DNA from: an uncultured Brachyspira sp.
GTDB taxonomy: Bacteria; Spirochaetota; Brachyspiria; Brachyspirales; Brachyspiraceae
NCBI RefSeq assembly: GCF_944388875.1
Contig: NZ_CALXKQ010000003.1
Coordinates: 124,001-188,000 of the forward strand
Length of the DNA stretch: 64,000 nt
Direction of reading: 5' to 3'
Part shown: one piece after another, positions 1-64,000 of the stretch
How the letters are laid out: each line of letters opens with the position of its first letter
How positions within the stretch are numbered: position 1 is the first letter of the stretch
Program-made: the position numbers and the translations under genes
Notes under the pieces: generated by a model
What the model was told of the DNA's origin: nothing
Seen by the model: only the letters and a program-made list of their open reading frames with translations
The model's database searches: none

Positions 1-677
1 TGTATGGATTTGCCGCTGGTGTTATGACAGCTGCATGTTTCTGGTCATTGCTTGCACCTTCAATAGAACTATCAAAAAATATAAATCTGCCTAATTGGAT
101 TATACCAGCTGCAGGATTTTTATTCGGTTCATTTTTTATATGGGTGCTAGATAGAATACTTCCTCACATGCATATAATAAACGGAAGCGAACAAAAAGAA
201 GGAACAGATACCAAACTTTCAAAAAATATACTGTTATTTCTAGCCGTTACTTTGCATAATATACCAGAAGGCTTATCTGTAGGAATAACATTCGGAGCAT
301 TTTCAATAGGAAACAGCGGAGTTACATTCAATGCCGCTTTGGTGCTTGCATTAGCCATAGGCTTGCAGAACTTTCCTGAAGGGGCTGCTGTATCTCTTCC
401 GCTTAAAACAAATGGTGTATCAAATTTTAAATCTTTCTTATTCGGAGCTGTATCAGGTATAGTAGAGCCTATTGCTGCCGTTATTGGTGCTTTAGCTGTT
501 ACAGAACTTACATTTATACTTCCTGCTGCTTTATCTTTTTCTGCGGGTGCTATGATATATGTTGTTATAGAAGAACTTGTACCTGAAGCTGTTGCTGATG
601 AACATAATCATTTCGGAGTATTCGGATTTATATTAGGCTTTGTAGTAATGATGGTTCTTGATGTAGCTTTAGTATAA
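1..677 (+). CDS. ZIP-family metal transporter (GufA/ZupT-like), 5' end cut by the window
   Basis: Inner-membrane uptake transporter for divalent metals such as zinc or iron. The reading frame is open to base 3, so the N-terminus lies outside the window; the first ATG, at 24, is internal (the sequence before it reads GFAAGV, a usual ZIP motif). Two ZIP signature helices are visible, HNIPEG and NFPEG, which carry the His/Asn/Pro/Glu metal-binding residues of helices IV and V. A short polar loop around IINGSEQKEG separates the membrane blocks. The C-terminus ends in the hydrophobic helix FILGFVVMMVLDVALV. It converges with lptB, leaving only 17 bases. Metal specificity cannot be read from the sequence. 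Confidence 0.9.
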   Translation, partial: YGFAAGVMTAACFWSLLAPSIELSKNINLPNWIIPAAGFLFGSFFIWVLDRILPHMHIINGSEQKEGTDTKLSKNILLFLAVTLHNIPEGLSVGITFGAFSIGNSGVTFNAALVLALAIGLQNFPEGAAVSLPLKTNGVSNFKSFLFGAVSGIVEPIAAVIGALAVTELTFILPAALSFSAGAMIYVVIEELVPEAVADEHNHFGVFGFILGFVVMMVLDVALV

Positions 678-694
678 AAAATATAAATAAAGCA

Positions 695-1534
695 TTACAT
701 AGTAAAAGATTCGCCTAAATAAACTTTACGTGCTAATGGATTGTTAACTATCTCTTCAGGAGTTCCTTTTACCAATATCTGTCCATTGCCCATAATATAT
801 GCTCTGTCTGTAATTCTTAAAGTTTCGCGTACATTATGGTCAGTAATTAATATGCCTAATCCCTTTTCTTTTAATGATGCTATAATATTTTGTATATCAA
901 TAACGGCTATAGGGTCAACTCCTGCAAACGGCTCATCCAATAATATAAACTTAGGATTAACAGTTAATGCTCTTGCTATTTCGCATCTTCTTCTTTCACC
1001 GCCAGAAAGCGTATATCCTTTTTGCTTTCTTACATGAGTAATATTAAACTCTGCAAGAAGCATATCAGTTATATCCATTCTGTCTTTTTGAGTAAGATTT
1101 TTATTATATTCGAGTATAGCAAGAAGATTATCCTCAACTGAAAGTTTTCTGAATATAGATGCCTCCTGAGGTAAATAACCTATACCAAGTGTAGCTCTCT
1201 CATGCATGTGAAGTTTTGTTATATCCAAATCGTTCAAGTATACATTTCCTGAAGTTGCAGTAACGAATCCTACTGTGATATAAAAACTAGTAGTTTTTCC
1301 AGCACCATTAGGACCTAAAAGCCCTACAACCTCTCCCTGCTTAACGCTATAGGAAATATCGCCTATAATCTTTCTCTTGCCGTAATATTTTGTGAGATTA
1401 ACAGCACGTATTTCATAAGGATTTGATTTGTCATAATTAAAGAAATTTTCTGCTGTTATTTTTTCTTCAGGGGGTATATTATCAGTATTTATCTTTTCGT
1501 TTTTTTTGAAAATATTTAAAAATTTACCAATCAT
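695..1534 (-). CDS. lptB: LPS/LOS export ABC transporter ATP-binding protein LptB
   Basis: Cytoplasmic ATPase of the LptB2FG complex, which extracts lipooligosaccharide from the inner membrane for transport to the outer leaflet. Walker A GPNGAGKT is at about residues 74-81, the signature LSGGE at 176-180, Walker B FILLDE at 196-201 and the H-loop His at about 233. PFAGVDP is typical of LptB rather than of other ABC ATPases. The first 40 residues are an extra, charged N-terminal extension not usual for LptB (usually about 240 aa). The start is supported by GAGAGGG eight bases upstream. It stands apart from any lptF/lptG genes in this window. Confidence 0.93.
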   Translation of the reverse strand: MIGKFLNIFKKNEKINTDNIPPEEKITAENFFNYDKSNPYEIRAVNLTKYYGKRKIIGDISYSVKQGEVVGLLGPNGAGKTTSFYITVGFVTATSGNVYLNDLDITKLHMHERATLGIGYLPQEASIFRKLSVEDNLLAILEYNKNLTQKDRMDITDMLLAEFNITHVRKQKGYTLSGGERRRCEIARALTVNPKFILLDEPFAGVDPIAVIDIQNIIASLKEKGLGILITDHNVRETLRITDRAYIMGNGQILVKGTPEEIVNNPLARKVYLGESFTM

Positions 1535-1566
1535 ATACCCTCTCTATATAATATATTTTTTATCAA

Positions 1567-2094
1567 TTATAAACTTATGCTGCTTGCATGTTTTTCAGTA
1601 TCTAAATTGCCTATAGCTTTATCAAATGTATAAAGATTTCTGCCATTCAAATCGCCTAAAATTTTAATCTTATCAAGTATATCATTAAATAACTCTTCTT
1701 CTTCAAGCTGCTCTTGTATAAACCAATCTAAGAACCTTAAAGTAATATAGTCTTTTTTATCCATAGCATTTCCAACTAATTCATTTATACATGATGTTAC
1801 ATACTGTTCATGCTTAAGTATAGTTTCAAATAAATCTTCAGCAGATTTAAAATCACTTTGAGGAGCCTGAATATCGCTAATTACAGCTTGTCCGCCTACT
1901 TTATTAATAAAATCTCTAAATTTTTCAAAATGTTCTATTTCTTCCTTGTAGTGTCCATATAAAAATTTACTGCATCCTTTTAATCCTTGTTTATCACACC
2001 AGCTTGACATATTGAAATAAAGACTAGCAGAATAAAGCTCTTTATTTAATTGTACATTCAATAATTTTATAGTATCCTCTTTTATTATAGACAT
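1567..2094 (-). CDS. ftnA: Ferritin (non-haem), copy 1
   Basis: Iron-storage ferritin, which oxidises Fe(II) and stores it as a ferric mineral in a 24-subunit shell in the cytoplasm. The four-helix bundle pattern is clear: NKELYSA in helix A, EEIEHFEKF (the ExxH ferroxidase pair) in helix B, and FIQEQLEEEE in helix D. The ATG at 2094 was chosen over an in-frame ATG at 2160 because GGAG lies eight bases before it and the MSIIKE start matches the neighbouring paralogue. Length 175 aa, normal for bacterial ferritin. It is followed upstream by a second, very similar ferritin gene, so this is a tandem duplication. Confidence 0.92.
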   Translation of the reverse strand: MSIIKEDTIKLLNVQLNKELYSASLYFNMSSWCDKQGLKGCSKFLYGHYKEEIEHFEKFRDFINKVGGQAVISDIQAPQSDFKSAEDLFETILKHEQYVTSCINELVGNAMDKKDYITLRFLDWFIQEQLEEEELFNDILDKIKILGDLNGRNLYTFDKAIGNLDTEKHASSISL

Positions 2095-2168
2095 AATAAA
2101 CTCCTTTTTATATATTTTATAACCTGATATTATTTTATAATACCATATTAAATTTATCAAATAAAAAA

Positions 2169-2182
2169 TTAGATATATCTAA
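2169..2182. promoter_or_regulatory. Palindrome TTAGATATATCTAA upstream of ferritin copy 1
   Basis: A perfect 14-bp palindrome about 75 bases upstream of the ferritin start codon at 2094. It shares the TTAGA/TCTAA ends with the longer palindrome before ferritin copy 2. It could be an operator for a Fur/PerR-type metal or peroxide regulator. This is inferred from position and symmetry only. Confidence 0.35.
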
Positions 2183-2299
2183 AATTATAACATACTTTTT
2201 AGAAATTTATTGAATTTATATTGAAAAATAAAAGAAAATGTAAGATTAAGAAATTAGGGTATATTTAAATAAAACATACCCTATAATTTTTATGCTAAA

Positions 2300-2815
2300 T
2301 TAAGAACCATGTTCCTCAGTATCCAAATTACCTACAAATTTATCAAATGTATAAAGATTTCTGCCTTTTAAGTCGCCTAAAATTTTAATCTTATCAAGTA
2401 TATCATTAAACAACTCTTCTTCTTCAAGCTGCTCCTCAACAAACCATTCTAAAAACTTCAATGTAACATAATCTTTATTATCCATTGATATGCCTACAAG
2501 TTTATTGATGCAGGAAGTAATATATTCTTCATGCTTAACAATATTTTCAAATAACTCTTCAACAGAATTAAAATTATATTCAGGAGCTTTCATCTCTCCC
2601 ATGATAGCCTGACCTCCAGCCTTATTTATATACTCTCTGAACTTCTCTAAATGAGTATGCTCTTCTGATGAATGATTATATAAAAATTTGCTGCATCCTT
2701 TTAATCCCTGCTTATCACACCATCCAGCCATATTAAAATAAAGATTTGCAGAATAATGCTCCAAATTTAAATGTTCATTTAATAGTTTTACAGTTTCCTC
2801 TTTAATTATAGACAT
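2300..2815 (-). CDS. ftnA: Ferritin (non-haem), copy 2
   Basis: A second iron-storage ferritin, 171 aa, closely similar to the gene at 1567-2094 and presumably a tandem duplicate. Ferroxidase-type residues are retained: NLEHYSA in helix A, SSEEHTHLEKF in helix B and FVEEQLEEEE in helix D. Helix A carries His where copy 1 has Leu, and helix B reads EEHTH rather than EEIEH, so the copies may differ in iron handling. The ATG at 2815 is preceded by AAGGAG; an in-frame ATG at 2869 would place the start inside a large palindrome and is rejected. The intergenic gap between the two copies is about 200 bases, so each probably has its own promoter. Confidence 0.92.
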   Translation of the reverse strand: MSIIKEETVKLLNEHLNLEHYSANLYFNMAGWCDKQGLKGCSKFLYNHSSEEHTHLEKFREYINKAGGQAIMGEMKAPEYNFNSVEELFENIVKHEEYITSCINKLVGISMDNKDYVTLKFLEWFVEEQLEEEELFNDILDKIKILGDLKGRNLYTFDKFVGNLDTEEHGS

Positions 2816-2830
2816 AATAAACTCCTTTTT

Positions 2831-2867
2831 GTTAGAATTATATAATATAATATTATATAATTCTAAC
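2831..2867. promoter_or_regulatory. 37-bp perfect palindrome in the ferritin copy 2 leader
   Basis: Two 18-base arms (GTTAGAATTATATAATAT and its exact reverse complement) flank one central A. It ends only about 5 bases before the ribosome-binding site of the ferritin at 2815. It may be a dyad operator for a Fur/PerR-family regulator, or an RNA hairpin covering the leader. TTAGAAT/ATTCTAA half-sites resemble PerR-type boxes, but the spacing is longer than in the classical box. Confidence 0.45.
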
Positions 2868-2969
2868 AAAAATTACAATATGATTTTATAAAATAAAATG
2901 AATCAAACACTATTATATTATTTAATTTTTAGAGTAAATAAAACATTTATGACAATTTTTATAAAAAAT

Positions 2970-2995
2970 AAACAGCAGACAATAGCCTGCTGTTT
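2970..2995 (-). terminator. Rho-independent terminator after the chemoreceptor gene
   Basis: Stem AAACAGCAG/CTGCTGTTT with an 8-base loop. On the minus strand it is followed by ATTTTTTAT. It lies 38 bases past the stop codon of the minus-strand chemoreceptor at 3033. Confidence 0.75.
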
Positions 2996-3032
2996 AAATT
3001 AAATCATCAAATTATTATTTATGTAATGACTA

Positions 3033-4967
3033 TCAATTTCTTAATTTAAAATATTCTATAGCATTGATAAGCTCATTAGCTTCATTTAATAAAGATTCTG
3101 ACGCTGAAGTAGCCTCAGTAACCAAAGCCGCATTCTTCTGAACAGCAGAATCCATATTATTAATTGCTATATTTATCTGTTCTATACCTTTTTCCTGTTC
3201 CTGAGCTGCTGTATTTATTCTGTCCATCAAAGAAGAAGCATTATCCATCTTTTCAGATATTTCCATAAATATATCTTTTGACTCTTTAACACTTTTAGCA
3301 GCTAAATGAATTTTTTCATTACTGTCTGTTATTAATGAAGTGATATTTTTTACTGATTCCTGAGTATTCTGTGCTAAGTTTCTTACTTCGCTTGCCACTA
3401 CAGCAAAACCTCTCCCTTGCTCACCAGCACGTGCCGCCTCTACAGAAGCATTTAAAGCAAGTATATTAGTTTGAAAAGCAATATTTTCTATAAGTTTAGT
3501 AATATCCATAATCTTATTGCTTGCCTCATAAACATCGTCCATTTTGCTTACACTGTCTTCTACTATTTCGCCTGCCTTAGTTAAATGTTCCTTAGCCTCT
3601 GATACCATAGAAGTACTTGTAGCTACATTTTCAGCAGATTCTTTAATAGCACTAGCCATCTGATTCATAGATGCAGCAGTTTCTTCCAAACTAGAAGCTT
3701 GAGATTCTGTTCTTTCAGACAAATCATTGTTTCCTATCAAAACCTGATTTGCTGCTGTAGAAACCTGTTCTGCAGAATTTTTAACAGTATTTATTACATT
3801 GTTAAAGTTATTCATAGCTTTATCCCAGCCTCTTGCTATATCACCCCATTCATCTTTTCTCTTATCAAAATGCTTAGGTATTTCTCTAGTCAAATCACCT
3901 TCAGACATAGCTAAAATATCTTTTGATAATGCATTTATAACATTTGATACTTTTCTTCCTATGATGTACGGGATAATTAAGAAGAGCATAACAATTATCA
4001 AAATCAAAATTATAAGAAAAACATTCTTCATAACATTGCTATCTTTCAATATTATATCTCTAGGAGTAGATAAACAAAGTCCCCAATATACACCTTTAGA
4101 AATTTCTATAGGTGTAAAAGCATATGTATAATCTTCTTTTGCTATTGCTCCATAGGCTTCTATTATTGAGAATTTACCAGACTGTATATTTTCAAAGACA
4201 CTATATTCTTTATAATGAGGATATACTTCATAAATATTTTTAGAAACATTAGCCACATTATAAGTATCATATATAACAGATCCATGCTGATCGTATAATT
4301 CAACTGTTGTTTCTGCAAAAGGTTTTATATTTCCAAGCAAAGCAGTAATAGAATCTACAAAAATATCAACATATATAACACCTATAAATTTATTTTGAGG
4401 AGTTATAGGAATACATAAAGTAAATAATACTGTATCAGCATTAACTGTAGAATTATAAACTCCTGATACATATACATCTCCTGTTCTTTTAGGTTCTGTA
4501 TAATAGTCTACATTAAAAGTATCTATTCCTAAATATGCTTCTCCGTTTCTTGATATATAATAATTAAATCTTCCATTAGCGGCTCTATATTCTGAATTGG
4601 TATAATCTGCATCATTATCTAAGGCATTAGGTTCAAATGCTATTGATAAGCCATTTATATCATCAGGAAGGCTATTAAAAAATACCGATGTTAATTGTTT
4701 ATATGTTACCCTATCTCTTATTCCTCTGTTATAAATATTTTCTATATTAACTTTAAGCCCCATAACATTATATAGATGTTTTTCTATATTAAATTTTATA
4801 TCATTAGCTTCTCTTAATGAGGTTTCCTGTAATATTTTATAAGACAAATTTTTAGTTATATTACCTACATACAACATAATTACAGTATTTGCTAATATAA
4901 TAATTACTATAATAGGTACTAATATAATGGCTGTGATTTGAAATTTCAATCCGACTTTTTTAAACAT
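3033..4967 (-). CDS. Methyl-accepting chemotaxis protein with dCache sensor
   Basis: Transmembrane chemoreceptor, 644 aa, that signals to CheA/CheW to control flagellar rotation. Layout: TM helix at about 10-35, a large periplasmic double-Cache-like domain at about 40-310 (short tracts such as DYYTEP and [16 protein letters not shown]), a second TM at about 316-340, HAMP to about 395, then the cytoplasmic signalling domain. The hairpin tip [18 protein letters not shown] is canonical. GGAG lies eight bases before the ATG. A close paralogue lies at 37263-39200. The two signalling domains are nearly identical while the sensor domains diverge, so they probably sense different ligands. Confidence 0.93.
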
Positions 4968-5088
4968 GGCAACTCCAAATAAAATTATTGATTCAAAATA
5001 AAATAATTTTGATTAAGATAATTAGGATAGGGGGTATACAAAAATAAACCCTAACATTATATAATATATAGTAAAAAAATAAAAAATA

Positions 5089-5132
5089 CAAGCATGCATC
5101 ATTTTAATGATAAAAAAAATGCTTGATTTTTT
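5089..5132 (+). terminator. Hairpin with T-run in the ilvD leader (terminator or attenuator)
   Basis: Outer stem CAAGCAT/ATGCTTG enclosing an inner ATCATT/AATGAT stem, followed by ATTTTTTA on the plus strand. It lies 64 bases before the ilvD start, between divergent genes. No plus-strand gene ends here, so a leader attenuator is possible. A second small hairpin, CATTCTA-CTAA-TAGAATG, follows at 5135-5152. No T-box core sequence was seen. Confidence 0.4.
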
Positions 5133-5195
5133 ATCATTCTACTAATAGAATGGGTAAATACATTTTAAACAATTTTATTAAATGGAGAAATAATT

Positions 5196-6878
5196 ATGAG
5201 TTTCAGAGAAAATAGTTCTTTAAGAAGCGATAGAGTATTAAAAGGTGATGAAAGAGCACCAAACAGATCTTTATTCTATTCTATGGGTTATACAGATGAA
5301 GAATTAAAAAGACCTCTGATTGGAATTATTTCTGCATATAGTGAAATTGTACCAGGACATATACATCTTGATAAACTTTCTCAGGCTGTTAAAGCTGGAG
5401 TTTTAATAGGAGGAGGCACACCTATACTTATACCTGCAATAGGCGTTTGTGATGGTATAGCTATGGGACACTTGGGTATGAAGTATTCTCTTCCTTCTAG
5501 AGAGTTAATAGCTGATTCTGTTGAAAGCATGGTTATAGCTCATGGTTTAGACGGAGTTGTTCTAGTGCCTAACTGCGATAAAATAGTTCCGGGTATGATA
5601 ATGGGACTTTTAAGAATGAATATACCGGGCATCGTTATAAGCGGAGGAGCTATGCTTCCGGGTGATCATGGAGATGAGAAAATAAGTTTATCTAATATAT
5701 TTGAGGCAGTAGGAGCAAAAAAGGCTAATCTTATAAATGATGCTGAATTAGAAGAATATGCACAAAATACTTGTCCTAGCTGCGGTTCTTGTGCGGGAAT
5801 GTATACTGCAAATAGCATGAACTGTCTTTCTGAGGCTTTAGGTATAGCTTTACCGGGAAACGGAACCATACCTGCTGTATATTCTGCCAGAACTTTGCTT
5901 GCTAAAAAAGCTGGTATGCAGGTTATGGAATTATTAAAAAAAGATATAAAACCATTGGATATAATAACTCCTGAATCATTCAAAAACGCTCTTGCTGTAG
6001 ATATGGCATTAGGATGTTCTACAAACAGTGTACTTCACTTGCTTGCTATAGCTAATGAGGCTGGAATACCAATAGATTTAAAAACTATAAATGAAGTAAG
6101 CGACCGCACACCTAATCTTTGTCATTTAGCACCTGCGGGACATAACTATATAGAAGATTTATATAAAGCTGGAGGAATACCTGCTGTTATGAAAGAGCTT
6201 GATAAAGGCGGATTTATAAATACTTCGCTTCTTACTGCTACAGGTAAAACAATAGCTGAAAATATAAAAGATGCTGTTAATAAAAATAATAATGTTTTAA
6301 GAAATATAGAAAATCCTTACAGCAAAACAGGAGGAATTGCTATACTTTGGGGCAATATAGCTAAAGACGGATGTGTTGTTAAACGTTCTGCTGTTGCTGA
6401 TGAAATGCTTGTACATAAAGGACCTGCAAGAGTATTTGACAGTGAAGAATCTGCAATAGCTGCTATATATGCTGGTAAAATAAATAAAGGTGATGTTGTA
6501 GTTATAAGATATGAAGGACCTAAGGGCGGACCTGGTATGCGTGAAATGCTTAACCCTACTTCTGCTCTTGCTGGTATGAAGCTTGATAAAGATGTTGCTT
6601 TAATCACTGACGGAAGATTTTCTGGTGCTTCAAGAGGTGCTTCTATAGGACACGTTTCGCCAGAGGCTGCAAGCGGAGGAGAAATAGCTTTTATAAAAGA
6701 AAATGACATCATTAGTATAGACATTCCTAATCATAAAATCAATTTAGAAATCTCTGATGAAGAAATGGAAAAAAGAAGAAAAGAGATTGCTATTAAACCT
6801 TTAGAAGAAATTAGAGGCTGGCTTGGAAGATATAGAAAACTTGTTCAGTCTGCTAATACTGGTGCTATATTAAAATAA
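5196..6878 (+). CDS. ilvD: Dihydroxy-acid dehydratase
   Basis: Cytoplasmic iron-sulfur enzyme of branched-chain amino-acid synthesis; it dehydrates 2,3-dihydroxy-isovalerate and 2,3-dihydroxy-methylvalerate to the 2-keto acids. 560 aa, full length. Cluster-binding motifs are visible: PNCDK at about 126-130 and [18 protein letters not shown] at about 193-210. At the position where [2Fe-2S] members have Cys (TPC), this protein has VPGH, as in the E. coli enzyme, which points to the oxygen-labile [4Fe-4S] type. The ATG is preceded by GGAG. No other ilv/leu gene is adjacent, so it is a single-gene unit with its own leader and a hairpin downstream. Confidence 0.96.
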
Positions 6879-6894
6879 TTTTTAATGAAAATAA

Positions 6895-6931
6895 TTGATG
6901 TTATAGTTCATTTGTTTGACTATAACATCAA
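6895..6931 (+). terminator. 13-bp hairpin downstream of ilvD
   Basis: Perfect stem TTGATGTTATAGT/ACTATAACATCAA with an 11-base loop, 16 bases after the ilvD stop. There is no long T-run after it, so its terminator role is likely but not certain. Confidence 0.55.
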
Positions 6932-7211
6932 ATAAAAGCACTGATAATCTAAAAGTCATAAAATATAAAATTAATTACAGACTGCTTGGTTACCTATCTT
7001 TTAAGCCAGGATAAAAATTGTTTAGTTTATAGCTGATATAAGCATAGACTAAATTTATTTTAAATAAAAATTTTTTATAAAGGAGAAAAATATGATTATT
7101 AATTATTAATAGATATGATATAAAATACAAACATTAAATTTAATGAATTAAAGAAACAACTTACTTAAAATTTTAAATAATAATATTAATTAAAAGGAAA
7201 AGGATTGAAAA
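6932..7211 (+). promoter_or_regulatory. Structured leader of the iron-type dehydrogenase gene
   Basis: Non-coding stretch with a strong imperfect hairpin at 7021-7053 (TTTAGTTTAT plus GCT pairing with AGC plus ATAGACTAAA, one G-U pair and one bulged A). A T-rich tract follows, as in a terminator or attenuator. A mini ORF follows at 7092-7109. No known riboswitch core was recognised. Confidence 0.35.
7092..7109 (+). CDS. Possible 5-codon leader ORF (MIINY)
   Basis: AGGAG at 7081-7085 stands six bases before ATG, followed by Ile-Ile-Asn-Tyr and TAA. The ribosome site is as good as those of the neighbouring real genes. It sits between a leader hairpin and the dehydrogenase at 7212. It could be a leader peptide or the stump of a deleted gene. 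Confidence 0.3.
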   Translation: MIINY

Positions 7212-8297
7212 ATGAGTACAGAAAATTTATTTTTACCTAATTTTAGTATAGGAAGGGATGTTTATAAAAATATATATGATATATGTTCAAATTATGGAAA
7301 AAAAGCTGTTATAATATCTGGTAAAAAATCTCTTCAGGCATCAATAGAGCTTATATTAAACAATATAAAAGACATAAGTATAACTGGAATGCTTCATTAC
7401 GGAGGAAATTCTACTTTTGAAAATGCTGAGTTCCTTAAAGAGAAAAAAGCAGTTATGGAAGCCGATATGATATTCGCTGTAGGAGGAGGAAGAGCATTAG
7501 ACACATCAAAAGTTTTAGCAGATATGATAGATAAACCCATATTTACATTTCCTACATTAGCTTCAAACTGTGCTGCTGTAACTTCTTTATCTGTTGTATA
7601 TTATAATGACGGAAGTTTTAGAGAAATGTACAATGTAAAAAGACCTCCATTGCATACATTTATAAATACTGATATTATATTAAACTCTCCTGAAAATTAT
7701 TTCATAGCTGGTATATCAGATGCACTTTCCAAACAGTATGAAGCATTATTATACACAAGAAATGAAAATTTAAATTATAGAAATTTTTTAGGTATTGAGG
7801 TTATAAAAAACTGTTCTAATGATATATTGAAATATTATTCAGAAGCTGTAAATGATTTCAGAAATAAAAAATCAACAGATGCTTTAAACAGAGTCATACT
7901 TCATATAATATACACAGTAGGCTTAACATCTGTAATGATAAAAGATAATTATCATATCTCTTTGCATAATGGACTAACAAAATTAAAAAGAATAGGAGAA
8001 AAACTGCTGCATGGCGAATTAGTATCTTATGGAATATTACTGCTTCTTACCATGGACAAACAATACGATGCCAGAGAGGATATTTTTAAGTTTAATAAAT
8101 TTATGTCGCTTCCAACATGCCTAAAAGACATAGGAATAAATAATTTAAGTTTAGAAGATGAAGATATTAATATAGCATTAGATGGAACACTTGCTCTTAA
8201 TGACTTAAATATAAGTTCGTATAAAGCTGATAAAGAAATGCTATTAAAGGCTATTATAGATTTAGAAGAATACAATAATAGTCAATATATAAAATAA
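7212..8297 (+). CDS. Iron-containing alcohol dehydrogenase family protein (glycerol-dehydrogenase-like)
   Basis: 361-aa member of the dehydroquinate synthase-like/iron-ADH fold, a cytoplasmic NAD(P)-dependent polyol or alcohol oxidoreductase. The N-terminal Rossmann part contains the nucleotide loop GGGRALDTSK at about 92-101 and the PTLASNCAAVTS motif. The C-terminal helical part has GISDALSKQYE, LHNGL and LLHGE, which supply the Asp and His metal ligands of the glycerol dehydrogenase group. Start: ATG with AAAAGGA upstream. The substrate cannot be fixed: glycerol dehydrogenase is the nearest guess, but glycerol-1-phosphate-type enzymes share these motifs. The leader before it is structured. 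Confidence 0.82.
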   Translation: MSTENLFLPNFSIGRDVYKNIYDICSNYGKKAVIISGKKSLQASIELILNNIKDISITGMLHYGGNSTFENAEFLKEKKAVMEADMIFAVGGGRALDTSKVLADMIDKPIFTFPTLASNCAAVTSLSVVYYNDGSFREMYNVKRPPLHTFINTDIILNSPENYFIAGISDALSKQYEALLYTRNENLNYRNFLGIEVIKNCSNDILKYYSEAVNDFRNKKSTDALNRVILHIIYTVGLTSVMIKDNYHISLHNGLTKLKRIGEKLLHGELVSYGILLLLTMDKQYDAREDIFKFNKFMSLPTCLKDIGINNLSLEDEDINIALDGTLALNDLNISSYKADKEMLLKAIIDLEEYNNSQYIK

Positions 8298-8329
8298 TAA
8301 AAATATAATTATAATTTAAGGATAACAAA

Positions 8330-8468
8330 ATGAAAACATTAAAACAAATAAGCAATTTCTTTGTATGATGATTCACAAAGATTAATGCAGGATGTATCAA
8401 TATAAGCGGGAATACATAACTTTTTAATTGTAGCACATTTTACTAAAAAGGCATATGGCATAATATAA
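8330..8468 (+). pseudogene. Remnant of a small gene after the dehydrogenase
   Basis: TAAGGA precedes an ATG opening MKTLKQISNFFV and then TGA. Reading on in the next frame gives YDDSQRLMQDVSI, a stop, then AGIHNF and KKAYGII to TAA at 8468. The good ribosome site plus broken frames suggest a decayed short ORF once co-transcribed with the dehydrogenase. The family is not recognised. Confidence 0.3.
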
Positions 8469-8570
8469 AGGTGCAAAAATAAAAGACTAAATTTAATTAA
8501 TTTGATATAAAAAATAATTATGTGTTTATAAAATATTTAAATGCATAATTATTTTTTTATATATAACTAA

Positions 8571-9092
8571 TCAATTAATAGATTTTATTTCATTAAAAAG
8601 CTCTAATAATTTATGTGCTTTATCTTCTGGAAATTTTATATTTTTAAAAGCTTCACTATTTTCCAATCTTATATCTGTTAATATACCAAGATTATATATT
8701 TCTGAACTTGCGTTAACAAGATATGTATCTATATAATCAGTATCAAAAAACCATCCTTTAATAGTTTTATAAACTTCCTCCTTATTTAATTTTTTCACAT
8801 TATCTGTATAATTTAAATATATAAAACTATCATCACTAAATTTTAATACTATTTTATTTTCTTCTGTAATTGTAAAAGCTGAACTACTAATATATTGTGC
8901 TTCTAATACTATATTATTTTTTTCTTTACTTACCAATCTTAAATTTATAGTAGTATCCCAGTTTTTTACACTAATATAATCTGTTTGATAATATGTGATT
9001 CCATAAAAATCATCTTTTATTGTATTTACTTTGGTTGAACATGAATTTATAAAAAATAATAAAATTATTATATTATAATATATTTTCATCAT
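8571..9092 (-). CDS. Putative lipoprotein of unknown function
   Basis: 172 aa from the chosen start. The N-terminus is a short basic stretch, a hydrophobic run and the lipobox FINSC, so it is probably exported and lipidated. The mature part is rich in Tyr, Asn and Lys with alternating beta-like segments (YISVKNWDTTINLRLV, IVLKFSDDSFIYLNY) and no recognised domain. The ATG at 9092 was chosen because AGAGG lies six bases upstream; the longer ORF to 9164 would spoil the signal peptide. It is a single gene between the dehydrogenase and the restriction-modification genes. Confidence 0.6.
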   Translation of the reverse strand: MMKIYYNIIILLFFINSCSTKVNTIKDDFYGITYYQTDYISVKNWDTTINLRLVSKEKNNIVLEAQYISSSAFTITEENKIVLKFSDDSFIYLNYTDNVKKLNKEEVYKTIKGWFFDTDYIDTYLVNASSEIYNLGILTDIRLENSEAFKNIKFPEDKAHKLLELFNEIKSIN

Positions 9093-9268
9093 AATGCCTC
9101 TAGATACAAAATTAATTAAATTATAAATATAATTTAATTTTTGTAAATAAAAAAATAGTTTCATTTTTATGTAATATTTAAACTAATTTAGTATTTCTTA
9201 TAAAAATTAATAATTGAAAAATATTGTATATAGTATAAAATATTATAATTAAAAAATTAAAGGGAATT

Positions 9269-10444
9269 ATGATTAATAATATCAGTATAATAAAAAATAA
9301 ATATACATTATCAGATATTAAAGAATTAGGTTTAAAAAAATCAGAAGAAAATTTAGATTTATTAATATCAATGTTTAATTCTTCTAATTATAATATAGAA
9401 TTAAAAAGAGAAATAGTATCTTCTATAGGTAGACAGAAGAACGATGAAAAAATTTTAAACTTTATAAAAAATAATGTATATTCCTGTAATATTATGGAAT
9501 TAGTATATCAGATGTATCGTACATGTTTATATAAACAAAAAAATAATTATAACTTTCATAAATTAGGAGATGATATTTATAATTATTTTGATAATGAAGT
9601 TTTAATAAAAATGAAAGAATATTATAAATATAAAAGTAAATCTTCATCATCTAATACAAATAGAATTAAAAAAATAACCAAACCTACTTTGTTGTGTGGA
9701 GATAATATAAATACTATAAAAAAAATTCCAGATGGTGAAGTACAACTCATATTTACATCCCCTCCATATTATAATGCTAGAGAATATTCAAATTATAAAT
9801 CATATAAAGAATATTTAAATAAAATGTTTTTAACATTAAAGGAGTGTAATAGAGTTTTAGAAGACGGAAGATTTATAATAATTAATATTTCTCCTGTTAT
9901 AACAAAAAGAGTTGGTAGAGAATTTGAAAGTATTAGATATCCTATACATTTTGATTTTCATAATTTGTTATTAAAATCAAATTTTTATTTTGTTGATGAA
10001 ATACAGTGGATAAAACCAGAAGTTACTGTAAAAAATAGAAATGGCGGTTATCAACAAACTAGAATGCCTTTATCTTATAAGCCAAATTGTATAAATGAAA
10101 GCATTATGGTATATCGCAAAAATTCTAATTTTTTATTGGATAAAAATATAAAAAAATATAGTAAATCATTAGCAAATGATAAAAATATTCCTATTGATAC
10201 ATCAAATTGTTGGTATATATCTCCAAAATCAAGTAAAGTACATCCTGCAGTTTTTCCAGAAGAATTATGTAGGAAAATTTTAACATATTATTCTTTTAAA
10301 TATGACACAGTATTAGATCCATTTGCTGGTATAGGTACTTTTGGTAAAGTTGCTTTAGAAATGGAAAGATTACCAATACTATGTGAAATAAATAAAAAAT
10401 ATTATGATATCATATTAGATGGAGGTTTTTACGATGAAATTTGA
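9269..10444 (+). CDS. Type II DNA methyltransferase (amino-methyltransferase, beta-type motif order)
   Basis: 391-aa site-specific DNA methyltransferase making N4-cytosine or N6-adenine. Motif IV TSPPYYNAREYS (about 166-177) comes before the SAM-binding motif I DPFAGIGT (about 350-357), the order of beta-class enzymes. SPPY favours N4-cytosine but does not prove it. The first 130 residues lack methyltransferase motifs. AAAGGGA precedes the ATG. The 3' end overlaps the downstream endonuclease by 11 bases. The partner looks CfrBI-like, so a CfrBI-type specificity is a guess. Codon use is more A/T-rich than valS next door, which suggests acquisition by transfer. Confidence 0.88.
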   Translation: MINNISIIKNKYTLSDIKELGLKKSEENLDLLISMFNSSNYNIELKREIVSSIGRQKNDEKILNFIKNNVYSCNIMELVYQMYRTCLYKQKNNYNFHKLGDDIYNYFDNEVLIKMKEYYKYKSKSSSSNTNRIKKITKPTLLCGDNINTIKKIPDGEVQLIFTSPPYYNAREYSNYKSYKEYLNKMFLTLKECNRVLEDGRFIIINISPVITKRVGREFESIRYPIHFDFHNLLLKSNFYFVDEIQWIKPEVTVKNRNGGYQQTRMPLSYKPNCINESIMVYRKNSNFLLDKNIKKYSKSLANDKNIPIDTSNCWYISPKSSKVHPAVFPEELCRKILTYYSFKYDTVLDPFAGIGTFGKVALEMERLPILCEINKKYYDIILDGGFYDEI

Positions 10445-11303
10445 AGATAAGATAATAAATGATACTGTAGAAAAACTTATTAATGGCGATGATTATCGTA
10501 GTGAAATAATAAATGCTATAAATGCCCATTTTTTTGATTTTTCTATAAAGTTTTTTAAAGATATAGTTGCAGCAAAATTAAACAGTAATTCAATTGATTT
10601 AGAATGGTATAAAAAATATTTTATAGTTAGAGATGATTTGAAAACTGAAGATATAGCTATTTACGCTGGTATGAATAAAAAAACTATAAACAATATACAT
10701 GGAAGTGCAACAAAAGAAATTGTATTAGATGTATCAAAATCAAATTTTGACTATCTTACATCTTTAATAGATGAATTAAGTATAGATGATAATGAGGCAT
10801 TATATGTACAGATAAAAATCACTTATAATAATGTATCTGTAGAACTATCATTAACTGAAAGTTTATTAGTAATAAATGCTTTAGCTACAAAAAAAATAGC
10901 TATACGTGGTGGTGCTTGGTCTTCAATTGGAAAAAAAGTAGAAAAACCCTTGATGTTAAAATTATGTGAGTTATGTGATGTTAAAAAGAGTAGTATTAAT
11001 TCCGAAGTTTTTAAAAAAGATAGTAATTTGGATTTTGATAGAGAAGTTGATTTTAAAATTTTGACAAAAAATAATAGATGGTTAAGATGTGAAGTAAAAC
11101 TAATGGGTAAAGGAAACCCAGAATCAGCTGATTCAATAATGGCTCGTGAATCTGATATTTTTGTTGCGGATACTTTAAGTGAGCAAAATAAAAAACAATT
11201 AAAGAGTGAAAATATAGAATATTTAGAATTAAAAAATCATTCTAAAAAAGATATAATAAATAAATTTAATGAAATATTAAAAAAATTAGATGTAAAAAAA
11301 TAA
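10434..11303 (+). CDS. Type II restriction endonuclease, CfrBI-like
   Basis: 290 aa. Cuts unmethylated DNA at the site protected by the overlapping methyltransferase. Conserved tracts RGGAWSSIGKKVEKPLM, FDREVDFKI and CEVKLMGKGNPESAD are seen; the Asp...Glu-Val-Lys arrangement fits a PD-(D/E)XK nuclease core. I recall these tracts from the CfrBI family, but no search was run. GGAGG at 10421-10425 supports ATG 10434; an upstream in-frame ATG at 10419 overlaps that site and is rejected. Translation is probably coupled to the methyltransferase, whose stop codon lies inside this gene. Confidence 0.7.
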   Translation: MKFEDKIINDTVEKLINGDDYRSEIINAINAHFFDFSIKFFKDIVAAKLNSNSIDLEWYKKYFIVRDDLKTEDIAIYAGMNKKTINNIHGSATKEIVLDVSKSNFDYLTSLIDELSIDDNEALYVQIKITYNNVSVELSLTESLLVINALATKKIAIRGGAWSSIGKKVEKPLMLKLCELCDVKKSSINSEVFKKDSNLDFDREVDFKILTKNNRWLRCEVKLMGKGNPESADSIMARESDIFVADTLSEQNKKQLKSENIEYLELKNHSKKDIINKFNEILKKLDVKK

Positions 11304-11329
11304 TATATAAAAATTGAGGAAAAAAGAAT

Positions 11330-13984
11330 ATGAAACACACTTTAGATGGAGCATACACTCCTAAAAATATTGAAGACAAATTATATAGTTTCTGGAAGGA
11401 AAACGGATTTTTTCATGCTGTTATGGATAAAAATAAAGAACCATATTCTATAGTCATACCTCCTCCAAATGTTACAGGCGTTCTTCACATGGGACATGGA
11501 CTTAATAATACGCTTCAGGATATACTTATAAGATTTCATAGAATGCTTGGCAAATGCACTTTATGGATGCCGGGTACTGATCATGCTGGTATTGCTACGC
11601 AGAATGTTGTTGAGAGAAGATTGAAAGCTGAAGGCAAAAATAAATACGATTTGGGAAGAGAGGCTTTTGTTAAAAAAACTTGGGAAGTAGCTAATGAACA
11701 TCACTCTATAATAGTAAAACAGTTGGAAAAAATAGGATGTTCATGTGATTGGGAGAGAGAAAGATTTACACTTGATGAAGGTTTAAGCAATGCTGTTAGA
11801 GAGGTATTTGTTGAGCTTTATAATCAGGGTTTAATATACAGAGGAAAATATCTTATCAATTATTGTCCTAGCTGCGGTACTGCTTTGGCTAATGATGAGG
11901 TAGAACATGAAGAGGTTGCTGGTGCTTTGTATCATGTTAAATACCAAATAGACGGCACTGATGATTATATTGAAATAGCTACTACAAGACCTGAAACTAT
12001 TTTAGCAGACGTTGCTATTGCCGTTCACCCAGATGATGAAAGATATGCCAATCTTACAGAAGAGAATGTTTTAATACTTCCTATAGTAGGCAGAAAATTA
12101 AGACTTGTAAAAGATACTTATGTTGACAAAGATTTTGGTACTGGAGCTTTGAAAATTACACCAGCACACGACCCTAATGACTTTGCTATAGCTCAAAGAC
12201 ATAATTTAGAGATTATTAATATATTAAATCCAGACGGAACATTCAATGAAAATACCCCTTCTAATTATCAGGGCAAAACAGTAAAAGAGGCAAGAGCTTT
12301 AATTATACAGGAACTTGAAAAATTAGGTGCTTTCGTTGGAAAGGATAATATAAAGCACCAAGTAGGACACTGCTACAGATGTCATAATGTTGTAGAGCCT
12401 TATTACAGCGATCAGTGGTTTGTAAAAATGAAGCCTTTAGCAGAAAAAGCATACAAGGCAGTTAATGACGGCAATACAAAGATTTACCCAGAAAGATGGA
12501 TTAATACTTATAATCACTGGATGACAGATATTAGAGATTGGTGTATAAGCAGACAATTATGGTGGGGACATAGGATTCCAGTATGGTACTGTGATGACTG
12601 CGGAGAGATGATGGTGTCAAAAACTGATATTACAGAATGTACTAAGTGTAAATCTAAAAATATTCATCAGGATGAAGATGTGCTTGATACTTGGTTTTCT
12701 TCTTGGCTATGGCCTTTTTCTACTTTCGGTTGGCCTGAAGTTAATGAAGATTTAAAATATTTCTACCCTACTACTGCACTCGTTACTGGATATGATATAT
12801 TATTCTTCTGGGTTGCTAGAATGATTATGGCAGGAACTCATTTTATGAATGATGTACCTTTTAAAGATGTTTATCTTAACGGACTTATAAGAGATAAAAT
12901 CGGAAGGAAAATGTCTAAAAGTTTAGGCAACGGCATTGACCCTATAGAAATAATAGAAGAGCATGGAGCTGATGCATTTAGATTTACTTTATCATTTATA
13001 ACTTCATTAGGAGGTCAGGATATTTGGCTTGACAGAGAGCTTTTCAAAATGGGAGGAAAGTTCGCTAACAAAATATACAACAGTGCTAAATATATTTTCG
13101 GCAACATTGAAGATAATGCTAATATAAAAGATTTAGATAATTACTCTCTTGAAAATAAAGATAAATGGATATTATCAAGACTTCAGAAGGCTATTGATGA
13201 TACTGCTAAAAAATTAAAAGAGTACAGATTTGATGAGGCTTCTCAGACTATTTATAAATTCTATTGGAATGAGTTCTGCGATTGGTATATAGAGATAAGC
13301 AAATTCGATTTGAAAGACGAAAGTAAAAAAGAAAAAACTATTGCTGTATTATTGTATGTGCTTGAAGAGTCAATGGCTATGATTCATCCATTTATGCCTT
13401 TTATCACAGAAGAGATTTATTCTAATCTGCCAAAACATAATATTGATTCAAAAGCATTGATGATTAGAGAGTATCCTAAAGCTAATAATAAATATATATT
13501 TGAAGATATAGAAAAAGACTTTAACTTAATTCAGGATATAGTATCTGGAATAAGAAACTCACGTTCATCATTTAATTTGCCTCCTAATAAAAAACTTGAT
13601 GTTACAATACGTTATACTTCAGACTATTTCAAAAATACTGCAGAAAGCTATAAAGATATTATATCATCGCTTTCACTTACTGAAGCATTAAATATAGTTT
13701 CATCAAAAGATACGCAAAGAAATAAAGGATCATTCGTTAAAGTATTTGAAGGCGGAGAGATAAATGTTAATCTTGTTGGCATAATAGATTTAGAAGCTGA
13801 GAAAAAAAGATTAGAAAAAGAAGCATCAGTATACAAAAAAGATTTGGAAGCAGTAAATAAAAAACTTTCTAATGAAAACTTTATGAAGAAAGCTAAACAG
13901 GAAGCTATTGACACAGAAAACAGAAAGAAAAAAGAGTTTGAAGATAAATTAAAAGGTATAGAGGAGGTTTTATCTTCTTTATAA
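11330..13984 (+). CDS. valS: Valyl-tRNA synthetase
   Basis: Class I aminoacyl-tRNA synthetase, 884 aa, charging tRNA-Val in the cytoplasm. The HIGH-type motif is seen as PPPNVTGVLHMGHG at about 44-57 and the KMSKS loop as KMSKSLGN at about 527-534. The tRNA-binding region contains DWCISRQLWWGHRIPVWYC, typical of ValRS, and two zinc-like Cys pairs (CPSCG; CDDCG with CTKC). The C-terminal 70 residues are a Lys/Glu-rich coiled coil, the ValRS arm. GAGGAAAA precedes the ATG. It starts 27 bases after the endonuclease, so the R-M cassette lies directly upstream of an essential gene. Confidence 0.97.
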   Translation: MKHTLDGAYTPKNIEDKLYSFWKENGFFHAVMDKNKEPYSIVIPPPNVTGVLHMGHGLNNTLQDILIRFHRMLGKCTLWMPGTDHAGIATQNVVERRLKAEGKNKYDLGREAFVKKTWEVANEHHSIIVKQLEKIGCSCDWERERFTLDEGLSNAVREVFVELYNQGLIYRGKYLINYCPSCGTALANDEVEHEEVAGALYHVKYQIDGTDDYIEIATTRPETILADVAIAVHPDDERYANLTEENVLILPIVGRKLRLVKDTYVDKDFGTGALKITPAHDPNDFAIAQRHNLEIINILNPDGTFNENTPSNYQGKTVKEARALIIQELEKLGAFVGKDNIKHQVGHCYRCHNVVEPYYSDQWFVKMKPLAEKAYKAVNDGNTKIYPERWINTYNHWMTDIRDWCISRQLWWGHRIPVWYCDDCGEMMVSKTDITECTKCKSKNIHQDEDVLDTWFSSWLWPFSTFGWPEVNEDLKYFYPTTALVTGYDILFFWVARMIMAGTHFMNDVPFKDVYLNGLIRDKIGRKMSKSLGNGIDPIEIIEEHGADAFRFTLSFITSLGGQDIWLDRELFKMGGKFANKIYNSAKYIFGNIEDNANIKDLDNYSLENKDKWILSRLQKAIDDTAKKLKEYRFDEASQTIYKFYWNEFCDWYIEISKFDLKDESKKEKTIAVLLYVLEESMAMIHPFMPFITEEIYSNLPKHNIDSKALMIREYPKANNKYIFEDIEKDFNLIQDIVSGIRNSRSSFNLPPNKKLDVTIRYTSDYFKNTAESYKDIISSLSLTEALNIVSSKDTQRNKGSFVKVFEGGEINVNLVGIIDLEAEKKRLEKEASVYKKDLEAVNKKLSNENFMKKAKQEAIDTENRKKKEFEDKLKGIEEVLSSL

Positions 13985-14026
13985 TTTTTATAATGCTTAA
14001 ATAATATTTTTAATAAAAGTAAAATT

Positions 14027-14066
14027 AAAAACTTGGCTTATGTTTATAGGTCAAGTTTTTTATTTT
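14027..14066 (+). terminator. Rho-independent terminator of valS
   Basis: Stem AAAAACTTG/CAAGTTTTT around a 16-base loop, followed by TATTTTA, 43 bases after the valS stop. Confidence 0.75.
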
Positions 14067-14079
14067 AAATAATTAAAAG

Positions 14080-14107
14080 TTGACATTAAATATATTATGT
14101 GTATAAT
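14080..14107 (+). promoter_or_regulatory. Sigma-70-type promoter of hicAB
   Basis: TTGACA, 16-base spacer, TATAAT, both hexamers perfect, 69 bases before the hicA start. Toxin-antitoxin promoters of this kind are usually autorepressed by the complex. Confidence 0.75.
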
Positions 14108-14176
14108 TATGTGTATTATATAGATTTGATTAGTGGGAGTATTATATGTTTGAAAAATTTTTATTAAGAGGTTTTT

Positions 14177-14374
14177 ATGAAGGCTTCAGAAGTTATAAAA
14201 TTATTAAAACAGGATGGTTGGTTTGAAGTTGCTCAAAATGGAAGTCATAAACAATTTAAGCATAAAGATAAAAAAGGAAGAGTAACAGTTCCATGCCATA
14301 ATAATGTAGATTTGGGAATATTTATCTTAAAAAGTATAGAAAAACAAGCTGGTATAAAACTTCTAAAAAAATAA
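14177..14374 (+). CDS. hicA: HicA-type mRNA interferase toxin
   Basis: 65-aa double-stranded RNA-binding-like toxin. HicA toxins cleave mRNA and stop growth when not bound by HicB. The family pattern is complete: KASEVIKLLKQDGW, then GSHKQFKHKDKKG with the catalytic His, then the VPCHNNVDLG turn and GIKLLKK end. AGAGG stands seven bases before the ATG. Located 31 bases upstream of hicB, in the toxin-first order typical of hicAB, behind a perfect promoter. The length is normal and no inactivating change is visible. Confidence 0.9.
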   Translation: MKASEVIKLLKQDGWFEVAQNGSHKQFKHKDKKGRVTVPCHNNVDLGIFILKSIEKQAGIKLLKK

Positions 14375-14405
14375 ATTTTTATATTTTAGGTTAGGGTTAA
14401 AAGTT

Positions 14406-14807
14406 ATGAAAAAAAGTTTGGAAACATTCGTAGTAAATATATACAAAGTTAAGTCTGGATATAATGCTGTATTTTATGATTTTGATGGATGTGTAAGTTC
14501 TGGAAAAACTTTAGAGGAAACTACTCATAATGCAAAAATAGCACTTCAAATGCATATTGACGGTATGCTTGAAGATGGAGAGAAACTTCCTAAAGCTTCA
14601 AGTTTAGATAAAATAATAAAAGAAACAGGAGATACTAAACCAGATATAAGAATGCTTATTGAAGTTAAAGTATCAAGAGAGAAAAAGAGGAGAATTGATA
14701 TAACATTAGATGAGAACTTAATTAATATGATAGATAGTATTTCAAGTAATAGAAGTGAGTTTATAAATTTGGCTGCTAAAGATTATATACAAAATCATTA
14801 TAGGTAA
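14406..14807 (+). CDS. hicB: HicB-type antitoxin with C-terminal ribbon-helix-helix
   Basis: 133-aa antitoxin that neutralises HicA and represses the operon. The N-terminal part has the degenerate RNase-H-like HicB fold (YNAVFYDFDGCVSSGKTLEE at about 21-40, then DGMLEDGEKLPKAS). The C-terminal part, from about residue 98, is a ribbon-helix-helix DNA-binding arm (RRIDITLDENLINMID, SNRSEFINLAAKDYI). GGTTAGGG stands before the ATG. Co-transcribed with hicA. The two-domain layout is the longer HicB class that binds the operator itself. Confidence 0.9.
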   Translation: MKKSLETFVVNIYKVKSGYNAVFYDFDGCVSSGKTLEETTHNAKIALQMHIDGMLEDGEKLPKASSLDKIIKETGDTKPDIRMLIEVKVSREKKRRIDITLDENLINMIDSISSNRSEFINLAAKDYIQNHYR

Positions 14808-14881
14808 TATATTAAATAGTATAGTATTATTTAAAAATATTTTATTTATAAATATGTATGAATATAATTAAATAAATCTAC

Positions 14882-15202
14882 TCATTTAGTATTATTTATT
14901 TTTTTAGTATTATTATTTTTTTTACTGTCTTCATTTAATAACTCTCTTTTATGACCTAATCCTAATTTTAATTCCAAATATCCTCCTTTTAAAAATTTTA
15001 TATTTTCTTCATTGTAAAAATTATCATCACTGTTTATATCTAATGGCTTATTCTTTTCTATTTTAAACGGAATTGACTGAGTATTTATAGAGGTTCTCAA
15101 AAATATATTAATAGCCGTATTAAAATCTAATCCTAAATCATTAAAAAGTTTATCAGCTTCATTTTTTAATTTATCATCAATTTTAATAGTTACTTCTGAC
15201 AT
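14882..15202 (-). CDS. RelB/DinJ-type antitoxin, orphan
   Basis: 106-aa protein with an N-terminal ribbon-helix-helix of the RelB/DinJ type (VTIKIDDKLKNEADKLF, then FNTAINIFLRTSINTQSIPF). No RelE/YafQ-type toxin gene lies on either side: it is followed by hicB on the opposite strand and preceded by a surface-protein gene. The last 13 residues, KKNNNTKKINNTK, come from a short duplicated AAATAATACTA tract, suggesting that the original 3' end has slipped. ATG 15202 was chosen because GGAG lies seven bases before it; the ATG at 15214 overlaps that site. Confidence 0.7.
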   Translation of the reverse strand: MSEVTIKIDDKLKNEADKLFNDLGLDFNTAINIFLRTSINTQSIPFKIEKNKPLDINSDDNFYNEENIKFLKGGYLELKLGLGHKRELLNEDSKKNNNTKKINNTK

Positions 15203-15388
15203 TTTACACTCCATTATTATTTAATGAAATTATATCTGTAAAAATATTAAAATACAATAGCACATAATTTTTTAATTATATAATTAGAAACCTTATTTAT
15301 TCCATGCTATATATCTGTTTACTTTATTTTCATATTATGTTATAATCAGCCCTTCAAAAATAAAAACATCAAAGGAAAACATAAAAAA

Positions 15389-16426
15389 ATGAAAACTTTA
15401 TTAACAGCAATCTTATGTTTTGCCGTATCGTCGGAATTGGTATTTGGTATGTACGGATACAATAATGATTGGATGGACTTTCTCACGGACAGCAGTCATC
15501 TTAGAGCAAGAACGGATCAATTAGGTTTTGTATTAGGCAACGGAATAGTTAAAGGCACTTTGGGGTTTAAGGCTGATACTGGTTCTTTCGGCAGTATAAT
15601 GAGTTATGTTAATAATGGAAAATCATCATTAGATGCAACTGTTTCTCTAGGTTTGGCATATACTTCTGACATTATAAGTGCGGGGCTTGGATATAATTAT
15701 ACTTATATAGATTCTCAATTAGATGTTCATACTCCTGTTTTAATGATTAATGCTATGAATAATAATTTAAGAATATGCATACCTTTTCAAATAGCATATT
15801 CTAAAGATAACTCTCATTATTCAGGATTCAGCACGGATACTGAAATCAGATATTATACAGGACTAGATTCTATTAATGCCGTAAGACTTTATATCAATTA
15901 TGGTAAAAATAATTATAATTCTAATAGTGCATCTTCTTTCGGATTGGAATTAAGATTTTATTTTCTTCCTACAACTATTAACTCTGTTTGGGTTAATCCT
16001 TTTATAAAAGTGCTGTACTATTCATCATTGGATGCAGAGGGTAAAGATATTATCAATGAAAGTACAGATACTTTAGTAAATATAAAGTCATATAATAGAA
16101 TATCATATACCTCTCATAATGCTAATGAAATATATCAATCTAATCCTTATATTGTAAGAATAACTCCTGCCCTATCATTGTATGCTGATTCAGAATTTGC
16201 CACGTTATACTTTGAACCTAGTATTGGTTATAAAATAATATATGACGGAAGAAGATCAAATAATCTTAAGCATACTCTTACTTGGGGAGCTTACTCAGAA
16301 GTTAGAATACATCCTGTAAAAGATTTGGAATGGTATTTTGAAATGGGTATAAATAGTTCAGACAATTCAATACCTGTTAATTTTAGATCGGCAACTGGTA
16401 TAAATTGGTATCTGCCTCAAGTATAG
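15389..16426 (+). CDS. Brachyspira variable-surface-protein (Vsp)-like outer membrane protein
   Basis: 345 aa with a cleavable signal peptide (cut probably after LVFG at about 20). The mature start MYGYNNDWMDFLTD and the following RARTDQLGFVLGN, KGTLGFKAD tracts resemble the Vsp family of 39-kDa surface proteins of Brachyspira as I recall it. The rest alternates short amphipathic strands separated by turns, as expected of a beta-barrel, with no cysteine in the mature part. It is a single gene, convergent with the MATE exporter, and ends before a strong shared hairpin. Role: abundant surface antigen or porin-like protein; the exact function is unknown. Confidence 0.72.
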   Translation: MKTLLTAILCFAVSSELVFGMYGYNNDWMDFLTDSSHLRARTDQLGFVLGNGIVKGTLGFKADTGSFGSIMSYVNNGKSSLDATVSLGLAYTSDIISAGLGYNYTYIDSQLDVHTPVLMINAMNNNLRICIPFQIAYSKDNSHYSGFSTDTEIRYYTGLDSINAVRLYINYGKNNYNSNSASSFGLELRFYFLPTTINSVWVNPFIKVLYYSSLDAEGKDIINESTDTLVNIKSYNRISYTSHNANEIYQSNPYIVRITPALSLYADSEFATLYFEPSIGYKIIYDGRRSNNLKHTLTWGAYSEVRIHPVKDLEWYFEMGINSSDNSIPVNFRSATGINWYLPQV

Positions 16427-16451
16427 ATTATAAAGATTTAATTGTTTTATA

Positions 16452-16499
16452 GGCTTTGTATATTTAATTTTATATTTTATACGCAATATATACAAAGCC
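16452..16499. terminator. Bidirectional terminator between Vsp-like gene and MATE exporter
   Basis: Perfect 12-bp stem GGCTTTGTATAT/ATATACAAAGCC with a 24-base loop, placed between the two convergent stop codons at 16426 and 16516. Confidence 0.6.
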
Positions 16500-16515
16500 G
16501 ATTAAAACTGATATT

Positions 16516-17859
16516 TCAATCTTTAATTAAAATATCAGCACTTCTATTTTTGTATAAGGCTATTGATACTATTAAAGTTATAATCTCGCTTATAGGTAGA
16601 ATTAATACTAATCCAATAAAGCCTAATATATTCGGAAGAGTTAATACCAAAGAAATAGGCAGAATCATACTTCTTAATGCCGAAACTAATGCTGAAGCTC
16701 CAGCCTTTTGAACCGATGTATAATAAGCACTCATTATTATATTGATGCCTACTCCTATAAATGTAGGTATTGAAGTGCGTACAAAAAATAAAGCATCCTC
16801 AAATGTTTGATTATCAACATCTTTTAAAAGCATATTTACAAGCAAGCTAGGATTAATTAAAACTATAACGGAAGCAAGAACCGATATGAAAGAAATTAAA
16901 AAGATAGATATTCTTAAAAAATATTTCATTCTATTTTTATTTTTAGCACCATAAGAAACACTAACCAAAGGCTCCAATGCCTCCCCTACAGAATATGCAA
17001 GCATTATAAAAAACATTACAGCATAATTGGCAACAGAATAAGCTAATATTCCCCTGTTTCCAGAAATTTTGTATGCTGTTATATTAAAAAGCCAAGGTAT
17101 AAGCCCAGAAGAAACGTTGCTCAAAAACTCAGAAAAGCCGTTAAATGCAGCCTTAATTATATATACCCATCCTCCATAAACTTTTATAAGCCTTAATCTG
17201 CAGTTAGGTTTTAAGAAATATAATAACCCCATTATAAATGCCGTTATCTGTGATATAGCAGTAGCCCAAGCAGCACCAGATATGCCTAAATGAAATACTA
17301 TAATAAAAAGAGGATCTAATATAATATTCACTATAGAAGATATTATAAACATGGATGAGGCAAATTTAGGAGATCCGTTAAGCCTTACAAATTGACTTAA
17401 TACATAAGCCATACCCCAAAAGAACGTAGCAAGCAAAACGCCTTCTACATAATCTAATGATAAATTATAAACTTCTCCATGTGCTCCGAAAATGGGAAGA
17501 AGAGTTTCTCTGAATATATATACTATTATGAGAGGAAAACTTGCTATTGTGAGAACTACAATTAAAGTCTGCGTGAATATTAAATTAGCTCTTCTTATAT
17601 TATTTTCACCTATACATTTTCCAGCAAGAGCAACGGAGCCTATTGTAAGCATTACATATATCCCAAATGATAATGCCGTTATAGGCCAAACTATATTAAT
17701 AGCAGTAAAAGCCTCTGGGGATATAAAATGTGCTACAAAAAAACCGTCTACAAATACCGCAGCACTTCCTGCTATCATGCCTAATATGCTTGGCACAGCA
17801 AATTTTGAAAATAAAGATATGCTGGTATTTTCTATTAAAGTTTTATTATTAAGCTCCAT
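16516..17859 (-). CDS. MATE-family multidrug efflux transporter
   Basis: 447-aa inner-membrane exporter with about 12 hydrophobic segments, using a Na+ or H+ gradient to expel organic cations or drugs. The N-terminal AVPSILGMIAGSAAVFVDGFFVAHF is the typical MATE start, and the second half repeats the pattern (YGAKNKNRMKYFLRIS). ATG 17859 was chosen because AAGGA lies eight bases upstream; an in-frame ATG at 17898 gives a charged extension not seen in the family. A promoter and a 22-codon ORF lie upstream on the same strand, suggesting leader control. The substrate is not predictable. Confidence 0.9.
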   Translation of the reverse strand: MELNNKTLIENTSISLFSKFAVPSILGMIAGSAAVFVDGFFVAHFISPEAFTAINIVWPITALSFGIYVMLTIGSVALAGKCIGENNIRRANLIFTQTLIVVLTIASFPLIIVYIFRETLLPIFGAHGEVYNLSLDYVEGVLLATFFWGMAYVLSQFVRLNGSPKFASSMFIISSIVNIILDPLFIIVFHLGISGAAWATAISQITAFIMGLLYFLKPNCRLRLIKVYGGWVYIIKAAFNGFSEFLSNVSSGLIPWLFNITAYKISGNRGILAYSVANYAVMFFIMLAYSVGEALEPLVSVSYGAKNKNRMKYFLRISIFLISFISVLASVIVLINPSLLVNMLLKDVDNQTFEDALFFVRTSIPTFIGVGINIIMSAYYTSVQKAGASALVSALRSMILPISLVLTLPNILGFIGLVLILPISEIITLIVSIALYKNRSADILIKD

Positions 17860-17916
17860 TTTTTTATTCCTTAAAGATGAAAGCAGAAAATCATACACAG
17901 AATAATAAATTAATTA

Positions 17917-17985
17917 TTAGTAATGCCTTAATGGAAATGAAGAAGATATAAAAATATCTATTAATAATTTTAAGCATAAAGACAT
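17917..17985 (-). CDS. 22-codon leader ORF upstream of the MATE gene
   Basis: ATG with a perfect AAGGAGG seven bases upstream encodes a 22-aa peptide beginning MSLCLKLLIDIF and ending PLRHY, stop at 17917. It lies between a strong promoter (18024-18052) and the MATE start 58 bases further on. It may be a leader peptide whose translation controls the exporter, as in drug-inducible resistance genes, or a small membrane peptide. No homologue is recognised. Confidence 0.55.
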   Translation of the reverse strand: MSLCLKLLIDIFISSSFPLRHY

Positions 17986-18023
17986 TTTAATACCTCCTTT
18001 TAATTTTATTGGATATAAAAATC

Positions 18024-18052
18024 AGTATAGTAATTTTATACATTTATGTCAA
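18024..18052 (-). promoter_or_regulatory. Promoter for the leader ORF and MATE gene
   Basis: On the minus strand: TTGACA, 17-base spacer, TATACT. The predicted start of transcription is about 30 bases before the leader ORF. A divergent gene begins at 18114 on the plus strand. Confidence 0.7.
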
Positions 18053-18113
18053 GACAGTATTTAAAATATTTTCAAGTATATTATAATATTATAAATATAT
18101 ACGGAGTTATTAA

Positions 18114-18461
18114 ATGAATTTCAAAAAAGTAAAAATAGAAATATATATACCAAAAGAATATACTCATAAGCTAAGAGAGGCATTAAATAATATAGGAGCA
18201 TTAGGAGTTGGAAATTATGATAATGTAATGACAGTTACAAAAATCACAGGATATTGGCGTCCACTTGAAGGAGCTAATCCTTTTGACGGAAAAATTAATG
18301 AGATATCTGAAGCAGATGAAGATATGGTGGGATTTTCAACTGATGCTAAAAATATACAAAACATTATAAAAGTTATAAAAGAAGTTCATCCCTATGAAGA
18401 GCCTGTTATAAATATTATACCTTTATTAAATGACAACTTTGATATTAATTTAGATTATTGA
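18114..18461 (+). CDS. Stand-alone YqfO/NIF3-insert-like (PII/CutA-fold) protein
   Basis: 115 aa matching the extra domain found inserted in some NIF3/YqfO proteins. Visible marks are GALGVGNYDNVM, YWRPLEGANPF and the C-terminal HPYEEPVINI. The small alpha-beta fold is of the PII/CutA type and forms trimers in relatives; the molecular role is unsettled. Its own start has GGAG upstream. It stands alone and overlaps by 12 bases the 3' end of the membrane-protein gene on the other strand. Confidence 0.72.
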   Translation: MNFKKVKIEIYIPKEYTHKLREALNNIGALGVGNYDNVMTVTKITGYWRPLEGANPFDGKINEISEADEDMVGFSTDAKNIQNIIKVIKEVHPYEEPVINIIPLLNDNFDINLDY

Positions 18462-19232
18462 AAATATATCTTTTATTATATAAATAAAATCATTCTTTGG
18501 AAACTTTTGAATATTGATAATATTTTCTGCAGCATCTGCAAAATATAATTTATTTTTACTAGGCAGATATGATACACTAAATATTTGAGCATTGCTGTTT
18601 AATAATTTTTCTTTTGTATATCCGTACTCAGACATTTCTATTATACGTTCTGGTATATTATCACCCATAAAAATAAATACGGCATGATTATATAATTTAG
18701 CCTTTAGTATTTTTTCTTTATCATTATCATCTTTTTTGAAAAGTTTTTGATTATCATCTATATACAAATCGAATATTTCATTTATCTCATTTTTGATAGT
18801 ATTTAAAATAGCCTCTCCGTCTTTATCAATATCTATTAAAAAGAAATAATAGGCATGTATTATTATAGATTTTTTATTTTTTATTACATCAGCATTAATA
18901 AAAACTCTTGATGAATTTACAGAATACATGCTATATCCGAAATATCTCAATCTGTCTATTATATGATCTTTAGAAACTGTTTTTTTTAAATCATGTTCAA
19001 ATATAGAATTATATTTTATGAAGTTTAATTTTCTTTTATTAATGCCTGAAACATCAATATACATAAAGACAAGAGTAATAATTTCTAGCACTATAAGAGA
19101 GATTGTAATATATATTTGATTTTTATTATAAATTGAAAAGAAAATTAAGTTGGCAAACGCTACGGCTATTAAACCATAAACGCTTGCCCTTAATAACTCT
19201 TTTTTGAAGGAGAACAGCTTATTATTGTTCAT
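18450..19232 (-). CDS. Membrane protein of unknown function downstream of fliE
   Basis: 260 aa. Two hydrophobic helices near the N-terminus (about 13-31 and 36-58) are followed by a soluble domain of about 200 residues with no recognised motif. It begins 21 bases after the fliE stop on the same strand, so it probably shares the flagellar rod transcript, although the ribosome site is weak. In other spirochaetes fliF/fliG often follow fliE; this protein resembles neither. A role in the flagellar membrane base is possible only by position. Confidence 0.6.
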   Translation of the reverse strand: MNNNKLFSFKKELLRASVYGLIAVAFANLIFFSIYNKNQIYITISLIVLEIITLVFMYIDVSGINKRKLNFIKYNSIFEHDLKKTVSKDHIIDRLRYFGYSMYSVNSSRVFINADVIKNKKSIIIHAYYFFLIDIDKDGEAILNTIKNEINEIFDLYIDDNQKLFKKDDNDKEKILKAKLYNHAVFIFMGDNIPERIIEMSEYGYTKEKLLNSNAQIFSVSYLPSKNKLYFADAAENIINIQKFPKNDFIYIIKDIFSII

Positions 19233-19253
19233 TATTACTTTATAATTAATTTA

Positions 19254-19622
19254 TTATCTGTAAGTTGTTACTTCTTGATAGGCTCTAACGGCTCTATCAA
19301 CAACTGCTTTTGTAAAGCTGAGTGATAATTCAGCTTCAGCAATAGCGTTCATTACATCAGATACATCAACCTGATCTGGTCTTATACCAGCCTGTACTAT
19401 TATATTATCTCTGTCAACCTGTTTCTGATTAACAGCATCAATAGCATCGCTAAGCATTGTACCGAAATTGCTTATTAAATCATTTCCTGAACTTCTTCTA
19501 ATCTGCTGAGCAGGTCCGTAATGTCTTGGATCTGTAGTTTTTAATATAAATCCGTAATTATCGCCTACATTTCCAGTTTTTGTATTAACACTATAGGAGT
19601 TCATTACATTATTAATATTCAT
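19254..19622 (-). CDS. fliE: Flagellar hook-basal body complex protein FliE
   Basis: 122-aa adaptor between the MS ring and the rod of the periplasmic flagellum. The C-terminal half carries the family pattern: MLSDAIDAVNQKQVDRDNI, ITPDQ-like GIRPDQVDVSDVMNAIAEAELSL, and FTKAVVDRAVRAYQEV. Third gene of flgB-flgC-fliE, 18 bases after flgC, the usual order in bacteria. AAGGA is upstream of the ATG. Confidence 0.93.
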   Translation of the reverse strand: MNINNVMNSYSVNTKTGNVGDNYGFILKTTDPRHYGPAQQIRRSSGNDLISNFGTMLSDAIDAVNQKQVDRDNIIVQAGIRPDQVDVSDVMNAIAEAELSLSFTKAVVDRAVRAYQEVTTYR

Positions 19623-19640
19623 AAAAATATCCTTTTATAA

Positions 19641-20102
19641 TTAATATCTTATTATATTCAAAGCACTTCCGAACATAGTTTTAGCAGACTGAATCATAGT
19701 AGAGTTTGCCTCATAAGCTCTTGAAGCCTCCATCATATCAACCATTTCAGTAACAGGGTTAACATTAGGCATTTCTACATAACCAGCCTTTTCGCCGTAT
19801 TTAATAGCATCTGGGTGTGAAGGATCATAAACGAATCTTGTAGCAGTTTCCATATCCTTTTCTATGCTGAATACTCTTACTCCTGTTCCTACATTAGGCT
19901 GTAATGCTTCTGGTAAAAATGGGCTTCTATATTTATTGCCGTCATCTCTAGGCTTAAATATAACTCTGCTTCTTCTGAAAGCTCCGCCTTCTGTTGTTCT
20001 TGTTGTATTAACATTTGCTATATTGTCAGCTATAACGTCTAATCTTGTTCTTTGAGCTGTTAATCCGCTTCCTGATGTATTAATAATTGAAAATATTCCC
20101 AT
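19641..20102 (-). CDS. flgC: Flagellar basal-body rod protein FlgC
   Basis: 153-aa proximal rod protein exported by the flagellar type III system. The N-terminal rod motif is intact (FSIINTSGSGLTAQRTRLDVIADNIANVNT) and the C-terminal motif is NPVTEMVDMMEASRAYEANSTMIQSAKTM, the two coiled segments that pair in the rod. The length fits FlgC. It sits between flgB and fliE with a 33-base gap to flgB and AAAAAGGAG upstream of its ATG. Confidence 0.95.
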   Translation of the reverse strand: MGIFSIINTSGSGLTAQRTRLDVIADNIANVNTTRTTEGGAFRRSRVIFKPRDDGNKYRSPFLPEALQPNVGTGVRVFSIEKDMETATRFVYDPSHPDAIKYGEKAGYVEMPNVNPVTEMVDMMEASRAYEANSTMIQSAKTMFGSALNIIRY

Positions 20103-20135
20103 TTACTTTCTCCTTTTTAAGAATGATAAATATAA

Positions 20136-20564
20136 TTATGCATTTCCTATCATTCTTCTAATTTCTCTGTACTGAGCATTAACTATTTGAGTAAACATTT
20201 GATAACGTAAAGTGTTTTTAGCTTCCTCTGCCATTTCTTTATCTATATCAACATTGTTTTTATCATTTCTATAGCTTGTGTCATAATCTACTGTAAGATT
20301 CGGCGTAACCTGTTTATAATCCATAGGCATATGGAAAGGAAAATGTCTGGAATCTGTTCTTTTAGCTTCCATGCCGTCATACTTCTCACTGTCTAAAGCT
20401 CTTGCAAGCTGATATTCAAAAGTTACATCGCTTCTTTTAAAATTCGGAGTAGATACATTTGCTATATTATCCGCTATAACTTCAGCTCTAAGTCCGTAAA
20501 CATTCAAAAGCTTTTTAGCCACCGTCATAGTTTTAGCATAAGTTGTATCAGCAAACATATTCAT
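20136..20564 (-). CDS. flgB: Flagellar basal-body rod protein FlgB
   Basis: 142-aa proximal rod protein, first gene of the operon. The N-terminal rod motif is LLNVYGLRAEVIADNIANVSTPNFKRSDV and the C-terminal segment is EAKNTLRYQMFTQIVNAQYREIRRMIG. The ATG at 20564 has TAGGA upstream. A sigma-28-like promoter lies 40-65 bases further up. The gene directly upstream is the unrelated RloB-like protein. Confidence 0.95.
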   Translation of the reverse strand: MNMFADTTYAKTMTVAKKLLNVYGLRAEVIADNIANVSTPNFKRSDVTFEYQLARALDSEKYDGMEAKRTDSRHFPFHMPMDYKQVTPNLTVDYDTSYRNDKNNVDIDKEMAEEAKNTLRYQMFTQIVNAQYREIRRMIGNA

Positions 20565-20602
20565 AGTTTAAGTCCTATATAATAAAATAATACTTACAAC
20601 TA

Positions 20603-20629
20603 TTGTCGGTTTTTATAAAAAGTGCTTTA
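20603..20629 (-). promoter_or_regulatory. Sigma-28 (FliA)-like promoter of the flgB operon
   Basis: On the minus strand: TAAA (20626-20629), exactly 15 bases, then ACCGACAA (20603-20610). The flagellar sigma-28 consensus is TAAA-N15-GCCGATAA, so the -10 matches at six of eight positions. It lies 39 bases before the flgB start and just after the stop of the defence-like gene. Confidence 0.6.
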
Positions 20630-20638
20630 ATAATTTTT

Positions 20639-21313
20639 TTAGATTATATTATGTAAATTATATTGCTGTTCTAAATATTCTAAAAAATACGGAAAGTCAG
20701 AATATGGATACTTATTTATATATTGATAATCATTTAATGGCGAATTATAATTTGTAAATTGTTTATATTTATTTACAGCTTCTTTATGTCTGCTGAAAAT
20801 ATCAGAATGTTTTTCTTTTATCATAGATTTAATATTATCTTTTATATTCTGCAGATTAGAAATACATTCTCCATTTTCAAGATAGAATTTCATCCAATCC
20901 TCAAATCCTCTATAAGAAAATATAAAATAATAATCAATTTGAATATCAATCTCATTTTCAATATAACATTTTAATTCTTTTATATTATTATTTAATTTAT
21001 TAAAAGCATTAAAAGGTGCTTTATCACAATCTGTTATTATAACTAATATATAATTAGAATTCTGTTCTCCAAAAGATAATATAGGATCTAATCTCATTTT
21101 TATAATCTGAGATATTTCTTCTATTGCTTTATCAGCCTTATCTTCATTTTTATGACGCTTATCTAATTGATTTAATTCGCTATAATTATCAAAATAATCT
21201 ACATTTTTATTATTTTCTAATATAGCAGATAAATATTTCTTCTCATAAATACCAGTAGAAAAACATATAAGAGTAGTTTTCTTATTTTTTATGTTTGGAA
21301 TAGTAAAACTCAT
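20639..21313 (-). CDS. RloB/AbiLii-like protein of a two-gene defence module
   Basis: 224 aa. Resembles the RloB family, a Toprim-like domain linked to abortive phage infection. The pattern is an N-terminal Glu loop (STGIYEKKYLSAI at about 19-31), an acidic strand IITDCDKAPFNAFNKL at about 94-109, and FSYRGFEDWMKFYLENG, which lines up with the SNPCFExWLLLHFE tract of RloB. It begins six bases after the AAA ATPase stop and is presumably translated with it. RloB/AbiLii members act with an ATPase partner; here the partner is adjacent. The target is unknown. Similarity was judged by eye. Confidence 0.6.
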   Translation of the reverse strand: MSFTIPNIKNKKTTLICFSTGIYEKKYLSAILENNKNVDYFDNYSELNQLDKRHKNEDKADKAIEEISQIIKMRLDPILSFGEQNSNYILVIITDCDKAPFNAFNKLNNNIKELKCYIENEIDIQIDYYFIFSYRGFEDWMKFYLENGECISNLQNIKDNIKSMIKEKHSDIFSRHKEAVNKYKQFTNYNSPLNDYQYINKYPYSDFPYFLEYLEQQYNLHNII

Positions 21314-21319
21314 AACTTA

Positions 21320-22732
21320 TCACTCATCATTACTATTAGAGTACATCTTAATAGGTAAATCATAGGCTCTAGGGAAATATTTTGCACCCAATTTATTATT
21401 TTTATAATTTTCAATTAAATTTTCTTTTGTTAATCCTTCTATATCAGAAGCAGAATATACATAAGTTTTATTTTCTTCTTTTACAACAAATTTAACTTGT
21501 TCTAAAAGCAAATATTTAAAATCCATTAGTACTATATCATGAGTAGTCATAAACAACTGTGCTGTCTGCTCTACTTCTTTATACATATTTTTTCTAAATA
21601 AAAAAAATGCAGTTTTTATCAAATCAGGCTGGACCCCGTAAAATTCATCATGTAAAGATAAAGAACCGTTTTTTAAAGATGTAACTATATTAAACATATG
21701 AAAAGCATATATTTTTGTTCCATCAGATTCTATCTCATCAAAAGGAGCTTTTTTACCATTTCTATATGAAATAACTTTTTTACGTTTCTTTATAAAATCA
21801 TTATTTTTACTGCTTAAAAATTCTAAATTCTTTAATATAGCAATAATAGCTTTTGTTTCTTTAGAAATATTTTTTTTTGATTTTATTTCATCTTCTTTTA
21901 ATAAACCAATAGATTTTTTTACATCATAAATATTCTTATCATTTTCATCTAATTCAAAAGCAATATTATCTATACCAACATCAGCTATTTTTATTAAATC
22001 TATATAAAAATCTAATAATCTATATTTATCCAAATTATTATATATTCTATTTAAAAAAACTTTTGTAAAATTTGGAACTTCCAGATAGTTTATTCCCATA
22101 TTAGTTGTCAATATAGAAGTCATAAGTTTTCTATATATTAATATATTATTAAACTCCTTTTTTTCTTTTGTGTAAATATCCATTAAAAATAATATAAATG
22201 TTTTATTAGAAGGTATTGTAATTTTTTCATCATTTGTTATTTCATTTTTTACTAAATCATTATTAGTTCTTTTAAAAACTACATTGCCATTTTCTGTAAG
22301 AATTTCTTCTGTAATTTGTATGCTTTTTTTATATTCATCATCTATTTCTTTATTTTTTATATTTAATTTGTAATTATATAATGAATATTCATTTTTATTT
22401 TCATTCAATACATTAGAATAAAACTCTATTTCAAATTTAGACTCTTCATCTTCACCATAAATCATATTAGGTTTATATAATTTTTTTAAAAAATTACTAT
22501 CCAAATTTGAGGAACATATATTCAATAAAGCTTCAAATATACTTGTTTTACCTGAACCATTATGCCCATAAAATAGGCATAATTTTGAAATATAATCATC
22601 ATTTATTTTTAACACAAAAGGATTATTATCAATACTTTCTTTATTATCATAATTTTCTAGATTTATTCTAAAATCTAATTCTATTTTATCATAAACAGAT
22701 TTATAATTTTCCACTGAAAATTTAACTAACAT
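21320..22732 (-). CDS. AAA ATPase, RloA/AbiLi-like partner
   Basis: 470-aa ATPase of the SMC/OLD-like AAA class. The N-terminus VKFSVENYKSVYDKIELDF plus the Walker A loop YGHNGSGKTS at about 58-67 are typical of RloA/AAA_15 proteins. A long A/T-rich middle follows, then SDGTKIYAFHMF, LHDEFYGVQPDL (Walker B-like Asp-Glu) and FMTTHDIVLMD, the switch His. Upstream of RloB in one transcript, it makes an AbiL-like pair. Base composition is noticeably more A-rich than the flagellar genes beside it, consistent with transfer. The start has a poor ribosome site. Confidence 0.72.
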   Translation of the reverse strand: MLVKFSVENYKSVYDKIELDFRINLENYDNKESIDNNPFVLKINDDYISKLCLFYGHNGSGKTSIFEALLNICSSNLDSNFLKKLYKPNMIYGEDEESKFEIEFYSNVLNENKNEYSLYNYKLNIKNKEIDDEYKKSIQITEEILTENGNVVFKRTNNDLVKNEITNDEKITIPSNKTFILFLMDIYTKEKKEFNNILIYRKLMTSILTTNMGINYLEVPNFTKVFLNRIYNNLDKYRLLDFYIDLIKIADVGIDNIAFELDENDKNIYDVKKSIGLLKEDEIKSKKNISKETKAIIAILKNLEFLSSKNNDFIKKRKKVISYRNGKKAPFDEIESDGTKIYAFHMFNIVTSLKNGSLSLHDEFYGVQPDLIKTAFFLFRKNMYKEVEQTAQLFMTTHDIVLMDFKYLLLEQVKFVVKEENKTYVYSASDIEGLTKENLIENYKNNKLGAKYFPRAYDLPIKMYSNSNDE

Positions 22733-22823
22733 TTTTTATATATTAACCTTTATTTCTTATTCATATAATAAAAATTAGTATACATTTTTTTAAAACTTTG
22801 TAAATACTAATTTTTATGTCTTT

Positions 22824-23882
22824 TTACTTAAAATACAAACTATTAATAACTTCTTTAGCAAATGATATTAAATTACTGCTGATTGTAACCGTAGATGAAA
22901 TAGTAAGTATTATTGACTCTTCTCCTTTTCCAACTACTGCTATAGCATTAAAGAAATCATTTTTATTTATTTTTGAAGTGAATATAAACTCGGCAAATAA
23001 ATCATTATATTCTTCTCTAGTCTTTATTGATATAGGAGTAATTATAGAGTAAAGCTCCCCTATTCTGCTTTTAAAACCGTCAAAAAGTTCTTTTATAGCT
23101 TTTTCATCATATTTTTTATCGCTGTAGCTTATTATTATTGATATTCTTTTATCAGAACTCTCTATTTTTAATAATGATCCGTCTATAGAAGCATCAAAAT
23201 TTTCAGGTACTAATAAATGAAATCTGTCTGGATTGGCTTGAATGGAAACAAGACTGCCTATATTAAATTTAGAATTATCTCTTAAATACTTAATATCCCC
23301 TATTCTATTGATAATATTAATATCATTATTATTAATATTCAATGCTTTCTCCAAAATATCAAGAGCATCATCATATCTGTATACAGCCTTGTATGAAACT
23401 GACATATTAATCATAGACAATATATCATTATTATCTATGGATATAGCTTTTTTATATTTTTCTATAGCATCTGTATATTTGCCTTCCATAGATAGAATAA
23501 TGCCGTACTCTCCGTAAACACTGGAATTTACATCTCCAAGTTCTATAAGTTTTTCTATTACTTCTTTTGCTTCATTGTATCTATGAGTGCTTATAAGTGC
23601 CTCTATCTTGTTTTCAAGCAAATCCTTATCATCTTTTATATACTCAAGTGCTTTATCAATCAATTTCACCACTTCTTTATAATTTTCTTCTTCATAAAAA
23701 ATATCTGATAAAACCAAATAGCCGTATTTATATTTATTATCTTTTTTTATTAATTCTAATGCCAATTTTTTAGCATAATCAATATTATTTAAATCTATTA
23801 AATTATTTATCTTTTCAACAACAATCTCGTTATTTTCTTTTAATATATCTTTAATTTCATTATCTAAATTACTAACTGGCAT
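22824..23882 (-). CDS. TPR-repeat protein
   Basis: 352 aa. Residues 30-215 contain about five tetratricopeptide-like helical pairs (for example YGIILSMEGKYTDAIEKYKKAI and SVSYKAVYRYDDALDILEKAL). The C-terminal 140 residues are a mixed alpha/beta domain (FHLLVPENFDAS, SDKRISIIISYSD) of unknown type. GGAG lies eight bases before the ATG, which falls only four bases after the HAD gene stop, so the two form an operon. A scaffolding or protein-binding role is implied by the repeats only. Confidence 0.75.
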   Translation of the reverse strand: MPVSNLDNEIKDILKENNEIVVEKINNLIDLNNIDYAKKLALELIKKDNKYKYGYLVLSDIFYEEENYKEVVKLIDKALEYIKDDKDLLENKIEALISTHRYNEAKEVIEKLIELGDVNSSVYGEYGIILSMEGKYTDAIEKYKKAISIDNNDILSMINMSVSYKAVYRYDDALDILEKALNINNNDINIINRIGDIKYLRDNSKFNIGSLVSIQANPDRFHLLVPENFDASIDGSLLKIESSDKRISIIISYSDKKYDEKAIKELFDGFKSRIGELYSIITPISIKTREEYNDLFAEFIFTSKINKNDFFNAIAVVGKGEESIILTISSTVTISSNLISFAKEVINSLYFK

Positions 23883-23885
23883 AAT

Positions 23886-24542
23886 CTATCTCCATTCAGC
23901 TATTATAAAGCCTTTATCTTGATTTTTTAATGCGTACTCTCTTAATTTATTATCGGGATTTACACATATTTTAGTGTCGGCAAAATTAAAAAGAGGTAAA
24001 TCACTTATAGAATCACTATATGCAATATTTTTATAGCTATGATTAGGAAATAAATGTTCTGTGAATAATCTGTATCTTTTAGCCTTGCCGTAGCAATTTT
24101 TACCATACATATATCCAGTGTATTTTCCCCTAAAAGTCCATAATTCTGTGCCGAAACATTTATCAAAATTTAAATTAGATGCTATATATTTGGCATATAT
24201 TTCAAAACTTGCCGTTACCATAACTAAAGTGTATCCCTTGCTTTTAAGTTTCTTTATCTCCTCCAAAGCATCTTTATAGTAAAGAGAAGGCACAACAGTA
24301 TCAGCAAATTCCTTTCCTATTTTATCTCCAAAACCTATATCAATATTTTTGAATATATGTGCTATTCTATATTTGATGCTTTCATTATCTATTATTCTAA
24401 AAGCAAACAATAAAAAATATGGTATTAAGAGAAGATAATATATTAAACTTTTAGGATTCTTTTTTAAATAGAATTTCATAAATGGAACTATTGAATCTTT
24501 ATTTAATATAGTTTTATCTAAATCAAAAAATGCTATTCTCAT
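23886..24542 (-). CDS. HAD-superfamily hydrolase, subfamily IB (phosphoserine-phosphatase-like)
   Basis: 218-aa cytoplasmic phosphatase. The three HAD motifs are visible: I as FFDLDKTI (nucleophile Asp at about 6, acid/base Asp two on), II as VTASFE at about 110, and III as Lys of GKAKRYR with IAYSDSISDLPLF at about 176-188. The cap is helical and hydrophobic (YYLLLIPYFLLFAF), as in the IB family that includes SerB-like and lipid-phosphate enzymes. The substrate is not known. First gene of a pair with the TPR protein, divergent from def. Confidence 0.85.
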   Translation of the reverse strand: MRIAFFDLDKTILNKDSIVPFMKFYLKKNPKSLIYYLLLIPYFLLFAFRIIDNESIKYRIAHIFKNIDIGFGDKIGKEFADTVVPSLYYKDALEEIKKLKSKGYTLVMVTASFEIYAKYIASNLNFDKCFGTELWTFRGKYTGYMYGKNCYGKAKRYRLFTEHLFPNHSYKNIAYSDSISDLPLFNFADTKICVNPDNKLREYALKNQDKGFIIAEWR

Positions 24543-24690
24543 ATATAATTTATTCTACTACAAAAAAAACATTTGTCAAAGGAATTTAATAAATTTAAGC
24601 CAAAAAATTATGTAAACCTATAAAGAAAATGGCTTGACTATAAATAAAAAATTTAATATTATATTGAGTTATAATATATTAGGAGAAAAT

Positions 24691-25254
24691 ATGCTTAGAG
24701 AATTAGTTATATACGGAGATGAAAGACTGCAGCAAGTATCAGAAAAAATAGAAAAAGTAGATGATGAAATACTCACTTTAATAGATGATATGTTTGAAAC
24801 AATGTACAAAGAACGCGGCGTGGGGCTTGCTGCTGTTCAAATTGGAATATTGAAAAGATTAATAGTAATATCTGTGCCTGATTTAGATGATGAAAAAAAA
24901 CCTGATTTTAAATTAGCACTTATAAATCCTGAAATAATTTGGCATTCTGATGAGATGGAAATACTGGAAGAAGGATGTTTATCTTTTCCAGAAATAAGGG
25001 ATGATGTTGCAAGATATCAGAAGATAAAAGTAAAATACTTGGATAAACAAGGAAATGAACAAATATTAGAAGCAGAGGATTATATAGCTAAAGTACTTCA
25101 GCATGAAATAGATCATACAAACGGAATATCTTTCATAGACAGGCTTGAATCATATCAGAAAAGAAGATTAAAAAAAGAATTAAAAGAACTTAGAAACAGC
25201 ACTGTACGTAATATAAAAAAGATTCAAAATAGAGAAACATTAAAAAACAGTTAA
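24691..25254 (+). CDS. def: Peptide deformylase
   Basis: 187-aa metalloenzyme that removes the formyl group from nascent proteins. The three family motifs are intact: GVGLAAVQIG at about 43-52, EEGCLSFPE with the metal-binding Cys, and QHEIDHTNG with the HEXXH metal site. ATG 24691 has AGGAG six bases before it; the longer ORF from 24634 adds 19 residues that do not match the family. The C-terminal Lys/Arg-rich helix (KRRLKKELKELRNSTV) is somewhat longer than usual. It is followed two bases later by a HAD phosphatase in the same operon. Confidence 0.96.
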   Translation: MLRELVIYGDERLQQVSEKIEKVDDEILTLIDDMFETMYKERGVGLAAVQIGILKRLIVISVPDLDDEKKPDFKLALINPEIIWHSDEMEILEEGCLSFPEIRDDVARYQKIKVKYLDKQGNEQILEAEDYIAKVLQHEIDHTNGISFIDRLESYQKRRLKKELKELRNSTVRNIKKIQNRETLKNS

Positions 25255-25256
25255 TT

Positions 25257-25919
25257 ATGATTAAAAATATAATATTCGATTTAGATGGTACTTTAGTAGA
25301 TTCTATATATGATATATACTGCTGTGTTAATTATACTCTGACGCATTTCAATTTAGAAAATATATCAATAGAAGAAGCACATAAATATGTAGGCAATGGT
25401 GCTAGAATGCTAATAAAAAGAGCCGTTAATAAGGATAAGCATAGCAAAGAATATTTAGAAAGTATTGAGAATGATGTATATAATTTCTATGTTAAATACT
25501 ATGAAGAGCATTGTATAGATAATACCAAACTTTATGACGGTGTTTATGATACTCTGAAAAAATTATATAATTTGAATATAAATATGTTTATTATTACTAA
25601 TAAGCCTAACGAAATAGCAATTAAAACTGTGAAAAAACTTGACATATTTAACTTTTTCAAAGCTGTAATTGGAGATGGGGTTTATCCGTATAGAAAGCCT
25701 GATGTTAATATTTGGAATCATTTAAAAAAAGACTATAATTTACTTGAAAATGATACTGTTATGGTTGGAGATGGAATTGCTGATTATGAATTTGCTATGA
25801 ATGCTAAAATTAAGGTATTATTGGCATTATACGGTATAACAGACAAAAATATCCTTTTAAATTTAAAAAACGATTATTACTTAAATTATTGTTTTGAAGT
25901 TGCCGATTATTTAGTGTGA
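25257..25919 (+). CDS. gph: HAD hydrolase, phosphoglycolate-phosphatase-like
   Basis: 220 aa. Motif I IIFDLDGTLVDS at about 5-16, motif II FIITNKPN at about 113-120, Lys in YRKPDVNIW and motif IV MVGDGIADYEFA at about 163-174 give a complete HAD subfamily IA/Gph set. The helical cap lies between residues 17 and 85. It probably hydrolyses a small phosphomonoester such as 2-phosphoglycolate; the gph name is by similarity and the substrate is untested. Located two bases after def, probably co-translated. Confidence 0.8.
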   Translation: MIKNIIFDLDGTLVDSIYDIYCCVNYTLTHFNLENISIEEAHKYVGNGARMLIKRAVNKDKHSKEYLESIENDVYNFYVKYYEEHCIDNTKLYDGVYDTLKKLYNLNINMFIITNKPNEIAIKTVKKLDIFNFFKAVIGDGVYPYRKPDVNIWNHLKKDYNLLENDTVMVGDGIADYEFAMNAKIKVLLALYGITDKNILLNLKNDYYLNYCFEVADYLV

Positions 25920-25949
25920 ATTAACTTTCAAAAAAAGAAAATTACATAC

Positions 25950-25978
25950 TTGACAATACTAAAAAATGTTTGTATATT
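25950..25978 (+). promoter_or_regulatory. Promoter of the M23 peptidase gene
   Basis: TTGACA, 17-base spacer, TATATT, about 40 bases before the ATG at 26019. Confidence 0.65.
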
Positions 25979-26018
25979 AGAAGAAATTATTTATTAGTAT
26001 TAATTTAACAAGAGCAAT

Positions 26019-27242
26019 ATGAAAAATAAAAATTTTAAGTACACAAGAATACGTAAAAAAGGGAATATATTTTATAATTTCATAGAATATATTAAGGGTA
26101 ATTCTTCTAATAGAATAAGAACAACTTATGTTCATTCTACAAGATATAACAGCGAAAATAAAAATAACGTTTTCTCAAATATTATTAAAAAATTTGCTAT
26201 AAGCGTAGTTTCATTTTCATTATTTCTATTTTTAGCTAATTTTTTAATAATAAATATGCGTCAAACTTCAAATGCCGCATTGCTTCCTGATGAAAAAATG
26301 CCTGTAACTACAGGAACCGTATATAATAAAATATTAGATGAAATGGCTCCTGAACAATCCAGTACAGTGCCTTCAAATATATCTGATGTTCCTACTGTAA
26401 CAACATCTGCTGTATCATTAGAAAACTCTACTGATGTATTTTATAATTTAATAACTTCTGATAATACTTTGGTTGGAGATGGTACAATAGGAATGAAATA
26501 TGATGAATATGTAATAGAAGAAGGCGATAATCTTACAATTATATCAAGGAAAATAGGTGCTAATTTAGATACATTGGTAAGTGTTAATAAAATAAGCAAT
26601 GCCAACAGATTAAGACCAGGACAAAAAATAGTAGTTCCAAACCGTAACGGACTTTTATATACAATGAAGAAAGGCGAAACTTTAGCTGATGTTACAGACA
26701 GATATGATGTATCTTTAACTAGAGTTTTAACATTTAATAAAATAGATGATGTTCATTCTATACGCGAAGGCGATGATATATTCCTTCCAGGAGCTAAATA
26801 TACTTTGGATGAAAGAATAGATAAATTCGGACAAATGTTCAGTCTGCCTACAACAATAACTAGAATAAGCAGCGTATTCGGATATAGAATACATCCTATT
26901 ACTGGAGTAAGAACTAAACACATGGGTGTAGATATACCTGGAAGACTTAATACTCCTGTATATGCTTCAAGAAAAGGAAAAGTTATATTTGCAGGATACA
27001 GCGGCGGATACGGAAATTTAGTAATAGTACGCCATGACAAAGGATATACAACATATTACGGACACCTTAACTCTATAACTACAAGAGCAGGTGCTAATGT
27101 AGGTGTAGGAGTTATGATAGGAAGAATGGGAAGCACTGGAAGATCTACAGGAAGCCATTTACATTTTGAGGTTAGAAGAAATGGCGTAGCATTGAACCCT
27201 GCTGACTTCATACCTATTAAAAAATTCATTAGAAGAAGATAA
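26019..27242 (+). CDS. LysM and M23 (LytM-type) cell-wall peptidase
   Basis: 407 aa. A cytoplasmic basic tail of about 60 residues, one TM helix at about 62-84, a variable linker, two LysM modules (YVIEEGDNLTIISRKIGAN at about 165-183, LYTMKKGETLADVTDRYDV at about 211-229), then a C-terminal M23 zinc peptidase domain. The zinc site is seen as HMGVD (about 305) and HLHFEVR (about 381). It probably cuts peptidoglycan cross-links or activates an amidase at the periplasmic face. The length and order fit spirochaete M23 proteins. Confidence 0.9.
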   Translation: MKNKNFKYTRIRKKGNIFYNFIEYIKGNSSNRIRTTYVHSTRYNSENKNNVFSNIIKKFAISVVSFSLFLFLANFLIINMRQTSNAALLPDEKMPVTTGTVYNKILDEMAPEQSSTVPSNISDVPTVTTSAVSLENSTDVFYNLITSDNTLVGDGTIGMKYDEYVIEEGDNLTIISRKIGANLDTLVSVNKISNANRLRPGQKIVVPNRNGLLYTMKKGETLADVTDRYDVSLTRVLTFNKIDDVHSIREGDDIFLPGAKYTLDERIDKFGQMFSLPTTITRISSVFGYRIHPITGVRTKHMGVDIPGRLNTPVYASRKGKVIFAGYSGGYGNLVIVRHDKGYTTYYGHLNSITTRAGANVGVGVMIGRMGSTGRSTGSHLHFEVRRNGVALNPADFIPIKKFIRRR

Positions 27243-27265
27243 AAAATATAAAATTAAATAAATAT

Positions 27266-27290
27266 GGAGGATTTAATTCCTCCTTTTTTA
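27266..27290 (+). terminator. Rho-independent terminator after the M23 gene
   Basis: GGAGGA/TCCTCC stem, 6-base loop, then TTTTTT, 24 bases beyond the stop codon. Confidence 0.85.
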
Positions 27291-27331
27291 TTAATATATT
27301 ACAAAATATTTTTCAGTATAATTAATCTGCT

Positions 27332-28153
27332 ATGAATGATATTATAAAAATTATAAACACATTAAATAAAATACCAGAGCCTTTTTCTGTAGACGGCATA
27401 ATAAAAACTTTTGAAGCTAGTTCTAAAAAAATAATAAAAAGTTTTGCTGTTTATTTTTATAAAGAAGGAAGCAAAGAAGCATCATTATGGTATATTTCTG
27501 AAAATAAGTCTGTTATAGATAAAAAAGATAACAATAAAAAATACACTCTATTTGCAAGAGGAAATAAATTCGGATTTATAATAATTAACAGTGATAAAGA
27601 TGATGAAATTATATCCATATTAATAAATTATCTCTCAATAATATTATACAGTGAAAAATTATCATTCCTTGCCAATAGAGATAAACTTACTGGTCTTTAT
27701 AACAGAGGATATATACTTAAATATTTATATGAAAAAGAAAATTTGGATGAAACATATTCCATTGTTATAATAGATTTGGATAAGTTCAAACATTATAATG
27801 ATACTTACGGACATAATATAGGAGATCATATATTAAAAAATGCCTGCAAAGCTATGAAAGAGGCATTAAAAAAAATAAGCTTCAAATCTGTACTAGCAAG
27901 ATATGGAGGAGAAGAATTTATTATATATTTTGATATAGATAATAAAAAAGACCTTTACGATTCTATGGAAATTATAAGAAATCAATTATCAGAAACGGAT
28001 TTTTCAACAGATCAATATTCATTAAAAGCAACAGCTTCTTTGGGCGGTGCGGTAAAAGAATATAATATGAATCTAAGCGAATTTATAAATAAGGCAGATA
28101 AATCCCTTTATAATGCTAAAGAAACAGGCAGAAACAAATCGGTAATATTATAA
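27332..28153 (+). CDS. Diguanylate cyclase (GGDEF domain)
   Basis: 273 aa, cytoplasmic; no TM segment. The C-terminal GGDEF domain runs from about residue 115 (RDKLTGLYNRGYILKYL) to the end, with the catalytic loop RYGGEEFIIYF at about 190-200 and TASLGGAV downstream. The active-site GGEEF is intact, so it should make cyclic di-GMP from GTP. No RxxD inhibitory site was seen just before GGEEF. The N-terminal 110 residues are a GAF-like sensor region without clear motifs. The ATG is 9 bases after a TATAAT, with little room for a leader. It overlaps the next gene convergently by 6 bases. Confidence 0.9.
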   Translation: MNDIIKIINTLNKIPEPFSVDGIIKTFEASSKKIIKSFAVYFYKEGSKEASLWYISENKSVIDKKDNNKKYTLFARGNKFGFIIINSDKDDEIISILINYLSIILYSEKLSFLANRDKLTGLYNRGYILKYLYEKENLDETYSIVIIDLDKFKHYNDTYGHNIGDHILKNACKAMKEALKKISFKSVLARYGGEEFIIYFDIDNKKDLYDSMEIIRNQLSETDFSTDQYSLKATASLGGAVKEYNMNLSEFINKADKSLYNAKETGRNKSVIL

Positions 28154-29236
28154 TTTTAATTTAAAATTAAGCAATGAATGATAAGTATCGCCTATATTAT
28201 GATATTCTTTTATAAGTTTAAATCCTTCTTCTTCTATAGCATCAACCAGCTGCATATAAGTATACATTTTACTGTTTCCATTTGCCATTGCTGTAAAATA
28301 TAATGATGTTGCCTGAATAGAAAATGCAGAGGATATATATTTCTGCTTATCCCAAAGAGGCTCTAAAACAAATATATCTGTTTCATTGTTTATACACTTT
28401 TTTATCTTATTCATTATTAATTTAATATTTTCAATAGAAAAGCAGTCTAAAAATTGACTCATCCAAATTACATCACAATTCAAAGGAAGTTCGCTTTTTT
28501 CATCTAATATATTCATTGGAAAATAATCTACCCTATTATCGAATCCATTATTTTCAATATTTTTTTTAGCCAATTTAATCTGACCATCTAAATCAATCAA
28601 TGAGCATTTCACATTATTATCATACTTCAAAGCAGATATAGAAAATTTGGCTGTATTAGTTCCTATATCCATTATATTTATTCTGCTCTTCTCAAAAATA
28701 ATAGGAAGAGAGCTTTCATAACATCTATCAGAATAATAATTATCAAACTCTATCCAGCTCTTTCTTGAATTATCAGGTATTGAAGAAAGTCCTTTATATA
28801 TAGTTTCATAATCTCCAAATACTTTTAATCCTTCGGGTTTTGAATTTATTAAACTATCATTTAAATAAAACATCCCATTATAGCATACATCATTAATAAA
28901 ATTAATATTAACTCTAGTAAGTTTATCATTTAAAAGAAAAAATCCTATTTTTCCTAACATATATTTATATGGATTAGAATTTTCTGCTATTTTTATTAAT
29001 GATAATCCTAAACTTAATTCCAATAAAACTGATAATGCATATTCTGATAAATCAACTTTTTTAAGTATATCCTTAAATGTTATTCCTGAATCTCCGCTTT
29101 CCTCTATAGTTTTAAGCACATTAAAATCTATCATGCATTTAGAAACCTGAAAAACTATAGGAGCAAAAGCTATTTTCTGAGCTTCAAATCTAGCATCTAT
29201 AGCTTTCATATCATCTTTAAAAAATTCTTCTAACAT
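28148..29236 (-). CDS. SAM-dependent methyltransferase (O-methyltransferase-like)
   Basis: 362 aa. An N-terminal helical dimerisation/wHTH-like part (about 1-150) precedes a Rossmann methyltransferase domain: SAM loop INIMDIGTNTAKFSI at about 183-197, acidic strand CSLIDLDGQI, then CDVIWMSQFLDCF. This layout is that of small-molecule O-methyltransferases such as hydroxyindole or polyketide types. No biosynthetic cluster adjoins it, so the substrate is unknown. It is the convergent partner of the diguanylate cyclase, with stop codons overlapping. Confidence 0.78.
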   Translation of the reverse strand: MLEEFFKDDMKAIDARFEAQKIAFAPIVFQVSKCMIDFNVLKTIEESGDSGITFKDILKKVDLSEYALSVLLELSLGLSLIKIAENSNPYKYMLGKIGFFLLNDKLTRVNINFINDVCYNGMFYLNDSLINSKPEGLKVFGDYETIYKGLSSIPDNSRKSWIEFDNYYSDRCYESSLPIIFEKSRINIMDIGTNTAKFSISALKYDNNVKCSLIDLDGQIKLAKKNIENNGFDNRVDYFPMNILDEKSELPLNCDVIWMSQFLDCFSIENIKLIMNKIKKCINNETDIFVLEPLWDKQKYISSAFSIQATSLYFTAMANGNSKMYTYMQLVDAIEEEGFKLIKEYHNIGDTYHSLLNFKLKL

Positions 29237-29322
29237 AAAGTACCCAAAATATTATTTAATTATAATTCTTTTATTGAGTATACTTTAAATAATAAAAAAG
29301 TCAATTATATGATAAGTTAATG

Positions 29323-29373
29323 AAAAAAGTCACTTTTATTTAGCTTTATAAAAATAAAAGCTAAATAAAAGTG
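29323..29373 (-). terminator. Rho-independent terminator after the K+/H+ antiporter
   Basis: Perfect 17-bp stem CACTTTTATTTAGCTTT/AAAGCTAAATAAAAGTG with a 9-base loop. On the minus strand it is followed by ACTTTTTTC. It lies 108 bases past the antiporter stop codon. Confidence 0.7.
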
Positions 29374-29480
29374 GGAGATTATTTATGAAAAATACTATAT
29401 ATTATAACCATTCACTATAAATATGGTAAAATATTATAATATTTTTTTTAATATTTTTTTTATTTTTTATAAAAATTATT

Positions 29481-31076
29481 TTACAAATCTCTCAGCAATA
29501 CAATATCCTTATCTTTAATCATAGTATTTCCTCTAGGTATAACAGTTCCTCCCTCTCTTTTTATCATTACTATGAGATTATTTTTAGGTAAATTCAAATC
29601 CTTCAATTCTTTATCTCTCCAAGGATGATGAGTGTTAATATATATTTCTCTAAGACTTATATCATAATATTTAGTCCTTTTAGCATTAAGTATAACAACA
29701 TCTCCTTCTTCTATAACAGTTTTACCATTTGGAATAATGGTATTTTCTCCCCTTTCTATAGTTACTACAATGGAATTCTCTGGAAATTCTATATCCATTA
29801 TCTGTCTGCCAACCCAATGATGATTATGAGGTATAGTTATCTGTATAAGCTCCATGTCGGAATCATCAACATAGTCGTTAAATGTTTTAAGTACATTTTC
29901 ATCAGAATCCACTAAATCTAATTTTTTTGCTATTATAGGAAGCAATGTACCTTGAAACAATACAGATATTATAGCAAGGAAAAAAACTATATGAAATATA
30001 TCATAACTTATAGAATTATTATTTACTATTACAAATATAGCAAATACTATCGAAGCAGCCCCTCTAAGTCCAGCCCACATAACTATAAGCTGTTTCTTTA
30101 ATGATATTTTAAAAGGGGCAAGGATTGAAAATACGGCTATAGGTCTTGCTACAAATGTTATAAAAAGTGCTACATAAATTGCCGTAGGAGCAACATTGAA
30201 AAGCCTCGAAGGATATGATAAAAGTCCCAATAAAAAGAACAGAACCATCTGCATAAGACCAGTAATACCATCAAAAAAATGAACCAAAGTAACTTTATTT
30301 TTAATTCTTGTATTACCTAAAACAATACCAACTATATAAACTGTTAAATATCCATTTCCTCCTATCACAGAAGAAAGAGAATATGAAAGCAAAGCAACAG
30401 CAAGTACAAATATGGTATCGAGTCCGTTTACTGGAAATTTAAATCTTCTAAGCATATTATAAGCCATAAAAGATACAGCAGCAGCAACAATTAAAGCAAA
30501 GGTAATTTGAGCAAATATCATATAAATAATCGATAAAGGACTAGTGAGAGTTTTTCCTATAAGCCCCAAAAATATTACTGTAAGCATATATGACATAGGG
30601 TCGTTACTTCCGCTTTCTAACTCAAGCAATGAAGCCAAACCATCTTTTAAGTTCAAACTCCTTGAACGCAGTATAGAAAACACTGAAGCAGCATCTGTTG
30701 AACCTATTACAGAGCCTATAAGGAAACTCTCAAATAAGCCAAATTTAAGAACAAAATAGCATAATGCACCTGTTACCATAGATGTAATAAAAGTACCTAT
30801 AAATGACAGAAGAAACGCCTTACTGGCAACTGGTTTTGCTACATTCCAATTAGTTCCGAATCCGCCGTAAAACATTATAAATATCAAAGTTATTGTACAT
30901 AATTGTTCAGCAATTCTATAGTCGTCAAACTGTATCTTTAAAAGTCCGTCGCTTCCAAAAACCATACCTAAAAGAAGAAAAAGTAAAAGAGAGGGAACTC
31001 CTACTTTTACAGAAATTTTACTGACTATTATACATAATATGATTATTATAGATGATAATAATATTGATGAATTCAT
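29481..31076 (-). CDS. nhaP2: Potassium/proton antiporter, CPA1 family with C-terminal TrkA-C domains
   Basis: 531-aa inner-membrane antiporter. About 12 hydrophobic segments fill residues 1-380, including VIGSTDAASVFSILRSRSLNL (the conserved TDA motif of CPA antiporters) and the Asn/Asp-bearing segment LLELESGSNDPM. Two TrkA-C-like regulatory modules follow (IPHNHHWVGRQIMDIEFPENS at about 415-435 and TVIEEGDVVILNA; THHPWRDKELKDLN and IIKDKDIVLL). This is the layout of NhaP2/CvrA and related K+/H+ exchangers that adjust ion balance. Ion preference for K+ or Na+ is by similarity. Confidence 0.85.
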   Translation of the reverse strand: MNSSILLSSIIIILCIIVSKISVKVGVPSLLLFLLLGMVFGSDGLLKIQFDDYRIAEQLCTITLIFIMFYGGFGTNWNVAKPVASKAFLLSFIGTFITSMVTGALCYFVLKFGLFESFLIGSVIGSTDAASVFSILRSRSLNLKDGLASLLELESGSNDPMSYMLTVIFLGLIGKTLTSPLSIIYMIFAQITFALIVAAAVSFMAYNMLRRFKFPVNGLDTIFVLAVALLSYSLSSVIGGNGYLTVYIVGIVLGNTRIKNKVTLVHFFDGITGLMQMVLFFLLGLLSYPSRLFNVAPTAIYVALFITFVARPIAVFSILAPFKISLKKQLIVMWAGLRGAASIVFAIFVIVNNNSISYDIFHIVFFLAIISVLFQGTLLPIIAKKLDLVDSDENVLKTFNDYVDDSDMELIQITIPHNHHWVGRQIMDIEFPENSIVVTIERGENTIIPNGKTVIEEGDVVILNAKRTKYYDISLREIYINTHHPWRDKELKDLNLPKNNLIVMIKREGGTVIPRGNTMIKDKDIVLLRDL

Positions 31077-31169
31077 AAAATAAAAGCCTTATTATGTTAA
31101 TAATATTTTTTTATATATTATATATACTATTTTAAAAAAATACAAACATTATATTTATAAAAATAAAAT

Positions 31170-31244
31170 TATACCTAAGAAGCATGAAGTACACAACCAT
31201 AACTTCTTTTGTGATGCTAACCATATTTATATATTAAAACATTA
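31170..31244. repeat. Partial older copy of the miniature element beside copy 1
   Basis: This stretch (CTTCTTTTGTGATGC, then TTTATATATTAAAAC) parallels the interior of the adjacent element (CTTCTTTTGATGC, then TTTATATACTAAAAAC) without clear terminal repeats, suggesting a decayed or nested second copy. Confidence 0.35.
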
Positions 31245-31443
31245 GACTTATTTCAAAACTAATTTTATTTATTATTTTTGTACTAGCAATGCCCACACTT
31301 CTTTTGATGCACCCTCACTTTGCGGAAATATGCAATTTATATACTAAAAACATAAACTTACACAATATATAAAACATAACTTTTATAATTGATAAATTAC
31401 TAAAATTTCATATATAATCTTGTCAAGTACTTCTGAAACAAGT
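31245..31443. mobile_element. Miniature inverted-repeat element, copy 1 (199 bp)
   Basis: The left end GACTTATTTCAAAACTAATT and right end GTACTTCTGAAACAAGT are inverted repeats of the consensus ACTTGTTTCAAAA. No coding capacity. Inside is an interrupted palindromic tract around CCCACACTTCTTTTGATGC. TA precedes the left end. It lies between the antiporter and exbB. The intergenic region 31077-31452 holds nothing else that I can name apart from the partial copy at 31170-31244. Confidence 0.7.
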
Positions 31444-31452
31444 TTAATTTAA

Positions 31453-32079
31453 TTATTTATCATTATTAGATGAATTGATTATATATTCTGAAACCTCATT
31501 TGACAAATTTTCCATAAATAAAATTCTTGAGTTTATTGTATTAACAAAATAATTATAAAAAACAACAGACGGAATTGCAATTATAAGACCTGCCGCTGTG
31601 GTAAGAAGAGCATTAGCAATACCTCCTGCCAAAGCTGTAGGCTTTCCGCTTCCTACAACAGATATAACAGCAAAGGATTGTATCATACCCAATATAGTTC
31701 CTAATAATCCAAGCAATGGAGCAACTGTAGATATCGTAGAAAGGGCAGAAATAAACCTTTCCAATTTAGGCAGCTCTTTATTAGACTGACTTTGCATAAA
31801 CTCTTTAGGCATATTAGTATTTTTTAATCCTGCAATTAGTATATTAGATAAAGGAGATTTATTAGTTTCACATAATGCAATAGCTGCTTTTATTTCACTA
31901 TCCTTAATCAATGAAACTATCTTTGGAGCTAATGAATCATCCTGAGATTTGACTCTGGTAAAATATATAAATCTATCAACTATTATTGTAAGTGCCAATA
32001 TTGAAGATATAAGCAAACCAATCCAACAAACTGTCATAGCTGAATTAAGAAGACTATCCGAACTAAATATATTATCCAT
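31453..32079 (-). CDS. exbB: MotA/TolQ/ExbB proton-channel family protein, orphan
   Basis: 208-aa inner-membrane protein with three hydrophobic segments (about 13-35, 115-140, 158-182). The signature LSTISTVAPLLGLLGTILGM and the GGIANALLTTAAGLIIAIPSVVFYNYF tract identify the ExbB/TolQ channel family, which uses proton flow to energise TonB- or Tol-dependent outer-membrane work. An ExbD/TolR gene normally follows at once; here the stop is only 10 bases from a miniature element and no such gene exists in the window. The ATG is preceded by a weak ribosome site. The exact subtype (ExbB or TolQ) is uncertain. Confidence 0.85.
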   Translation of the reverse strand: MDNIFSSDSLLNSAMTVCWIGLLISSILALTIIVDRFIYFTRVKSQDDSLAPKIVSLIKDSEIKAAIALCETNKSPLSNILIAGLKNTNMPKEFMQSQSNKELPKLERFISALSTISTVAPLLGLLGTILGMIQSFAVISVVGSGKPTALAGGIANALLTTAAGLIIAIPSVVFYNYFVNTINSRILFMENLSNEVSEYIINSSNNDK

Positions 32080-32273
32080 CTATAAAAAGCCTCATAAATT
32101 TAAAAATTATTGTTGTTAAAATATTATAATTGTAAGAACATAAAAAATCAATAATTATAATTTATATTTTATGAATATTTTAAAAATCAATATTTTAATT
32201 AAATATTATATTTTCACATCCGTATGGGTTTTTTAACATTTTTTAACAAAAAAATAGTATTCTGTTATAATAG

Positions 32274-32431
32274 TACTTGTTTAAAAACTAATTTTATTTA
32301 TTTAGTACTCCTGCAGTGAAAGAATGCGTATTTATATACTAAAATAATAAACTATACAAAATATTATATCTATAATTTTTTAAGTTAAATAATCTCATGT
32401 ATAATATCGTAAAATACTTTTGAAACAAGTC
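32274..32431. mobile_element. Miniature inverted-repeat element, copy 2 (158 bp)
   Basis: The left end GTACTTGTTTAAAAACTAATT and right end ACTTTTGAAACAAGTC match the family, with TA on both sides (AATA before, CTAT after). It contains the short tract TTTATATACTAAAATAAT shared with copies 1 and 6. It fills the middle of the 409-base gap between exbB and the alcohol dehydrogenase; the rest of that gap shows only A/T-rich promoter-like sequence (TATAAT at 32266-32271). Confidence 0.7.
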
Positions 32432-32488
32432 TATTATATCAAGAAAAGAAAGCACATCACATTTTGAAACAGTATAAAGGCAGTATAA

Positions 32489-33532
32489 TTAATTAATATT
32501 TTTAACGGCTATTTTAATACAATTATCTTCTTTTTTGTCAAATATTTCATAGCCTTTTAATATATCATCTAATTTTACTCTATGAGTTATAAGAAAATCT
32601 GTATTTATTTTACCTTCTGATATTAATTTTAAAATTTCATCGCTATGAACTGCATCAACTCCTCCTGTTTTAAATATTAAATTTTTTCCATACATTATAT
32701 TTAAAGGAAGTATTTGAGGCTTCTCATACATTGCAACTATAGCAGCAACAGAATTAGGTCTGGCTATTTTCCAAGCCAATTCAAATGTATTCTCACCTCC
32801 TGCAGCTTCTATAGTACCGTCAGATAGTCTGCCTTTATTTATATCCTTTATATATTCTTCTATATTATTAACTTTAATAGGATTAATAAAAAAATCAGCT
32901 AAATTATTTTTCTTTGCTATATTTAATCTCTCTTCATTTATATCTATAGCTATTATTTTTTCAGCTCCTAAAACTCTTGCACTAATCATAGCACAAAGTC
33001 CGACAGGTCCTGCCCCTATTACAGAAACGGTATCCTTATCTTTTATACCGCAAAGCTCAGCACCAAAATATCCGCTTGCTAAAATATCCCCTACAAATAA
33101 AGCATTATAATAGCTTACATTTTCTGGAAGTATATTCAATGACATATCAGCATAAGGCACTCTTATATATTCCGCCTGACATCCGTTTATACGGCATCCT
33201 ATTTCCCAGCCGCCTTTCTCACAATTATTAATAAAACCATTTTTACAATAATAACATTCACCGCAGAAAGTTATGCAGTTAGCAGAAACCCTATCTCCTT
33301 TATTTAATTTTTTTACCCCGCTTCCTATTTCAATAACCTCTCCTACAAACTCATGTCCGAGTACAATATTTTCTTTTGCCCTAGGTACTTGTCCGTTTAT
33401 TATATGAAAGTCGCTTGTACATATACTTGATAATACCACTTTTACTATTGCATCTTTAGAGTCTGTAATATTTGGATTTTCTATTTCCTTTAACTCTATT
33501 TTTTTATTTCCTAAATATACTAAGCCTTTCAT
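32489..33532 (-). CDS. Zinc-dependent alcohol dehydrogenase
   Basis: 347-aa medium-chain dehydrogenase. The catalytic zinc region reads CTSDFHI then GHEFVGEVIEIGSG at about 60-73; the structural zinc site is TFCGECYYCKNGFINNC (four Cys at about 88-102). The cofactor loop is GAGPVGLCAMISARVLGA at about 173-190, followed by IAIDINEERL, an Asp-type end that favours NAD+. No partner gene adjoins it. The gene reads towards a miniature element and is divergent from the NADAR gene. The alcohol substrate is not predictable; sorbitol/threonine-type members share these motifs. Confidence 0.9.
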   Translation of the reverse strand: MKGLVYLGNKKIELKEIENPNITDSKDAIVKVVLSSICTSDFHIINGQVPRAKENIVLGHEFVGEVIEIGSGVKKLNKGDRVSANCITFCGECYYCKNGFINNCEKGGWEIGCRINGCQAEYIRVPYADMSLNILPENVSYYNALFVGDILASGYFGAELCGIKDKDTVSVIGAGPVGLCAMISARVLGAEKIIAIDINEERLNIAKKNNLADFFINPIKVNNIEEYIKDINKGRLSDGTIEAAGGENTFELAWKIARPNSVAAIVAMYEKPQILPLNIMYGKNLIFKTGGVDAVHSDEILKLISEGKINTDFLITHRVKLDDILKGYEIFDKKEDNCIKIAVKNIN

Positions 33533-33611
33533 TTTACATTCCTAATTATATTATTTTGATGTTTTAATTATTTAATGATATACTCTTATATAACTTTTAC
33601 AAGGATTTTTT

Positions 33612-34427
33612 ATGCAAAATATAATGCCTCCTATATGGTTTGTAAATAATAATTCTTATAATAAAATATTTAACAATTATTTTAATAAACTTTCAAATGA
33701 TGATAAAGAAGAATATAAAAAACTATTTGAAAAGCCAAAGTTTTATGATAATAATTTAACTAATGATAATGTATTTTCAAATAATGATTATAAAATATCA
33801 TATTGGAATGAAGAAGGAAAACAAAAATATTCATTAGAAAAACTTCAAAAAGATTTTAATAAAGGAAAGAAAATAGATTTTTTATTTTTTTACGGACATA
33901 CTAATGATAAAAAAGAAATAAATAAATCATCATTAAGTCAATGGTATATTAAAGATTTTAAGATAAATGATATTACTTTTAATTGTATGGAAAAATATAT
34001 GATGTATAATAAGGCATTATTGTTTGATGATAAAAAAACAGCTTATGAGATTTTGAAAAGCAATCAGCCTAAAGCTATAAAAGAACTTGGAAGAAAAGTT
34101 AATAATTTTAATGGTGATGTATGGGATAAAATAAAATATACTATAGTCATTACAGGAAATTATTATAAGTTTTCACAAAATTCTGATTTAAGGAATTTTT
34201 TATTAAGCACAAAAAACAAAGTATTAGCTGAATCAAGTCCCTATGACAAAGTATGGGGAATTAAAATGAAGTATGATAATGAGAATATAGAAAACCCTTT
34301 TTTATGGAAAGGAGAAAATCTATTGGGATTTGCTTTAATGGAAGTAAGAGATGAAATAAATAAAGTATATAAAAATTATGATATAATAGATTGGCAGTAT
34401 TTCTATACTCAATATAATTTTAATTAA
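33612..34427 (+). CDS. NADAR-domain protein (YbiA-like N-glycosidase)
   Basis: 271 aa. The C-terminal 180 residues fit the NADAR/YbiA fold: FFYGHTND near 93, FNCMEKYMMYNKALLFDD at about 122-139, PKAIKELGRKV, TGNYYKFSQN, VLAESSPYDKVWGIKM at about 210-225 and LLGFALMEVRDEI. Family members cleave N-glycosidic bonds in ADP-ribose-linked or riboflavin-intermediate substrates; some reverse ADP-ribosylation of guanine in nucleic acids. The N-terminal 80 residues are Asn-rich and not recognised. AAGGA precedes the ATG. The ADP-ribosylglycohydrolase starts 23 bases later, so an ADP-ribose-related role is strengthened by context. Confidence 0.83.
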   Translation: MQNIMPPIWFVNNNSYNKIFNNYFNKLSNDDKEEYKKLFEKPKFYDNNLTNDNVFSNNDYKISYWNEEGKQKYSLEKLQKDFNKGKKIDFLFFYGHTNDKKEINKSSLSQWYIKDFKINDITFNCMEKYMMYNKALLFDDKKTAYEILKSNQPKAIKELGRKVNNFNGDVWDKIKYTIVITGNYYKFSQNSDLRNFLLSTKNKVLAESSPYDKVWGIKMKYDNENIENPFLWKGENLLGFALMEVRDEINKVYKNYDIIDWQYFYTQYNFN

Positions 34428-34449
34428 TTTATTTAGGAGAAATTATAAA

Positions 34450-35391
34450 ATGAATTTAGAAAACAAATTAAAATCAGCAATATTAGGACTTGCAATAGGA
34501 GATGCTGTAGGTGTACCTTATGAGTTTATACCAAGAATAAGAATGAGATTAAAACCCGCCTATGACATGATTGGACATGGAACGCATAATAAGGAAGCAG
34601 GAACTTGGTCTGACGATACTAGTTTAACATTATGTTTACTTGATAGTATTAATGATAAAAATATAAATTATAATAATATTATGGATAATTTTGTATTATG
34701 GTATGATAAATCCCTTTATACTGCTGACGGAAATGTATTTGATATAGGCATAACAACAAATGAATCTATAAATAATTATAAAAAAGGAAAAAGCCCTACT
34801 CAGTCAGGATTAATAGATGAGTACAGCAACGGCAATGGTTCATTAATGAGAATACTTCCTATTGCTTTCTATATAAAAAAATATTTTGACTGCGTATTAT
34901 TTGAAAGCGATGAAATTATAAATATTATATACAATGTTTCTTCTCTTACTCATGGACATAAAAGAAGTTTAATAGCATGCGTTATATATACGGCAATAGC
35001 TTTAAATTTAATTGATAATATTAATATAGAAGAGGCTGTTAATAAAGCCTTGAAAGATTCTTATAGTTATTATAAAAATGAAAAGGAAATTAATCATTAC
35101 AGCAGAATATTTAATAATGATTTTAAAAATACGGACGAAGATGAAATAAAAAGCAGCGGATACGTTTCAGATACATTAGAGGCTTCTCTATGGGTATTAT
35201 TAAATACTTCAAACTATAAAGATGCCGTATTAAAGGCTGTAAATTTGGGATATGATACTGATACTACTGCTGCTGTTGTAGGAGGACTTGCAGGGTTATA
35301 CTATGGTATTGATAATATTCCTAATGAATGGATAGATAAACTGATTAATAAGGAACTTATAATTTCAATTTGTGATAAGTTCTTAAATTAA
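34450..35391 (+). CDS. ADP-ribosylglycohydrolase family protein
   Basis: 313-aa all-alpha hydrolase removing ADP-ribose from proteins or other acceptors in the cytoplasm. Family motifs: LGLAIGDAVGVPYEF at about 13-27, GTWSDDTSLTL with the metal Asp pair at about 55-65, GNGSLMRILP at about 125-134, LTHGHKRSL, and the C-terminal GYDTDTTAAVVGGLAG at about 270-285 with the second Asp pair. The metal ligands look intact, so it should be active. It sits between the NADAR protein and a Pr6Pr-type membrane protein, and AGGAG precedes the ATG. The operon suggests handling of ADP-ribosyl marks; no ART toxin gene is adjacent. Confidence 0.92.
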   Translation: MNLENKLKSAILGLAIGDAVGVPYEFIPRIRMRLKPAYDMIGHGTHNKEAGTWSDDTSLTLCLLDSINDKNINYNNIMDNFVLWYDKSLYTADGNVFDIGITTNESINNYKKGKSPTQSGLIDEYSNGNGSLMRILPIAFYIKKYFDCVLFESDEIINIIYNVSSLTHGHKRSLIACVIYTAIALNLIDNINIEEAVNKALKDSYSYYKNEKEINHYSRIFNNDFKNTDEDEIKSSGYVSDTLEASLWVLLNTSNYKDAVLKAVNLGYDTDTTAAVVGGLAGLYYGIDNIPNEWIDKLINKELIISICDKFLN

Positions 35392-35422
35392 TTATTTACA
35401 ATTTTTTAATAATGAGCAGTAT

Positions 35423-36061
35423 ATGAATAAAAATAATTCTATATCTATAATATACAAGCTAATAATAATTATAATAGGAAGTTTTGCTGTATTTCATGGA
35501 TTTTTTTATGATAATGGTAATTTTAAATTTAATATAGAAACTTTGTATTATTTCACATATCAAAGCAATATGCTTGTAATAATTTATTTTTTTCTTGATA
35601 CAATAAATATAATAAAGAAAAAAGAAACATTATATCCAAGATTTAAAGGTGCTGTTACAATGTCTATAACAGTTACATTTTTAGTTTATCATTTTTTATT
35701 GAGTCCTACATCAGAAGAATTAAAAAGATTAGATTATATTAGGAATTTAATAGTTCATTATATAGTGCCTATTATGACAATTCTTGATTATATAATTTTT
35801 GATGCTAAAGGAATTTATAAAATAATGGATCCTCTGCTTTGGCTTTTGATACCTATTTTATATTTTGCTTTTATATTAATAAGAGCTAAAACTGGAAATC
35901 CTTTTTCAGACGGAAGTTATTATCCTTACTTTTTTGTAGATATAGATAAATACGGTTTAAAAATTGTTATGAGAAATGTATTTTTTATTACTTTATTTTT
36001 CGCTGTATTAGGATATATAGAATATTTTGCTGACAAATTATTAAAAAACAAAAAATTATAA
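35423..36061 (+). CDS. Pr6Pr-family integral membrane protein
   Basis: 212 aa with about six hydrophobic segments. The pattern FTYQSNMLVIIYFFLD, FLVYHFLLSP, NLIVHYIVPIMTILDYIIFD and YFFVDIDKYG matches the Pr6Pr membrane-protein family (FAR-17a/AIG1-like), whose function is not established in bacteria; related eukaryotic proteins are lipid esterases. It starts 31 bases after the hydrolase gene with a weak ribosome site, and may be in the same transcript. A role with the two ADP-ribose enzymes is unproven. Confidence 0.7.
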   Translation: MNKNNSISIIYKLIIIIIGSFAVFHGFFYDNGNFKFNIETLYYFTYQSNMLVIIYFFLDTINIIKKKETLYPRFKGAVTMSITVTFLVYHFLLSPTSEELKRLDYIRNLIVHYIVPIMTILDYIIFDAKGIYKIMDPLLWLLIPILYFAFILIRAKTGNPFSDGSYYPYFFVDIDKYGLKIVMRNVFFITLFFAVLGYIEYFADKLLKNKKL

Positions 36062-36135
36062 AATTAAGTTTTTTATGTATAATAATTTTATAAATATTAA
36101 AAAACTACGGTAATAAATTATTAAATATATGTATA

Positions 36136-36164
36136 TTGACAATTATATATATCATAGTTATAAT
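36136..36164 (+). promoter_or_regulatory. Consensus sigma-70 promoter before the AATC repeat
   Basis: TTGACA (36136-36141), 17-base spacer, TATAAT (36159-36164), both hexamers perfect. The predicted start of transcription is near 36171. The transcript leader therefore contains the whole repeat tract. Confidence 0.85.
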
Positions 36165-36170
36165 AGTATT

Positions 36171-36275
<105 letters not shown>

Positions 36276-36296
36276 TTTTAAAAAAAGGATATAAAA

Positions 36297-36965
36297 ATGA
36301 AAAAAATATTAATTACCGCACTATTATTCACAGTTTTATTTTCATCTTATCTTTTTCCAGCATTTGAGTTATCATTAATTCCTAAATTCGGTCTTCAGAT
36401 TAATCTTCCTAATACAGTTTCATCAGAATATAAATTAAACAATTATATGAGCTTAGAACCTAAATTAGATATTAATTTGCAGTTAGGATATAAATTTAAA
36501 ATTAATAACAATATATTAAACGGCATAAGTTTATTATTTGATACTGGTTTTGACGGAACTTTTATATCTATAAGAAATCCGTATACATATCAGGTTAATA
36601 AAATAGATATATTATCTTTGTACACAGGAATTGGTTTGAAATTTGAATTTAATGCTTTTAAAAGCAATTTAGCCTTGCCTACAAATATGGCTATAGGTAT
36701 TGCATCAGGTGCAAAATATGGTATTCTAACAGGAAAAGATTTAAACTTAAATAGAATACCAATATCAGCTTATGTAAGACTTACTTTAGAAGACAGGTTT
36801 TATCAAACTGAAAAATATGCATTCTTAGTTTCACTAGATATGTTTTATGAATATATGTTCTTCAATAAAAATGATATGAATAAACTTTTTAACTCATATA
36901 ATGTTAAAGATTATCATTCCATAGGCTTTACATTAGGAATAGGAATGATGTTTGGAAATAAATAA
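36297..36965 (+). CDS. Predicted outer-membrane beta-barrel protein behind a variable repeat
   Basis: 222 aa. A signal peptide (KKILITALLFTVLFSSYLFPA, cut probably near 22) leads to a mature part rich in alternating hydrophobic/polar segments ending in the strand IGFTLGIGMMFGNK, as in small barrels. No cysteine and no known family. AAGGA stands seven bases before the ATG. It is the only complete gene after the (AATC)19 leader, so its amount may vary with repeat length. Confidence 0.65.
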   Translation: MKKILITALLFTVLFSSYLFPAFELSLIPKFGLQINLPNTVSSEYKLNNYMSLEPKLDINLQLGYKFKINNNILNGISLLFDTGFDGTFISIRNPYTYQVNKIDILSLYTGIGLKFEFNAFKSNLALPTNMAIGIASGAKYGILTGKDLNLNRIPISAYVRLTLEDRFYQTEKYAFLVSLDMFYEYMFFNKNDMNKLFNSYNVKDYHSIGFTLGIGMMFGNK

Positions 36966-37035
36966 AAAGTTCTAATCATCATTTTATTTTAAGCTTTATA
37001 TACTCATGCCGAGATTTTATATATGAATATAACTA

Positions 37036-37232
37036 GACTTGTTTCAAAAATACTTAAAAATATTATATATAAAATTTTCATAAATTATAAAAATAATGTT
37101 TTATACATTATACAGTATATTATTTCAATATATAAATATATAGTTATTTACTTGCCGACACCAAAGGCAGACTTCATCGGCATGCAGGTCTAGTCCCCAC
37201 AATCATAAATAAAATTACTTTTGAAATAAGTC
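37036..37232. mobile_element. Miniature inverted-repeat element, copy 3 (197 bp, inverted)
   Basis: Ends GACTTGTTTCAAAAATACTT and AATTACTTTTGAAATAAGTC. Compared with copies 1, 2 and 6 it is in the opposite orientation (the CTAATTTTATTTA side lies on the right). Inside is a G/C-rich tract, 37153-37200, with TGCCGA/TCGGCA arms that stand out from the A/T-rich surroundings. TA precedes the left end. It lies in the gap between the barrel protein and the second chemoreceptor; nothing else is recognisable between 36966 and 37262. Confidence 0.7.
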
Positions 37233-37262
37233 TGTTGCTAAATTATATAATCAATTATTAAA

Positions 37263-39200
37263 TTATTTCAATTTAAAATAATCTATAGCCTTAATCAATT
37301 CCTTAGATTCATTTAATAATGCCTCAGATGCTGAAGTTGCTTCAGTAACTAAAGCAGCATTTTTTTGTAATGAAGAATCAATATTGCTTATAGCGGCATT
37401 AACCTGTTCTATACCTTTTTCATGTTCCTGAGAAGCAGCATTTATTTTGTACATTATACTAGAAGCATTATCCATTTTCTCAGATATCTCTATGAATATA
37501 TTTTTAGACTCTTGTACGCTTTTAGCAGCTAAGTGTATTTTTTCATTACTATCTGTTATTAGTGATGTGATATTTTTTACAGATTCCTGAGTATTTTGTG
37601 CTAAGTTTCTTACCTCGCTTGCTACAACAGCAAATCCCCTTCCCTGATCTCCAGCACGTGCAGCCTCAACAGAAGCATTTAAAGCAAGTATATTAGTTTG
37701 AAAAGCAATATCTTCTATAAGTTTTGTAATATCCATTATCTTTTTACTAGACTCATAAACATGATCCATCTTATTTACACTCTCTTCAACTATAGCTCCT
37801 GCTTTATCTAAATATATTTTAGCATCAGAAACAATAGAAGTACTTTTAGAAACTCCATCAGTCGATTCTTTTATAGCACTAGCCATTTGATTCATAGAAG
37901 CAGCAGTTTCCTCCAAACTTGATGCCTGAGATTCTGTTCTAGCTGATAAATCATTATTTCCAAGCAAAACCTCATTGGCAGCATTCGATACCATTTCAGC
38001 TGAATTTCTTACTGTATTAATAATACTATTAAAATTATTCATAGCCTTTTCCCATCCGCGTGCAATATCTCCCCACTCATCCCTTCTCTTGCTAAATCCT
38101 TTAGGTATCTCTATAGTCAAATCTCCGTCTGCCATACCCAATATATCTTTAGAAAGCATCGCTATTATTTTTGATACTCTGTTTCTTATAATAAAAGGTG
38201 TTACTATAGAAGCTACAATGAGTATTATAATAAGTACAGCCAATACTATATTTCTTAATATATAACTATCTTTAAATAAAATTTCATTTGGAACCAATAT
38301 TTTCAAAATCCAATATTTGCCTTTTGTAATTTCTATAGGAAAAAAGATATATGTAACATCTTTTTGAAGTTTTTCGCTATATGCCTGTAATATAGTGTTT
38401 TCACCAGACTTTATTTTTTCAAGAATACTATAATTTTTATAATAAGGATAAACATCATAAATATTTTTTAATATATTATTTTCATTTTGCCCATCATAGA
38501 TAGTATAACCAGCATCATCATAAAGAGCAATTTCTGTACCTTCAAAAGGCTTTACATTTTTTAATATGCTGCTTATAGAATCAACAAAAATATCTGCTAA
38601 AATAACACCTATAAATTTATTGTTATTATCATTTACTGGAATACACCATGTAAATAAAACCTTCCCTTTAGTAACAGCAGACTCATATATACTTGTCATA
38701 TAATTATCTCCTATTCTCCTAGGCTCAGTATAATAATCTAAACTAAAACTATTTGTCGGAAGATATGAAACCCCATTTTGAGATATGTAATAAGTGAATC
38801 TTCCATTTCCAACTCCATATTCATTTAAAGCAATAAAATCAGCGTCATTTCCAATTATATTAGGTTCAAATGCAATAGAAAGAGCACTTATAGAACTAGA
38901 AAGAGAATTAAAAAAATTGTATGTCTGTTTCTCATAAACCTTCCTGTCTCTTATTCCATCTTTATATAAATTTTCAAAAACAATTTTCAGCCCCATCATA
39001 TCATGTAAGTTTTGTTCTATTTCGCTTTTTATATTATTAGCTTCGCCTTTGGAACTTTCAAGCAAAACTTTATAAGAAAGCTCTTTGCTTATTTTATTAA
39101 CATAAGATATGATAAAAGTATTTGATATTATTATCATAATCAGTATTGGAACTAATATAGCAATAGTTATTTTTAATTGTAAGCTCAATTTTTTAAACAT
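37263..39200 (-). CDS. Methyl-accepting chemotaxis protein with dCache sensor (second paralogue)
   Basis: 645 aa from the ATG at 39200 (AAGGGA seven bases upstream); the longer ORF to 39257 adds an unsupported hydrophobic extension. TM helix at about 10-32, periplasmic Cache-type sensor to about 315, second TM, HAMP and the signalling domain with tip [18 protein letters not shown]. The signalling part is nearly the same as that of the receptor at 3033-4967 (runs such as [16 protein letters not shown]), while the sensor differs (for example [18 protein letters not shown]). Two divergent sensors on one signalling module suggest duplication and ligand change. Confidence 0.93.
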
Positions 39201-39396
39201 ATGATTTTCCCTTATAATTATACAAATATATTTTAATAAAAATAAAATATATTTCAATAAAAAAATTATTTATTAAAAAAAATTATTAATTAGTTTATAA
39301 TAACATAAATATGCATTTTAGAGAAATAATAACTTTATTTTTTTTACGTATAATGTATAATTTAATAAATAAAAAACTAATTAAAAAGAGGTATTT

Positions 39397-39600
39397 ATGG
39401 AAGTATCAGATAGAAGCTGGCTTGTTACATTACTTTTAGCTATATTTTTACCATTTCATAGATTTTATGTAGGTAAAATATGGACTGGTATATTGTATTG
39501 GATAACAGCAGGAGGATTTGGTATATGGTATATAATAGACATTGTAATGATATTATTAGACAAATTCACTGATAAAGAAGGAAGAAAACTAAGAAAATAA
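39397..39600 (+). CDS. TM2-domain protein
   Basis: 67-aa membrane protein. It carries the TM2 pattern: SWLVTLLLAIFLPFHRFYVGKIWTG (first helix and HRFYxGK turn) and GGFGIWYIIDIVMIL (second helix with the acidic GxWxxxD motif). AAAAGAGG precedes the ATG. Family members are small two-helix proteins of unknown function. It stands alone before the Na/Pi cotransporter gene, 86 bases away. Confidence 0.85.
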   Translation: MEVSDRSWLVTLLLAIFLPFHRFYVGKIWTGILYWITAGGFGIWYIIDIVMILLDKFTDKEGRKLRK

Positions 39601-39686
39601 TCATATTGACTTTTTAATGCTATATGATATCTTTAAAAAAATTTTTATTTATGAATTAAATTAATAAACTAATTGCGGATAAATAT

Positions 39687-41357
39687 ATGTTTTTAAACCT
39701 AACTTTCTCATTAATTGGCGGTTTTGGGCTTTTTATGTATGGCTTGAAAGTATTTTCAGACGGATTACAAGAAAGTACAGAAAATGCTCTAAAAGAAATT
39801 CTGCATAAGGTAACTCAAAATAAAATATTTGGAATAGCTTTAGGTTTTTTAATAACGGCTATAGTACAATCAAGCAGTGCGGTTACAGTTATGGTAGTGA
39901 GTTTTGTAAATGCCAATATACTTACCCTCTCTCAGGCTATAAATATAATACTTGGTGCTAATATAGGTACTACTGTTACAGGATGGATAATATCATTAAA
40001 TATAGATGTTCTTGCATTGCCATCTCTCGGCATAGGATCAATTATAGTAATATTCGGTTCTGAAAATAGAAAGCTAAGATTCTTTGGTGAAATACTAATG
40101 GGTTTTGGTATGATTTTCTACGGACTTATACTTATGAAAATGGCTTTTGAAGGAGTAAGAGGTTCTGAAGACTTTGAAAAAGTATTTCTAATGGCAAATG
40201 CAGATACTATGTATGGAAGATTTTTATGCGTAGTCATAGGTATGGTGGTTACTGCAATAATACAATCGAGCAGTGCTGCATTGGGCGTTACAATATCTCT
40301 TGCTACTGTTGGTTTAATAGATTATCCTACAGCTGTTGCATTGATACTTGGACAAAATATTGGTACTACAATAACCGCAGTTCTTGCCACATTAGGAGCA
40401 TCAACTAATGCCAAAAGAGCGGCTTTAGTTCACTGTTTATTTAATATAATTGGTGTTATATATATGTTTTTCCTATTCCCATACTATATTAAATTAGTAA
40501 ATATTGTAGTTGGATTTATGAATATAGGGGCTCCTGATTTAGTTGTTAATAATAAATATATAAACATATCCTTTTATATAGCAGCGGCACATACTATCTT
40601 CAATATAGTAAACGTTATAGTCTTTTATTTCCTAACAGGAAAATTAGAAAAAATAGTATGCATTATTATAAAAGATAAAGATTCTGAAAAACATATAAGC
40701 GTATTAGTAGACAGACTTTTAAATATGCCTATATCTGCAGAAATAGAAGTAAGAAAAGAAGTTGCCTATATGGGTGAAACTGCTAAAAAAATGATAGCTA
40801 GAATACAGCAATTATTTGATAATCCAAGCGAGAGAATATTAAATAAGATTAGAGATCATGAAAAGATGCTGGATAATACTGATAATGAAATACATACATT
40901 TTTACTTAAGTTACTTGGAAAAAACACATTAAATTCTGCAGATATTGCCTCATTAATTAATATAAGCACATATTATGAAAATTTAGGGGATAATTTAAAA
41001 GACTTGGCAAAAGCAATAATCAAAGGAAATGAAAAAAAGACACTATTTAATGATACTCAGAAGCATGACATATTAACAATGCTTGATAATAATATGAAAT
41101 TTATAGATTATTTATCAAGTTTAATACTTGAATACTACTCTCTAAATAAAGAAAAAACTTATGAAGAAGCCATGCAGAAATACCATGAAATAAAAGGCTT
41201 TTACTATGAAGCTAGACAAAGACATTATGATAATGTAGATAAATCATTGATACCAGCTTTAAATGCACATTTATATGGAGATGTATTAGTTTATTTTAAT
41301 AGATCTATTTCTAATCTTGTTAATATAGTAGAAGCTATAACAGGAAAAGATAAATAA
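39687..41357 (+). CDS. Na/Pi cotransporter family protein with C-terminal PhoU-like domain
   Basis: 556 aa. Two inverted NptA/NaPi-II repeats, GLFMYGLKVFSDGLQ with QSSSAVTVMVVSFVNA (about 58-73) and QSSSAALGVTISLATVG (about 193-209), each containing the QSSS motif, make the sodium-coupled phosphate channel in the inner membrane. Each is followed by a GxNIGTT stretch (ILGANIGTTVTG, ILGQNIGTTITA). Residues from about 340 are a helical PhoU-like bundle, probably sensing phosphate. GGAT before the ATG is weak. The gene is followed after 18 bases by fcl and may be co-transcribed. Confidence 0.9.
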   Translation: MFLNLTFSLIGGFGLFMYGLKVFSDGLQESTENALKEILHKVTQNKIFGIALGFLITAIVQSSSAVTVMVVSFVNANILTLSQAINIILGANIGTTVTGWIISLNIDVLALPSLGIGSIIVIFGSENRKLRFFGEILMGFGMIFYGLILMKMAFEGVRGSEDFEKVFLMANADTMYGRFLCVVIGMVVTAIIQSSSAALGVTISLATVGLIDYPTAVALILGQNIGTTITAVLATLGASTNAKRAALVHCLFNIIGVIYMFFLFPYYIKLVNIVVGFMNIGAPDLVVNNKYINISFYIAAAHTIFNIVNVIVFYFLTGKLEKIVCIIIKDKDSEKHISVLVDRLLNMPISAEIEVRKEVAYMGETAKKMIARIQQLFDNPSERILNKIRDHEKMLDNTDNEIHTFLLKLLGKNTLNSADIASLINISTYYENLGDNLKDLAKAIIKGNEKKTLFNDTQKHDILTMLDNNMKFIDYLSSLILEYYSLNKEKTYEEAMQKYHEIKGFYYEARQRHYDNVDKSLIPALNAHLYGDVLVYFNRSISNLVNIVEAITGKDK

Positions 41358-41375
41358 AATAAAAGGATAATTATT

Positions 41376-42311
41376 TTGAAAAAAGTATATATAGCTGGAC
41401 ATAAAGGTTTAGTAGGCAGTGCAATAGACAGAGTACTTACTAAAAACGTTTACACAAATATAATAAGAAAAACTCATTCAGAATTAGATTTAAGAAACAG
41501 AGAAGAAGTTTTCGATTTTTTTAAAAAAGAAAAACCAAATTGGGTATTTTTATCAGCGGCAAAGGTAGGAGGAATATATGCTAATAATACATATCCAGTT
41601 GATTTTCTTCTTTACAATCTGCAGATACAGAACAATATAATAGAAGCATCTTATGAAAACAATGTAGAAAAATTAATGTTTTTAGGTTCAAGCTGCATAT
41701 ATCCTAAAGAATGTCCTCAGCCTATTAAAGAAGAATATCTGCTTTCAGGATATTTGGAAAGTACAAACAGACCTTATGCATTGGCAAAGATTGCAGGTAT
41801 AGAATTATGTGATGCTTATAACAGACAGTATAATACAAATTATATAGCTGTTATGCCATGCAATCTATATGGAATAAATGATAATTATCACCCTGAAAAT
41901 GCTCATGTAATACCAATGCTTATAAGACGTTTTCATGAGGCAAAAATAAATAATTTAAAAGAAACTGTTATTTGGGGAAGCGGCACTCCATTAAGAGAAT
42001 TTATGTTTTCTGATGATTTAGCAGAAGCATGTCTTTATCTAATGGAAAATAAAAATGCTGAAGATATAGGAAGATTTATAAATATAGGTTCTGGAAAAGA
42101 AGTTACTATTAAAGAACTTGCAGATTTAATAAAAAAAGTTATAGGATTTGAAGGCAATATAAAATTAGATAGTTCTAAACCAGACGGCACTATGAGAAAG
42201 CTGCTTGATGTATCAAAAATAAATTCTTTGGGATGGAAATACAAAACAGAATTGGAAGACGGATTAAAAATAGCGTACAATGATTTTTTAAATAATTATA
42301 ATAATAAATAA
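41376..42311 (+). CDS. fcl: GDP-L-fucose synthase
   Basis: 311-aa bifunctional epimerase-reductase making GDP-L-fucose from GDP-4-keto-6-deoxymannose with NADPH. Nucleotide loop [11 protein letters not shown] at about 7-17, catalytic YALAK (Tyr and Lys) at about 136-140, SSCIYP (Ser) at about 107-112 and MPCNLYG. The start is TTG at 41376, with AAGGA eight bases before it. It forms an operon with gmd and a GT10 fucosyltransferase. Confidence 0.94.
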
Positions 42312-42330
42312 AAAATATAAGGAAAATTTA

Positions 42331-43332
42331 ATGAAAAAAGCACTTATTACAGGAATTACAGGACAAGACGGTTCATATTTAGCAGAACTTTTATTAGAAA
42401 AAGGTTATGAAATACATGGAATCATTAGAAGAAGTTCATCTTTTAACACTGAAAGAATAGATCATTTATACAAAGATCCGCATATTAATGATGTAAAAAT
42501 GTTTCTCCATTACGGAGATTTATCAGACAGTTCCAATCTATCAAGATTATTAGAAAAAATAGAGCCTGATGAAATATATAATTTGGCCGCACAAAGCCAT
42601 GTAAGGGTTAGTTTTGATATGCCTGAATATACAGCTGATGTTGTAGGGCTTGGAACGATTAGAATACTTGATGCTATAAAAGAAACACAGATTAAAACTA
42701 AATTCTATCAGGCATCAACAAGTGAATTATACGGAAAAGTAGTTGAAACTCCTCAGACAGAAAAAACACCTTTTTATCCTAGAAGCCCTTATGCATGTGC
42801 TAAATTATATTCATATTGGATTACTGTTAATTATAGAGAAAGTTATGACATGTATGCATGTAATGGTATATTATTTAACCATGAAAGTCCAAGACGCGGT
42901 GAAACTTTTGTTACAAAAAAGATTACTCATGCTATTGCTAAAATATTAAATAAAGAACAGGATAAATTATACCTAGGAAATTTAGATTCCAAAAGGGATT
43001 GGGGATATGCAAAAGATTATGTAGAGGCTATGTGGCTTATGCTTCAGCAGGAAAAGGCTGATGATTATGTTATAGCTACAGGAGAAACACATTCTGTACG
43101 TGAATTCCTTGATGAAGCTTTCGGACTTGTGGGACTTGATTGGAAAAAATATGTTGAGATAGACCCTAGATATTACAGACCTGCGGAAGTTGATTTGCTA
43201 TTAGGAGATCCTGCTAAGGCTAAAGAAAAATTAGGATGGAAACCTAAAACTACATTTAAAGAATTAGTAAAAATAATGCTTGAGTACGATTTAAAAAGTG
43301 TCGGCTTAAGTTTAGATAAGTTCAAAAATTGA
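42331..43332 (+). CDS. gmd: GDP-mannose 4,6-dehydratase
   Basis: 333-aa short-chain dehydrogenase converting GDP-mannose to the 4-keto-6-deoxy sugar, the substrate of Fcl. Marks: [20 protein letters not shown] at about 7-26, [19 protein letters not shown], and YACAK (Tyr/Lys) with the [11 protein letters not shown] loop. Conserved [14 protein letters not shown] follows. AAGGA precedes the ATG. It starts 20 bases after fcl and overlaps the fucosyltransferase start region. Confidence 0.96.
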
Positions 43333-43337
43333 ATTTT

Positions 43338-44438
43338 ATGAACAATAAACTATTATTAAAAAAAAATTTAATAGAATATTTAGTATGGCTTGTACCAATA
43401 AAAAGCATAAGAAATAAAATAAGAATCAATTCAATTTATTTAAAAGATTTAGGATACAGGATAAATTATAATCATTATAAAAATAATATAAAAAATAAAA
43501 AAACTTTCTTTTCAAAAAATAACTGGGATGTTAATGAGAAAGACTTTACTAATAACTATTTCTATAAGCTGATAAAAAATAATTATATTAATGATTTAGA
43601 AATTAGTTATAATGCTGATATAGATTTTTTTGGTCCTATTGGAAAAAGATATTTTTTAGAAAATTCTAAAGCTAAAATAAAAATTTTCTATACTGGAGAA
43701 TGCGTATCTAAACATGCCATTAACAAAACTTGGAGTGAATATTCAGATAATTGCATTAATGATGTCGATTTATCACTTAGTTTTGACAGACTAGATGAAG
43801 ATAAATATACAAATTATGTACGTTTTCCTATTTGGATATTTTATCACTTTCACGGATTATTAGATAATAAAAATTATACTAAAGATAATATAAAAAAAGT
43901 GATAGATGATATTAATAATGCCAAATATAAAAAAAATAAATTTGCTTCATTAGTAGCCAGTCATGATGAATCTGGAATAAGAACACAAATGTATAATCAA
44001 ATTTCTAAAATAGATAATATATCATGCCCAAGCAAATTATTTCATAATGATGATACTTTAAAAAAGGATTTTAATAATAATAAAATAGAATATTTAAAAG
44101 ATTTCAAATTTAATATATGCCCTGAAAACACTATAAGCGGCGGATATATAACTGAAAAACTTTTTGATGCATTCAAGGCAGGATGCATACCTATATATAA
44201 TGGTGATGAAAATATAGAACTAGATTTGGTCAATAAAAATGCATTGCTGTTTTTCAAAAAAGATGAAGACAATACAGAACTTATAAAAGAAATAGATAAA
44301 TTAAATAAAGATGATAAATTATTTAATTCTTTTCAAAATCAAATAAAAATATATGACTCTATGGTTGAATATTTATGGGAGAGAAGAACTAAAATTTTAA
44401 ATAGATTAGAAGAACTTATTAATGAAAGATTAAAATAA
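43338..44438 (+). CDS. Family 10 glycosyltransferase (alpha-1,3/4-fucosyltransferase)
   Basis: 366 aa. The C-terminal part holds the GT10 motif FNICPENTISGGYITEKLFDAFKAG at about 256-280 followed by PIYNGDEN, the donor-binding block of bacterial alpha-1,3-fucosyltransferases such as those of Helicobacter. The acceptor-binding N-terminal half is divergent (FFSKNNWDVNEKDFTNN). It should transfer L-fucose from GDP-fucose, supplied by the genes beside it, to a surface glycan. The start is uncertain: a TTG at 43329 lies inside the gmd stop and no ribosome site is clear. Confidence 0.85.
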   Translation: MNNKLLLKKNLIEYLVWLVPIKSIRNKIRINSIYLKDLGYRINYNHYKNNIKNKKTFFSKNNWDVNEKDFTNNYFYKLIKNNYINDLEISYNADIDFFGPIGKRYFLENSKAKIKIFYTGECVSKHAINKTWSEYSDNCINDVDLSLSFDRLDEDKYTNYVRFPIWIFYHFHGLLDNKNYTKDNIKKVIDDINNAKYKKNKFASLVASHDESGIRTQMYNQISKIDNISCPSKLFHNDDTLKKDFNNNKIEYLKDFKFNICPENTISGGYITEKLFDAFKAGCIPIYNGDENIELDLVNKNALLFFKKDEDNTELIKEIDKLNKDDKLFNSFQNQIKIYDSMVEYLWERRTKILNRLEELINERLK

Positions 44439-44452
44439 TATTTTTTATCTAT

Positions 44453-45844
44453 TTATCTATTAACAGGTATTCTCAAAAATATTTCCATACCAATAGAAAG
44501 CACATTGCTGTTTAATTTATTCCATGCTTTTATTTCTGATATATCTATTTTGAATTTTCTAGCAATAATCCAAAGAGTATCGCCTGATCTAACATGATAC
44601 ATTATATCTTTATATTCATAATCAGGAGGAGGCAGAGATTCAAAATATACAAATCTACCCTCTCTTATTCTTTCCTGCTCCTCTTCATACTGTGCCAAAT
44701 CAACCTGCTTGGCATTATCAAGACCCTGAATAGGAATCATAACCTGCTGACCTATATTTAAATTTCTTGATTTTAATTTGTTTATCTCAACTATAGCATT
44801 CATAGGCACATTATAAAATCTAGCCAAATGTGAAAGTGTTTCATTCATTTTTACTTCATGCCTTCTGAATGTTACTCTTTCTTCTGGTTTTATTTTCCCA
44901 AATGTATCATAGAATAATTTTTCTTTGCCCTCAGGAATTCTCAAAGGATATCTAACCATACCAGGAGGAGTTACACCTCTTGCCAAATGAGGATTCAAAG
45001 CCTTCAAATCGGCAATATCAACCTCTATCATCTTTGCAATAATAGATAAATCAGCCGCATCATCAACATAAACTAAATCGCCTTGAGGAAACACAACTTT
45101 GGGCTTATTTACTTTAAAACCGAATTTCTCAGGATTTTTAGCTATTATTACAGCAGCAACATATTTAGGTATATATTCCTGTGTTTCTTTAGGAAGTACC
45201 CCTGCTTCAAGTAAATCCTCAAAATCATTACTTTTAACTTCTCTAATAGCCTTTGATATTCTTCCGCCTCCTGCATTATATGCAATTAATGCAATTACCC
45301 AAGATTTAAAATTCTTATCAAGCCTCACTAAATGATCCGCAGCAGCCTTTGTAGAACGTTCAGGGTCGAATCTGTCATCAGACCAATAATTAACCTTAAG
45401 ATTATATATAGCTCCAGTCATAGGCATAAACTGCCAAAGACCCGCAGCACCAGCATGAGATACAGCCTGAGGATTAAAGCTGCTTTCTATAATAGGAAGA
45501 TAAACTAAATCTTCTGGAACATTCTTTTCTTTAAAAACTTCTTTTATATAGGGTAAATATATCTGTGCCCTGTCAATTATAGTCTGCATATAAGGTTTCC
45601 AGTTACCTTGATACATATTAATATAATATGAAACCCTATCGCTTCTGAAATTATTTACATCAAAACCGCGAAGTTCAACAACCTTAATATCGCGTCCGAG
45701 TGATTCTCCGAATACACTAAGTTCATAAAGATTGACACCTTCCAATGCCTTTCTTATATACATATCAAAAGTATCGCAGGAACTTACAAATAACATTATT
45801 ATTATAAGAAAAATAACTACTATAACTTTTTTTACAGTTTTAAT
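44453..45844 (-). CDS. mltD: MltD-like membrane-bound lytic transglycosylase (SLT plus LysM), unusual start
   Basis: Lipoprotein that cleaves the glycan of peptidoglycan. SLT catalytic domain: LPIIESSFNPQAVSHAGAAGLWQFMPMTG, with the Glu of IIES the likely acid; then VNYWSDDRFDPERSTKAAADHLVRL. Two LysM modules lie at the C-terminus (MNETLSHLARFYNVP and VRSGDTLWIIARKFKI). The obvious ATG at 45796 leaves only six residues before the lipobox Cys (FVSSC). Reading further in frame gives a proper signal, KTVKKVIVVIFLIIIMLFVSSC, open back to ATT at 45842-45844. The real start is therefore probably a non-ATG codon there, or an error in the sequence. Confidence 0.88.
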   Translation of the reverse strand: MKTVKKVIVVIFLIIIMLFVSSCDTFDMYIRKALEGVNLYELSVFGESLGRDIKVVELRGFDVNNFRSDRVSYYINMYQGNWKPYMQTIIDRAQIYLPYIKEVFKEKNVPEDLVYLPIIESSFNPQAVSHAGAAGLWQFMPMTGAIYNLKVNYWSDDRFDPERSTKAAADHLVRLDKNFKSWVIALIAYNAGGGRISKAIREVKSNDFEDLLEAGVLPKETQEYIPKYVAAVIIAKNPEKFGFKVNKPKVVFPQGDLVYVDDAADLSIIAKMIEVDIADLKALNPHLARGVTPPGMVRYPLRIPEGKEKLFYDTFGKIKPEERVTFRRHEVKMNETLSHLARFYNVPMNAIVEINKLKSRNLNIGQQVMIPIQGLDNAKQVDLAQYEEEQERIREGRFVYFESLPPPDYEYKDIMYHVRSGDTLWIIARKFKIDISEIKAWNKLNSNVLSIGMEIFLRIPVNR

Positions 45845-45967
45845 ACAATTACCCGCCTATTTTAAATTTTTTATATATTTAACAATATTATTAAAAGATT
45901 TTCAAGCTATTTTTACATTTTTAAAAATCGGATATTATATATAATAATTTAATACCAAAAATAAAAA

Positions 45968-45991
45968 GAGACAGTATAAAAATACTGCCTC
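45968..45991 (-). terminator. Terminator after the peptide-binding pseudogene
   Basis: Stem GAGACAGTAT/ATACTGCCTC with one mismatch and a 4-base loop, followed by TTTTTATTTTT on the minus strand, 21 bases beyond the stop at 46012. Confidence 0.7.
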
Positions 45992-46011
45992 TATATCTTA
46001 ATCAATTAAAA

Positions 46012-47642
46012 TTATTTTTCTAAATAAGCATAAAAGAATTTATGAAATCCCAAAGGATTATAAACAACATCCTTTAATTTAGGACTAACAAGCAAAGGCT
46101 CTGTAAAGAAATAAAGCGGTATAGCTCCCATATCTTCTTCTATAAGAATTTTTTCAGCATCATGCATAGCTTTCATTCTTATGTTGTTGTCATCAGTAGA
46201 CATTGCCTGTCCTATTAAATCATCATATCTTTTATTGCTGTATCCTCCATTATTTTGAGTATTGTAGCTTGTAAATAAACTCATCATAGACATAGGATCA
46301 GAATAGTCAGCAGACCAATAAAGCCTTCCTATCATAAAATTCTTTTCTAATAAAGTCTGACCAAGTAAGGCATTATCTATCTGAGTTATAGTAGAATCTA
46401 TATTAAGATGCTCTTTCCACATCTGCTGAACAGCCTCAAATATGCCGACATGATTGCCTGGATCTGTTTTAAACTCTATAACTGGAAAACCCTCTCCGTT
46501 AGGATATCCTGCTTCAGCAAGAAGCTGCTTAGCCATTTCAATATTATTAGAATACCCACCCTCAGATATATCATAGAAATTGCCCCCGTTTACTCTGAAA
46601 TCTCCGTCAATATCGCTAACTTCATAAGGAACCCATCCGCCTGCAGGTTTTTGACCTCCTTTTGTAACATTTTCAACTATGTAATTTCTATCTATCGCAA
46701 GAGATAATGCTTTTCTAACCCTAGGATCTTTCAAATATTCATTAGTTACATTAATAGGATAATAATATGTAGCTATTAAAGGTTTTATTTGTATTAATCC
46801 CTCAGATGAAAGTGTAGGAATATCCTGCTGAGGAGGCTCATAAGCCATATCCAGAGTTCCGTCCTTTATACCTGCCACAGCAGCTGCACCATTTTGCATA
46901 AATACAAATGTTATATTATTGGCAACTATCTCATCTGCATTCCAATATTTATCATTTTTTACCATATTATATTTTCATCTATATTTCTTTCAGACATAAC
47001 ATAAGGACCATTGCCTATATATGTTTCTGGGCTTAAAGTCCATTTATCTCCGTATTCAGATATTATATCCTCTCTTAAAGGCGAAAATGTAGGGAAAGCA
47101 GCTACCTCTAAAAAATATGCTGTAGGAGCTTCTAATTCTACAACCAATGTGTGATCATCAACAGCCCTAACTCCCAATGCATCTACAGGCAATTCTCCTC
47201 TTGTAATAGCCATAGCATTTTTTACAGGTTCATGCTGATAACTGTATTCGCTTGCAACTTTGGGATCAACCTGTCTTCTCCAACTGTATACAAAATCTGA
47301 AGCAACTACAGGCTTGCCGTCTGACCACATAGAATTAGTCCTTAGATAGAATGTATATGTTTTTCCGTCATCACTAATATCCCAGCTTTCAGCAACACCA
47401 GGTACTATTTTATTGTTTCTGTCCCTTATAGTTAATCCTTCAAATACATGAGATATATAAATAACTCCGTATATTTGAGCATTTAAACTAGGATCTATAG
47501 TCTTAGGCTCAACACTTAAATTAACAATTATTCCTCTATCAGTATCATTAACATTTTTGGAACATGATAAAGAGAAAAAAGATACAAAAAATACAAGACA
47601 TGATACTATAATATACGAAAAAATAACCCTCATACCTTTCAT
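46012..47642 (-). pseudogene. oppA: Extracellular oligopeptide-binding protein (OppA-like), frameshifted
   Basis: SBP_bac_5 family periplasmic lipoprotein of an ABC peptide importer, about 540 aa when whole. The front half (46959-47642) begins MKGMRVIF, has lipobox SLSC, and the family tracts VEPKTIDPSLNAQIY and GNGPYVMSERNIDENII, then stops. The rear half (46012-46965) resumes at once with MVKNDKYWNADEIV and continues to the end. One base missing near 46968 explains the break; all else is conserved. ATG 47642 has AAGGGG eight bases before. It is either a recent pseudogene, a programmed frameshift or a sequencing error. Confidence 0.85.
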
Positions 47643-47744
47643 AAATAAACCCCTTAAAATTAAACTATTTTGTAATATTATTTTAAACAATTTACAAAAC
47701 TTAGTCAACAAAAAATAAAAAAAATATATAAATATTATATACCT

Positions 47745-47929
47745 TACAATATCTCATTTTTACATTTGTCAGTATTATAAAAATCAAATATATTTTCAAT
47801 AGAAATACTTACTATATTGAATATTGCTTCATCAGTATAAAATTCGGCATTAGGCGTTATTATAACATAATACATTTTAAATAATTATACTATATTCCAA
47901 AACTTTATCTTTAATATTTTTATTAGCAT
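47745..47929 (-). pseudogene. 3' fragment of a D-lactate dehydrogenase gene
   Basis: Close copy of the end of the intact gene at 53253-54242. The last 38 residues are nearly the same (from ITPNAEFYTDEAIF to NTDKCKNEIL), with catalytic-type His of the ITPHA motif replaced by Asn; further upstream the frame is broken by small deletions. The similarity starts at 47733, just before the stop codon, and ends at about 47929. Confidence 0.8.
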
Positions 47930-48431
47930 TAAAAATACTTTAATTACTTTTAAAATAATATTAACAACAAGTACTCTTTATATAAAACAAAAAATATAAG
48001 TGATTATAAGATAATATTTCAAACTTATAAAATATTATAAAATTTTAGTATAGTATAAAGTTTTTTAAGGCATAGTAATAATGAATAATAAAAAACATAA
48101 TGATCCCTGCTTTACCGAGCTTTATTGTATCTCAATTAAAAGAGAACGGTTACATAAAAATATACTATGAAATAAAAAATAATAACATCGAAAAAAGAAA
48201 AATATTCGCAGGGTATTGACAAAATTGACAAAGTGGTATTGTCAAAATAATCAAGAGGGTATAAGCAAAAAAGTCAAAGATAATAATAAATTTAATATAA
48301 AAAATAATAGTGAATTTGATTTGTTTGCAAATGAACTCTACCTCATTTTTTACAGATTCATATGCAATAAAAATATAACAAACTCCCTAAAATACATTGC
48401 TTAAAAACCAAAAAAGCAGGAATTAATGGAT
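47930..48431 (+). pseudogene. Decayed helix-turn-helix (replication or phage-type) protein remnant
   Basis: Between 48081 and 48410 short frames succeed each other. MNNKKHNDPCFTEL opens one, LPSLIVSQLKENGYIKIYYEIKNN continues in a second, and RKIFAGY, GIDKIDKVVLSK and SKKVKDNNKFNIKNNSEFDLF follow in others. This order looks like a winged-helix protein with a Lys-rich linker, broken by several frameshifts and stops. A 62-aa ORF at 48216-48404 is only the tail of it. 47930-48080 shows nothing I can name. Confidence 0.35.
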
Positions 48432-48584
48432 ATATTAAAAACTAATTTTATTTATAATTACGACTACTAGATTCTGTAACTTTATGATACTAAAGACTGA
48501 TATTTATATATTAAAATAATAATTTACATAACATGTAAAAAATTATAAAAATTAAATAATTTTTCAAGTACTTTTGAAACAAGT
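48432..48584. mobile_element. Miniature inverted-repeat element, copy 4 (left end decayed)
   Basis: The right end AAGTACTTTTGAAACAAGT is intact; on the left only TAAAAACTAATTTTATTTATAA remains and CTTGTTTC is lost. The interior (ATTACGACTACTAGATTCTGTAAC...) is almost the same as that of copy 6, so these two are the closest relatives. Confidence 0.65.
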
Positions 48585-48671
48585 TTATCATACAAATTAA
48601 AATTACATATGAAATTTATTTAAACATGCGTTAACAATAGTATTAATTTTAAATAACAAGATTTTAAGGGG

Positions 48672-48720
48672 GTGGTATGTAATTAAATTTTAAAATTTAT
48701 TTTCATTTTCCCACCCTCTA
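48672..48720 (+). terminator. Hairpin before the Rpn gene
   Basis: GGGTGG (48672-48677) pairs with CCACCC around a long A/T-rich loop. A T-rich stretch follows. It separates the decayed zone from the Rpn gene; its role is uncertain. Confidence 0.3.
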
Positions 48721-48769
48721 TATTTTTAATCTTAATTTGTTATTTTTATACATTTTTTATTTTTTAATC

Positions 48770-48950
48770 GGCTTTGTTATTTTAACTGCCCGCCCAAGCG
48801 TTTTTTTAATTTATTACTAACTAACCGCACGCTTAATTAGTTTTTATTATGAGTGAATATTTATGATGAGAATTTTATTTAATATAAAAATACTATTCAC
48901 CGTGCGTAAAATACCATTTACTTTAAATCAAGTTCTGTTATAATTAAATT
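48770..48950 (+). repeat. Non-coding sequence upstream of the Rpn gene, duplicated downstream (unit A)
   Basis: Contains GCCCGCCCAAGCGTTTTTTT, CCGCACGCTTAA and ACCGTGCG blocks also seen, diverged, at 50020-50215. AAGCGT (48796-48801) can pair with ACGCTT (48829-48834). The promoter TTTACT-16-TATAAT ends six bases before the Rpn start, so the gene is probably read without a leader. Confidence 0.55.
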
Positions 48951-49856
48951 ATGAAAGAGATTAACAGACTTAATGATTTATTTATGCGGTATCTAATCGG
49001 CAAAGAAGGCGACGAGGATATATTAGAAAATATTGTTAATGCTGTTTTAAATAATGCTGGTTTTGAATCTGTAAGCAACCTTGAAATTATTAATCCATAT
49101 AACTTGCCTGAAAATGAGAATTTAAAAGAATCAATCCTTGATGTTAAAGCAAAAACAAAAGACGGTAAAAAAATAATTATTGAGATACAGCTGGTAGGAA
49201 ATAATAATTTTGTAAAAAGAATTTTATATTATATAGCTAAAAATATAGTTTTAGATTTAAAAGAGAATGAAGACTATATAAATGTAAGTCAGATGATTAG
49301 TATTAGTTTCATAAATTTTAATCTAAATATGGGAAGCGAAACTGATATAAAGCGAGAACACAAATGTTTTACTCCTACTGATATTAATAATCATAATCTT
49401 AGATTAGATGTATTTCAAATGCATTTTATAGAAATAAAAAGATTTAAAGATATACTAAAGAATACTAGCATAGATGAATACAATAAAAATAAACTTTTAT
49501 CTTGGATAGATTTTTTCACTACAAAAGATTTAGAAAAAGATATTGAAAAACTTATAGGAGGTAATAATATCATGTCAAAAGTAATAGATAAATATAAAAG
49601 ATTTGTAGCCGATGAAAAAGAGATGGAAGCCTATAATGAAAGAGATACTTTTCTTTACGGACAAGCTGTAATGTTTCAGTATGAAAGAGAAGAAGGATTT
49701 AAACAAGGTATGGAAAAAGGTATGGAAAAAGGTATAGAAAAGGGTAAAAAAGATGAGCAAATTGCAATAGCCAAAGGAATGAAAAATAAAAATATGGATT
49801 TAAACCTCATAAGCGAATTAACAGGATTAAGTATAGAAGAAATAGAAAAACTATAA
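48951..49856 (+). CDS. Rpn-family recombination-promoting nuclease (PD-(D/E)XK transposase-like)
   Basis: 301 aa. N-terminal IKEINRLNDLFMRYLIGKEGDEDILENIV is the family start; the nuclease core shows ESILDVKAKTKDGKKIIIEIQLVG, with Asp and Glu-Ile-Gln as metal site, and then RILYYIAKNIVLDLKE. The C-terminus has a short repeat of Glu-Lys-Gly units (GMEKGMEKGIEKGKK) and a small helical end. Rpn proteins are DNA-degrading enzymes that promote recombination. There is no ribosome site; TATAAT stands six bases before the ATG. It lies between related non-coding blocks and miniature elements, in the most rearranged part of the window. Confidence 0.88.
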   Translation: MKEINRLNDLFMRYLIGKEGDEDILENIVNAVLNNAGFESVSNLEIINPYNLPENENLKESILDVKAKTKDGKKIIIEIQLVGNNNFVKRILYYIAKNIVLDLKENEDYINVSQMISISFINFNLNMGSETDIKREHKCFTPTDINNHNLRLDVFQMHFIEIKRFKDILKNTSIDEYNKNKLLSWIDFFTTKDLEKDIEKLIGGNNIMSKVIDKYKRFVADEKEMEAYNERDTFLYGQAVMFQYEREEGFKQGMEKGMEKGIEKGKKDEQIAIAKGMKNKNMDLNLISELTGLSIEEIEKL

Positions 49857-50019
49857 TGAGATTGTATATTGGCTTATAGTTAATATATTTTGGAATAAAA
49901 AATGCATTTGTTTGAAAACCAAGTAAATTGTATTAGTATTATATTATTAATAGTAAATTAAAGAATTTTTAATTTACTTACATTCCCTCTCCTTTAGGCT
50001 TTAAACATCATTTGTGATT

Positions 50020-50215
50020 TTTTCTTTTTAGTTTAAAATAGCCACCCAAGTGTTTTTTAAAATTATTGCAACTTACCACACACTTAATTTATTTTTTATT
50101 ATAATGAATTGGTGTAATAATAATTTTGTCTATGTATTAAACTTTATTTACCGTGCATTACATGAAAAAATTATTGTATATAAAAACCACTTCACTTGTA
50201 ACAATTAAATTATAC
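50020..50215 (+). repeat. Diverged second copy of the Rpn upstream block (unit B)
   Basis: Parallels 48770-48950: GCCACCCAAGTGTTTTTTAA, CCACACACTTAATT and TTTACCGTGCATTAC. The six-base arms are AAGTGT (50048-50053) and ACACTT (50080-50085), both changed relative to unit A in a way that keeps pairing. No ORF follows; TATAAT is replaced by AACAAT, so it is a dead leader of a lost Rpn gene. The remaining sequence 49857-50649 holds the remnant element at 50282 and the small ORF at 50567. Confidence 0.5.
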
Positions 50216-50281
50216 TTATTGCAAAACTATTTTAACAATTATCTACAGTAATTTTAAACTATGTATATAATCAAAAATTAT

Positions 50282-50335
50282 ACTTGTTTCAAAACTAATT
50301 TTATTTATTATTAAGATATACTAGAATGTGAAAAA
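50282..50335. mobile_element. Miniature inverted-repeat element, copy 5 (left end only)
   Basis: ACTTGTTTCAAAACTAATTT matches the family left end exactly; the interior soon diverges and no right end is found before 50560. A truncated copy. Confidence 0.5.
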
Positions 50336-50566
50336 ATCAATATATATGGCTATGGTATTATAAATCAGCTGTATTATTTTCTGCAAATAAAAAACATTAA
50401 TTTATAATTTCTACAAATAGTATTATATGTATAAAAAAATAAACTTAGATTTGTAAATTTACTAAATAAAAAATATGTCTATAATAGTTTTTTTGTAAAA
50501 ATTATTAACATATAATATTAATTGTTATATAATTAATATATGTTTTTTACAGTTAGGAGTTAAAAA

Positions 50567-50656
50567 ATGTTATCCGCTATATATTTAACAATTAATAATA
50601 TTACATTAATATTTAAAAAAAATCAATATCTATTTTTAAGGTATATAAAATGCTGA
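50567..50656 (+). CDS. 29-codon small ORF overlapping the cyclic-nucleotide-binding gene
   Basis: AGGAG lies six bases before ATG 50567. The peptide begins MLSAIYLTINNITLIF and ends LFLRYIKC; its stop TGA (50654-50656) overlaps the next ATG (50650) in ATGCTGA. Hydrophobic first half, so possibly a membrane peptide, or a translational-coupling leader. No homologue recognised. Confidence 0.45.
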   Translation: MLSAIYLTINNITLIFKKNQYLFLRYIKC

Positions 50657-51804
50657 ACTATAAAGAAGTAACTTTAAAGAAAAATTCTATTCTATTTATA
50701 TCAGATCAATATCCAAATGATAAATTTTATATTATAAAAAATGGAAAGGTTCTGTTTGAAAGTTATTTTGCAGATAATTTTCAACATGAAAATAAAAAAG
50801 GTGATATTATAGGTATAATAAGTGCTGTTCTAAATGAGCCGTATTTCTCCACAGCAAAAGTAATAGAAGATGTAGAAGCATTCGAAATTGATGTTAAAGA
50901 AATAGAAAAAATTGATAATTCTGTAATATTAAATAAAATATATAAGCATCTCATAGACATAATGGAAATATGGGCAAAAAAATATTATTATTTCTTATCA
51001 AAGTATGCAAAAATTGATACCTCTTCTAAAGTCAATATAGAAGAATTGGCAAAAGCATATAAGGATGCAGGATTTGATGATGCTGTTTTAAAAATTTGTG
51101 AAAATAATAAACATATAGAAAAAAGCATAGGAAAAATAAAAAAAATAGAAGAGCCTAAAGAAATATCTAAAGGTGTTTTCAATTATAAAAAAGGAAGCTG
51201 TATATTTGCTGAAACTTCTTTAAGCGAGCATATTTATATTATTAAATCTGGTGCTGTTGGTGTATATAGTTACTTTAACGGCAGAATTATAACTAGAGTA
51301 ATATATTCTGAAAATGATATTTTTGGATATAAGGATATATTCGGTAAAAAATTAGTATCTACAACAGTTATGGCTATTGAAGACTCTATTATAAAAGTTG
51401 TAGATAAAAAAGAATTTGAAAGTATGATACATATTGATAAATCTATAAGAGTATATCTTATAAAAATGATGTCTGCTAGAACATACAATACAATATTAAG
51501 AATAAAGGCTATAAATACTAGTAATATAATATTAAAAATTTTTACAGTTATAGAAGGCTTAGTAAAATTAGAACTATTATTTAAAAGAACAAATTATATA
51601 TCATTAATATACACAATAGATGATATATTGAGTATGGTTTTTATAAATGATAGTGATTATGTTGAAAGAGAAATAAAAAAAATAAAAAGCATTAACATTA
51701 CAAATGAAAAAAATATTATAATAGGTAATGTGAAGAATTTCTTTAAAGAATATGACAGATATAAAAAAAGAAACTCTGACAAAATAGAAAAAGATTTATT
51801 TTAG
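50650..51804 (+). CDS. Cyclic-nucleotide-binding protein (Crp/Fnr-like, tandem domains), copy A
   Basis: 384 aa. Two cNMP-binding (cupin-type) beta-barrels: residues about 8-95 (FYIIKNGKVLFESYF, KKGDIIGIISAVL) and about 180-275 (IYIIKSGAVGVYSYFNG, ENDIFGYKDIFGKK). The last 110 residues resemble a degraded Crp-type winged helix (YTIDDILSMVFINDSDYVEREIKKIKS, IIIGNVKNFFKEY). Residues of the classical phosphate-binding cassette (RxA) are not clear, so cAMP binding is uncertain. AAGG precedes the ATG. It is followed eight bases later by a paralogue of the same layout. Confidence 0.75.
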   Translation: MLNYKEVTLKKNSILFISDQYPNDKFYIIKNGKVLFESYFADNFQHENKKGDIIGIISAVLNEPYFSTAKVIEDVEAFEIDVKEIEKIDNSVILNKIYKHLIDIMEIWAKKYYYFLSKYAKIDTSSKVNIEELAKAYKDAGFDDAVLKICENNKHIEKSIGKIKKIEEPKEISKGVFNYKKGSCIFAETSLSEHIYIIKSGAVGVYSYFNGRIITRVIYSENDIFGYKDIFGKKLVSTTVMAIEDSIIKVVDKKEFESMIHIDKSIRVYLIKMMSARTYNTILRIKAINTSNIILKIFTVIEGLVKLELLFKRTNYISLIYTIDDILSMVFINDSDYVEREIKKIKSINITNEKNIIIGNVKNFFKEYDRYKKRNSDKIEKDLF

Positions 51805-51812
51805 GATTAAAA

Positions 51813-52985
51813 ATGATAAATTATAATAAAGTTCAATTTAAAAAATCATCTATAATATTTATTGACGGACAGGAAGCAAAAAATTATTTTTATATAATTA
51901 CTAAAGGAAGCATAATATCATATAATTATTTTACTGAAGATTACGACATACATCATAAAAATGGAGATATTATAGGTCTGGTTAATTCTGCTATAAATGC
52001 ACCATATTTTGCAACTTCAAAAGCAGAAGAAGATAGCGAGGCTATAGAAATAAATATAGCTGAATTAGATAAAATTGACAATGTAAATATAATGGAAAAA
52101 ATATATAATCATATATCAACATTAATGGAGCTATGGCTCAATCAATACTATTTTATCTTTAGTAAAGAAAAAAATATAAACTGTAAAAAAGAAAATACAA
52201 TATTAGAGATGGCAGAAATATATAAGAATAATGGATTTGATGATGCAGCATTAAAATTATATAATAAGTACATAGAAGAAAATGGAGAAACTGAAGAGTT
52301 AAAAAAGATTATATCAAAAATAAAACCATCAAATACAGCATGTCTTGTAATAGAAGGTATATACAAATTAGATAAAGGAACTTGTATATTTACAGAACTG
52401 GAAACTACAGAAAAACTATATATGGTTATGTCTGGAAAAATAGGAATATACAGCATATTTAACTCTAAACAAATTACAAGAATTATATGTTCAGATAATG
52501 AAGTGTTCAGCGGATATGGTTCTAATAAAAATAATGATTTATTATTAACTACAGCAATAGCATTAGAAGATACAATAATTAAAATATTAAAAAGAGAAGA
52601 TATGTTGGAATTAGTAAAAACGGACAGAGCATTGAGAGAATACTCTATAAAGTTTTTTTCTATGAGAATATATAATATTATGAGAAGTATTAATAGTTTC
52701 AAAATAAAAAATATAATTGGAAAATTCATGCTGGTATTAGAAAGCATAGTAAAAAAAGAAGTTTTATTTAAAGAAACAAATACTTTAAATCTCAAATATA
52801 ATGTTTATGATATATTGAGTATAACAGGCGTTCAATATAATGAATATTCATCAAGAGAAATTAAAAAAATAAAGACAATAAAAATTGATAGTGATGGAAA
52901 TATAATAATTCCTGATATAAAAAAATTTATGAAAGAGTATGATAGATTTCAAAAAATCAACTTTGGCAAAACTGAAGATGAATAA
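51813..52985 (+). CDS. Cyclic-nucleotide-binding protein (Crp/Fnr-like, tandem domains), copy B
   Basis: 390 aa, the same layout as copy A: two cNMP-type barrels (FYIITKGSIISYNYF and LYMVMSGKIGIYSIFNS) and a C-terminal winged-helix-like region (KYNVYDILSITGVQYNEYSSREIKKIKTI). Sequence identity is spread through the whole length, so the pair arose by tandem duplication, long enough ago that many positions differ. Same operon as copy A. AGGA lies seven bases before the ATG. Either a transcription regulator or a signal-binding partner of copy A. Confidence 0.75.
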   Translation: MINYNKVQFKKSSIIFIDGQEAKNYFYIITKGSIISYNYFTEDYDIHHKNGDIIGLVNSAINAPYFATSKAEEDSEAIEINIAELDKIDNVNIMEKIYNHISTLMELWLNQYYFIFSKEKNINCKKENTILEMAEIYKNNGFDDAALKLYNKYIEENGETEELKKIISKIKPSNTACLVIEGIYKLDKGTCIFTELETTEKLYMVMSGKIGIYSIFNSKQITRIICSDNEVFSGYGSNKNNDLLLTTAIALEDTIIKILKREDMLELVKTDRALREYSIKFFSMRIYNIMRSINSFKIKNIIGKFMLVLESIVKKEVLFKETNTLNLKYNVYDILSITGVQYNEYSSREIKKIKTIKIDSDGNIIIPDIKKFMKEYDRFQKINFGKTEDE

Positions 52986-53086
52986 TGTTTTTATATAGGT
53001 ATAATATACTGTCCATCATAATATAATTAAAGCATATAAAAAATATATAATATTGTCATCAATTCTAAAGTTCTGTCAAATAATAT

Positions 53087-53241
53087 CCTTATTTCAAAAC
53101 TAATTTTATTTATAATTACGCCTACTAGATTCTGTAACTTTATGATGCTAAAGACTGCATATTTATATACATAAAACTATAAATTATACAACATGTAAAA
53201 CATCGTATTTGTAATTCTATCAAGTACTTATGGAACAAGCC
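53087..53241. mobile_element. Miniature inverted-repeat element, copy 6 (155 bp)
   Basis: Ends CCTTATTTCAAAACTAATTT and ACTTATGGAACAAGCC, both slightly degraded terminal repeats. The interior matches copy 4 closely. It ends about 12 bases before the stop codon of the lactate dehydrogenase gene at 53253, at exactly the point where that gene's duplicated fragment also begins. Confidence 0.65.
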
Positions 53242-53252
53242 TATTATATACC

Positions 53253-54242
53253 TTACAATATCTCATTTTTACATTTGTCAGTATTATAAAAATCAAATAT
53301 ATTTTCAATAGAAATACTTACCATATTGAATATTGCTTCATCAGTATAAAAAGCAGCATGAGGCGTTATTATAACATTATCCATTTTAAATAATTCTTCT
53401 ATTATACTATCTTCCAAAACTTTATCTTTAATATTTCTATTAGCATAAAGTATTTCATTAGTATAAACATCCAATGCAGCAGCAGCTATATGCTTATTTT
53501 TAATAGCATCAAGAAGATCAGCATTATTAACTATAGCACCTCTGCTTACATTAATAATATAAACTCCTTTTTTCATCTTATTTATAGCATCTTTACATAA
53601 CATTTTATCAGTTTCCTTTGTAGCAGGAACATGATATATTATAACATCGCTTTCTGCATATAATTTATCTAATGAAACATACTCAGCATAATTTTTTATT
53701 TCATCTTTTTGAGTTCTTGAATATACAAATATATTTTTTGGGGAAAATCCGCTTAAATGCTTTATTGTTAAAGAGCCTATTCTTCCGCTTCCTATAACAC
53801 CTATATTTAAATTTCTAATCTCCTTGCCTATAAGTCCATTGCGTACATAATTTCTATTATAGCCGTTAATAAGCAAATTATTATAATGTCTAATAAGAGA
53901 TAGTAAAGAAAGTATTGTAAACTCACTCACAGAATTAGGAGAATATGAAGGAACATTGGCAATTCGCATGCCAACCTTTTTAGCATGCTTAATATCTGCA
54001 TTATCAAAACCTACAGCCCTAGTACTCATATATTTAATACCATATTCTTTAAGTTTATCAATAACTTTATCCGTTATCTCATCTCTAGCATTAAATAATA
54101 CAGCATCATAGCCTTTAGTTTCTTCTACATTATTGATATTTAAATAATATTTATTTAAGTTTAATTTAATATTATATTTTTGCTCCATTAATTTAAAAGC
54201 ATCTATCTCATCTTCTAAAACAGAATATACAGTAATTTTCAT
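53253..54242 (-). CDS. ldhA: D-lactate/2-hydroxyacid dehydrogenase
   Basis: 329-aa NAD-dependent dehydrogenase reducing pyruvate to D-lactate in fermentation. Cofactor loop NIGVIGSGRIGSLTIKHL at about 146-163; catalytic Arg in NVSRGAIVNNADLLDAI at about 233; Glu in the following strand and His in ITPHAAFYTDEAI at about 296. YMSTRAVGFDNADIKHAKKVG marks the family. The gene is intact and carries a broken 3' copy 5.5 kb to the left. ldhA is chosen over other 2-hydroxyacid members by the N-terminal motif; the exact substrate is untested. Confidence 0.9.
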   Translation of the reverse strand: MKITVYSVLEDEIDAFKLMEQKYNIKLNLNKYYLNINNVEETKGYDAVLFNARDEITDKVIDKLKEYGIKYMSTRAVGFDNADIKHAKKVGMRIANVPSYSPNSVSEFTILSLLSLIRHYNNLLINGYNRNYVRNGLIGKEIRNLNIGVIGSGRIGSLTIKHLSGFSPKNIFVYSRTQKDEIKNYAEYVSLDKLYAESDVIIYHVPATKETDKMLCKDAINKMKKGVYIINVSRGAIVNNADLLDAIKNKHIAAAALDVYTNEILYANRNIKDKVLEDSIIEELFKMDNVIITPHAAFYTDEAIFNMVSISIENIFDFYNTDKCKNEIL

Positions 54243-54295
54243 AATATAAACCTTAAAACATGAATTTATTTTAGAATAAATAATAAAAACTGCAT

Positions 54296-55336
54296 TTATG
54301 TTTGGAAAAAGAAAACATAAACAATAGAAATAAAAACAATTATTATTACAGCACCAAGCCCTATCATAGCCAATTTAAATGTATCCATTTTGGGAAATAA
54401 TTTTTTGAAAAAAGATTTATTTTCATTATCACTATCTTTTTCATCAGTTTTTTCAGGTATTGTATATAAATCTTTATTAGGATTAAATATCTTAAGTTTT
54501 ATAGGTTCAGACTCTTCTATTAAACAGCAATATCCTTCTATCAATTTTAACAAAATTTTTATGGATTTCTCCTCAATATGCTTTTCTAAAACCTCAGCAG
54601 GAACTAAATACTTTGAATATTTATCCTGCTTCCCATTAAGCTCAAGATATATAATATTTTCTTCAACTGTATTGGAGTTTATGCTTACAATAACCTTATC
54701 ACCGGGCTGTATATCATTAATAGATTTTCCAGCTATAGGATCAACTATGAACGATGCATTTATAAGTTTATAATTTGGTACAGGCTTCTCTTCTTTATTT
54801 TCTCCGCTTATATTATTATTTTCAGAACCGCTTACAGATGCATGACTTGACATATTTTCTAATTCTTTATGCAGATTTTCTATAGTTAAATTAAGATCAT
54901 CTATACTTATTATACTGCGTACTATATCAAATGTTCCTATATGAAAATCCATAAATCTGTTCATTGCACTAGAAAACATATCTATAATAGAAATTATATT
55001 ATTATTATTATGATATAGAATAATATTATTAATGCTTCTATCTTCTGACAAAATATTATTTATAGCTTCTTTAAATTTATCATAATAAGATCCGCTTACA
55101 GAGTTAATCTTATTATACATCTCTATATGCTTATATAATTCTAATAAATCAGTATATGAGTTTAAAAATTTTAATAATTTATGGTCAGCCGATATAACAA
55201 AAGCAATATCTATAAGTTTGCCGTAAAACTTGTCTATAAAAAATACCATATAAATATACTTATCTAAATCACTATATTCCGCTGATATTCTTACAGCTAA
55301 AACTTCTTTTTCTGCATTTATTTTCTGAGACGCCAT
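54296..55336 (-). CDS. Spirochaete protein of unknown function with C-terminal membrane anchor
   Basis: 346 aa. The N-terminal 200 residues are helical and Lys/Asp-rich without motif; about 205-285 is a beta-rich stretch (IAGKSINDIQPGDKVIVSI, YLVPAEVLEKHI). An acidic linker (EKTDEKDSDNENK) leads to one TM helix (about 320-343) at the end, so it is tail-anchored with the bulk in the cytoplasm. No family is assigned. The gene is divergent from the TPR gene at 55499, with an inverted repeat between. Confidence 0.6.
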   Translation of the reverse strand: MASQKINAEKEVLAVRISAEYSDLDKYIYMVFFIDKFYGKLIDIAFVISADHKLLKFLNSYTDLLELYKHIEMYNKINSVSGSYYDKFKEAINNILSEDRSINNIILYHNNNNIISIIDMFSSAMNRFMDFHIGTFDIVRSIISIDDLNLTIENLHKELENMSSHASVSGSENNNISGENKEEKPVPNYKLINASFIVDPIAGKSINDIQPGDKVIVSINSNTVEENIIYLELNGKQDKYSKYLVPAEVLEKHIEEKSIKILLKLIEGYCCLIEESEPIKLKIFNPNKDLYTIPEKTDEKDSDNENKSFFKKLFPKMDTFKLAMIGLGAVIIIVFISIVYVFFFQT

Positions 55337-55360
55337 AAAGTTTGCACCTATTAAAATTAA

Positions 55361-55398
55361 CTTGTTTCATTATATCATAACTTGATATAATAAACAAG
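55361..55398. promoter_or_regulatory. Imperfect palindrome between divergent genes
   Basis: CTTGTTTCATTATATCA faces TTGATATAATAAACAAG with one bulged base and a 4-base centre. Its ends resemble the miniature-element terminal repeats (CTTGTTTC), so it may be a drastically shortened copy, or a regulatory dyad for the divergent genes. Confidence 0.35.
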
Positions 55399-55430
55399 AG
55401 TAAAAATTAATTATATCCTTGAATAAACAC

Positions 55431-55459
55431 TTGATTTTTTTTGCTTTAATTATTATAAT
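55431..55459 (+). promoter_or_regulatory. Promoter of the TPR/XPB operon
   Basis: TTGATT, 17-base spacer, TATAAT, 40 bases before the ATG at 55499. Confidence 0.65.
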
Positions 55460-55498
55460 TGACTATTAAAAAATAATTTCTTAATTCAAGAGGATATT

Positions 55499-56179
55499 AT
55501 GAGTAAAATGCAGAAAAATGCTGAATTAATAATTACATATATCTACAACAATAGAATAATATTTATATCGGCTTTTATATTGATTATTGTAATAATAGCG
55601 GGTATTCTAGTATATAGAATGAATATAGAAAGTCAGGATGAAAAAACTAATATAGAATTTGAATCAGCATTAGCATTATACAATGTATATCAAAATTCAC
55701 AATTGCCAGAAGAACAATTAAATAACCCAGGATTAGTAATAGATATAACTACAAGATTCCAAAAAGTATATAATGCTGCAAAAGGCAAAAATCTAAAATT
55801 AAGAAGTGCTTATGCATTGGGTTGTATATATTATGATGTAGAAAATTTTAAAGAAGCAGAAAAATACTATCAGGAAGTTGCCAATTCAAGAGGGTTCTAT
55901 TTACAGGAAAGTGCAATATACAACTTAGCTAATACTCAAATAGATTTAACTAATTATACTCAGGCTGCCTCTACTTTAGAAAATTTTATAAAAGCATATC
56001 CTAAAAGCTATCTTGTCCCAGAGGCTGCTTTAACATTATCTGATGTTTATCTTGCTCAAAATGATAAAACAAAATCAGTAAATGTGCTAAAAACATGGAT
56101 GAGTCAGAATACAAATGATACTCAATATTTGAATAAATTTAAAGAAACTATAACTCTTATAGAAAATAATATTTATTAA
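55499..56179 (+). CDS. Membrane-anchored TPR protein (YfgM-like)
   Basis: 226 aa. One N-terminal TM helix at about 18-42 (ISAFILIIVIIAGILVY), then periplasmic TPR-like helix pairs at about 95-215 (AYALGCIYYDVENFKEAEKYYQEV, LANTQIDLTNYTQAASTLENFI, ALTLSDVYLAQNDKTKSVNVL). The layout is that of the YfgM/BamD-like ancillary proteins that bind other envelope proteins. AAGAGGA precedes the ATG. Probably co-transcribed with the helicase, 33 bases away. Confidence 0.75.
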   Translation: MSKMQKNAELIITYIYNNRIIFISAFILIIVIIAGILVYRMNIESQDEKTNIEFESALALYNVYQNSQLPEEQLNNPGLVIDITTRFQKVYNAAKGKNLKLRSAYALGCIYYDVENFKEAEKYYQEVANSRGFYLQESAIYNLANTQIDLTNYTQAASTLENFIKAYPKSYLVPEAALTLSDVYLAQNDKTKSVNVLKTWMSQNTNDTQYLNKFKETITLIENNIY

Positions 56180-56212
56180 TTAATAAAAATAATTATTATT
56201 AAGGAAAAAAAA

Positions 56213-57907
56213 TTGGATAAAAATGCTCCGCTCATAGTTCAGGGCGATGGTACTATTCTTTTGGATGTCAGCACAAAATATTTTGAAGAAATCAGAAATT
56301 TTATGTTGGTATTTGCAGAACTTGTAAAAAGCCCTGAGTATATACATACTTATAGAATAACATTAGTATCCTTATGGAATGCCGCAAGTTTAAATTACAC
56401 TTCCGAACAAATAATAGGTTTTTTAAAAAAATATACATCTTATGAAATACCAAAAAATATAATTAAACAGATAGAATCAAGTATAGAAAAATACGGAAGA
56501 ATTAAAATAATAAAGGAAGATGAAAGATATTATTTAATAAGTGAAGATAAAAATATTATAGATGAAATACTTCATTATAAAGCCATGATAAAATATATAA
56601 AATCAGAGGTTAATGAAAACAAATTAGAGATAGACCCTACATACAGAGGTCATATAAAATTAGCACTTATAAATATAGGATATCCAGTACAGGATTTGGC
56701 AGGCTATAAAACAGGAGAACCATATCACTTTAATTTAAGAGAAAAATTAGCTTCAAGCGGAGATGAATTTGCTTTAAGAGATTATCAAAAAAACTCCGTA
56801 GAGGCATTCTATGCTGACGGAAAACCAGAAGGAGGTGCTGGTGTAATAGCACTACCATGCGGTACTGGTAAAACTGTTGTAGGTATTGCTGCAATGCATA
56901 AAACTCAAACTAAAACACTTATTATAGTTACAGGAGTTACAGCATGCCGACAATGGAGGGATGAAATATTGGATAAAACAGATATTCCTCCTGAAGATAT
57001 AGGCGAATATAATGGATTAAGCAAAGAAATAAAGCCTATAACTATAGCAACATATAAAATTCTCACATATAGGAAGAATAAAGAATCCCCTTTTGTTCAT
57101 TTTGAATTATTCTTCCAGCATAATTGGGGACTTATTATATACGATGAAGTGCATTTACTTCCTGCACCTATAATTAAACTTACAAGTGAAATTCAGAGTA
57201 TGAGAAGACTCGGACTTACAGCAACTCTTGTACGAGAAGACGGACTTGAAAAAGATGTATTTTGCTTAATAGGTCCTAAAAAATTTGATATACCATGGCG
57301 TGAATTAGAAGAAAAAAAATTTATTGCTGAAGCATATTGTTATGATATAAGGATACCTTTAGATGACAGCCACAGATCCGATTATGTTGTATCAAGCGAT
57401 AAGGTAAAGTTTAGAATAGCAAGTGAAAATGTACTGAAATATACTATAGTAAAAAAAATAATAGAAAAACTCAAAGGTAAAAATATACTTATTATAGGTC
57501 AGTATTTGGATCAGCTTGATGAGATGAAAAATAGAACAGGATATACAATAATCACTGGTAAGACGCCTCAAAGTGAAAGAGATATAATATATAAAAAATT
57601 TAAAACTGGGAAAATTACAACTCTTATAGTAAGCAAAGTTGCTAATTTAGCTGTAGATTTACCTGATGCCAATGTCTTAATACAAATTTCTGGAACATTC
57701 GGTTCAAGACAGGAAGAAGCCCAAAGACTTGGAAGAGTTCTGCGTCCTAAAAAAGGTGAAAATAAAAGCTACTTCTTTTCTATTATCACTACTGATACTA
57801 AAGAAGAAGATTTTGCACATAAAAGACAATTATTCCTAACAGAACAAGGCTATCATTATGAGCTTCTTGATAAGGATTCATTTGAAGAGTTAGAATTTAA
57901 TAATTAA
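56213..57907 (+). CDS. XPB-type DNA helicase (SF2)
   Basis: 564 aa. An N-terminal helicase-associated domain (about 1-180), then an SF2 core: Walker A LPCGTGKT at about 214-221, Walker B DEVH at about 311-314, motif III LTATLVRED with the XPB-specific RED tract at about 335-343, motif V SKVANLAVDLPDANVLIQI and motif VI RQEEAQRLGRVLRP. Bacterial and archaeal XPB helicases unwind DNA 3'-5' and take part in repair. The start is TTG at 56213 with AAGGA in place; no upstream ATG exists. Confidence 0.9.
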   Translation: MDKNAPLIVQGDGTILLDVSTKYFEEIRNFMLVFAELVKSPEYIHTYRITLVSLWNAASLNYTSEQIIGFLKKYTSYEIPKNIIKQIESSIEKYGRIKIIKEDERYYLISEDKNIIDEILHYKAMIKYIKSEVNENKLEIDPTYRGHIKLALINIGYPVQDLAGYKTGEPYHFNLREKLASSGDEFALRDYQKNSVEAFYADGKPEGGAGVIALPCGTGKTVVGIAAMHKTQTKTLIIVTGVTACRQWRDEILDKTDIPPEDIGEYNGLSKEIKPITIATYKILTYRKNKESPFVHFELFFQHNWGLIIYDEVHLLPAPIIKLTSEIQSMRRLGLTATLVREDGLEKDVFCLIGPKKFDIPWRELEEKKFIAEAYCYDIRIPLDDSHRSDYVVSSDKVKFRIASENVLKYTIVKKIIEKLKGKNILIIGQYLDQLDEMKNRTGYTIITGKTPQSERDIIYKKFKTGKITTLIVSKVANLAVDLPDANVLIQISGTFGSRQEEAQRLGRVLRPKKGENKSYFFSIITTDTKEEDFAHKRQLFLTEQGYHYELLDKDSFEELEFNN

Positions 57908-57944
57908 AGTTTAACAAATAATAGATATTCATTAAACTTTAATT
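57902..57944. terminator. Bidirectional terminator between XPB helicase and PTS EIIB genes
   Basis: Perfect 13-bp stem AATTAAAGTTTAA/TTAAACTTTAATT with a 17-base loop, beginning within the XPB stop codon region and ending 17 bases from the stop of the minus-strand gene. Confidence 0.6.
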
Positions 57945-57961
57945 ATTATAGATAGATAAAT

Positions 57962-58219
57962 TTACAGAGCTGTAACTCCAAGTTTTATAATTTCATCATA
58001 AACAGGCTTAACATTTTTACCTAATACTATCTGATACTGTCCTGCATTATAAAAAACACCCGTAACGCCTTCTATTTTTTCAATATCAGCATCTTTAATA
58101 CTATCTCTGTTATTAACCATCAATCTTAATCTTGTAGCACAGAAGCTAGCTGATGTTATATTGTCTTTTCCAACATTAGCTATTATATCCTCTGCTATTT
58201 TTTTATAATTTAGTTCCAT
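57962..58219 (-). CDS. Stand-alone PTS glucose-type EIIB domain
   Basis: 85 aa, the size of an isolated EIIB domain. The phosphorylation site is in SFCATRLRLMV (Cys at about 27), followed by KIEGVTGVFYNAGQYQIVLGKNV, the standard EIIB end of the glucose/sucrose superfamily. EIIB passes phosphate from EIIA to the sugar bound by EIIC. No EIIC or EIIA gene is nearby, so it must work with a partner elsewhere or act as a phosphorylation sensor. GAGG precedes the ATG. Confidence 0.9.
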   Translation of the reverse strand: MELNYKKIAEDIIANVGKDNITSASFCATRLRLMVNNRDSIKDADIEKIEGVTGVFYNAGQYQIVLGKNVKPVYDEIIKLGVTAL

Positions 58220-58290
58220 AAAAAACCTCTATAATTTAGAATATATGTAACCGATTATATATAAATTATAAATATTTTTCAATAAATAAT

Positions 58291-58644
58291 TTAACCTATA
58301 GATACACCATTTTCACATTCTTCTTTTGTGGTCAATAATACTACTTCTCCATTGTCTTTAACAGCCCCCAATACTAAGCATTCGGAAAAAAAGTTAGCTA
58401 TTTGTTTTTTTGGAAAATTAACAACGGCTATTATACGCCTTCCTATTAAATCTTCTTTCTTATACAATTTAGTAATCTGAGCTGATGATACTTTAATACC
58501 TAATTGTCCGAAATCAATTTTTAATTTATACGCAGGTCTTTTAGCCTTAGGAAAATCCTCTGCTTCTATTATGGTACCAGTTCTAATATCCAGTGCCATA
58601 AAATTATCAAAACTGCATTCTTCTTTTTTACCTTCTATTTCCAT
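58291..58644 (-). CDS. csaA: CsaA-like tRNA-binding protein
   Basis: 117-aa homodimeric OB-fold protein of the CsaA family, which binds tRNA and is linked to protein export as a chaperone-like factor. The conserved pattern LDIRTGTIIEAEDFPKAKRPAYKL, SSAQITKLY, GRRIIAVVNFPKKQIANFFSECLVLGA is complete. ATG 58644 was chosen because GGAG lies seven bases upstream; an in-frame ATG at 58656 overlaps that site. Single gene, opposite to the ATP-grasp fusion. Confidence 0.93.
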   Translation of the reverse strand: MEIEGKKEECSFDNFMALDIRTGTIIEAEDFPKAKRPAYKLKIDFGQLGIKVSSAQITKLYKKEDLIGRRIIAVVNFPKKQIANFFSECLVLGAVKDNGEVVLLTTKEECENGVSIG

Positions 58645-58729
58645 TAGAATCTCCAAAATAAAATTATTTATAATATTTTATTTATATAGTAAAAATTGTC
58701 AATTATATAAAAACATAAAGTTCTTTAGT

Positions 58730-58753
58730 TTAGTATTTAAATTTCGATACTAA
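58730..58753 (+). promoter_or_regulatory. Small inverted repeat before the ATP-grasp fusion gene
   Basis: TTAGTAT/ATACTAA with a 10-base centre, about 48 bases before the start at 58801. Possibly an operator or leader hairpin. Confidence 0.3.
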
Positions 58754-58800
58754 TAACACTATTAAGGAATATTTTAAACTAAATAAAAAGGCAATATTCG

Positions 58801-60972
58801 ATGAAAGGCAAACGTATAATAATAATAGGAGCTGGACTATTGCAGGTTCCAGCTATACAAATCGCACAGGAAATGGGACTCTATACGATAGTTTTTGATT
58901 ATAATAAAGATGCACATGGAATGAAAATAGCAGATCATCCAATGGTTGTATCCACTAGAGATGTTGATGGTAGTGTTAGGGCTGCCAGAGATTTAAGCAA
59001 AAAAATGGAAATTCATGGAGTTATTACTGTAGGAACTGATGCTTCTACAACTGTTGCTGCTGTTGCAAATGCTTTAGGTTTACCTGGAAACAGATTTGAA
59101 GATGCTTATGCTGCTTCAAATAAGATTAGAATGCGTGAGAGATTTAAGAAAAATAATGTTCCGCAGCCTGATTTTTTCCCAGTATGGAATTATGAAGAGG
59201 CTATGGAGGCATATAAGCATTTAAATAAGCCTGTTGTTGTTAAACCTGCTGATAATATGGGGGCAAGAGGAGTAATGAAAGTAGCTAATGAAAATGATAT
59301 ATTAGCAGCTTTCAATAGAGCAAAAAGTGCATCGCCTTCTGGAGAGGTTATAATAGAAGAGTTTATGGACGGACCTGAGCTTTCTATTGATATGCTTATA
59401 TATAATGATGAAATACATGTTACTGGTGTTGCTGACAGGATAATAGAATTTCCTCCATTTTTTATAGAAACAGGACATATTATGCCTTCTGCTTTGGAAA
59501 AAGAAAAGATAGAAGATGCTGTAAATGTAATGAAGCATGGAATAAAAGCACTGAATTTAAAGATTGGTGCTGCAAAAGGTGATATAAAAGTAACTAAAAA
59601 TGGTGCTATGGTTGGAGAAATTGCTGCTAGACTTTCAGGCGGATTTATGAGTGCATATACCTACCCTCTTTCTACTGGTGTAAATTTGATAAAAAATGCA
59701 ATAGAGATAGCACTAGGCAACCCTCCAAGCGATTTAAAACCAAAATGGAATAAAGTTTCTGTAGAAAAAGCATTTCTTCCTGGAACCGGCATAATAGAAT
59801 CTATAGACGGTGTTGAAAATGCCAAAAAAATAGAAGGCGTTAAAGAGGTATTCATAAAAACGAAAGCAGGAGATATATTAGTTACGCCTACTAATAACTT
59901 GGAAAAAGCTGGAAATATTATAACTGTAGGAAGTACAAGGGACGAAGCAATAGCAATAGCAAATAAAGCTATGAGTGCTGTTCATTTTAGGCTTACCGAT
60001 GAAAAAAATATAACAATAGAAGAAATTAAAAGAATTGCTCAGGAAAAACTTGCATCCAAACATGATGCAGGATATATATTCAAAATTAATGCTGATGAAA
60101 AAACAGGATTATCCAATTATTGCTTTACTCCAAGTATTATACATGAAGAAAAAGATGTAAATTTAGAAACTACTCTATTTAATATGCATGTATCCCAGCC
60201 TATAATAATAGATACCATTCATAATTTGAAAGAAGTGATAGACGGAATTATAGATATAAGAGAATATTATGAAATATTAATGGATACAGCCTCAAACTGC
60301 GAGGTATTAACTATATTGAATGACTTTAATAATGAAGAATTGTTTGAATTATCTATAAGAACTATTAAAGGAAATAAAAGAGGAATAATAATGCTTGATG
60401 CTAATAATCCTCAGGAAGTGTTATCTCAGAGATTAAGAGAAGCTGAAAAAAACGGTGCATGTGCTGTAGGTATAGATTTCTCATATTGCTATAATTTGAA
60501 CTATTTAAATAAAGTATATATAAAAAGTGAAAAAGAATTATCTAAAATGATAAAACAAATAGATATACCAGTAATAATAAAAGGCATATCAAGCGATAAT
60601 GATATTCATAATGCTAATTCATCTCATGCAAATAGTATATATTTTTCAAATAATAACAAGTATGCATTAAAAGGTATAGAAAAAGTTGCCGATACTATAA
60701 ATAGAGTGGCGTTTAATTTGCATAATAATCATAAAATGCAAATAACCATACTTGCAGAATCCCCTAGATATGGAGCTGATGCCTTTAAATATTATACATT
60801 GGGAGCTAATGCTGTTTGCGTAACAGAAGAAAGTTTTATTGCGGCTATAAGTAAAGGCAGAAAAGGGCTGGAATATGTTCTATACTCCAATAGATTAGAG
60901 CTAGAAAAGATTATGAAAGTATTTGGACAAGCTGCTCCTAAGTATGATAATACAATATGGCATAAAAATTAG
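58801..60972 (+). CDS. ATP-grasp ligase fused to an FMN-dehydrogenase-like TIM barrel
   Basis: 723 aa. Residues 1-95 are the pre-ATP-grasp Rossmann part (IIIGAGLLQVPAIQIAQEMGLYTIVFDYN). About 100-310 is a full ATP-grasp core: NKIRMRERFKKNNVPQPDF, KPADNMGARGVMKV, IIEEFMDGPELSIDML, and the metal-binding GEIAARLSGGFM. A C-terminal lobe to about 405 is PurK/CarB-like. From about 455 to the end a second domain has TIM-barrel strands and, near the end, ILAESPRYGADAFKYYTLGANAVCVTEE, the FMN/phosphate-binding motif of alpha-hydroxyacid oxidases. Several oxidase catalytic residues are not evident. AAGG precedes the ATG. The substrate is unknown. Confidence 0.8.
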   Translation: MKGKRIIIIGAGLLQVPAIQIAQEMGLYTIVFDYNKDAHGMKIADHPMVVSTRDVDGSVRAARDLSKKMEIHGVITVGTDASTTVAAVANALGLPGNRFEDAYAASNKIRMRERFKKNNVPQPDFFPVWNYEEAMEAYKHLNKPVVVKPADNMGARGVMKVANENDILAAFNRAKSASPSGEVIIEEFMDGPELSIDMLIYNDEIHVTGVADRIIEFPPFFIETGHIMPSALEKEKIEDAVNVMKHGIKALNLKIGAAKGDIKVTKNGAMVGEIAARLSGGFMSAYTYPLSTGVNLIKNAIEIALGNPPSDLKPKWNKVSVEKAFLPGTGIIESIDGVENAKKIEGVKEVFIKTKAGDILVTPTNNLEKAGNIITVGSTRDEAIAIANKAMSAVHFRLTDEKNITIEEIKRIAQEKLASKHDAGYIFKINADEKTGLSNYCFTPSIIHEEKDVNLETTLFNMHVSQPIIIDTIHNLKEVIDGIIDIREYYEILMDTASNCEVLTILNDFNNEELFELSIRTIKGNKRGIIMLDANNPQEVLSQRLREAEKNGACAVGIDFSYCYNLNYLNKVYIKSEKELSKMIKQIDIPVIIKGISSDNDIHNANSSHANSIYFSNNNKYALKGIEKVADTINRVAFNLHNNHKMQITILAESPRYGADAFKYYTLGANAVCVTEESFIAAISKGRKGLEYVLYSNRLELEKIMKVFGQAAPKYDNTIWHKN

Positions 60973-60980
60973 GTAATTAT

Positions 60981-62009
60981 ATGGAAGCTAAACAAATAAA
61001 CTTATCAAAATCATATATATACGGCTTTTTTGCTGCTATGATAAGTACATTAATATACAGTGCTGTTATTATACCTATTTATATACTTCTTATATCATCA
61101 AATCAGCAAAATTTTATGGTGTATTTATTGTATGCTCTTGATGTATGGGTATGGATATGGATTGGAATATCTATATTATATGCTTTTATAATAGTATTAA
61201 TGCAGCCTACAAAAACATATAGTTCTTTGAGTAAAACTATAGAAAATTTGCTTTTCTTTATAGTTACATCATTAATAATAATACTATCACTTAGTTATGT
61301 ACCAGAAATACAAAAACTTTTATATAAAAAGGATTATAGTTTTTATACTTCTATACTATCTGTAGGATTATTTTTCATATCAATACAGTTAGCATACAGT
61401 ATGAAAAAATTGATTATATTCATGTATAAAACTATATTATATAATTTGGGATATAGTATAGAAGATGAAATATTAGATGATGAAGAAGATGAGAATAATT
61501 ATCAAGTTACAAAAGTAAAAAATTCAGAATATGAAATATTTTCTAATACTATAAAAAATATTATAGCATTTTCTCAAAGATATAAGCATGCTATCGGAGT
61601 AATAGCATTCAAAATATCAAATTATGAATCAATAATTGAAGATTTTGGAGAGGAAGGATACAATAAGATTCAAGAGGAACTTATTAAAGCAATAAAGAAA
61701 AATGCCAGAATAGGTGAAAATCAGTGTTTAGTTAAAGAAAATATTATATACTCTATGATATATGCTAATGAAGAGGAATCTTGGAAAGCTACTAAAAGAT
61801 ATTATAAGGCATTAAAAAATTATAACTTTGAATATAATGGTGAAAGCATGGATATTAATATATCTATGGCTGTAAGCGGATTTGATTTTTCAAATAATAA
61901 ATCAAATAAAATGTCTGTTTATGTTATAAAAGACAATTTGATGAAAAAAATCAAAGATGCTTTAACTGAATCAGAAGAAACTGGAAGTCCAGTTATATAT
62001 TATGAATAA
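60981..62009 (+). CDS. Membrane protein with degenerate GGDEF-like domain
   Basis: 342 aa. Four to five TM helices in the first 150 residues (such as YGFFAAMISTLIYSAVII and LDVWVWIWIGISILYAFIIV), an acidic linker DEILDDEEDENN, then a C-terminal domain of about 155 residues beginning YKHAIGVIAFKISNYESI that resembles a nucleotide-cyclase fold but lacks any GGDEF signature. It probably does not make cyclic di-GMP. It begins 9 bases after the ATP-grasp gene and is followed after 19 bases by a TPR gene, so the three may be one operon. Confidence 0.6.
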   Translation: MEAKQINLSKSYIYGFFAAMISTLIYSAVIIPIYILLISSNQQNFMVYLLYALDVWVWIWIGISILYAFIIVLMQPTKTYSSLSKTIENLLFFIVTSLIIILSLSYVPEIQKLLYKKDYSFYTSILSVGLFFISIQLAYSMKKLIIFMYKTILYNLGYSIEDEILDDEEDENNYQVTKVKNSEYEIFSNTIKNIIAFSQRYKHAIGVIAFKISNYESIIEDFGEEGYNKIQEELIKAIKKNARIGENQCLVKENIIYSMIYANEEESWKATKRYYKALKNYNFEYNGESMDINISMAVSGFDFSNNKSNKMSVYVIKDNLMKKIKDALTESEETGSPVIYYE

Positions 62010-62027
62010 TAAAAAGGGAAAAGAATC

Positions 62028-63389
62028 GTGGAAGCTTCATTAATTGTAATATTAGTGCTAATAGTTTTATTAGGTTTTGCAACTAACTATGTTATAAAAA
62101 GCGGGTCATACCCTATAAAACTCAAAAAAATTGTTCAGGCTTATAATGAAGAAAATTATGATGTAGCCATGAGAGAGATTAATACTTTAGACCCTAAATA
62201 TAAGAAAGATACTAATATATTATGGATGAGTGCTAATATGTATTATAAACAGCAGCAATATATACTCGCTATGGCGGCACTGCAGAATATGATAGATGGA
62301 GCATATTTCTCTAAAGAATTAACAGAGTTAACTGTAAGAGAATTTTTAGCAAAGATATATGAACAGACAGGAAATACCAAAAAAGCAATAGATGAATATG
62401 ATATGATAACAAAAATAAGAGATAATGATTACGACTCTCTATTTAAAGCAGGAAGCGTATGCTATCAATACGGAGAATGGGTGCAGGCTCAAAAATACCT
62501 TTCATTAGCCGTAGCACATAATGACAGCAATCCGCAGTTATTATATATGTTGGCATATTGTTTCTATAAAATACGTTCATACCATGCTGCTCAGCAGAAT
62601 ATAGAAAAGGCTATTGCTTTAGATTCTTCTAATGCTCAGTATCACCTATTGCTTGGTGAAATATTATCAGCAAGCAGGGATTTCCAAAATGCCATTAAAG
62701 AATTGGAAATTGCTTATGACAGTAATGAAATATCAGATAAGGATGCTATATCCTTAAATCTTGCCAATTCATATTATGAGCTTGGAAATTATACTAAAGC
62801 AAGAGAGTATTACGGACAGGTATTGAACAAAGAAAATGTACCAAATGAAAAAGTTGTAGATGAAAGATACAGATATGCAGAAACTTTAGTTAAAAATAAA
62901 CAGTTTGAGGCTGCTGTAAAACAATGGGAAATAATTAAGTCTGTTAGAAATATATATTTGGATGTTGATCAAAAATTAAAAACATATAGTTCTATTATTG
63001 CCAACAATGCATTCAGAACTGCTTTGGAAATGGATATTATAGAATATTTGGAAAAATATTTCTATAGAATATTAACATTGAATGGATATGTAGTTACAGA
63101 TCATACTAAGAAATCTGATACATTGGTATTCTTTGTTACTATTAAGAAATTTGGTTCTGAAGGACAGTCATATAAGAGTACATTTGCTTTAGATACTTCA
63201 GGATATCCTATGCGACAGGAAACAGTGGATCAATTTATGGAATATGCAAGAGTATATAAGAGTGCTCACTCATTCTTAATAAGTATAGGTGATTTTGCCC
63301 CTAACTTAAAAATTGATGATACTGTAATGATCATAGAACCAGAAAGATTTGAAGCTATCATTGAAGGTGTTATATCATTCAGCGATTAA
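62028..63389 (+). CDS. Membrane-anchored TPR protein
   Basis: 453 aa. An N-terminal TM helix (ASLIVILVLIVLLGFATNYVI) is followed by at least eight TPR-like units between about 35 and 315 (for example YDVAMREINTLDPKYKKD, LFKAGSVCYQYGEWVQAQKYL, ALDSSNAQYHLLLGEILSASRDFQNAIKEL). The end (about 330-453) is an alpha/beta domain without known motif (YLEKYFYRILTLNGYVVTDH). The start is GTG at 62028 with AAGGGAAAAG upstream. A likely protein-binding scaffold; the partner is unknown. Confidence 0.78.
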   Translation: MEASLIVILVLIVLLGFATNYVIKSGSYPIKLKKIVQAYNEENYDVAMREINTLDPKYKKDTNILWMSANMYYKQQQYILAMAALQNMIDGAYFSKELTELTVREFLAKIYEQTGNTKKAIDEYDMITKIRDNDYDSLFKAGSVCYQYGEWVQAQKYLSLAVAHNDSNPQLLYMLAYCFYKIRSYHAAQQNIEKAIALDSSNAQYHLLLGEILSASRDFQNAIKELEIAYDSNEISDKDAISLNLANSYYELGNYTKAREYYGQVLNKENVPNEKVVDERYRYAETLVKNKQFEAAVKQWEIIKSVRNIYLDVDQKLKTYSSIIANNAFRTALEMDIIEYLEKYFYRILTLNGYVVTDHTKKSDTLVFFVTIKKFGSEGQSYKSTFALDTSGYPMRQETVDQFMEYARVYKSAHSFLISIGDFAPNLKIDDTVMIIEPERFEAIIEGVISFSD

Positions 63390-63427
63390 TGTAAGTTAAG
63401 ATTAGCTCATTTATTATACTCTATTAT

Positions 63428-63464
63428 AAAAAAGGTTATGATATTTATTATCATAACCTTTTTT
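63428..63464. terminator. Bidirectional terminator between TPR gene and tsf
   Basis: Perfect 16-bp stem AAAAAAGGTTATGATA/TATCATAACCTTTTTT with a 5-base loop, placed between convergent stop codons (63389 and 63493). Confidence 0.9.
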
Positions 63465-63492
63465 AGATAAAAGCATATCAAATATTATTTTA

Positions 63493-64000
63493 TTATAAAC
63501 CTAAAGAAATTATTACAAAGTTTTTGATACTAGCATTAGAACCAGATTCTTTAGAAATTTTATCTATTAAACTTTTAATAGAGATTTTATTGTCAGTAAA
63601 TAATTTTTGGTCTATAAGAACGGACTCAGAATACCAAGAACTCATTTTACCATCAACTATCTTTTCTATCATATTTTCTGGTTTTCCAGCTTCTCTTACT
63701 TGCTTTTCAAATATTTCTTTTTGTTCTTTTACAGCATTAGGATCTATGCCCTCTCTGTTTAATGCTAAAGGTTTTTCACTAGCAACATGCATAGCAATTT
63801 GATCTGCTATTTCAATACATTTTCCTTTAGGCTTAACATCGAATTCAACCACAGCAACAAGTTTATTATTGAAGTGAGCATAAGTACCAAAGAAACCATC
63901 TGTTTTCATAACTTTAGCTTCAGCAAGTACTGTTTTTTCACCCCATTTCTGTATGCCTTCATTAATCATACCTTGAATAGTATCCCCATTAGGACCTTTA
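63493..64000 (-). CDS. tsf: Elongation factor Ts, C-terminal part, cut by the window
   Basis: Guanine-nucleotide exchange factor for EF-Tu. The visible part covers the core and dimerisation domains: GTYAHFNNKLVAVVEFD, ADQIAMHVASEKPLALNREGIDPN, IFEKQVREAGKPENMIEKIVDGKMSSWYSESVLIDQKLF. The frame stays open to base 64000 (GPNGDTIQG before the first ATG at 63969), so the N-terminus with the TDFV motif lies outside the window. Confidence 0.93.
   Translation of the reverse strand, partial: KGPNGDTIQGMINEGIQKWGEKTVLAEAKVMKTDGFFGTYAHFNNKLVAVVEFDVKPKGKCIEIADQIAMHVASEKPLALNREGIDPNAVKEQKEIFEKQVREAGKPENMIEKIVDGKMSSWYSESVLIDQKLFTDNKISIKSLIDKISKESGSNASIKNFVIISLGL

What the first reader, a model, noticed from the sequence alone, without database searches (positions are those of the whole stretch)
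17917..18052. Promoter and 22-codon ORF with a perfect ribosome site ahead of the MATE exporter
TTGACA-17-TATACT, then AAGGAGG and a 22-codon ORF, then 57 bases and the exporter's own ribosome site. Short leader peptides before efflux or methylase genes often sense ribosome-targeting drugs. The ORF ends in Arg-His-Tyr, and an efflux gene under leader control in Brachyspira would matter for drug response.
Basis: partly seen in the sequence, partly recalled or inferred. Interest (0 to 1): 0.6.

Follow-up and report, generated by a model that had tools for sequence, protein, structure and literature searches.

The report
Conserved leader peptide before MATE exporter
A tiny gene sits between a strong promoter and a drug-exporter gene in a Brachyspira spirochaete, and related tiny genes sit in the same place in sister species, so it is probably a real switch for the exporter, although what it senses is not known.

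Summary
On the minus strand there is TTGACA-17-TATACT, AAGGAGG, a 22-codon ORF (MSLCLKLLIDIFISSSFPLRHY), and 57 nt later the ATG of a MATE exporter. The 57 nt include the exporter's own ribosome site.

The ORF is no chance frame. Orthologous MATE genes in 4 of 19 Brachyspira loci carry the same peptide core (KLLIDIFISSxFxLxHY). A sister MATE clade carries a 23-27 codon ORF at the same place in 10 of 11 loci. Changes lean synonymous (pN/pS 0.27 and 0.41) and all length changes inside the ORFs are multiples of three. In all four A leaders the ORF's ribosome site is paired with its own DIFISS codons beyond chance. Eight A loci appear to have lost the ORF front but keep a remnant.

I read it as a cis-acting regulatory uORF. 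Antibiotic sensing is plausible but untested. Similarity to ErmCL is not significant, no intrinsic terminator was found, and predicted freeing of the exporter start by a stalled ribosome is small. A second layer is likely: a dyad that looks like a TetR-type operator follows the -10 in 26 of 31 loci, but not in this window.

Verdict: real conserved leader ORF; drug-sensing interpretation partly supported.

The parts
18024..18052 (-). sigma-70-type promoter TTGACA-17-TATACT
   Evidence: a matching promoter precedes 28 of 31 A, B and C MATE loci
17993..17999 (-). leader ribosome site AAGGAGG
17917..17985 (-). 22-codon leader ORF MSLCLKLLIDIFISSSFPLRHY*
   Evidence: conserved core in G002, G015, G020
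17941..17998 (-). hairpin: leader SD and AUG (17998-17980) paired with the DIFISS codons (17959-17941)
   Evidence: -14.8 kcal/mol against -5.6 for shuffles (z -4.2); same pairing in all 4 A leaders
17860..17916 (-). 57-nt spacer from leader stop to MATE ATG, including MATE ribosome site AAGGAA (17872-17867)
16516..17859 (-). MATE family exporter (447 aa from the ATG; the ORF lister starts it at GTG 17898)
   Evidence: PF01554 E 3.5e-32; orthologs start at this ATG
18114..18461 (+). divergent CutA1-like protein, 115 aa; neighbour, not part of the leader

Best explanation
The ORF is a real, translated regulatory uORF (leader peptide) in the 5' region of the MATE exporter mRNA. Its ribosome occupancy sets how much exporter is made. 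Shown by sequence: promoter, leader ORF and exporter lie in one line; the peptide core is conserved at the same place in related species; substitutions and length changes respect the frame; in the A clade the leader's SD and start codon are paired with its own DIFISS codons. Inferred: leader translation is normally limited by that hairpin. A ribosome that loads and slows or stalls on the C-terminal codons (F-x-L-x-H-Y) keeps them from pairing with the exporter's ribosome site and start, or shields the 5' region from decay or early termination, and so raises exporter output. The likeliest cause of slowing is a ribosome-targeting compound, which would make it a sensor for substrates or co-occurring drugs, but this step has no direct evidence.
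For: Peptide A was found by six-frame search in 4 genomes (E 2e-13, 5e-8, 7e-8 and 0.009 for our own), the next hit being E 0.16. Peptide B lies upstream of the sister MATE in 10 of 11 loci. pN/pS is 0.27 for A and 0.41 for B, against 1.59 and 0.59 in the other two frames of B. The column-shuffle test for synonymy plus openness gives 0.0012 (A), 0.0024 (B, 7 rows) and 0.008 (B, 10 rows). Length changes inside the ORFs are all multiples of three, while the B flanks carry gaps of other lengths. The A hairpin holds in 4 of 4: p 0.000-0.024 against dinucleotide shuffles and 0.004-0.036 against synonymous recodings. A matching promoter precedes 28 of 31 loci. Blocking the C-terminal leader codons makes the exporter start more open than the average recoding does in 11 of 11 loci tested, but weakly.
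Against: Synonymy alone is weak for B (column-shuffle p 0.076 and 0.083). Leader-to-exporter-start pairing does not beat recoded leaders (in 14 loci the best fraction is 0.033). The predicted rise in accessibility is only 0.00-0.15, and 1 to 21 of 60 recodings do as well. B leaders lack the hairpin and show no conserved structure (p 0.4). Three of the 10 B leaders lie 275-416 nt from the exporter because of an insert. A and B peptides are not provably homologous (p 0.076). 15 of 19 A loci lack the peptide, so it is dispensable. No expression data.
Confidence: 0.55

Rival explanations
1. Drug-sensing arrest peptide of the ErmC kind: a macrolide, lincosamide or pleuromutilin stalls the ribosome at a set codon of the leader, which frees the MATE ribosome site (translational attenuation).
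For: Architecture as in erm and bmr systems: promoter, short ORF with a strong ribosome site, resistance-type gene. Leader codons F-P-L can pair with the MATE start in the own sequence, and blocking them raises its openness slightly. The IFI-S stretch recalls IFVIS of ErmCL (ErmCL recalled, not from a call).
Against: Alignment to ErmCL is not significant for the 4 A leaders (p 0.16-0.69) and only for 2 of 10 B leaders (p 0.005, 0.023), about what 14 tests may give. No mutually exclusive hairpins beyond chance.
Confidence: 0.35
2. Transcription attenuation of the BmrB or MsrDL kind: leader translation decides whether RNA polymerase passes a terminator ahead of the exporter.
For: Same gene order; BmrB controls a multidrug ABC transporter this way (PMC4191407, passages).
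Against: No intrinsic-terminator-like site on this strand between the promoter and the exporter ATG; no conserved structure in B. Rho-dependent termination cannot be judged.
Confidence: 0.15
3. The exporter is controlled mainly by a DNA-binding repressor at the dyad after the -10; the small ORF is a passenger that happens to be translated.
For: AGT-N10-ACT lies 1-7 nt after the -10 in 26 of 31 loci, with or without a leader. The same dyad geometry lies upstream of a conserved TetR gene, divergent to an RND pump in our genome, in 13 of 26 genomes against 2.0 expected.
Against: The window itself has a promoter but no such dyad. A passenger would not keep its frame. The two layers do not exclude each other.
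Confidence: 0.2
4. The ORF encodes a small hydrophobic membrane peptide that works as a protein, for instance as a partner of the MATE pump.
For: Peptides are short, hydrophobic and basic (B: MLGYLKIFITSKLNILFFIYKSLTKVF type) and co-transcribed with a membrane protein.
Against: No continuous membrane-length hydrophobic stretch in the own peptide (Lys, Asp and Pro interrupt it; read by eye); lost in 15 of 19 A loci while the MATE stays. Not tested further.
Confidence: 0.1
5. Conservation is of an RNA hairpin, not of a peptide; the frame is incidental.
For: In A the DIFISS codons pair with the leader SD in 4 of 4, and the stretch TTAATAGATATTTTTATATC is identical, third positions included, in all four.
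Against: Silent changes fall outside that stretch and the C-terminal codons are not in the hairpin; B keeps its peptide without the hairpin.
Confidence: 0.12

Closest known systems
ErmC leader peptide (ErmCL) and translational attenuation of ermC
   Same: Short co-transcribed ORF with a strong ribosome site ahead of a resistance-type gene; leader codons can pair downstream.
   Different: Gene is a MATE exporter; leader SD is itself sequestered in A; no proven alternative hairpins; no significant peptide similarity; drug response unknown. Mechanism of ErmCL read in passages of PMC13148051.
BmrB leader peptide of bmrCD (Bacillus subtilis)
   Same: Leader ORF ahead of a multidrug transporter gene.
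   Different: BmrB has 53 codons and acts through an intrinsic terminator inside bmrB (PMC4191407, passages); no terminator-like site was found here.
MsrDL leader peptide of msrD
   Same: Very short hydrophobic leader ahead of an antibiotic-resistance gene.
   Different: MsrDL is MYLIFM with a Rho-independent terminator (PMC10314930, passages); neither is seen here.
toiL uORF of topAI (E. coli)
   Same: uORF whose stalled ribosome is proposed to open the ribosome site of the next gene.
   Different: toiL responds to at least five drug classes by experiment (PMC12121999, abstract); controls a toxin-antitoxin gene, not an exporter.

Membership tests
Conserved regulatory uORF / leader peptide | short ORF with ribosome site in the 5' region of the regulated gene | tested here: met
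Conserved regulatory uORF / leader peptide | peptide sequence under purifying selection at the same place in relatives | tested here: met
   modest statistics because the ORFs are short
Conserved regulatory uORF / leader peptide | translation of the ORF changes expression of the next gene | not testable with these tools
   needs reporter or profiling data
ErmC-type translational attenuator | mutually exclusive hairpins, one hiding the ribosome site of the resistance gene | tested here: inconclusive
   pairing present in some folds, not beyond recoded controls
ErmC-type translational attenuator | drug-dependent ribosome stalling in the leader | not testable with these tools
   needs toeprinting
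ErmC-type translational attenuator | arrest peptide of the ErmCL (IFVI) kind | tested here: not met
   no significant alignment for the 4 A leaders; ErmCL letters recalled
BmrB-type transcription attenuator | intrinsic terminator between leader start and transporter | tested here: not met
   none on the minus strand from 18024 to 17860
Known Rfam regulatory RNA (riboswitch and the like) | covariance-model match in the leader region | tested here: not met
   only a chance snoRNA match at 18492-18575
MATE exporter (PF01554) | family match above the gathering score | tested here: met
   111.8 bits against 24.9; below the cut-offs of all named NCBIfam equivalogs

The most novel reading that the evidence does not exclude
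A drug-responsive arrest peptide controls a MATE exporter in a spirochaete. It has a twist not named in the papers seen here: the leader's own start is hidden by the codons on which the ribosome would stall, so a stalled ribosome also keeps the leader open for the next one. The leader works beneath a TetR-type operator and has been lost by deletion in several lineages, which would leave those exporters free of this control.
Probability: 0.25. Interest if true: 0.7.

Novelty: new member of a known kind. Interest (0 to 1): 0.45.

Why it matters
If the leader responds to ribosome drugs, it would be an inducible resistance control in a genus that includes pig, poultry and human gut pathogens treated mainly with pleuromutilins, macrolides and lincosamides. 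My searches found no leader peptide paper for Brachyspira (6 papers, none on this by title and abstract) and no leader-controlled MATE gene (by listing), within an open-access library only. In B. hyodysenteriae the pleuromutilin gene tva(A) lies beside an operon of an oxidoreductase and a MATE pump (PMC6018095, passages). The clade A MATE of B. hampsonii is followed by an FAD-binding protein, so that pump may be the ortholog; I did not test this.

Tried and rejected
Second copy of the leader at G000:C11 (83% DNA match): rejected, it lies in the remains of an unrelated gene with no matching ORF.

Riboswitch or other Rfam family: none. Intrinsic terminator: none in the leader.

Leader-to-exporter-start duplex as a conserved switch: not beyond synonymous or dinucleotide controls. 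Conserved RNA fold in B: no. ErmCL homology: not significant. Homology of A and B peptides: suggestive only (p 0.076).

Other AGGAGG-ATG short ORFs in the window (5 further): three overlap long ORFs, one is inside the GDP-fucose synthase frame, one (39510) was not settled. Not further leaders as far as seen.

Rows dropped: the 3 B loci with inserts were left out because the exporter start lay beyond the stretch held. The B codon test used the 7 full-length leaders of 10, and the C-terminal block used all 10. The remnant alignment used 3 of 8 leaderless A loci of that type; the other five I read. The tree used 27 of 31 loci.

Peptide B search: one unrelated hit (G006:C4:1250061, E 0.009, with a stop) ranks above the true G006 leader (E 0.026).

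Full report
What is there. The feature lies on the minus strand. A promoter TTGACA-17-TATACT (18052-18024) is followed by AAGGAGG (17999-17993), the ORF MSLCLKLLIDIFISSSFPLRHY (17985-17917), 57 nt, and the ATG (17859) of a 447-aa MATE exporter. The exporter's own ribosome site AAGGAA (17872-17867) lies inside those 57 nt. The perfect ribosome site alone is not remarkable: 1 found against 0.38 expected, and 31 of 100 shuffles do as well. The promoter is better: 3 such sites in the window against 0.21 expected.

Relatives. A search of 26 Brachyspira genomes with the exporter gave two close clades: A (orthologs, 82-90% identical, 19 loci with our own) and B (sister clade, about 66-72%, 11 loci), plus one more distant gene in G019. 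Names come: the A sequence of G002 is that of B. alvinipulli ATCC 51933 (L039 equals L060), and G006 fits B. hampsonii 30446.

The leader is conserved. In clade A, 4 of 19 loci carry the peptide: own MSLCLKLLIDIFISSSFPLRHY; G002 MFICFYSILFKLLIDIFISSKFRLTHYFSFL; G020 the same with one change; G015 MFICLYIFKLLIDIFISSKFSLTHCFSFL. A six-frame search with the G015 peptide found these four and nothing else below E 0.16. In clade B, 10 of 11 loci carry a 23-27 codon ORF, for example MLGYIKIFITSKLNILFFIYKSLTKVF, in the same position; the eleventh (G024) has an insert and neither ORF nor promoter there. Together there are 14 leader ORFs in 11 of the 26 genomes.

It is coding. pN/pS is 0.27 in the A core (17 codons, 4 rows) and 0.41 in B (7 rows), 0.40 in the B C-terminal block (10 rows). 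Frames +1 and +2 of B give 1.59 and 0.59. With whole columns shuffled, A reaches its synonymy in 0.3% of shuffles, B in 7.6% and 8.3%. Synonymy and openness together are reached in 0.12%, 0.24% and 0.80%. The tests do not correct for relatedness. Length changes inside the ORFs are all multiples of three, while the B flanks show gaps of other lengths.

Structure. In all four A leaders, the leader SD and start codon pair with the codons for DIFISS (own: 17998-17980 with 17959-17941). Energies beat dinucleotide shuffles (p 0.000, 0.008, 0.024, 0.002) and synonymous recodings of the same peptide (p 0.018, 0.036, 0.004, 0.004). Covariation is slight: one of 20 pairs has a two-sided change. B leaders lack this hairpin and have no conserved fold. 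Direct pairing of the leader with the exporter start is not beyond controls. When leader codons past the IFISS or SK motif are held open, as by a stalled ribosome, the exporter start becomes slightly more open (rise 0.00 to 0.15). The rise is above the mean of 60 recodings in 11 of 11 loci tested, but 1 to 21 of 60 recodings do as well, and the loci are related. So the direction fits attenuation, but the strength does not prove it.

Loss of the leader. Eight leaderless A loci keep a sequence aligning to the 3' part of the A leader ORF, starting at ACTATTAATA, but lack its ribosome site and start (three of the eight aligned, the others read). In G002 the string ACTATTAATA occurs both just after the dyad and inside the ORF, so a deletion between direct repeats is a simple account; this is inference. 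The pilosicoli-like group (5 loci) and G018 have short 5' regions without any such ORF. G021 has a diverged candidate ORF and an exporter split over two frames. The tree groups the own, G002 and G020 genes (95/96) but leaves the deeper order of A open, so I do not claim whether the leader is ancestral to A and B. Peptides A and B share I-x-IFI-x-SK but score only p 0.076 against shuffles.

A second control layer. A matching promoter precedes 28 of 31 loci (all but G018 A, G024 B and G019), and AGT-N10-ACT follows the -10 by 1-7 nt in 26 of 31: AGTCYRA..ACT in most of A, and the reverse-complement arrangement (AGTA...TCGGACT) in B. Occurrence in both orientations argues for a DNA-binding protein rather than an RNA element. 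A conserved TetR-type gene (26 of 26 genomes), divergent to an RND pump in our genome, has the same dyad geometry within 400 nt upstream in 13 of 26 genomes, 2.0 expected by mononucleotide shuffle. Against this, a genome-wide pattern count was broadly no higher than its reversed control, and several other matches fell inside genes. The window's own promoter lacks the dyad.

What it most likely does. I judge it a genuine cis-acting leader uORF (about 0.85 that it is translated and selected, 0.55 for the regulatory model as stated, 0.35 for drug sensing of the ErmC kind). It works like known leader peptides of resistance genes, but membership in the ErmC or BmrB types is not established: the peptide-motif and terminator criteria were tested and not met, and stalling could not be tested.

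Literature. Searches. Read: passages of PMC4191407, PMC10314930, PMC13148051 and PMC6018095; outline and abstract of PMC12121999. None of what I saw describes a leader ORF ahead of a MATE gene in Brachyspira; subscription papers and preprints were not searched.

Noticed in passing
L133 (own genome G000:C16:41541) and promoters of MATE loci: Dyad AGT-N10-ACT after the -10 of 26 of 31 MATE promoters and upstream of a conserved TetR gene (divergent to an RND pump in our genome) in 13 of 26 genomes; likely one efflux regulon. The window's MATE promoter lacks it.
   Followed up: partly
L060, L050, L056, L058: A repeat-like insert (containing CCCGCCGCAAAAAG) separates leader and exporter in three B loci (spacing 275-416 nt); a similar stretch lies upstream of the exporter in G024, which has no leader.
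   Followed up: no
L039 2504-6343; G020:C145: Clade A and clade B MATE genes lie close together on the same strand in B. alvinipulli (G002) and G020; in L039 a gene resembling the variable surface protein lies between them.
   Followed up: no
L149, L151 (two other genera of the family): Their MATE relatives (about 53-54% identical) also have promoter-like sites and candidate short ORFs 150-190 nt upstream, with peptides unlike A or B.
   Followed up: no
G021:C168:1505-2868: Clade A MATE split over two overlapping frames (real frameshift or assembly error), with a diverged candidate leader.
   Followed up: no
L137 1573, L138 1544: The dyad also lies just upstream of more distant MATE genes in G018 and G003.
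   Followed up: partly
window 41361-42311 +: GDP-L-fucose synthase frame is open well upstream of its first ATG at 41676, so the gene probably starts at a non-ATG codon.
   Followed up: partly

Follow-up and report, generated by a model that had tools for sequence, protein, structure and literature searches.

What are an ATPase gene and a small partner gene doing directly in front of the flagellar gene flgB in an uncultured Brachyspira species, and do they form an anti-phage pair? An initial annotation of the DNA had proposed that they resemble the AbiL (RloA-RloB) systems and that the ATPase might represent a new subtype. The reading favoured here is that the two genes probably constitute an abortive-infection module of the AbiL kind, in which the small protein is divergent with a rebuilt metal site and the cassette is mobile. 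A search of the literature collection covered here for Brachyspira and phage defence returned no paper.

The gene pair and its ATPase

The pair lies in the window, the 64,000-nucleotide stretch of DNA that was analysed, which belongs to a genome of 3.1 Mb. Both open reading frames were found where the initial annotation had placed them, at 20639-22732 and immediately upstream of flgB, with 6 nt between the stop codon of the first gene and the start of the second:

21320-22732, minus strand: gene A, AbiLi/RloA-type ABC ATPase, 470 aa, ATG start
20639-21313, minus strand: gene B, RloB/AbiLii-like protein, 224 aa, ATG start
22777-22804, minus strand: promoter-like site TTTACA-16-TATACT, a consensus match 45 nt before the start of A and the candidate promoter of the pair

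The end of B is followed after 74 nt by the start of flgB (20564), and then by flgC and fliE. A and B are regarded as real genes because other Brachyspira genomes have homologous A-B pairs with the genes in this order and almost no space between them; in the intact pairs, the two genes often overlap or are separated by a few nucleotides. Their GC content (about 20.6-20.7% for A and 20.8% for B, against a median of 28%) places both among the three lowest-GC genes of the 50 non-overlapping window ORFs. As the promoter scan returned 42 sites against 34.7 expected from shuffles, the candidate promoter is identified by its position together with the almost identical sequence found in two other occupied loci that were aligned.

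Gene A encodes a protein that, on its profile matches, is of the AbiLi type. Residues 1-451 match the PADLOC model for AbiLi (PDLC02335) with E=5e-40 and 135.5 bits, followed at a wide margin by PDC-M12A (4e-9) and PARIS AriA (1.1e-8, 33 bits), and the protein also matches AAA_21 of Pfam above the cut-off (3.7e-8). No unrelated best match emerged, which upholds the original assignment to the RloA/AbiL class. The ABC ATPase motifs are intact and are kept, save for minor substitutions, in the alignment of A (A3):

Residues 56-63: Walker A, GHNGSGKT
Residues 335-340: signature-like, ESDGTK
Residues 361-363: HDE
Residues 396-399: TTHD

In a plasmid collection, A was best matched, at ~27% identity, by ATP-binding proteins from Psychrobacter and Acinetobacter, and the top match, from Psychrobacter (27%), has an annotated RloB gene after it; no A protein was found in phage records.

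The A-rich middle of the gene, which had been singled out as the possible mark of a new subtype, does exist, but it corresponds to a poorly conserved region (residues ~255-325), of which paralogues have a much shorter version; as a variable, lineage-specific stretch of an AT-rich gene, it does not define a subtype. The unusual feature of the pair is the absent Toprim glutamate of B, described below, and not this region of A. Several poly-A runs are present in A, the longest being nine A at codon 285. A programmed or phase-variable frameshift was considered and rejected, given that the reading frame is uninterrupted in the window and that four relatives have no long homopolymer at the corresponding place.

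Other AbiLi-like genes were encountered in the course of the analysis. The window genome contains the pair a second time (L029:2470-3713, minus strand; G000:C48), with an intact B and an A that is frameshifted near an A8 run; in another genome, a further A gene (G024:C28) is broken at about residue 145. The window genome also carries a third AbiLi-like ATPase subtype of ~400 aa (L030:2724-3935, minus strand; G000:C2), without a B-like gene downstream, and similar loci occur in many Brachyspira genomes.

The small partner and its putative metal site

Gene B matched none of the models when searched by itself against profile libraries, including PADLOC and Pfam. In an alignment of B with ten Brachyspira relatives (A1, 11 members), six of the 11 members matched AbiLii (best 2.7e-5) and one matched RloB (1.4e-4). 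The comparison with AbiL, RloA and RloB profiles that had been suggested as a check was thus, with the library models, positive for A and for several relatives of B, but negative for B alone. A custom RloB profile was also built from 39 ORFs, none of them from Brachyspira, whose loci came from the Pfam RloB model, so that it is not independent of Pfam. It gave 7.3-23.2 bits for the 14 B proteins and ranked the window copy, at 13.9 bits, first of 44 window ORFs (next 4.9). The best of 1400 shuffled sequences reached 10.0 bits, a range that includes two B relatives (8.9 and 7.3 bits), and the homology therefore rests on the family and not on individual members. Profile-profile alignment (hhalign) of the 11-member B family against 14 RloBs of spirochaetes gave a weak match (P=0.057, against 0.061 for the best of ten shuffles) and set the DxD, FE.W and alanine regions in register. 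From the family matches, the custom profile and the shared motifs, B appears to be a genuine but distant relative of RloB/AbiLii, which agrees with the low RloB similarity noticed at the outset. Convincing relatives outside Brachyspira were not found in 393 spirochaete genomes, viral contigs and plasmids.

A Toprim fold of B is likely according to structure prediction. AlphaFold models had a pLDDT of 74.7 and a pTM of 0.74 on the Brachyspira alignment, and of 83.1 and 0.81 on an alignment to which 25 RloB rows had been added (A4), the latter model being biased towards RloB because of those rows. The predicted order of four beta-alpha units followed by helices agrees with Toprim topology; in the models, strand 3 ends at D95 and D97, and the helices that follow strands 1 and 4 carry E24 and E138. 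The fold suspected from the sequence is thus favoured by predicted topology, but a Foldseek search of the PDB with both models gave nothing significant and no recognisable Toprim protein among the matches listed, and no RloB chain was found in the PDB by sequence. Among the 50 matches listed from viral models, an RloB-like protein of Myoviridae sp. ct25F5 was third by E-value (0.024) and had the highest TM-scores (0.43/0.45).

The unguided A4 alignment (39 sequences in all) brings the RloB motifs G..E..Y, DxD and E.W into register with B and sets the RloB 'CEGxTExxY' opposite 'S[T/P]Gx[T/Y]ExxY' of Brachyspira. B retains G21, E24, D95, D97, E138 and W140, and both TDCD (D95, D97) and E.W (E138, W140) occur in all 14 B proteins; the DxD motif had been correctly anticipated at about residues 94-99, as both of its aspartates are invariant. 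The Toprim glutamate of the CEG motif, in contrast to RloB, is replaced by threonine in the window copy (T20) and by threonine or proline in 14/14 intact B proteins, the histidine of ExWxxxH is tyrosine (Y144; 14/14), and a conserved YSDFPY motif stands at the tail in place of NPxTxV. Since the glutamate is replaced throughout the family, B is termed RloB-like and not a standard RloB member.

Among RloBs outside this family, the glutamate is present in 43 of 44 readable copies, some of which are not independent (the N-termini of L079 and L119 look identical, and the plasmid copies from E. coli and Klebsiella closely resemble each other); the exception, L078, has Q. These copies comprise 36 from spirochaete genomes and eight from plasmids of five phyla, all with a readable motif region, and three N-terminally truncated spirochaete matches were left out. 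Two spirochaete RloBs with changed flanking motifs (CED and CEGSDKHSE) still have the glutamate.

This glutamate is regarded as a hallmark of the nuclease class, and its substitution is the standard dead mutant in AriB, the Toprim effector of PARIS, where E26A abolishes activity (PMC12409363). Given its loss, the active site of B could be dead, and B might be a non-nucleolytic Toprim relative that acts by binding, for example by sequestering tRNA or by regulating or scaffolding the ATPase, with the ATPase or a host enzyme as the effector. Such a reading, which is considered unlikely, would fit the family-wide loss of both the glutamate and the RloB histidine, as well as the dispensability of the Toprim domain of E. 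coli YbjD (Class 1 OLD) for its phage phenotype (PMC13261556). Against it, E24, D95, D97 and E138 are invariant across the B family, which is unexpected for a dead site. In the numbering of Bp OLD, a Class 2 OLD nuclease, motif comparison suggests that the residue missing from B corresponds to E400 and that those retained correspond to E404, D455, D457 and probably E508; the single substitution E400A had no discernible effect in that enzyme (PMC6755086). Bp OLD also differs from the pair in that the ATPase and Toprim parts of the latter are separate genes.

A rebuilt metal site, with E24, D95, D97 and E138 left in place, is the reading preferred here. It is also possible, if somewhat doubtful, that the B family forms a branch of its own among Toprim-type effectors, doing without the glutamate regarded as defining the Toprim active site, either with a rebuilt metal site or as non-nucleolytic proteins, and that it evolves faster than its ATPase. 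A family without that residue yet with the other metal ligands offers a natural test of the role of the glutamate.

Related systems and a proposed mode of action

AbiL of Lactococcus lactis (AbiLi-AbiLii) and RloA-RloB share with the Brachyspira pair the succession of an ATPase and a small Toprim-type protein with near-zero spacing, the AbiLi profile match of the first protein, and the RloB motifs of the second, which is, however, too diverged for a direct profile match. Judged by sequence, the pair seems to be a distant, fast-changing version of this anti-phage system, in which a killer role of B is presumed. A similar two-protein plan has been described in Clostridium algidicarnis for the NetFlax pair of an AAA protein (D29) and an RloB-like TOPRIM_OLD toxin (D44), in which the AAA protein neutralises its toxic RloB-type partner (PMC10440598).

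In PARIS (AriA-AriB), too, the sensor is an OLD-type ATPase and the Toprim effector a protein of its own (PMC12409363, PMC9122126). The common plan, together with the AriA match of A, raises the question of whether the pair is a PARIS-type system, an identity that appears highly improbable. The AriA match of A amounts to 33 bits as compared with 135 bits for AbiLi, AriB depends on the glutamate that B does not have, and DUF4435, the AriB family, is absent from every B member among the Pfam families listed. On the scores of A and this missing match, the identity was rejected.

As an AbiL-type module, the pair may be expected to work as follows. By analogy with the systems above, A would form a sensor complex that keeps B inactive, and the perception of a phage trigger by A would lead to the release or activation of B. 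B would then act as a divergent metal-dependent Toprim-type nuclease on host RNA or DNA, so that growth halts ahead of phage production. The most likely target would be tRNA, by analogy with AriB, which cuts tRNA once freed by its ATPase (PMC12409363).

Distribution and probable exchange among Brachyspira

The site in front of flgB is polymorphic. Of 26 Brachyspira genomes, flgB could be located in 25, and 24 of these have readable sequence upstream of it; five of the 24 carry the pair there (G000, the window genome; G006; G010; G016, in which the copy is decayed; and G018). The two genomes closest by flgB (G002 and G020) have no pair, and a TPR gene lies 139 nt before their flgB. In G001, the pair is located ~43 kb away from flgB, and several genomes, G000 among them (contig C48), carry a second pair subtype at other positions. 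Two features on the flgB side of the cassette bear on its relation to the flagellar genes:

20639-20662, minus strand: right junction, made up of the last seven codons of B (TATAATTTACATAATATAATC) and its stop codon
20603-20629, minus strand: sigma-28-like element TAAAGCAC-N11-ACCGACAA, a candidate promoter of the flagellar genes that lies outside the pair, after the stop codon of B and before flgB

The junction sequence TATAATTTACATAATATAATC is also found upstream of flgB in pair-less genomes. The sigma-28-like element, which resembles the sigma-28 consensus, is kept with minor changes in 13/13 genomes aligned, at pair-occupied and empty sites alike. The stretch separating B from flgB showed no terminator, and transcription could therefore run on into the flagellar operon. 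This arrangement, with the pair adjoining the rod operon, would suit a housekeeping module for flagellar or chromosome functions with no role in defence. Such a role is nevertheless very hard to reconcile with the distribution, as most Brachyspira genomes lack the pair at a site whose flgB is nearly universal, one species carries it at a distance, paralogous pairs lie elsewhere, and the flagellar promoter-like site is unchanged with or without it.

The cassette, which occupies this intergenic site and in the favoured reading would move between Brachyspira species, diverges less at synonymous third positions than its neighbours. Among G000, G006 and G018, A and B together differ less than the flanking TPR, HAD and 260-aa genes at four-fold sites (0.269-0.300 vs 0.417-0.509), isoleucine codons (0.062-0.093 vs 0.235-0.290) and two-fold sites (0.087-0.134 vs 0.170-0.221), these being descriptive ranges across three species pairs that are not independent. 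The direction was the same in a Nei-Gojobori count, a composition-corrected count and the split by codon class, the last of which was used because two-fold codons saturate early in very AT-rich genes. AT bias was rejected as the cause, since the effect persists after composition correction and the codon-class split. The lower divergence indicates that the cassette has probably moved between species; the simplest reading of these sequences would be transfer via homologous flanks, for which the Brachyspira gene transfer agent VSH-1 is a possible carrier. The dN/dS ratio is 0.30-0.60 for B, 0.21-0.34 for A and 0.06-0.16 for core genes, and the faster change of B than of A may reflect diversifying or relaxed selection. 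With its patchy presence at a single site, the cassette offers a manageable example of how gut spirochaetes exchange defence genes.

The gaps of 420-880 nt in some pair-less genomes were also considered as possible pair remnants. This was rejected, as all that was found of the pair in them was the short B-tail common to most of these sites, the gaps being occupied by other, repeat-like DNA. In genomes without the pair, such DNA often fills ~400-900 nt between the TPR gene and flgB (L053, L054, L058, L060 and L061), and its AAGTTTGTCAA / TTGACAAA-type ends suggest a MITE-like element.

Two further loci were observed elsewhere in the window. A type II restriction-modification pair at 9269-11303 (plus strand) consists of an N4/N6 DNA methylase, which matches MTase_II of PADLOC at 1.3e-136, and a CfrBI-like restriction endonuclease, which matches RE_CfrBI of Pfam at 1e-33; an AT-rich gene at 33612-34424 (plus strand) encodes a NADAR-domain protein (Pfam, 2.2e-50) that matches the PADLOC candidate PDC-M42C (1.6e-46).
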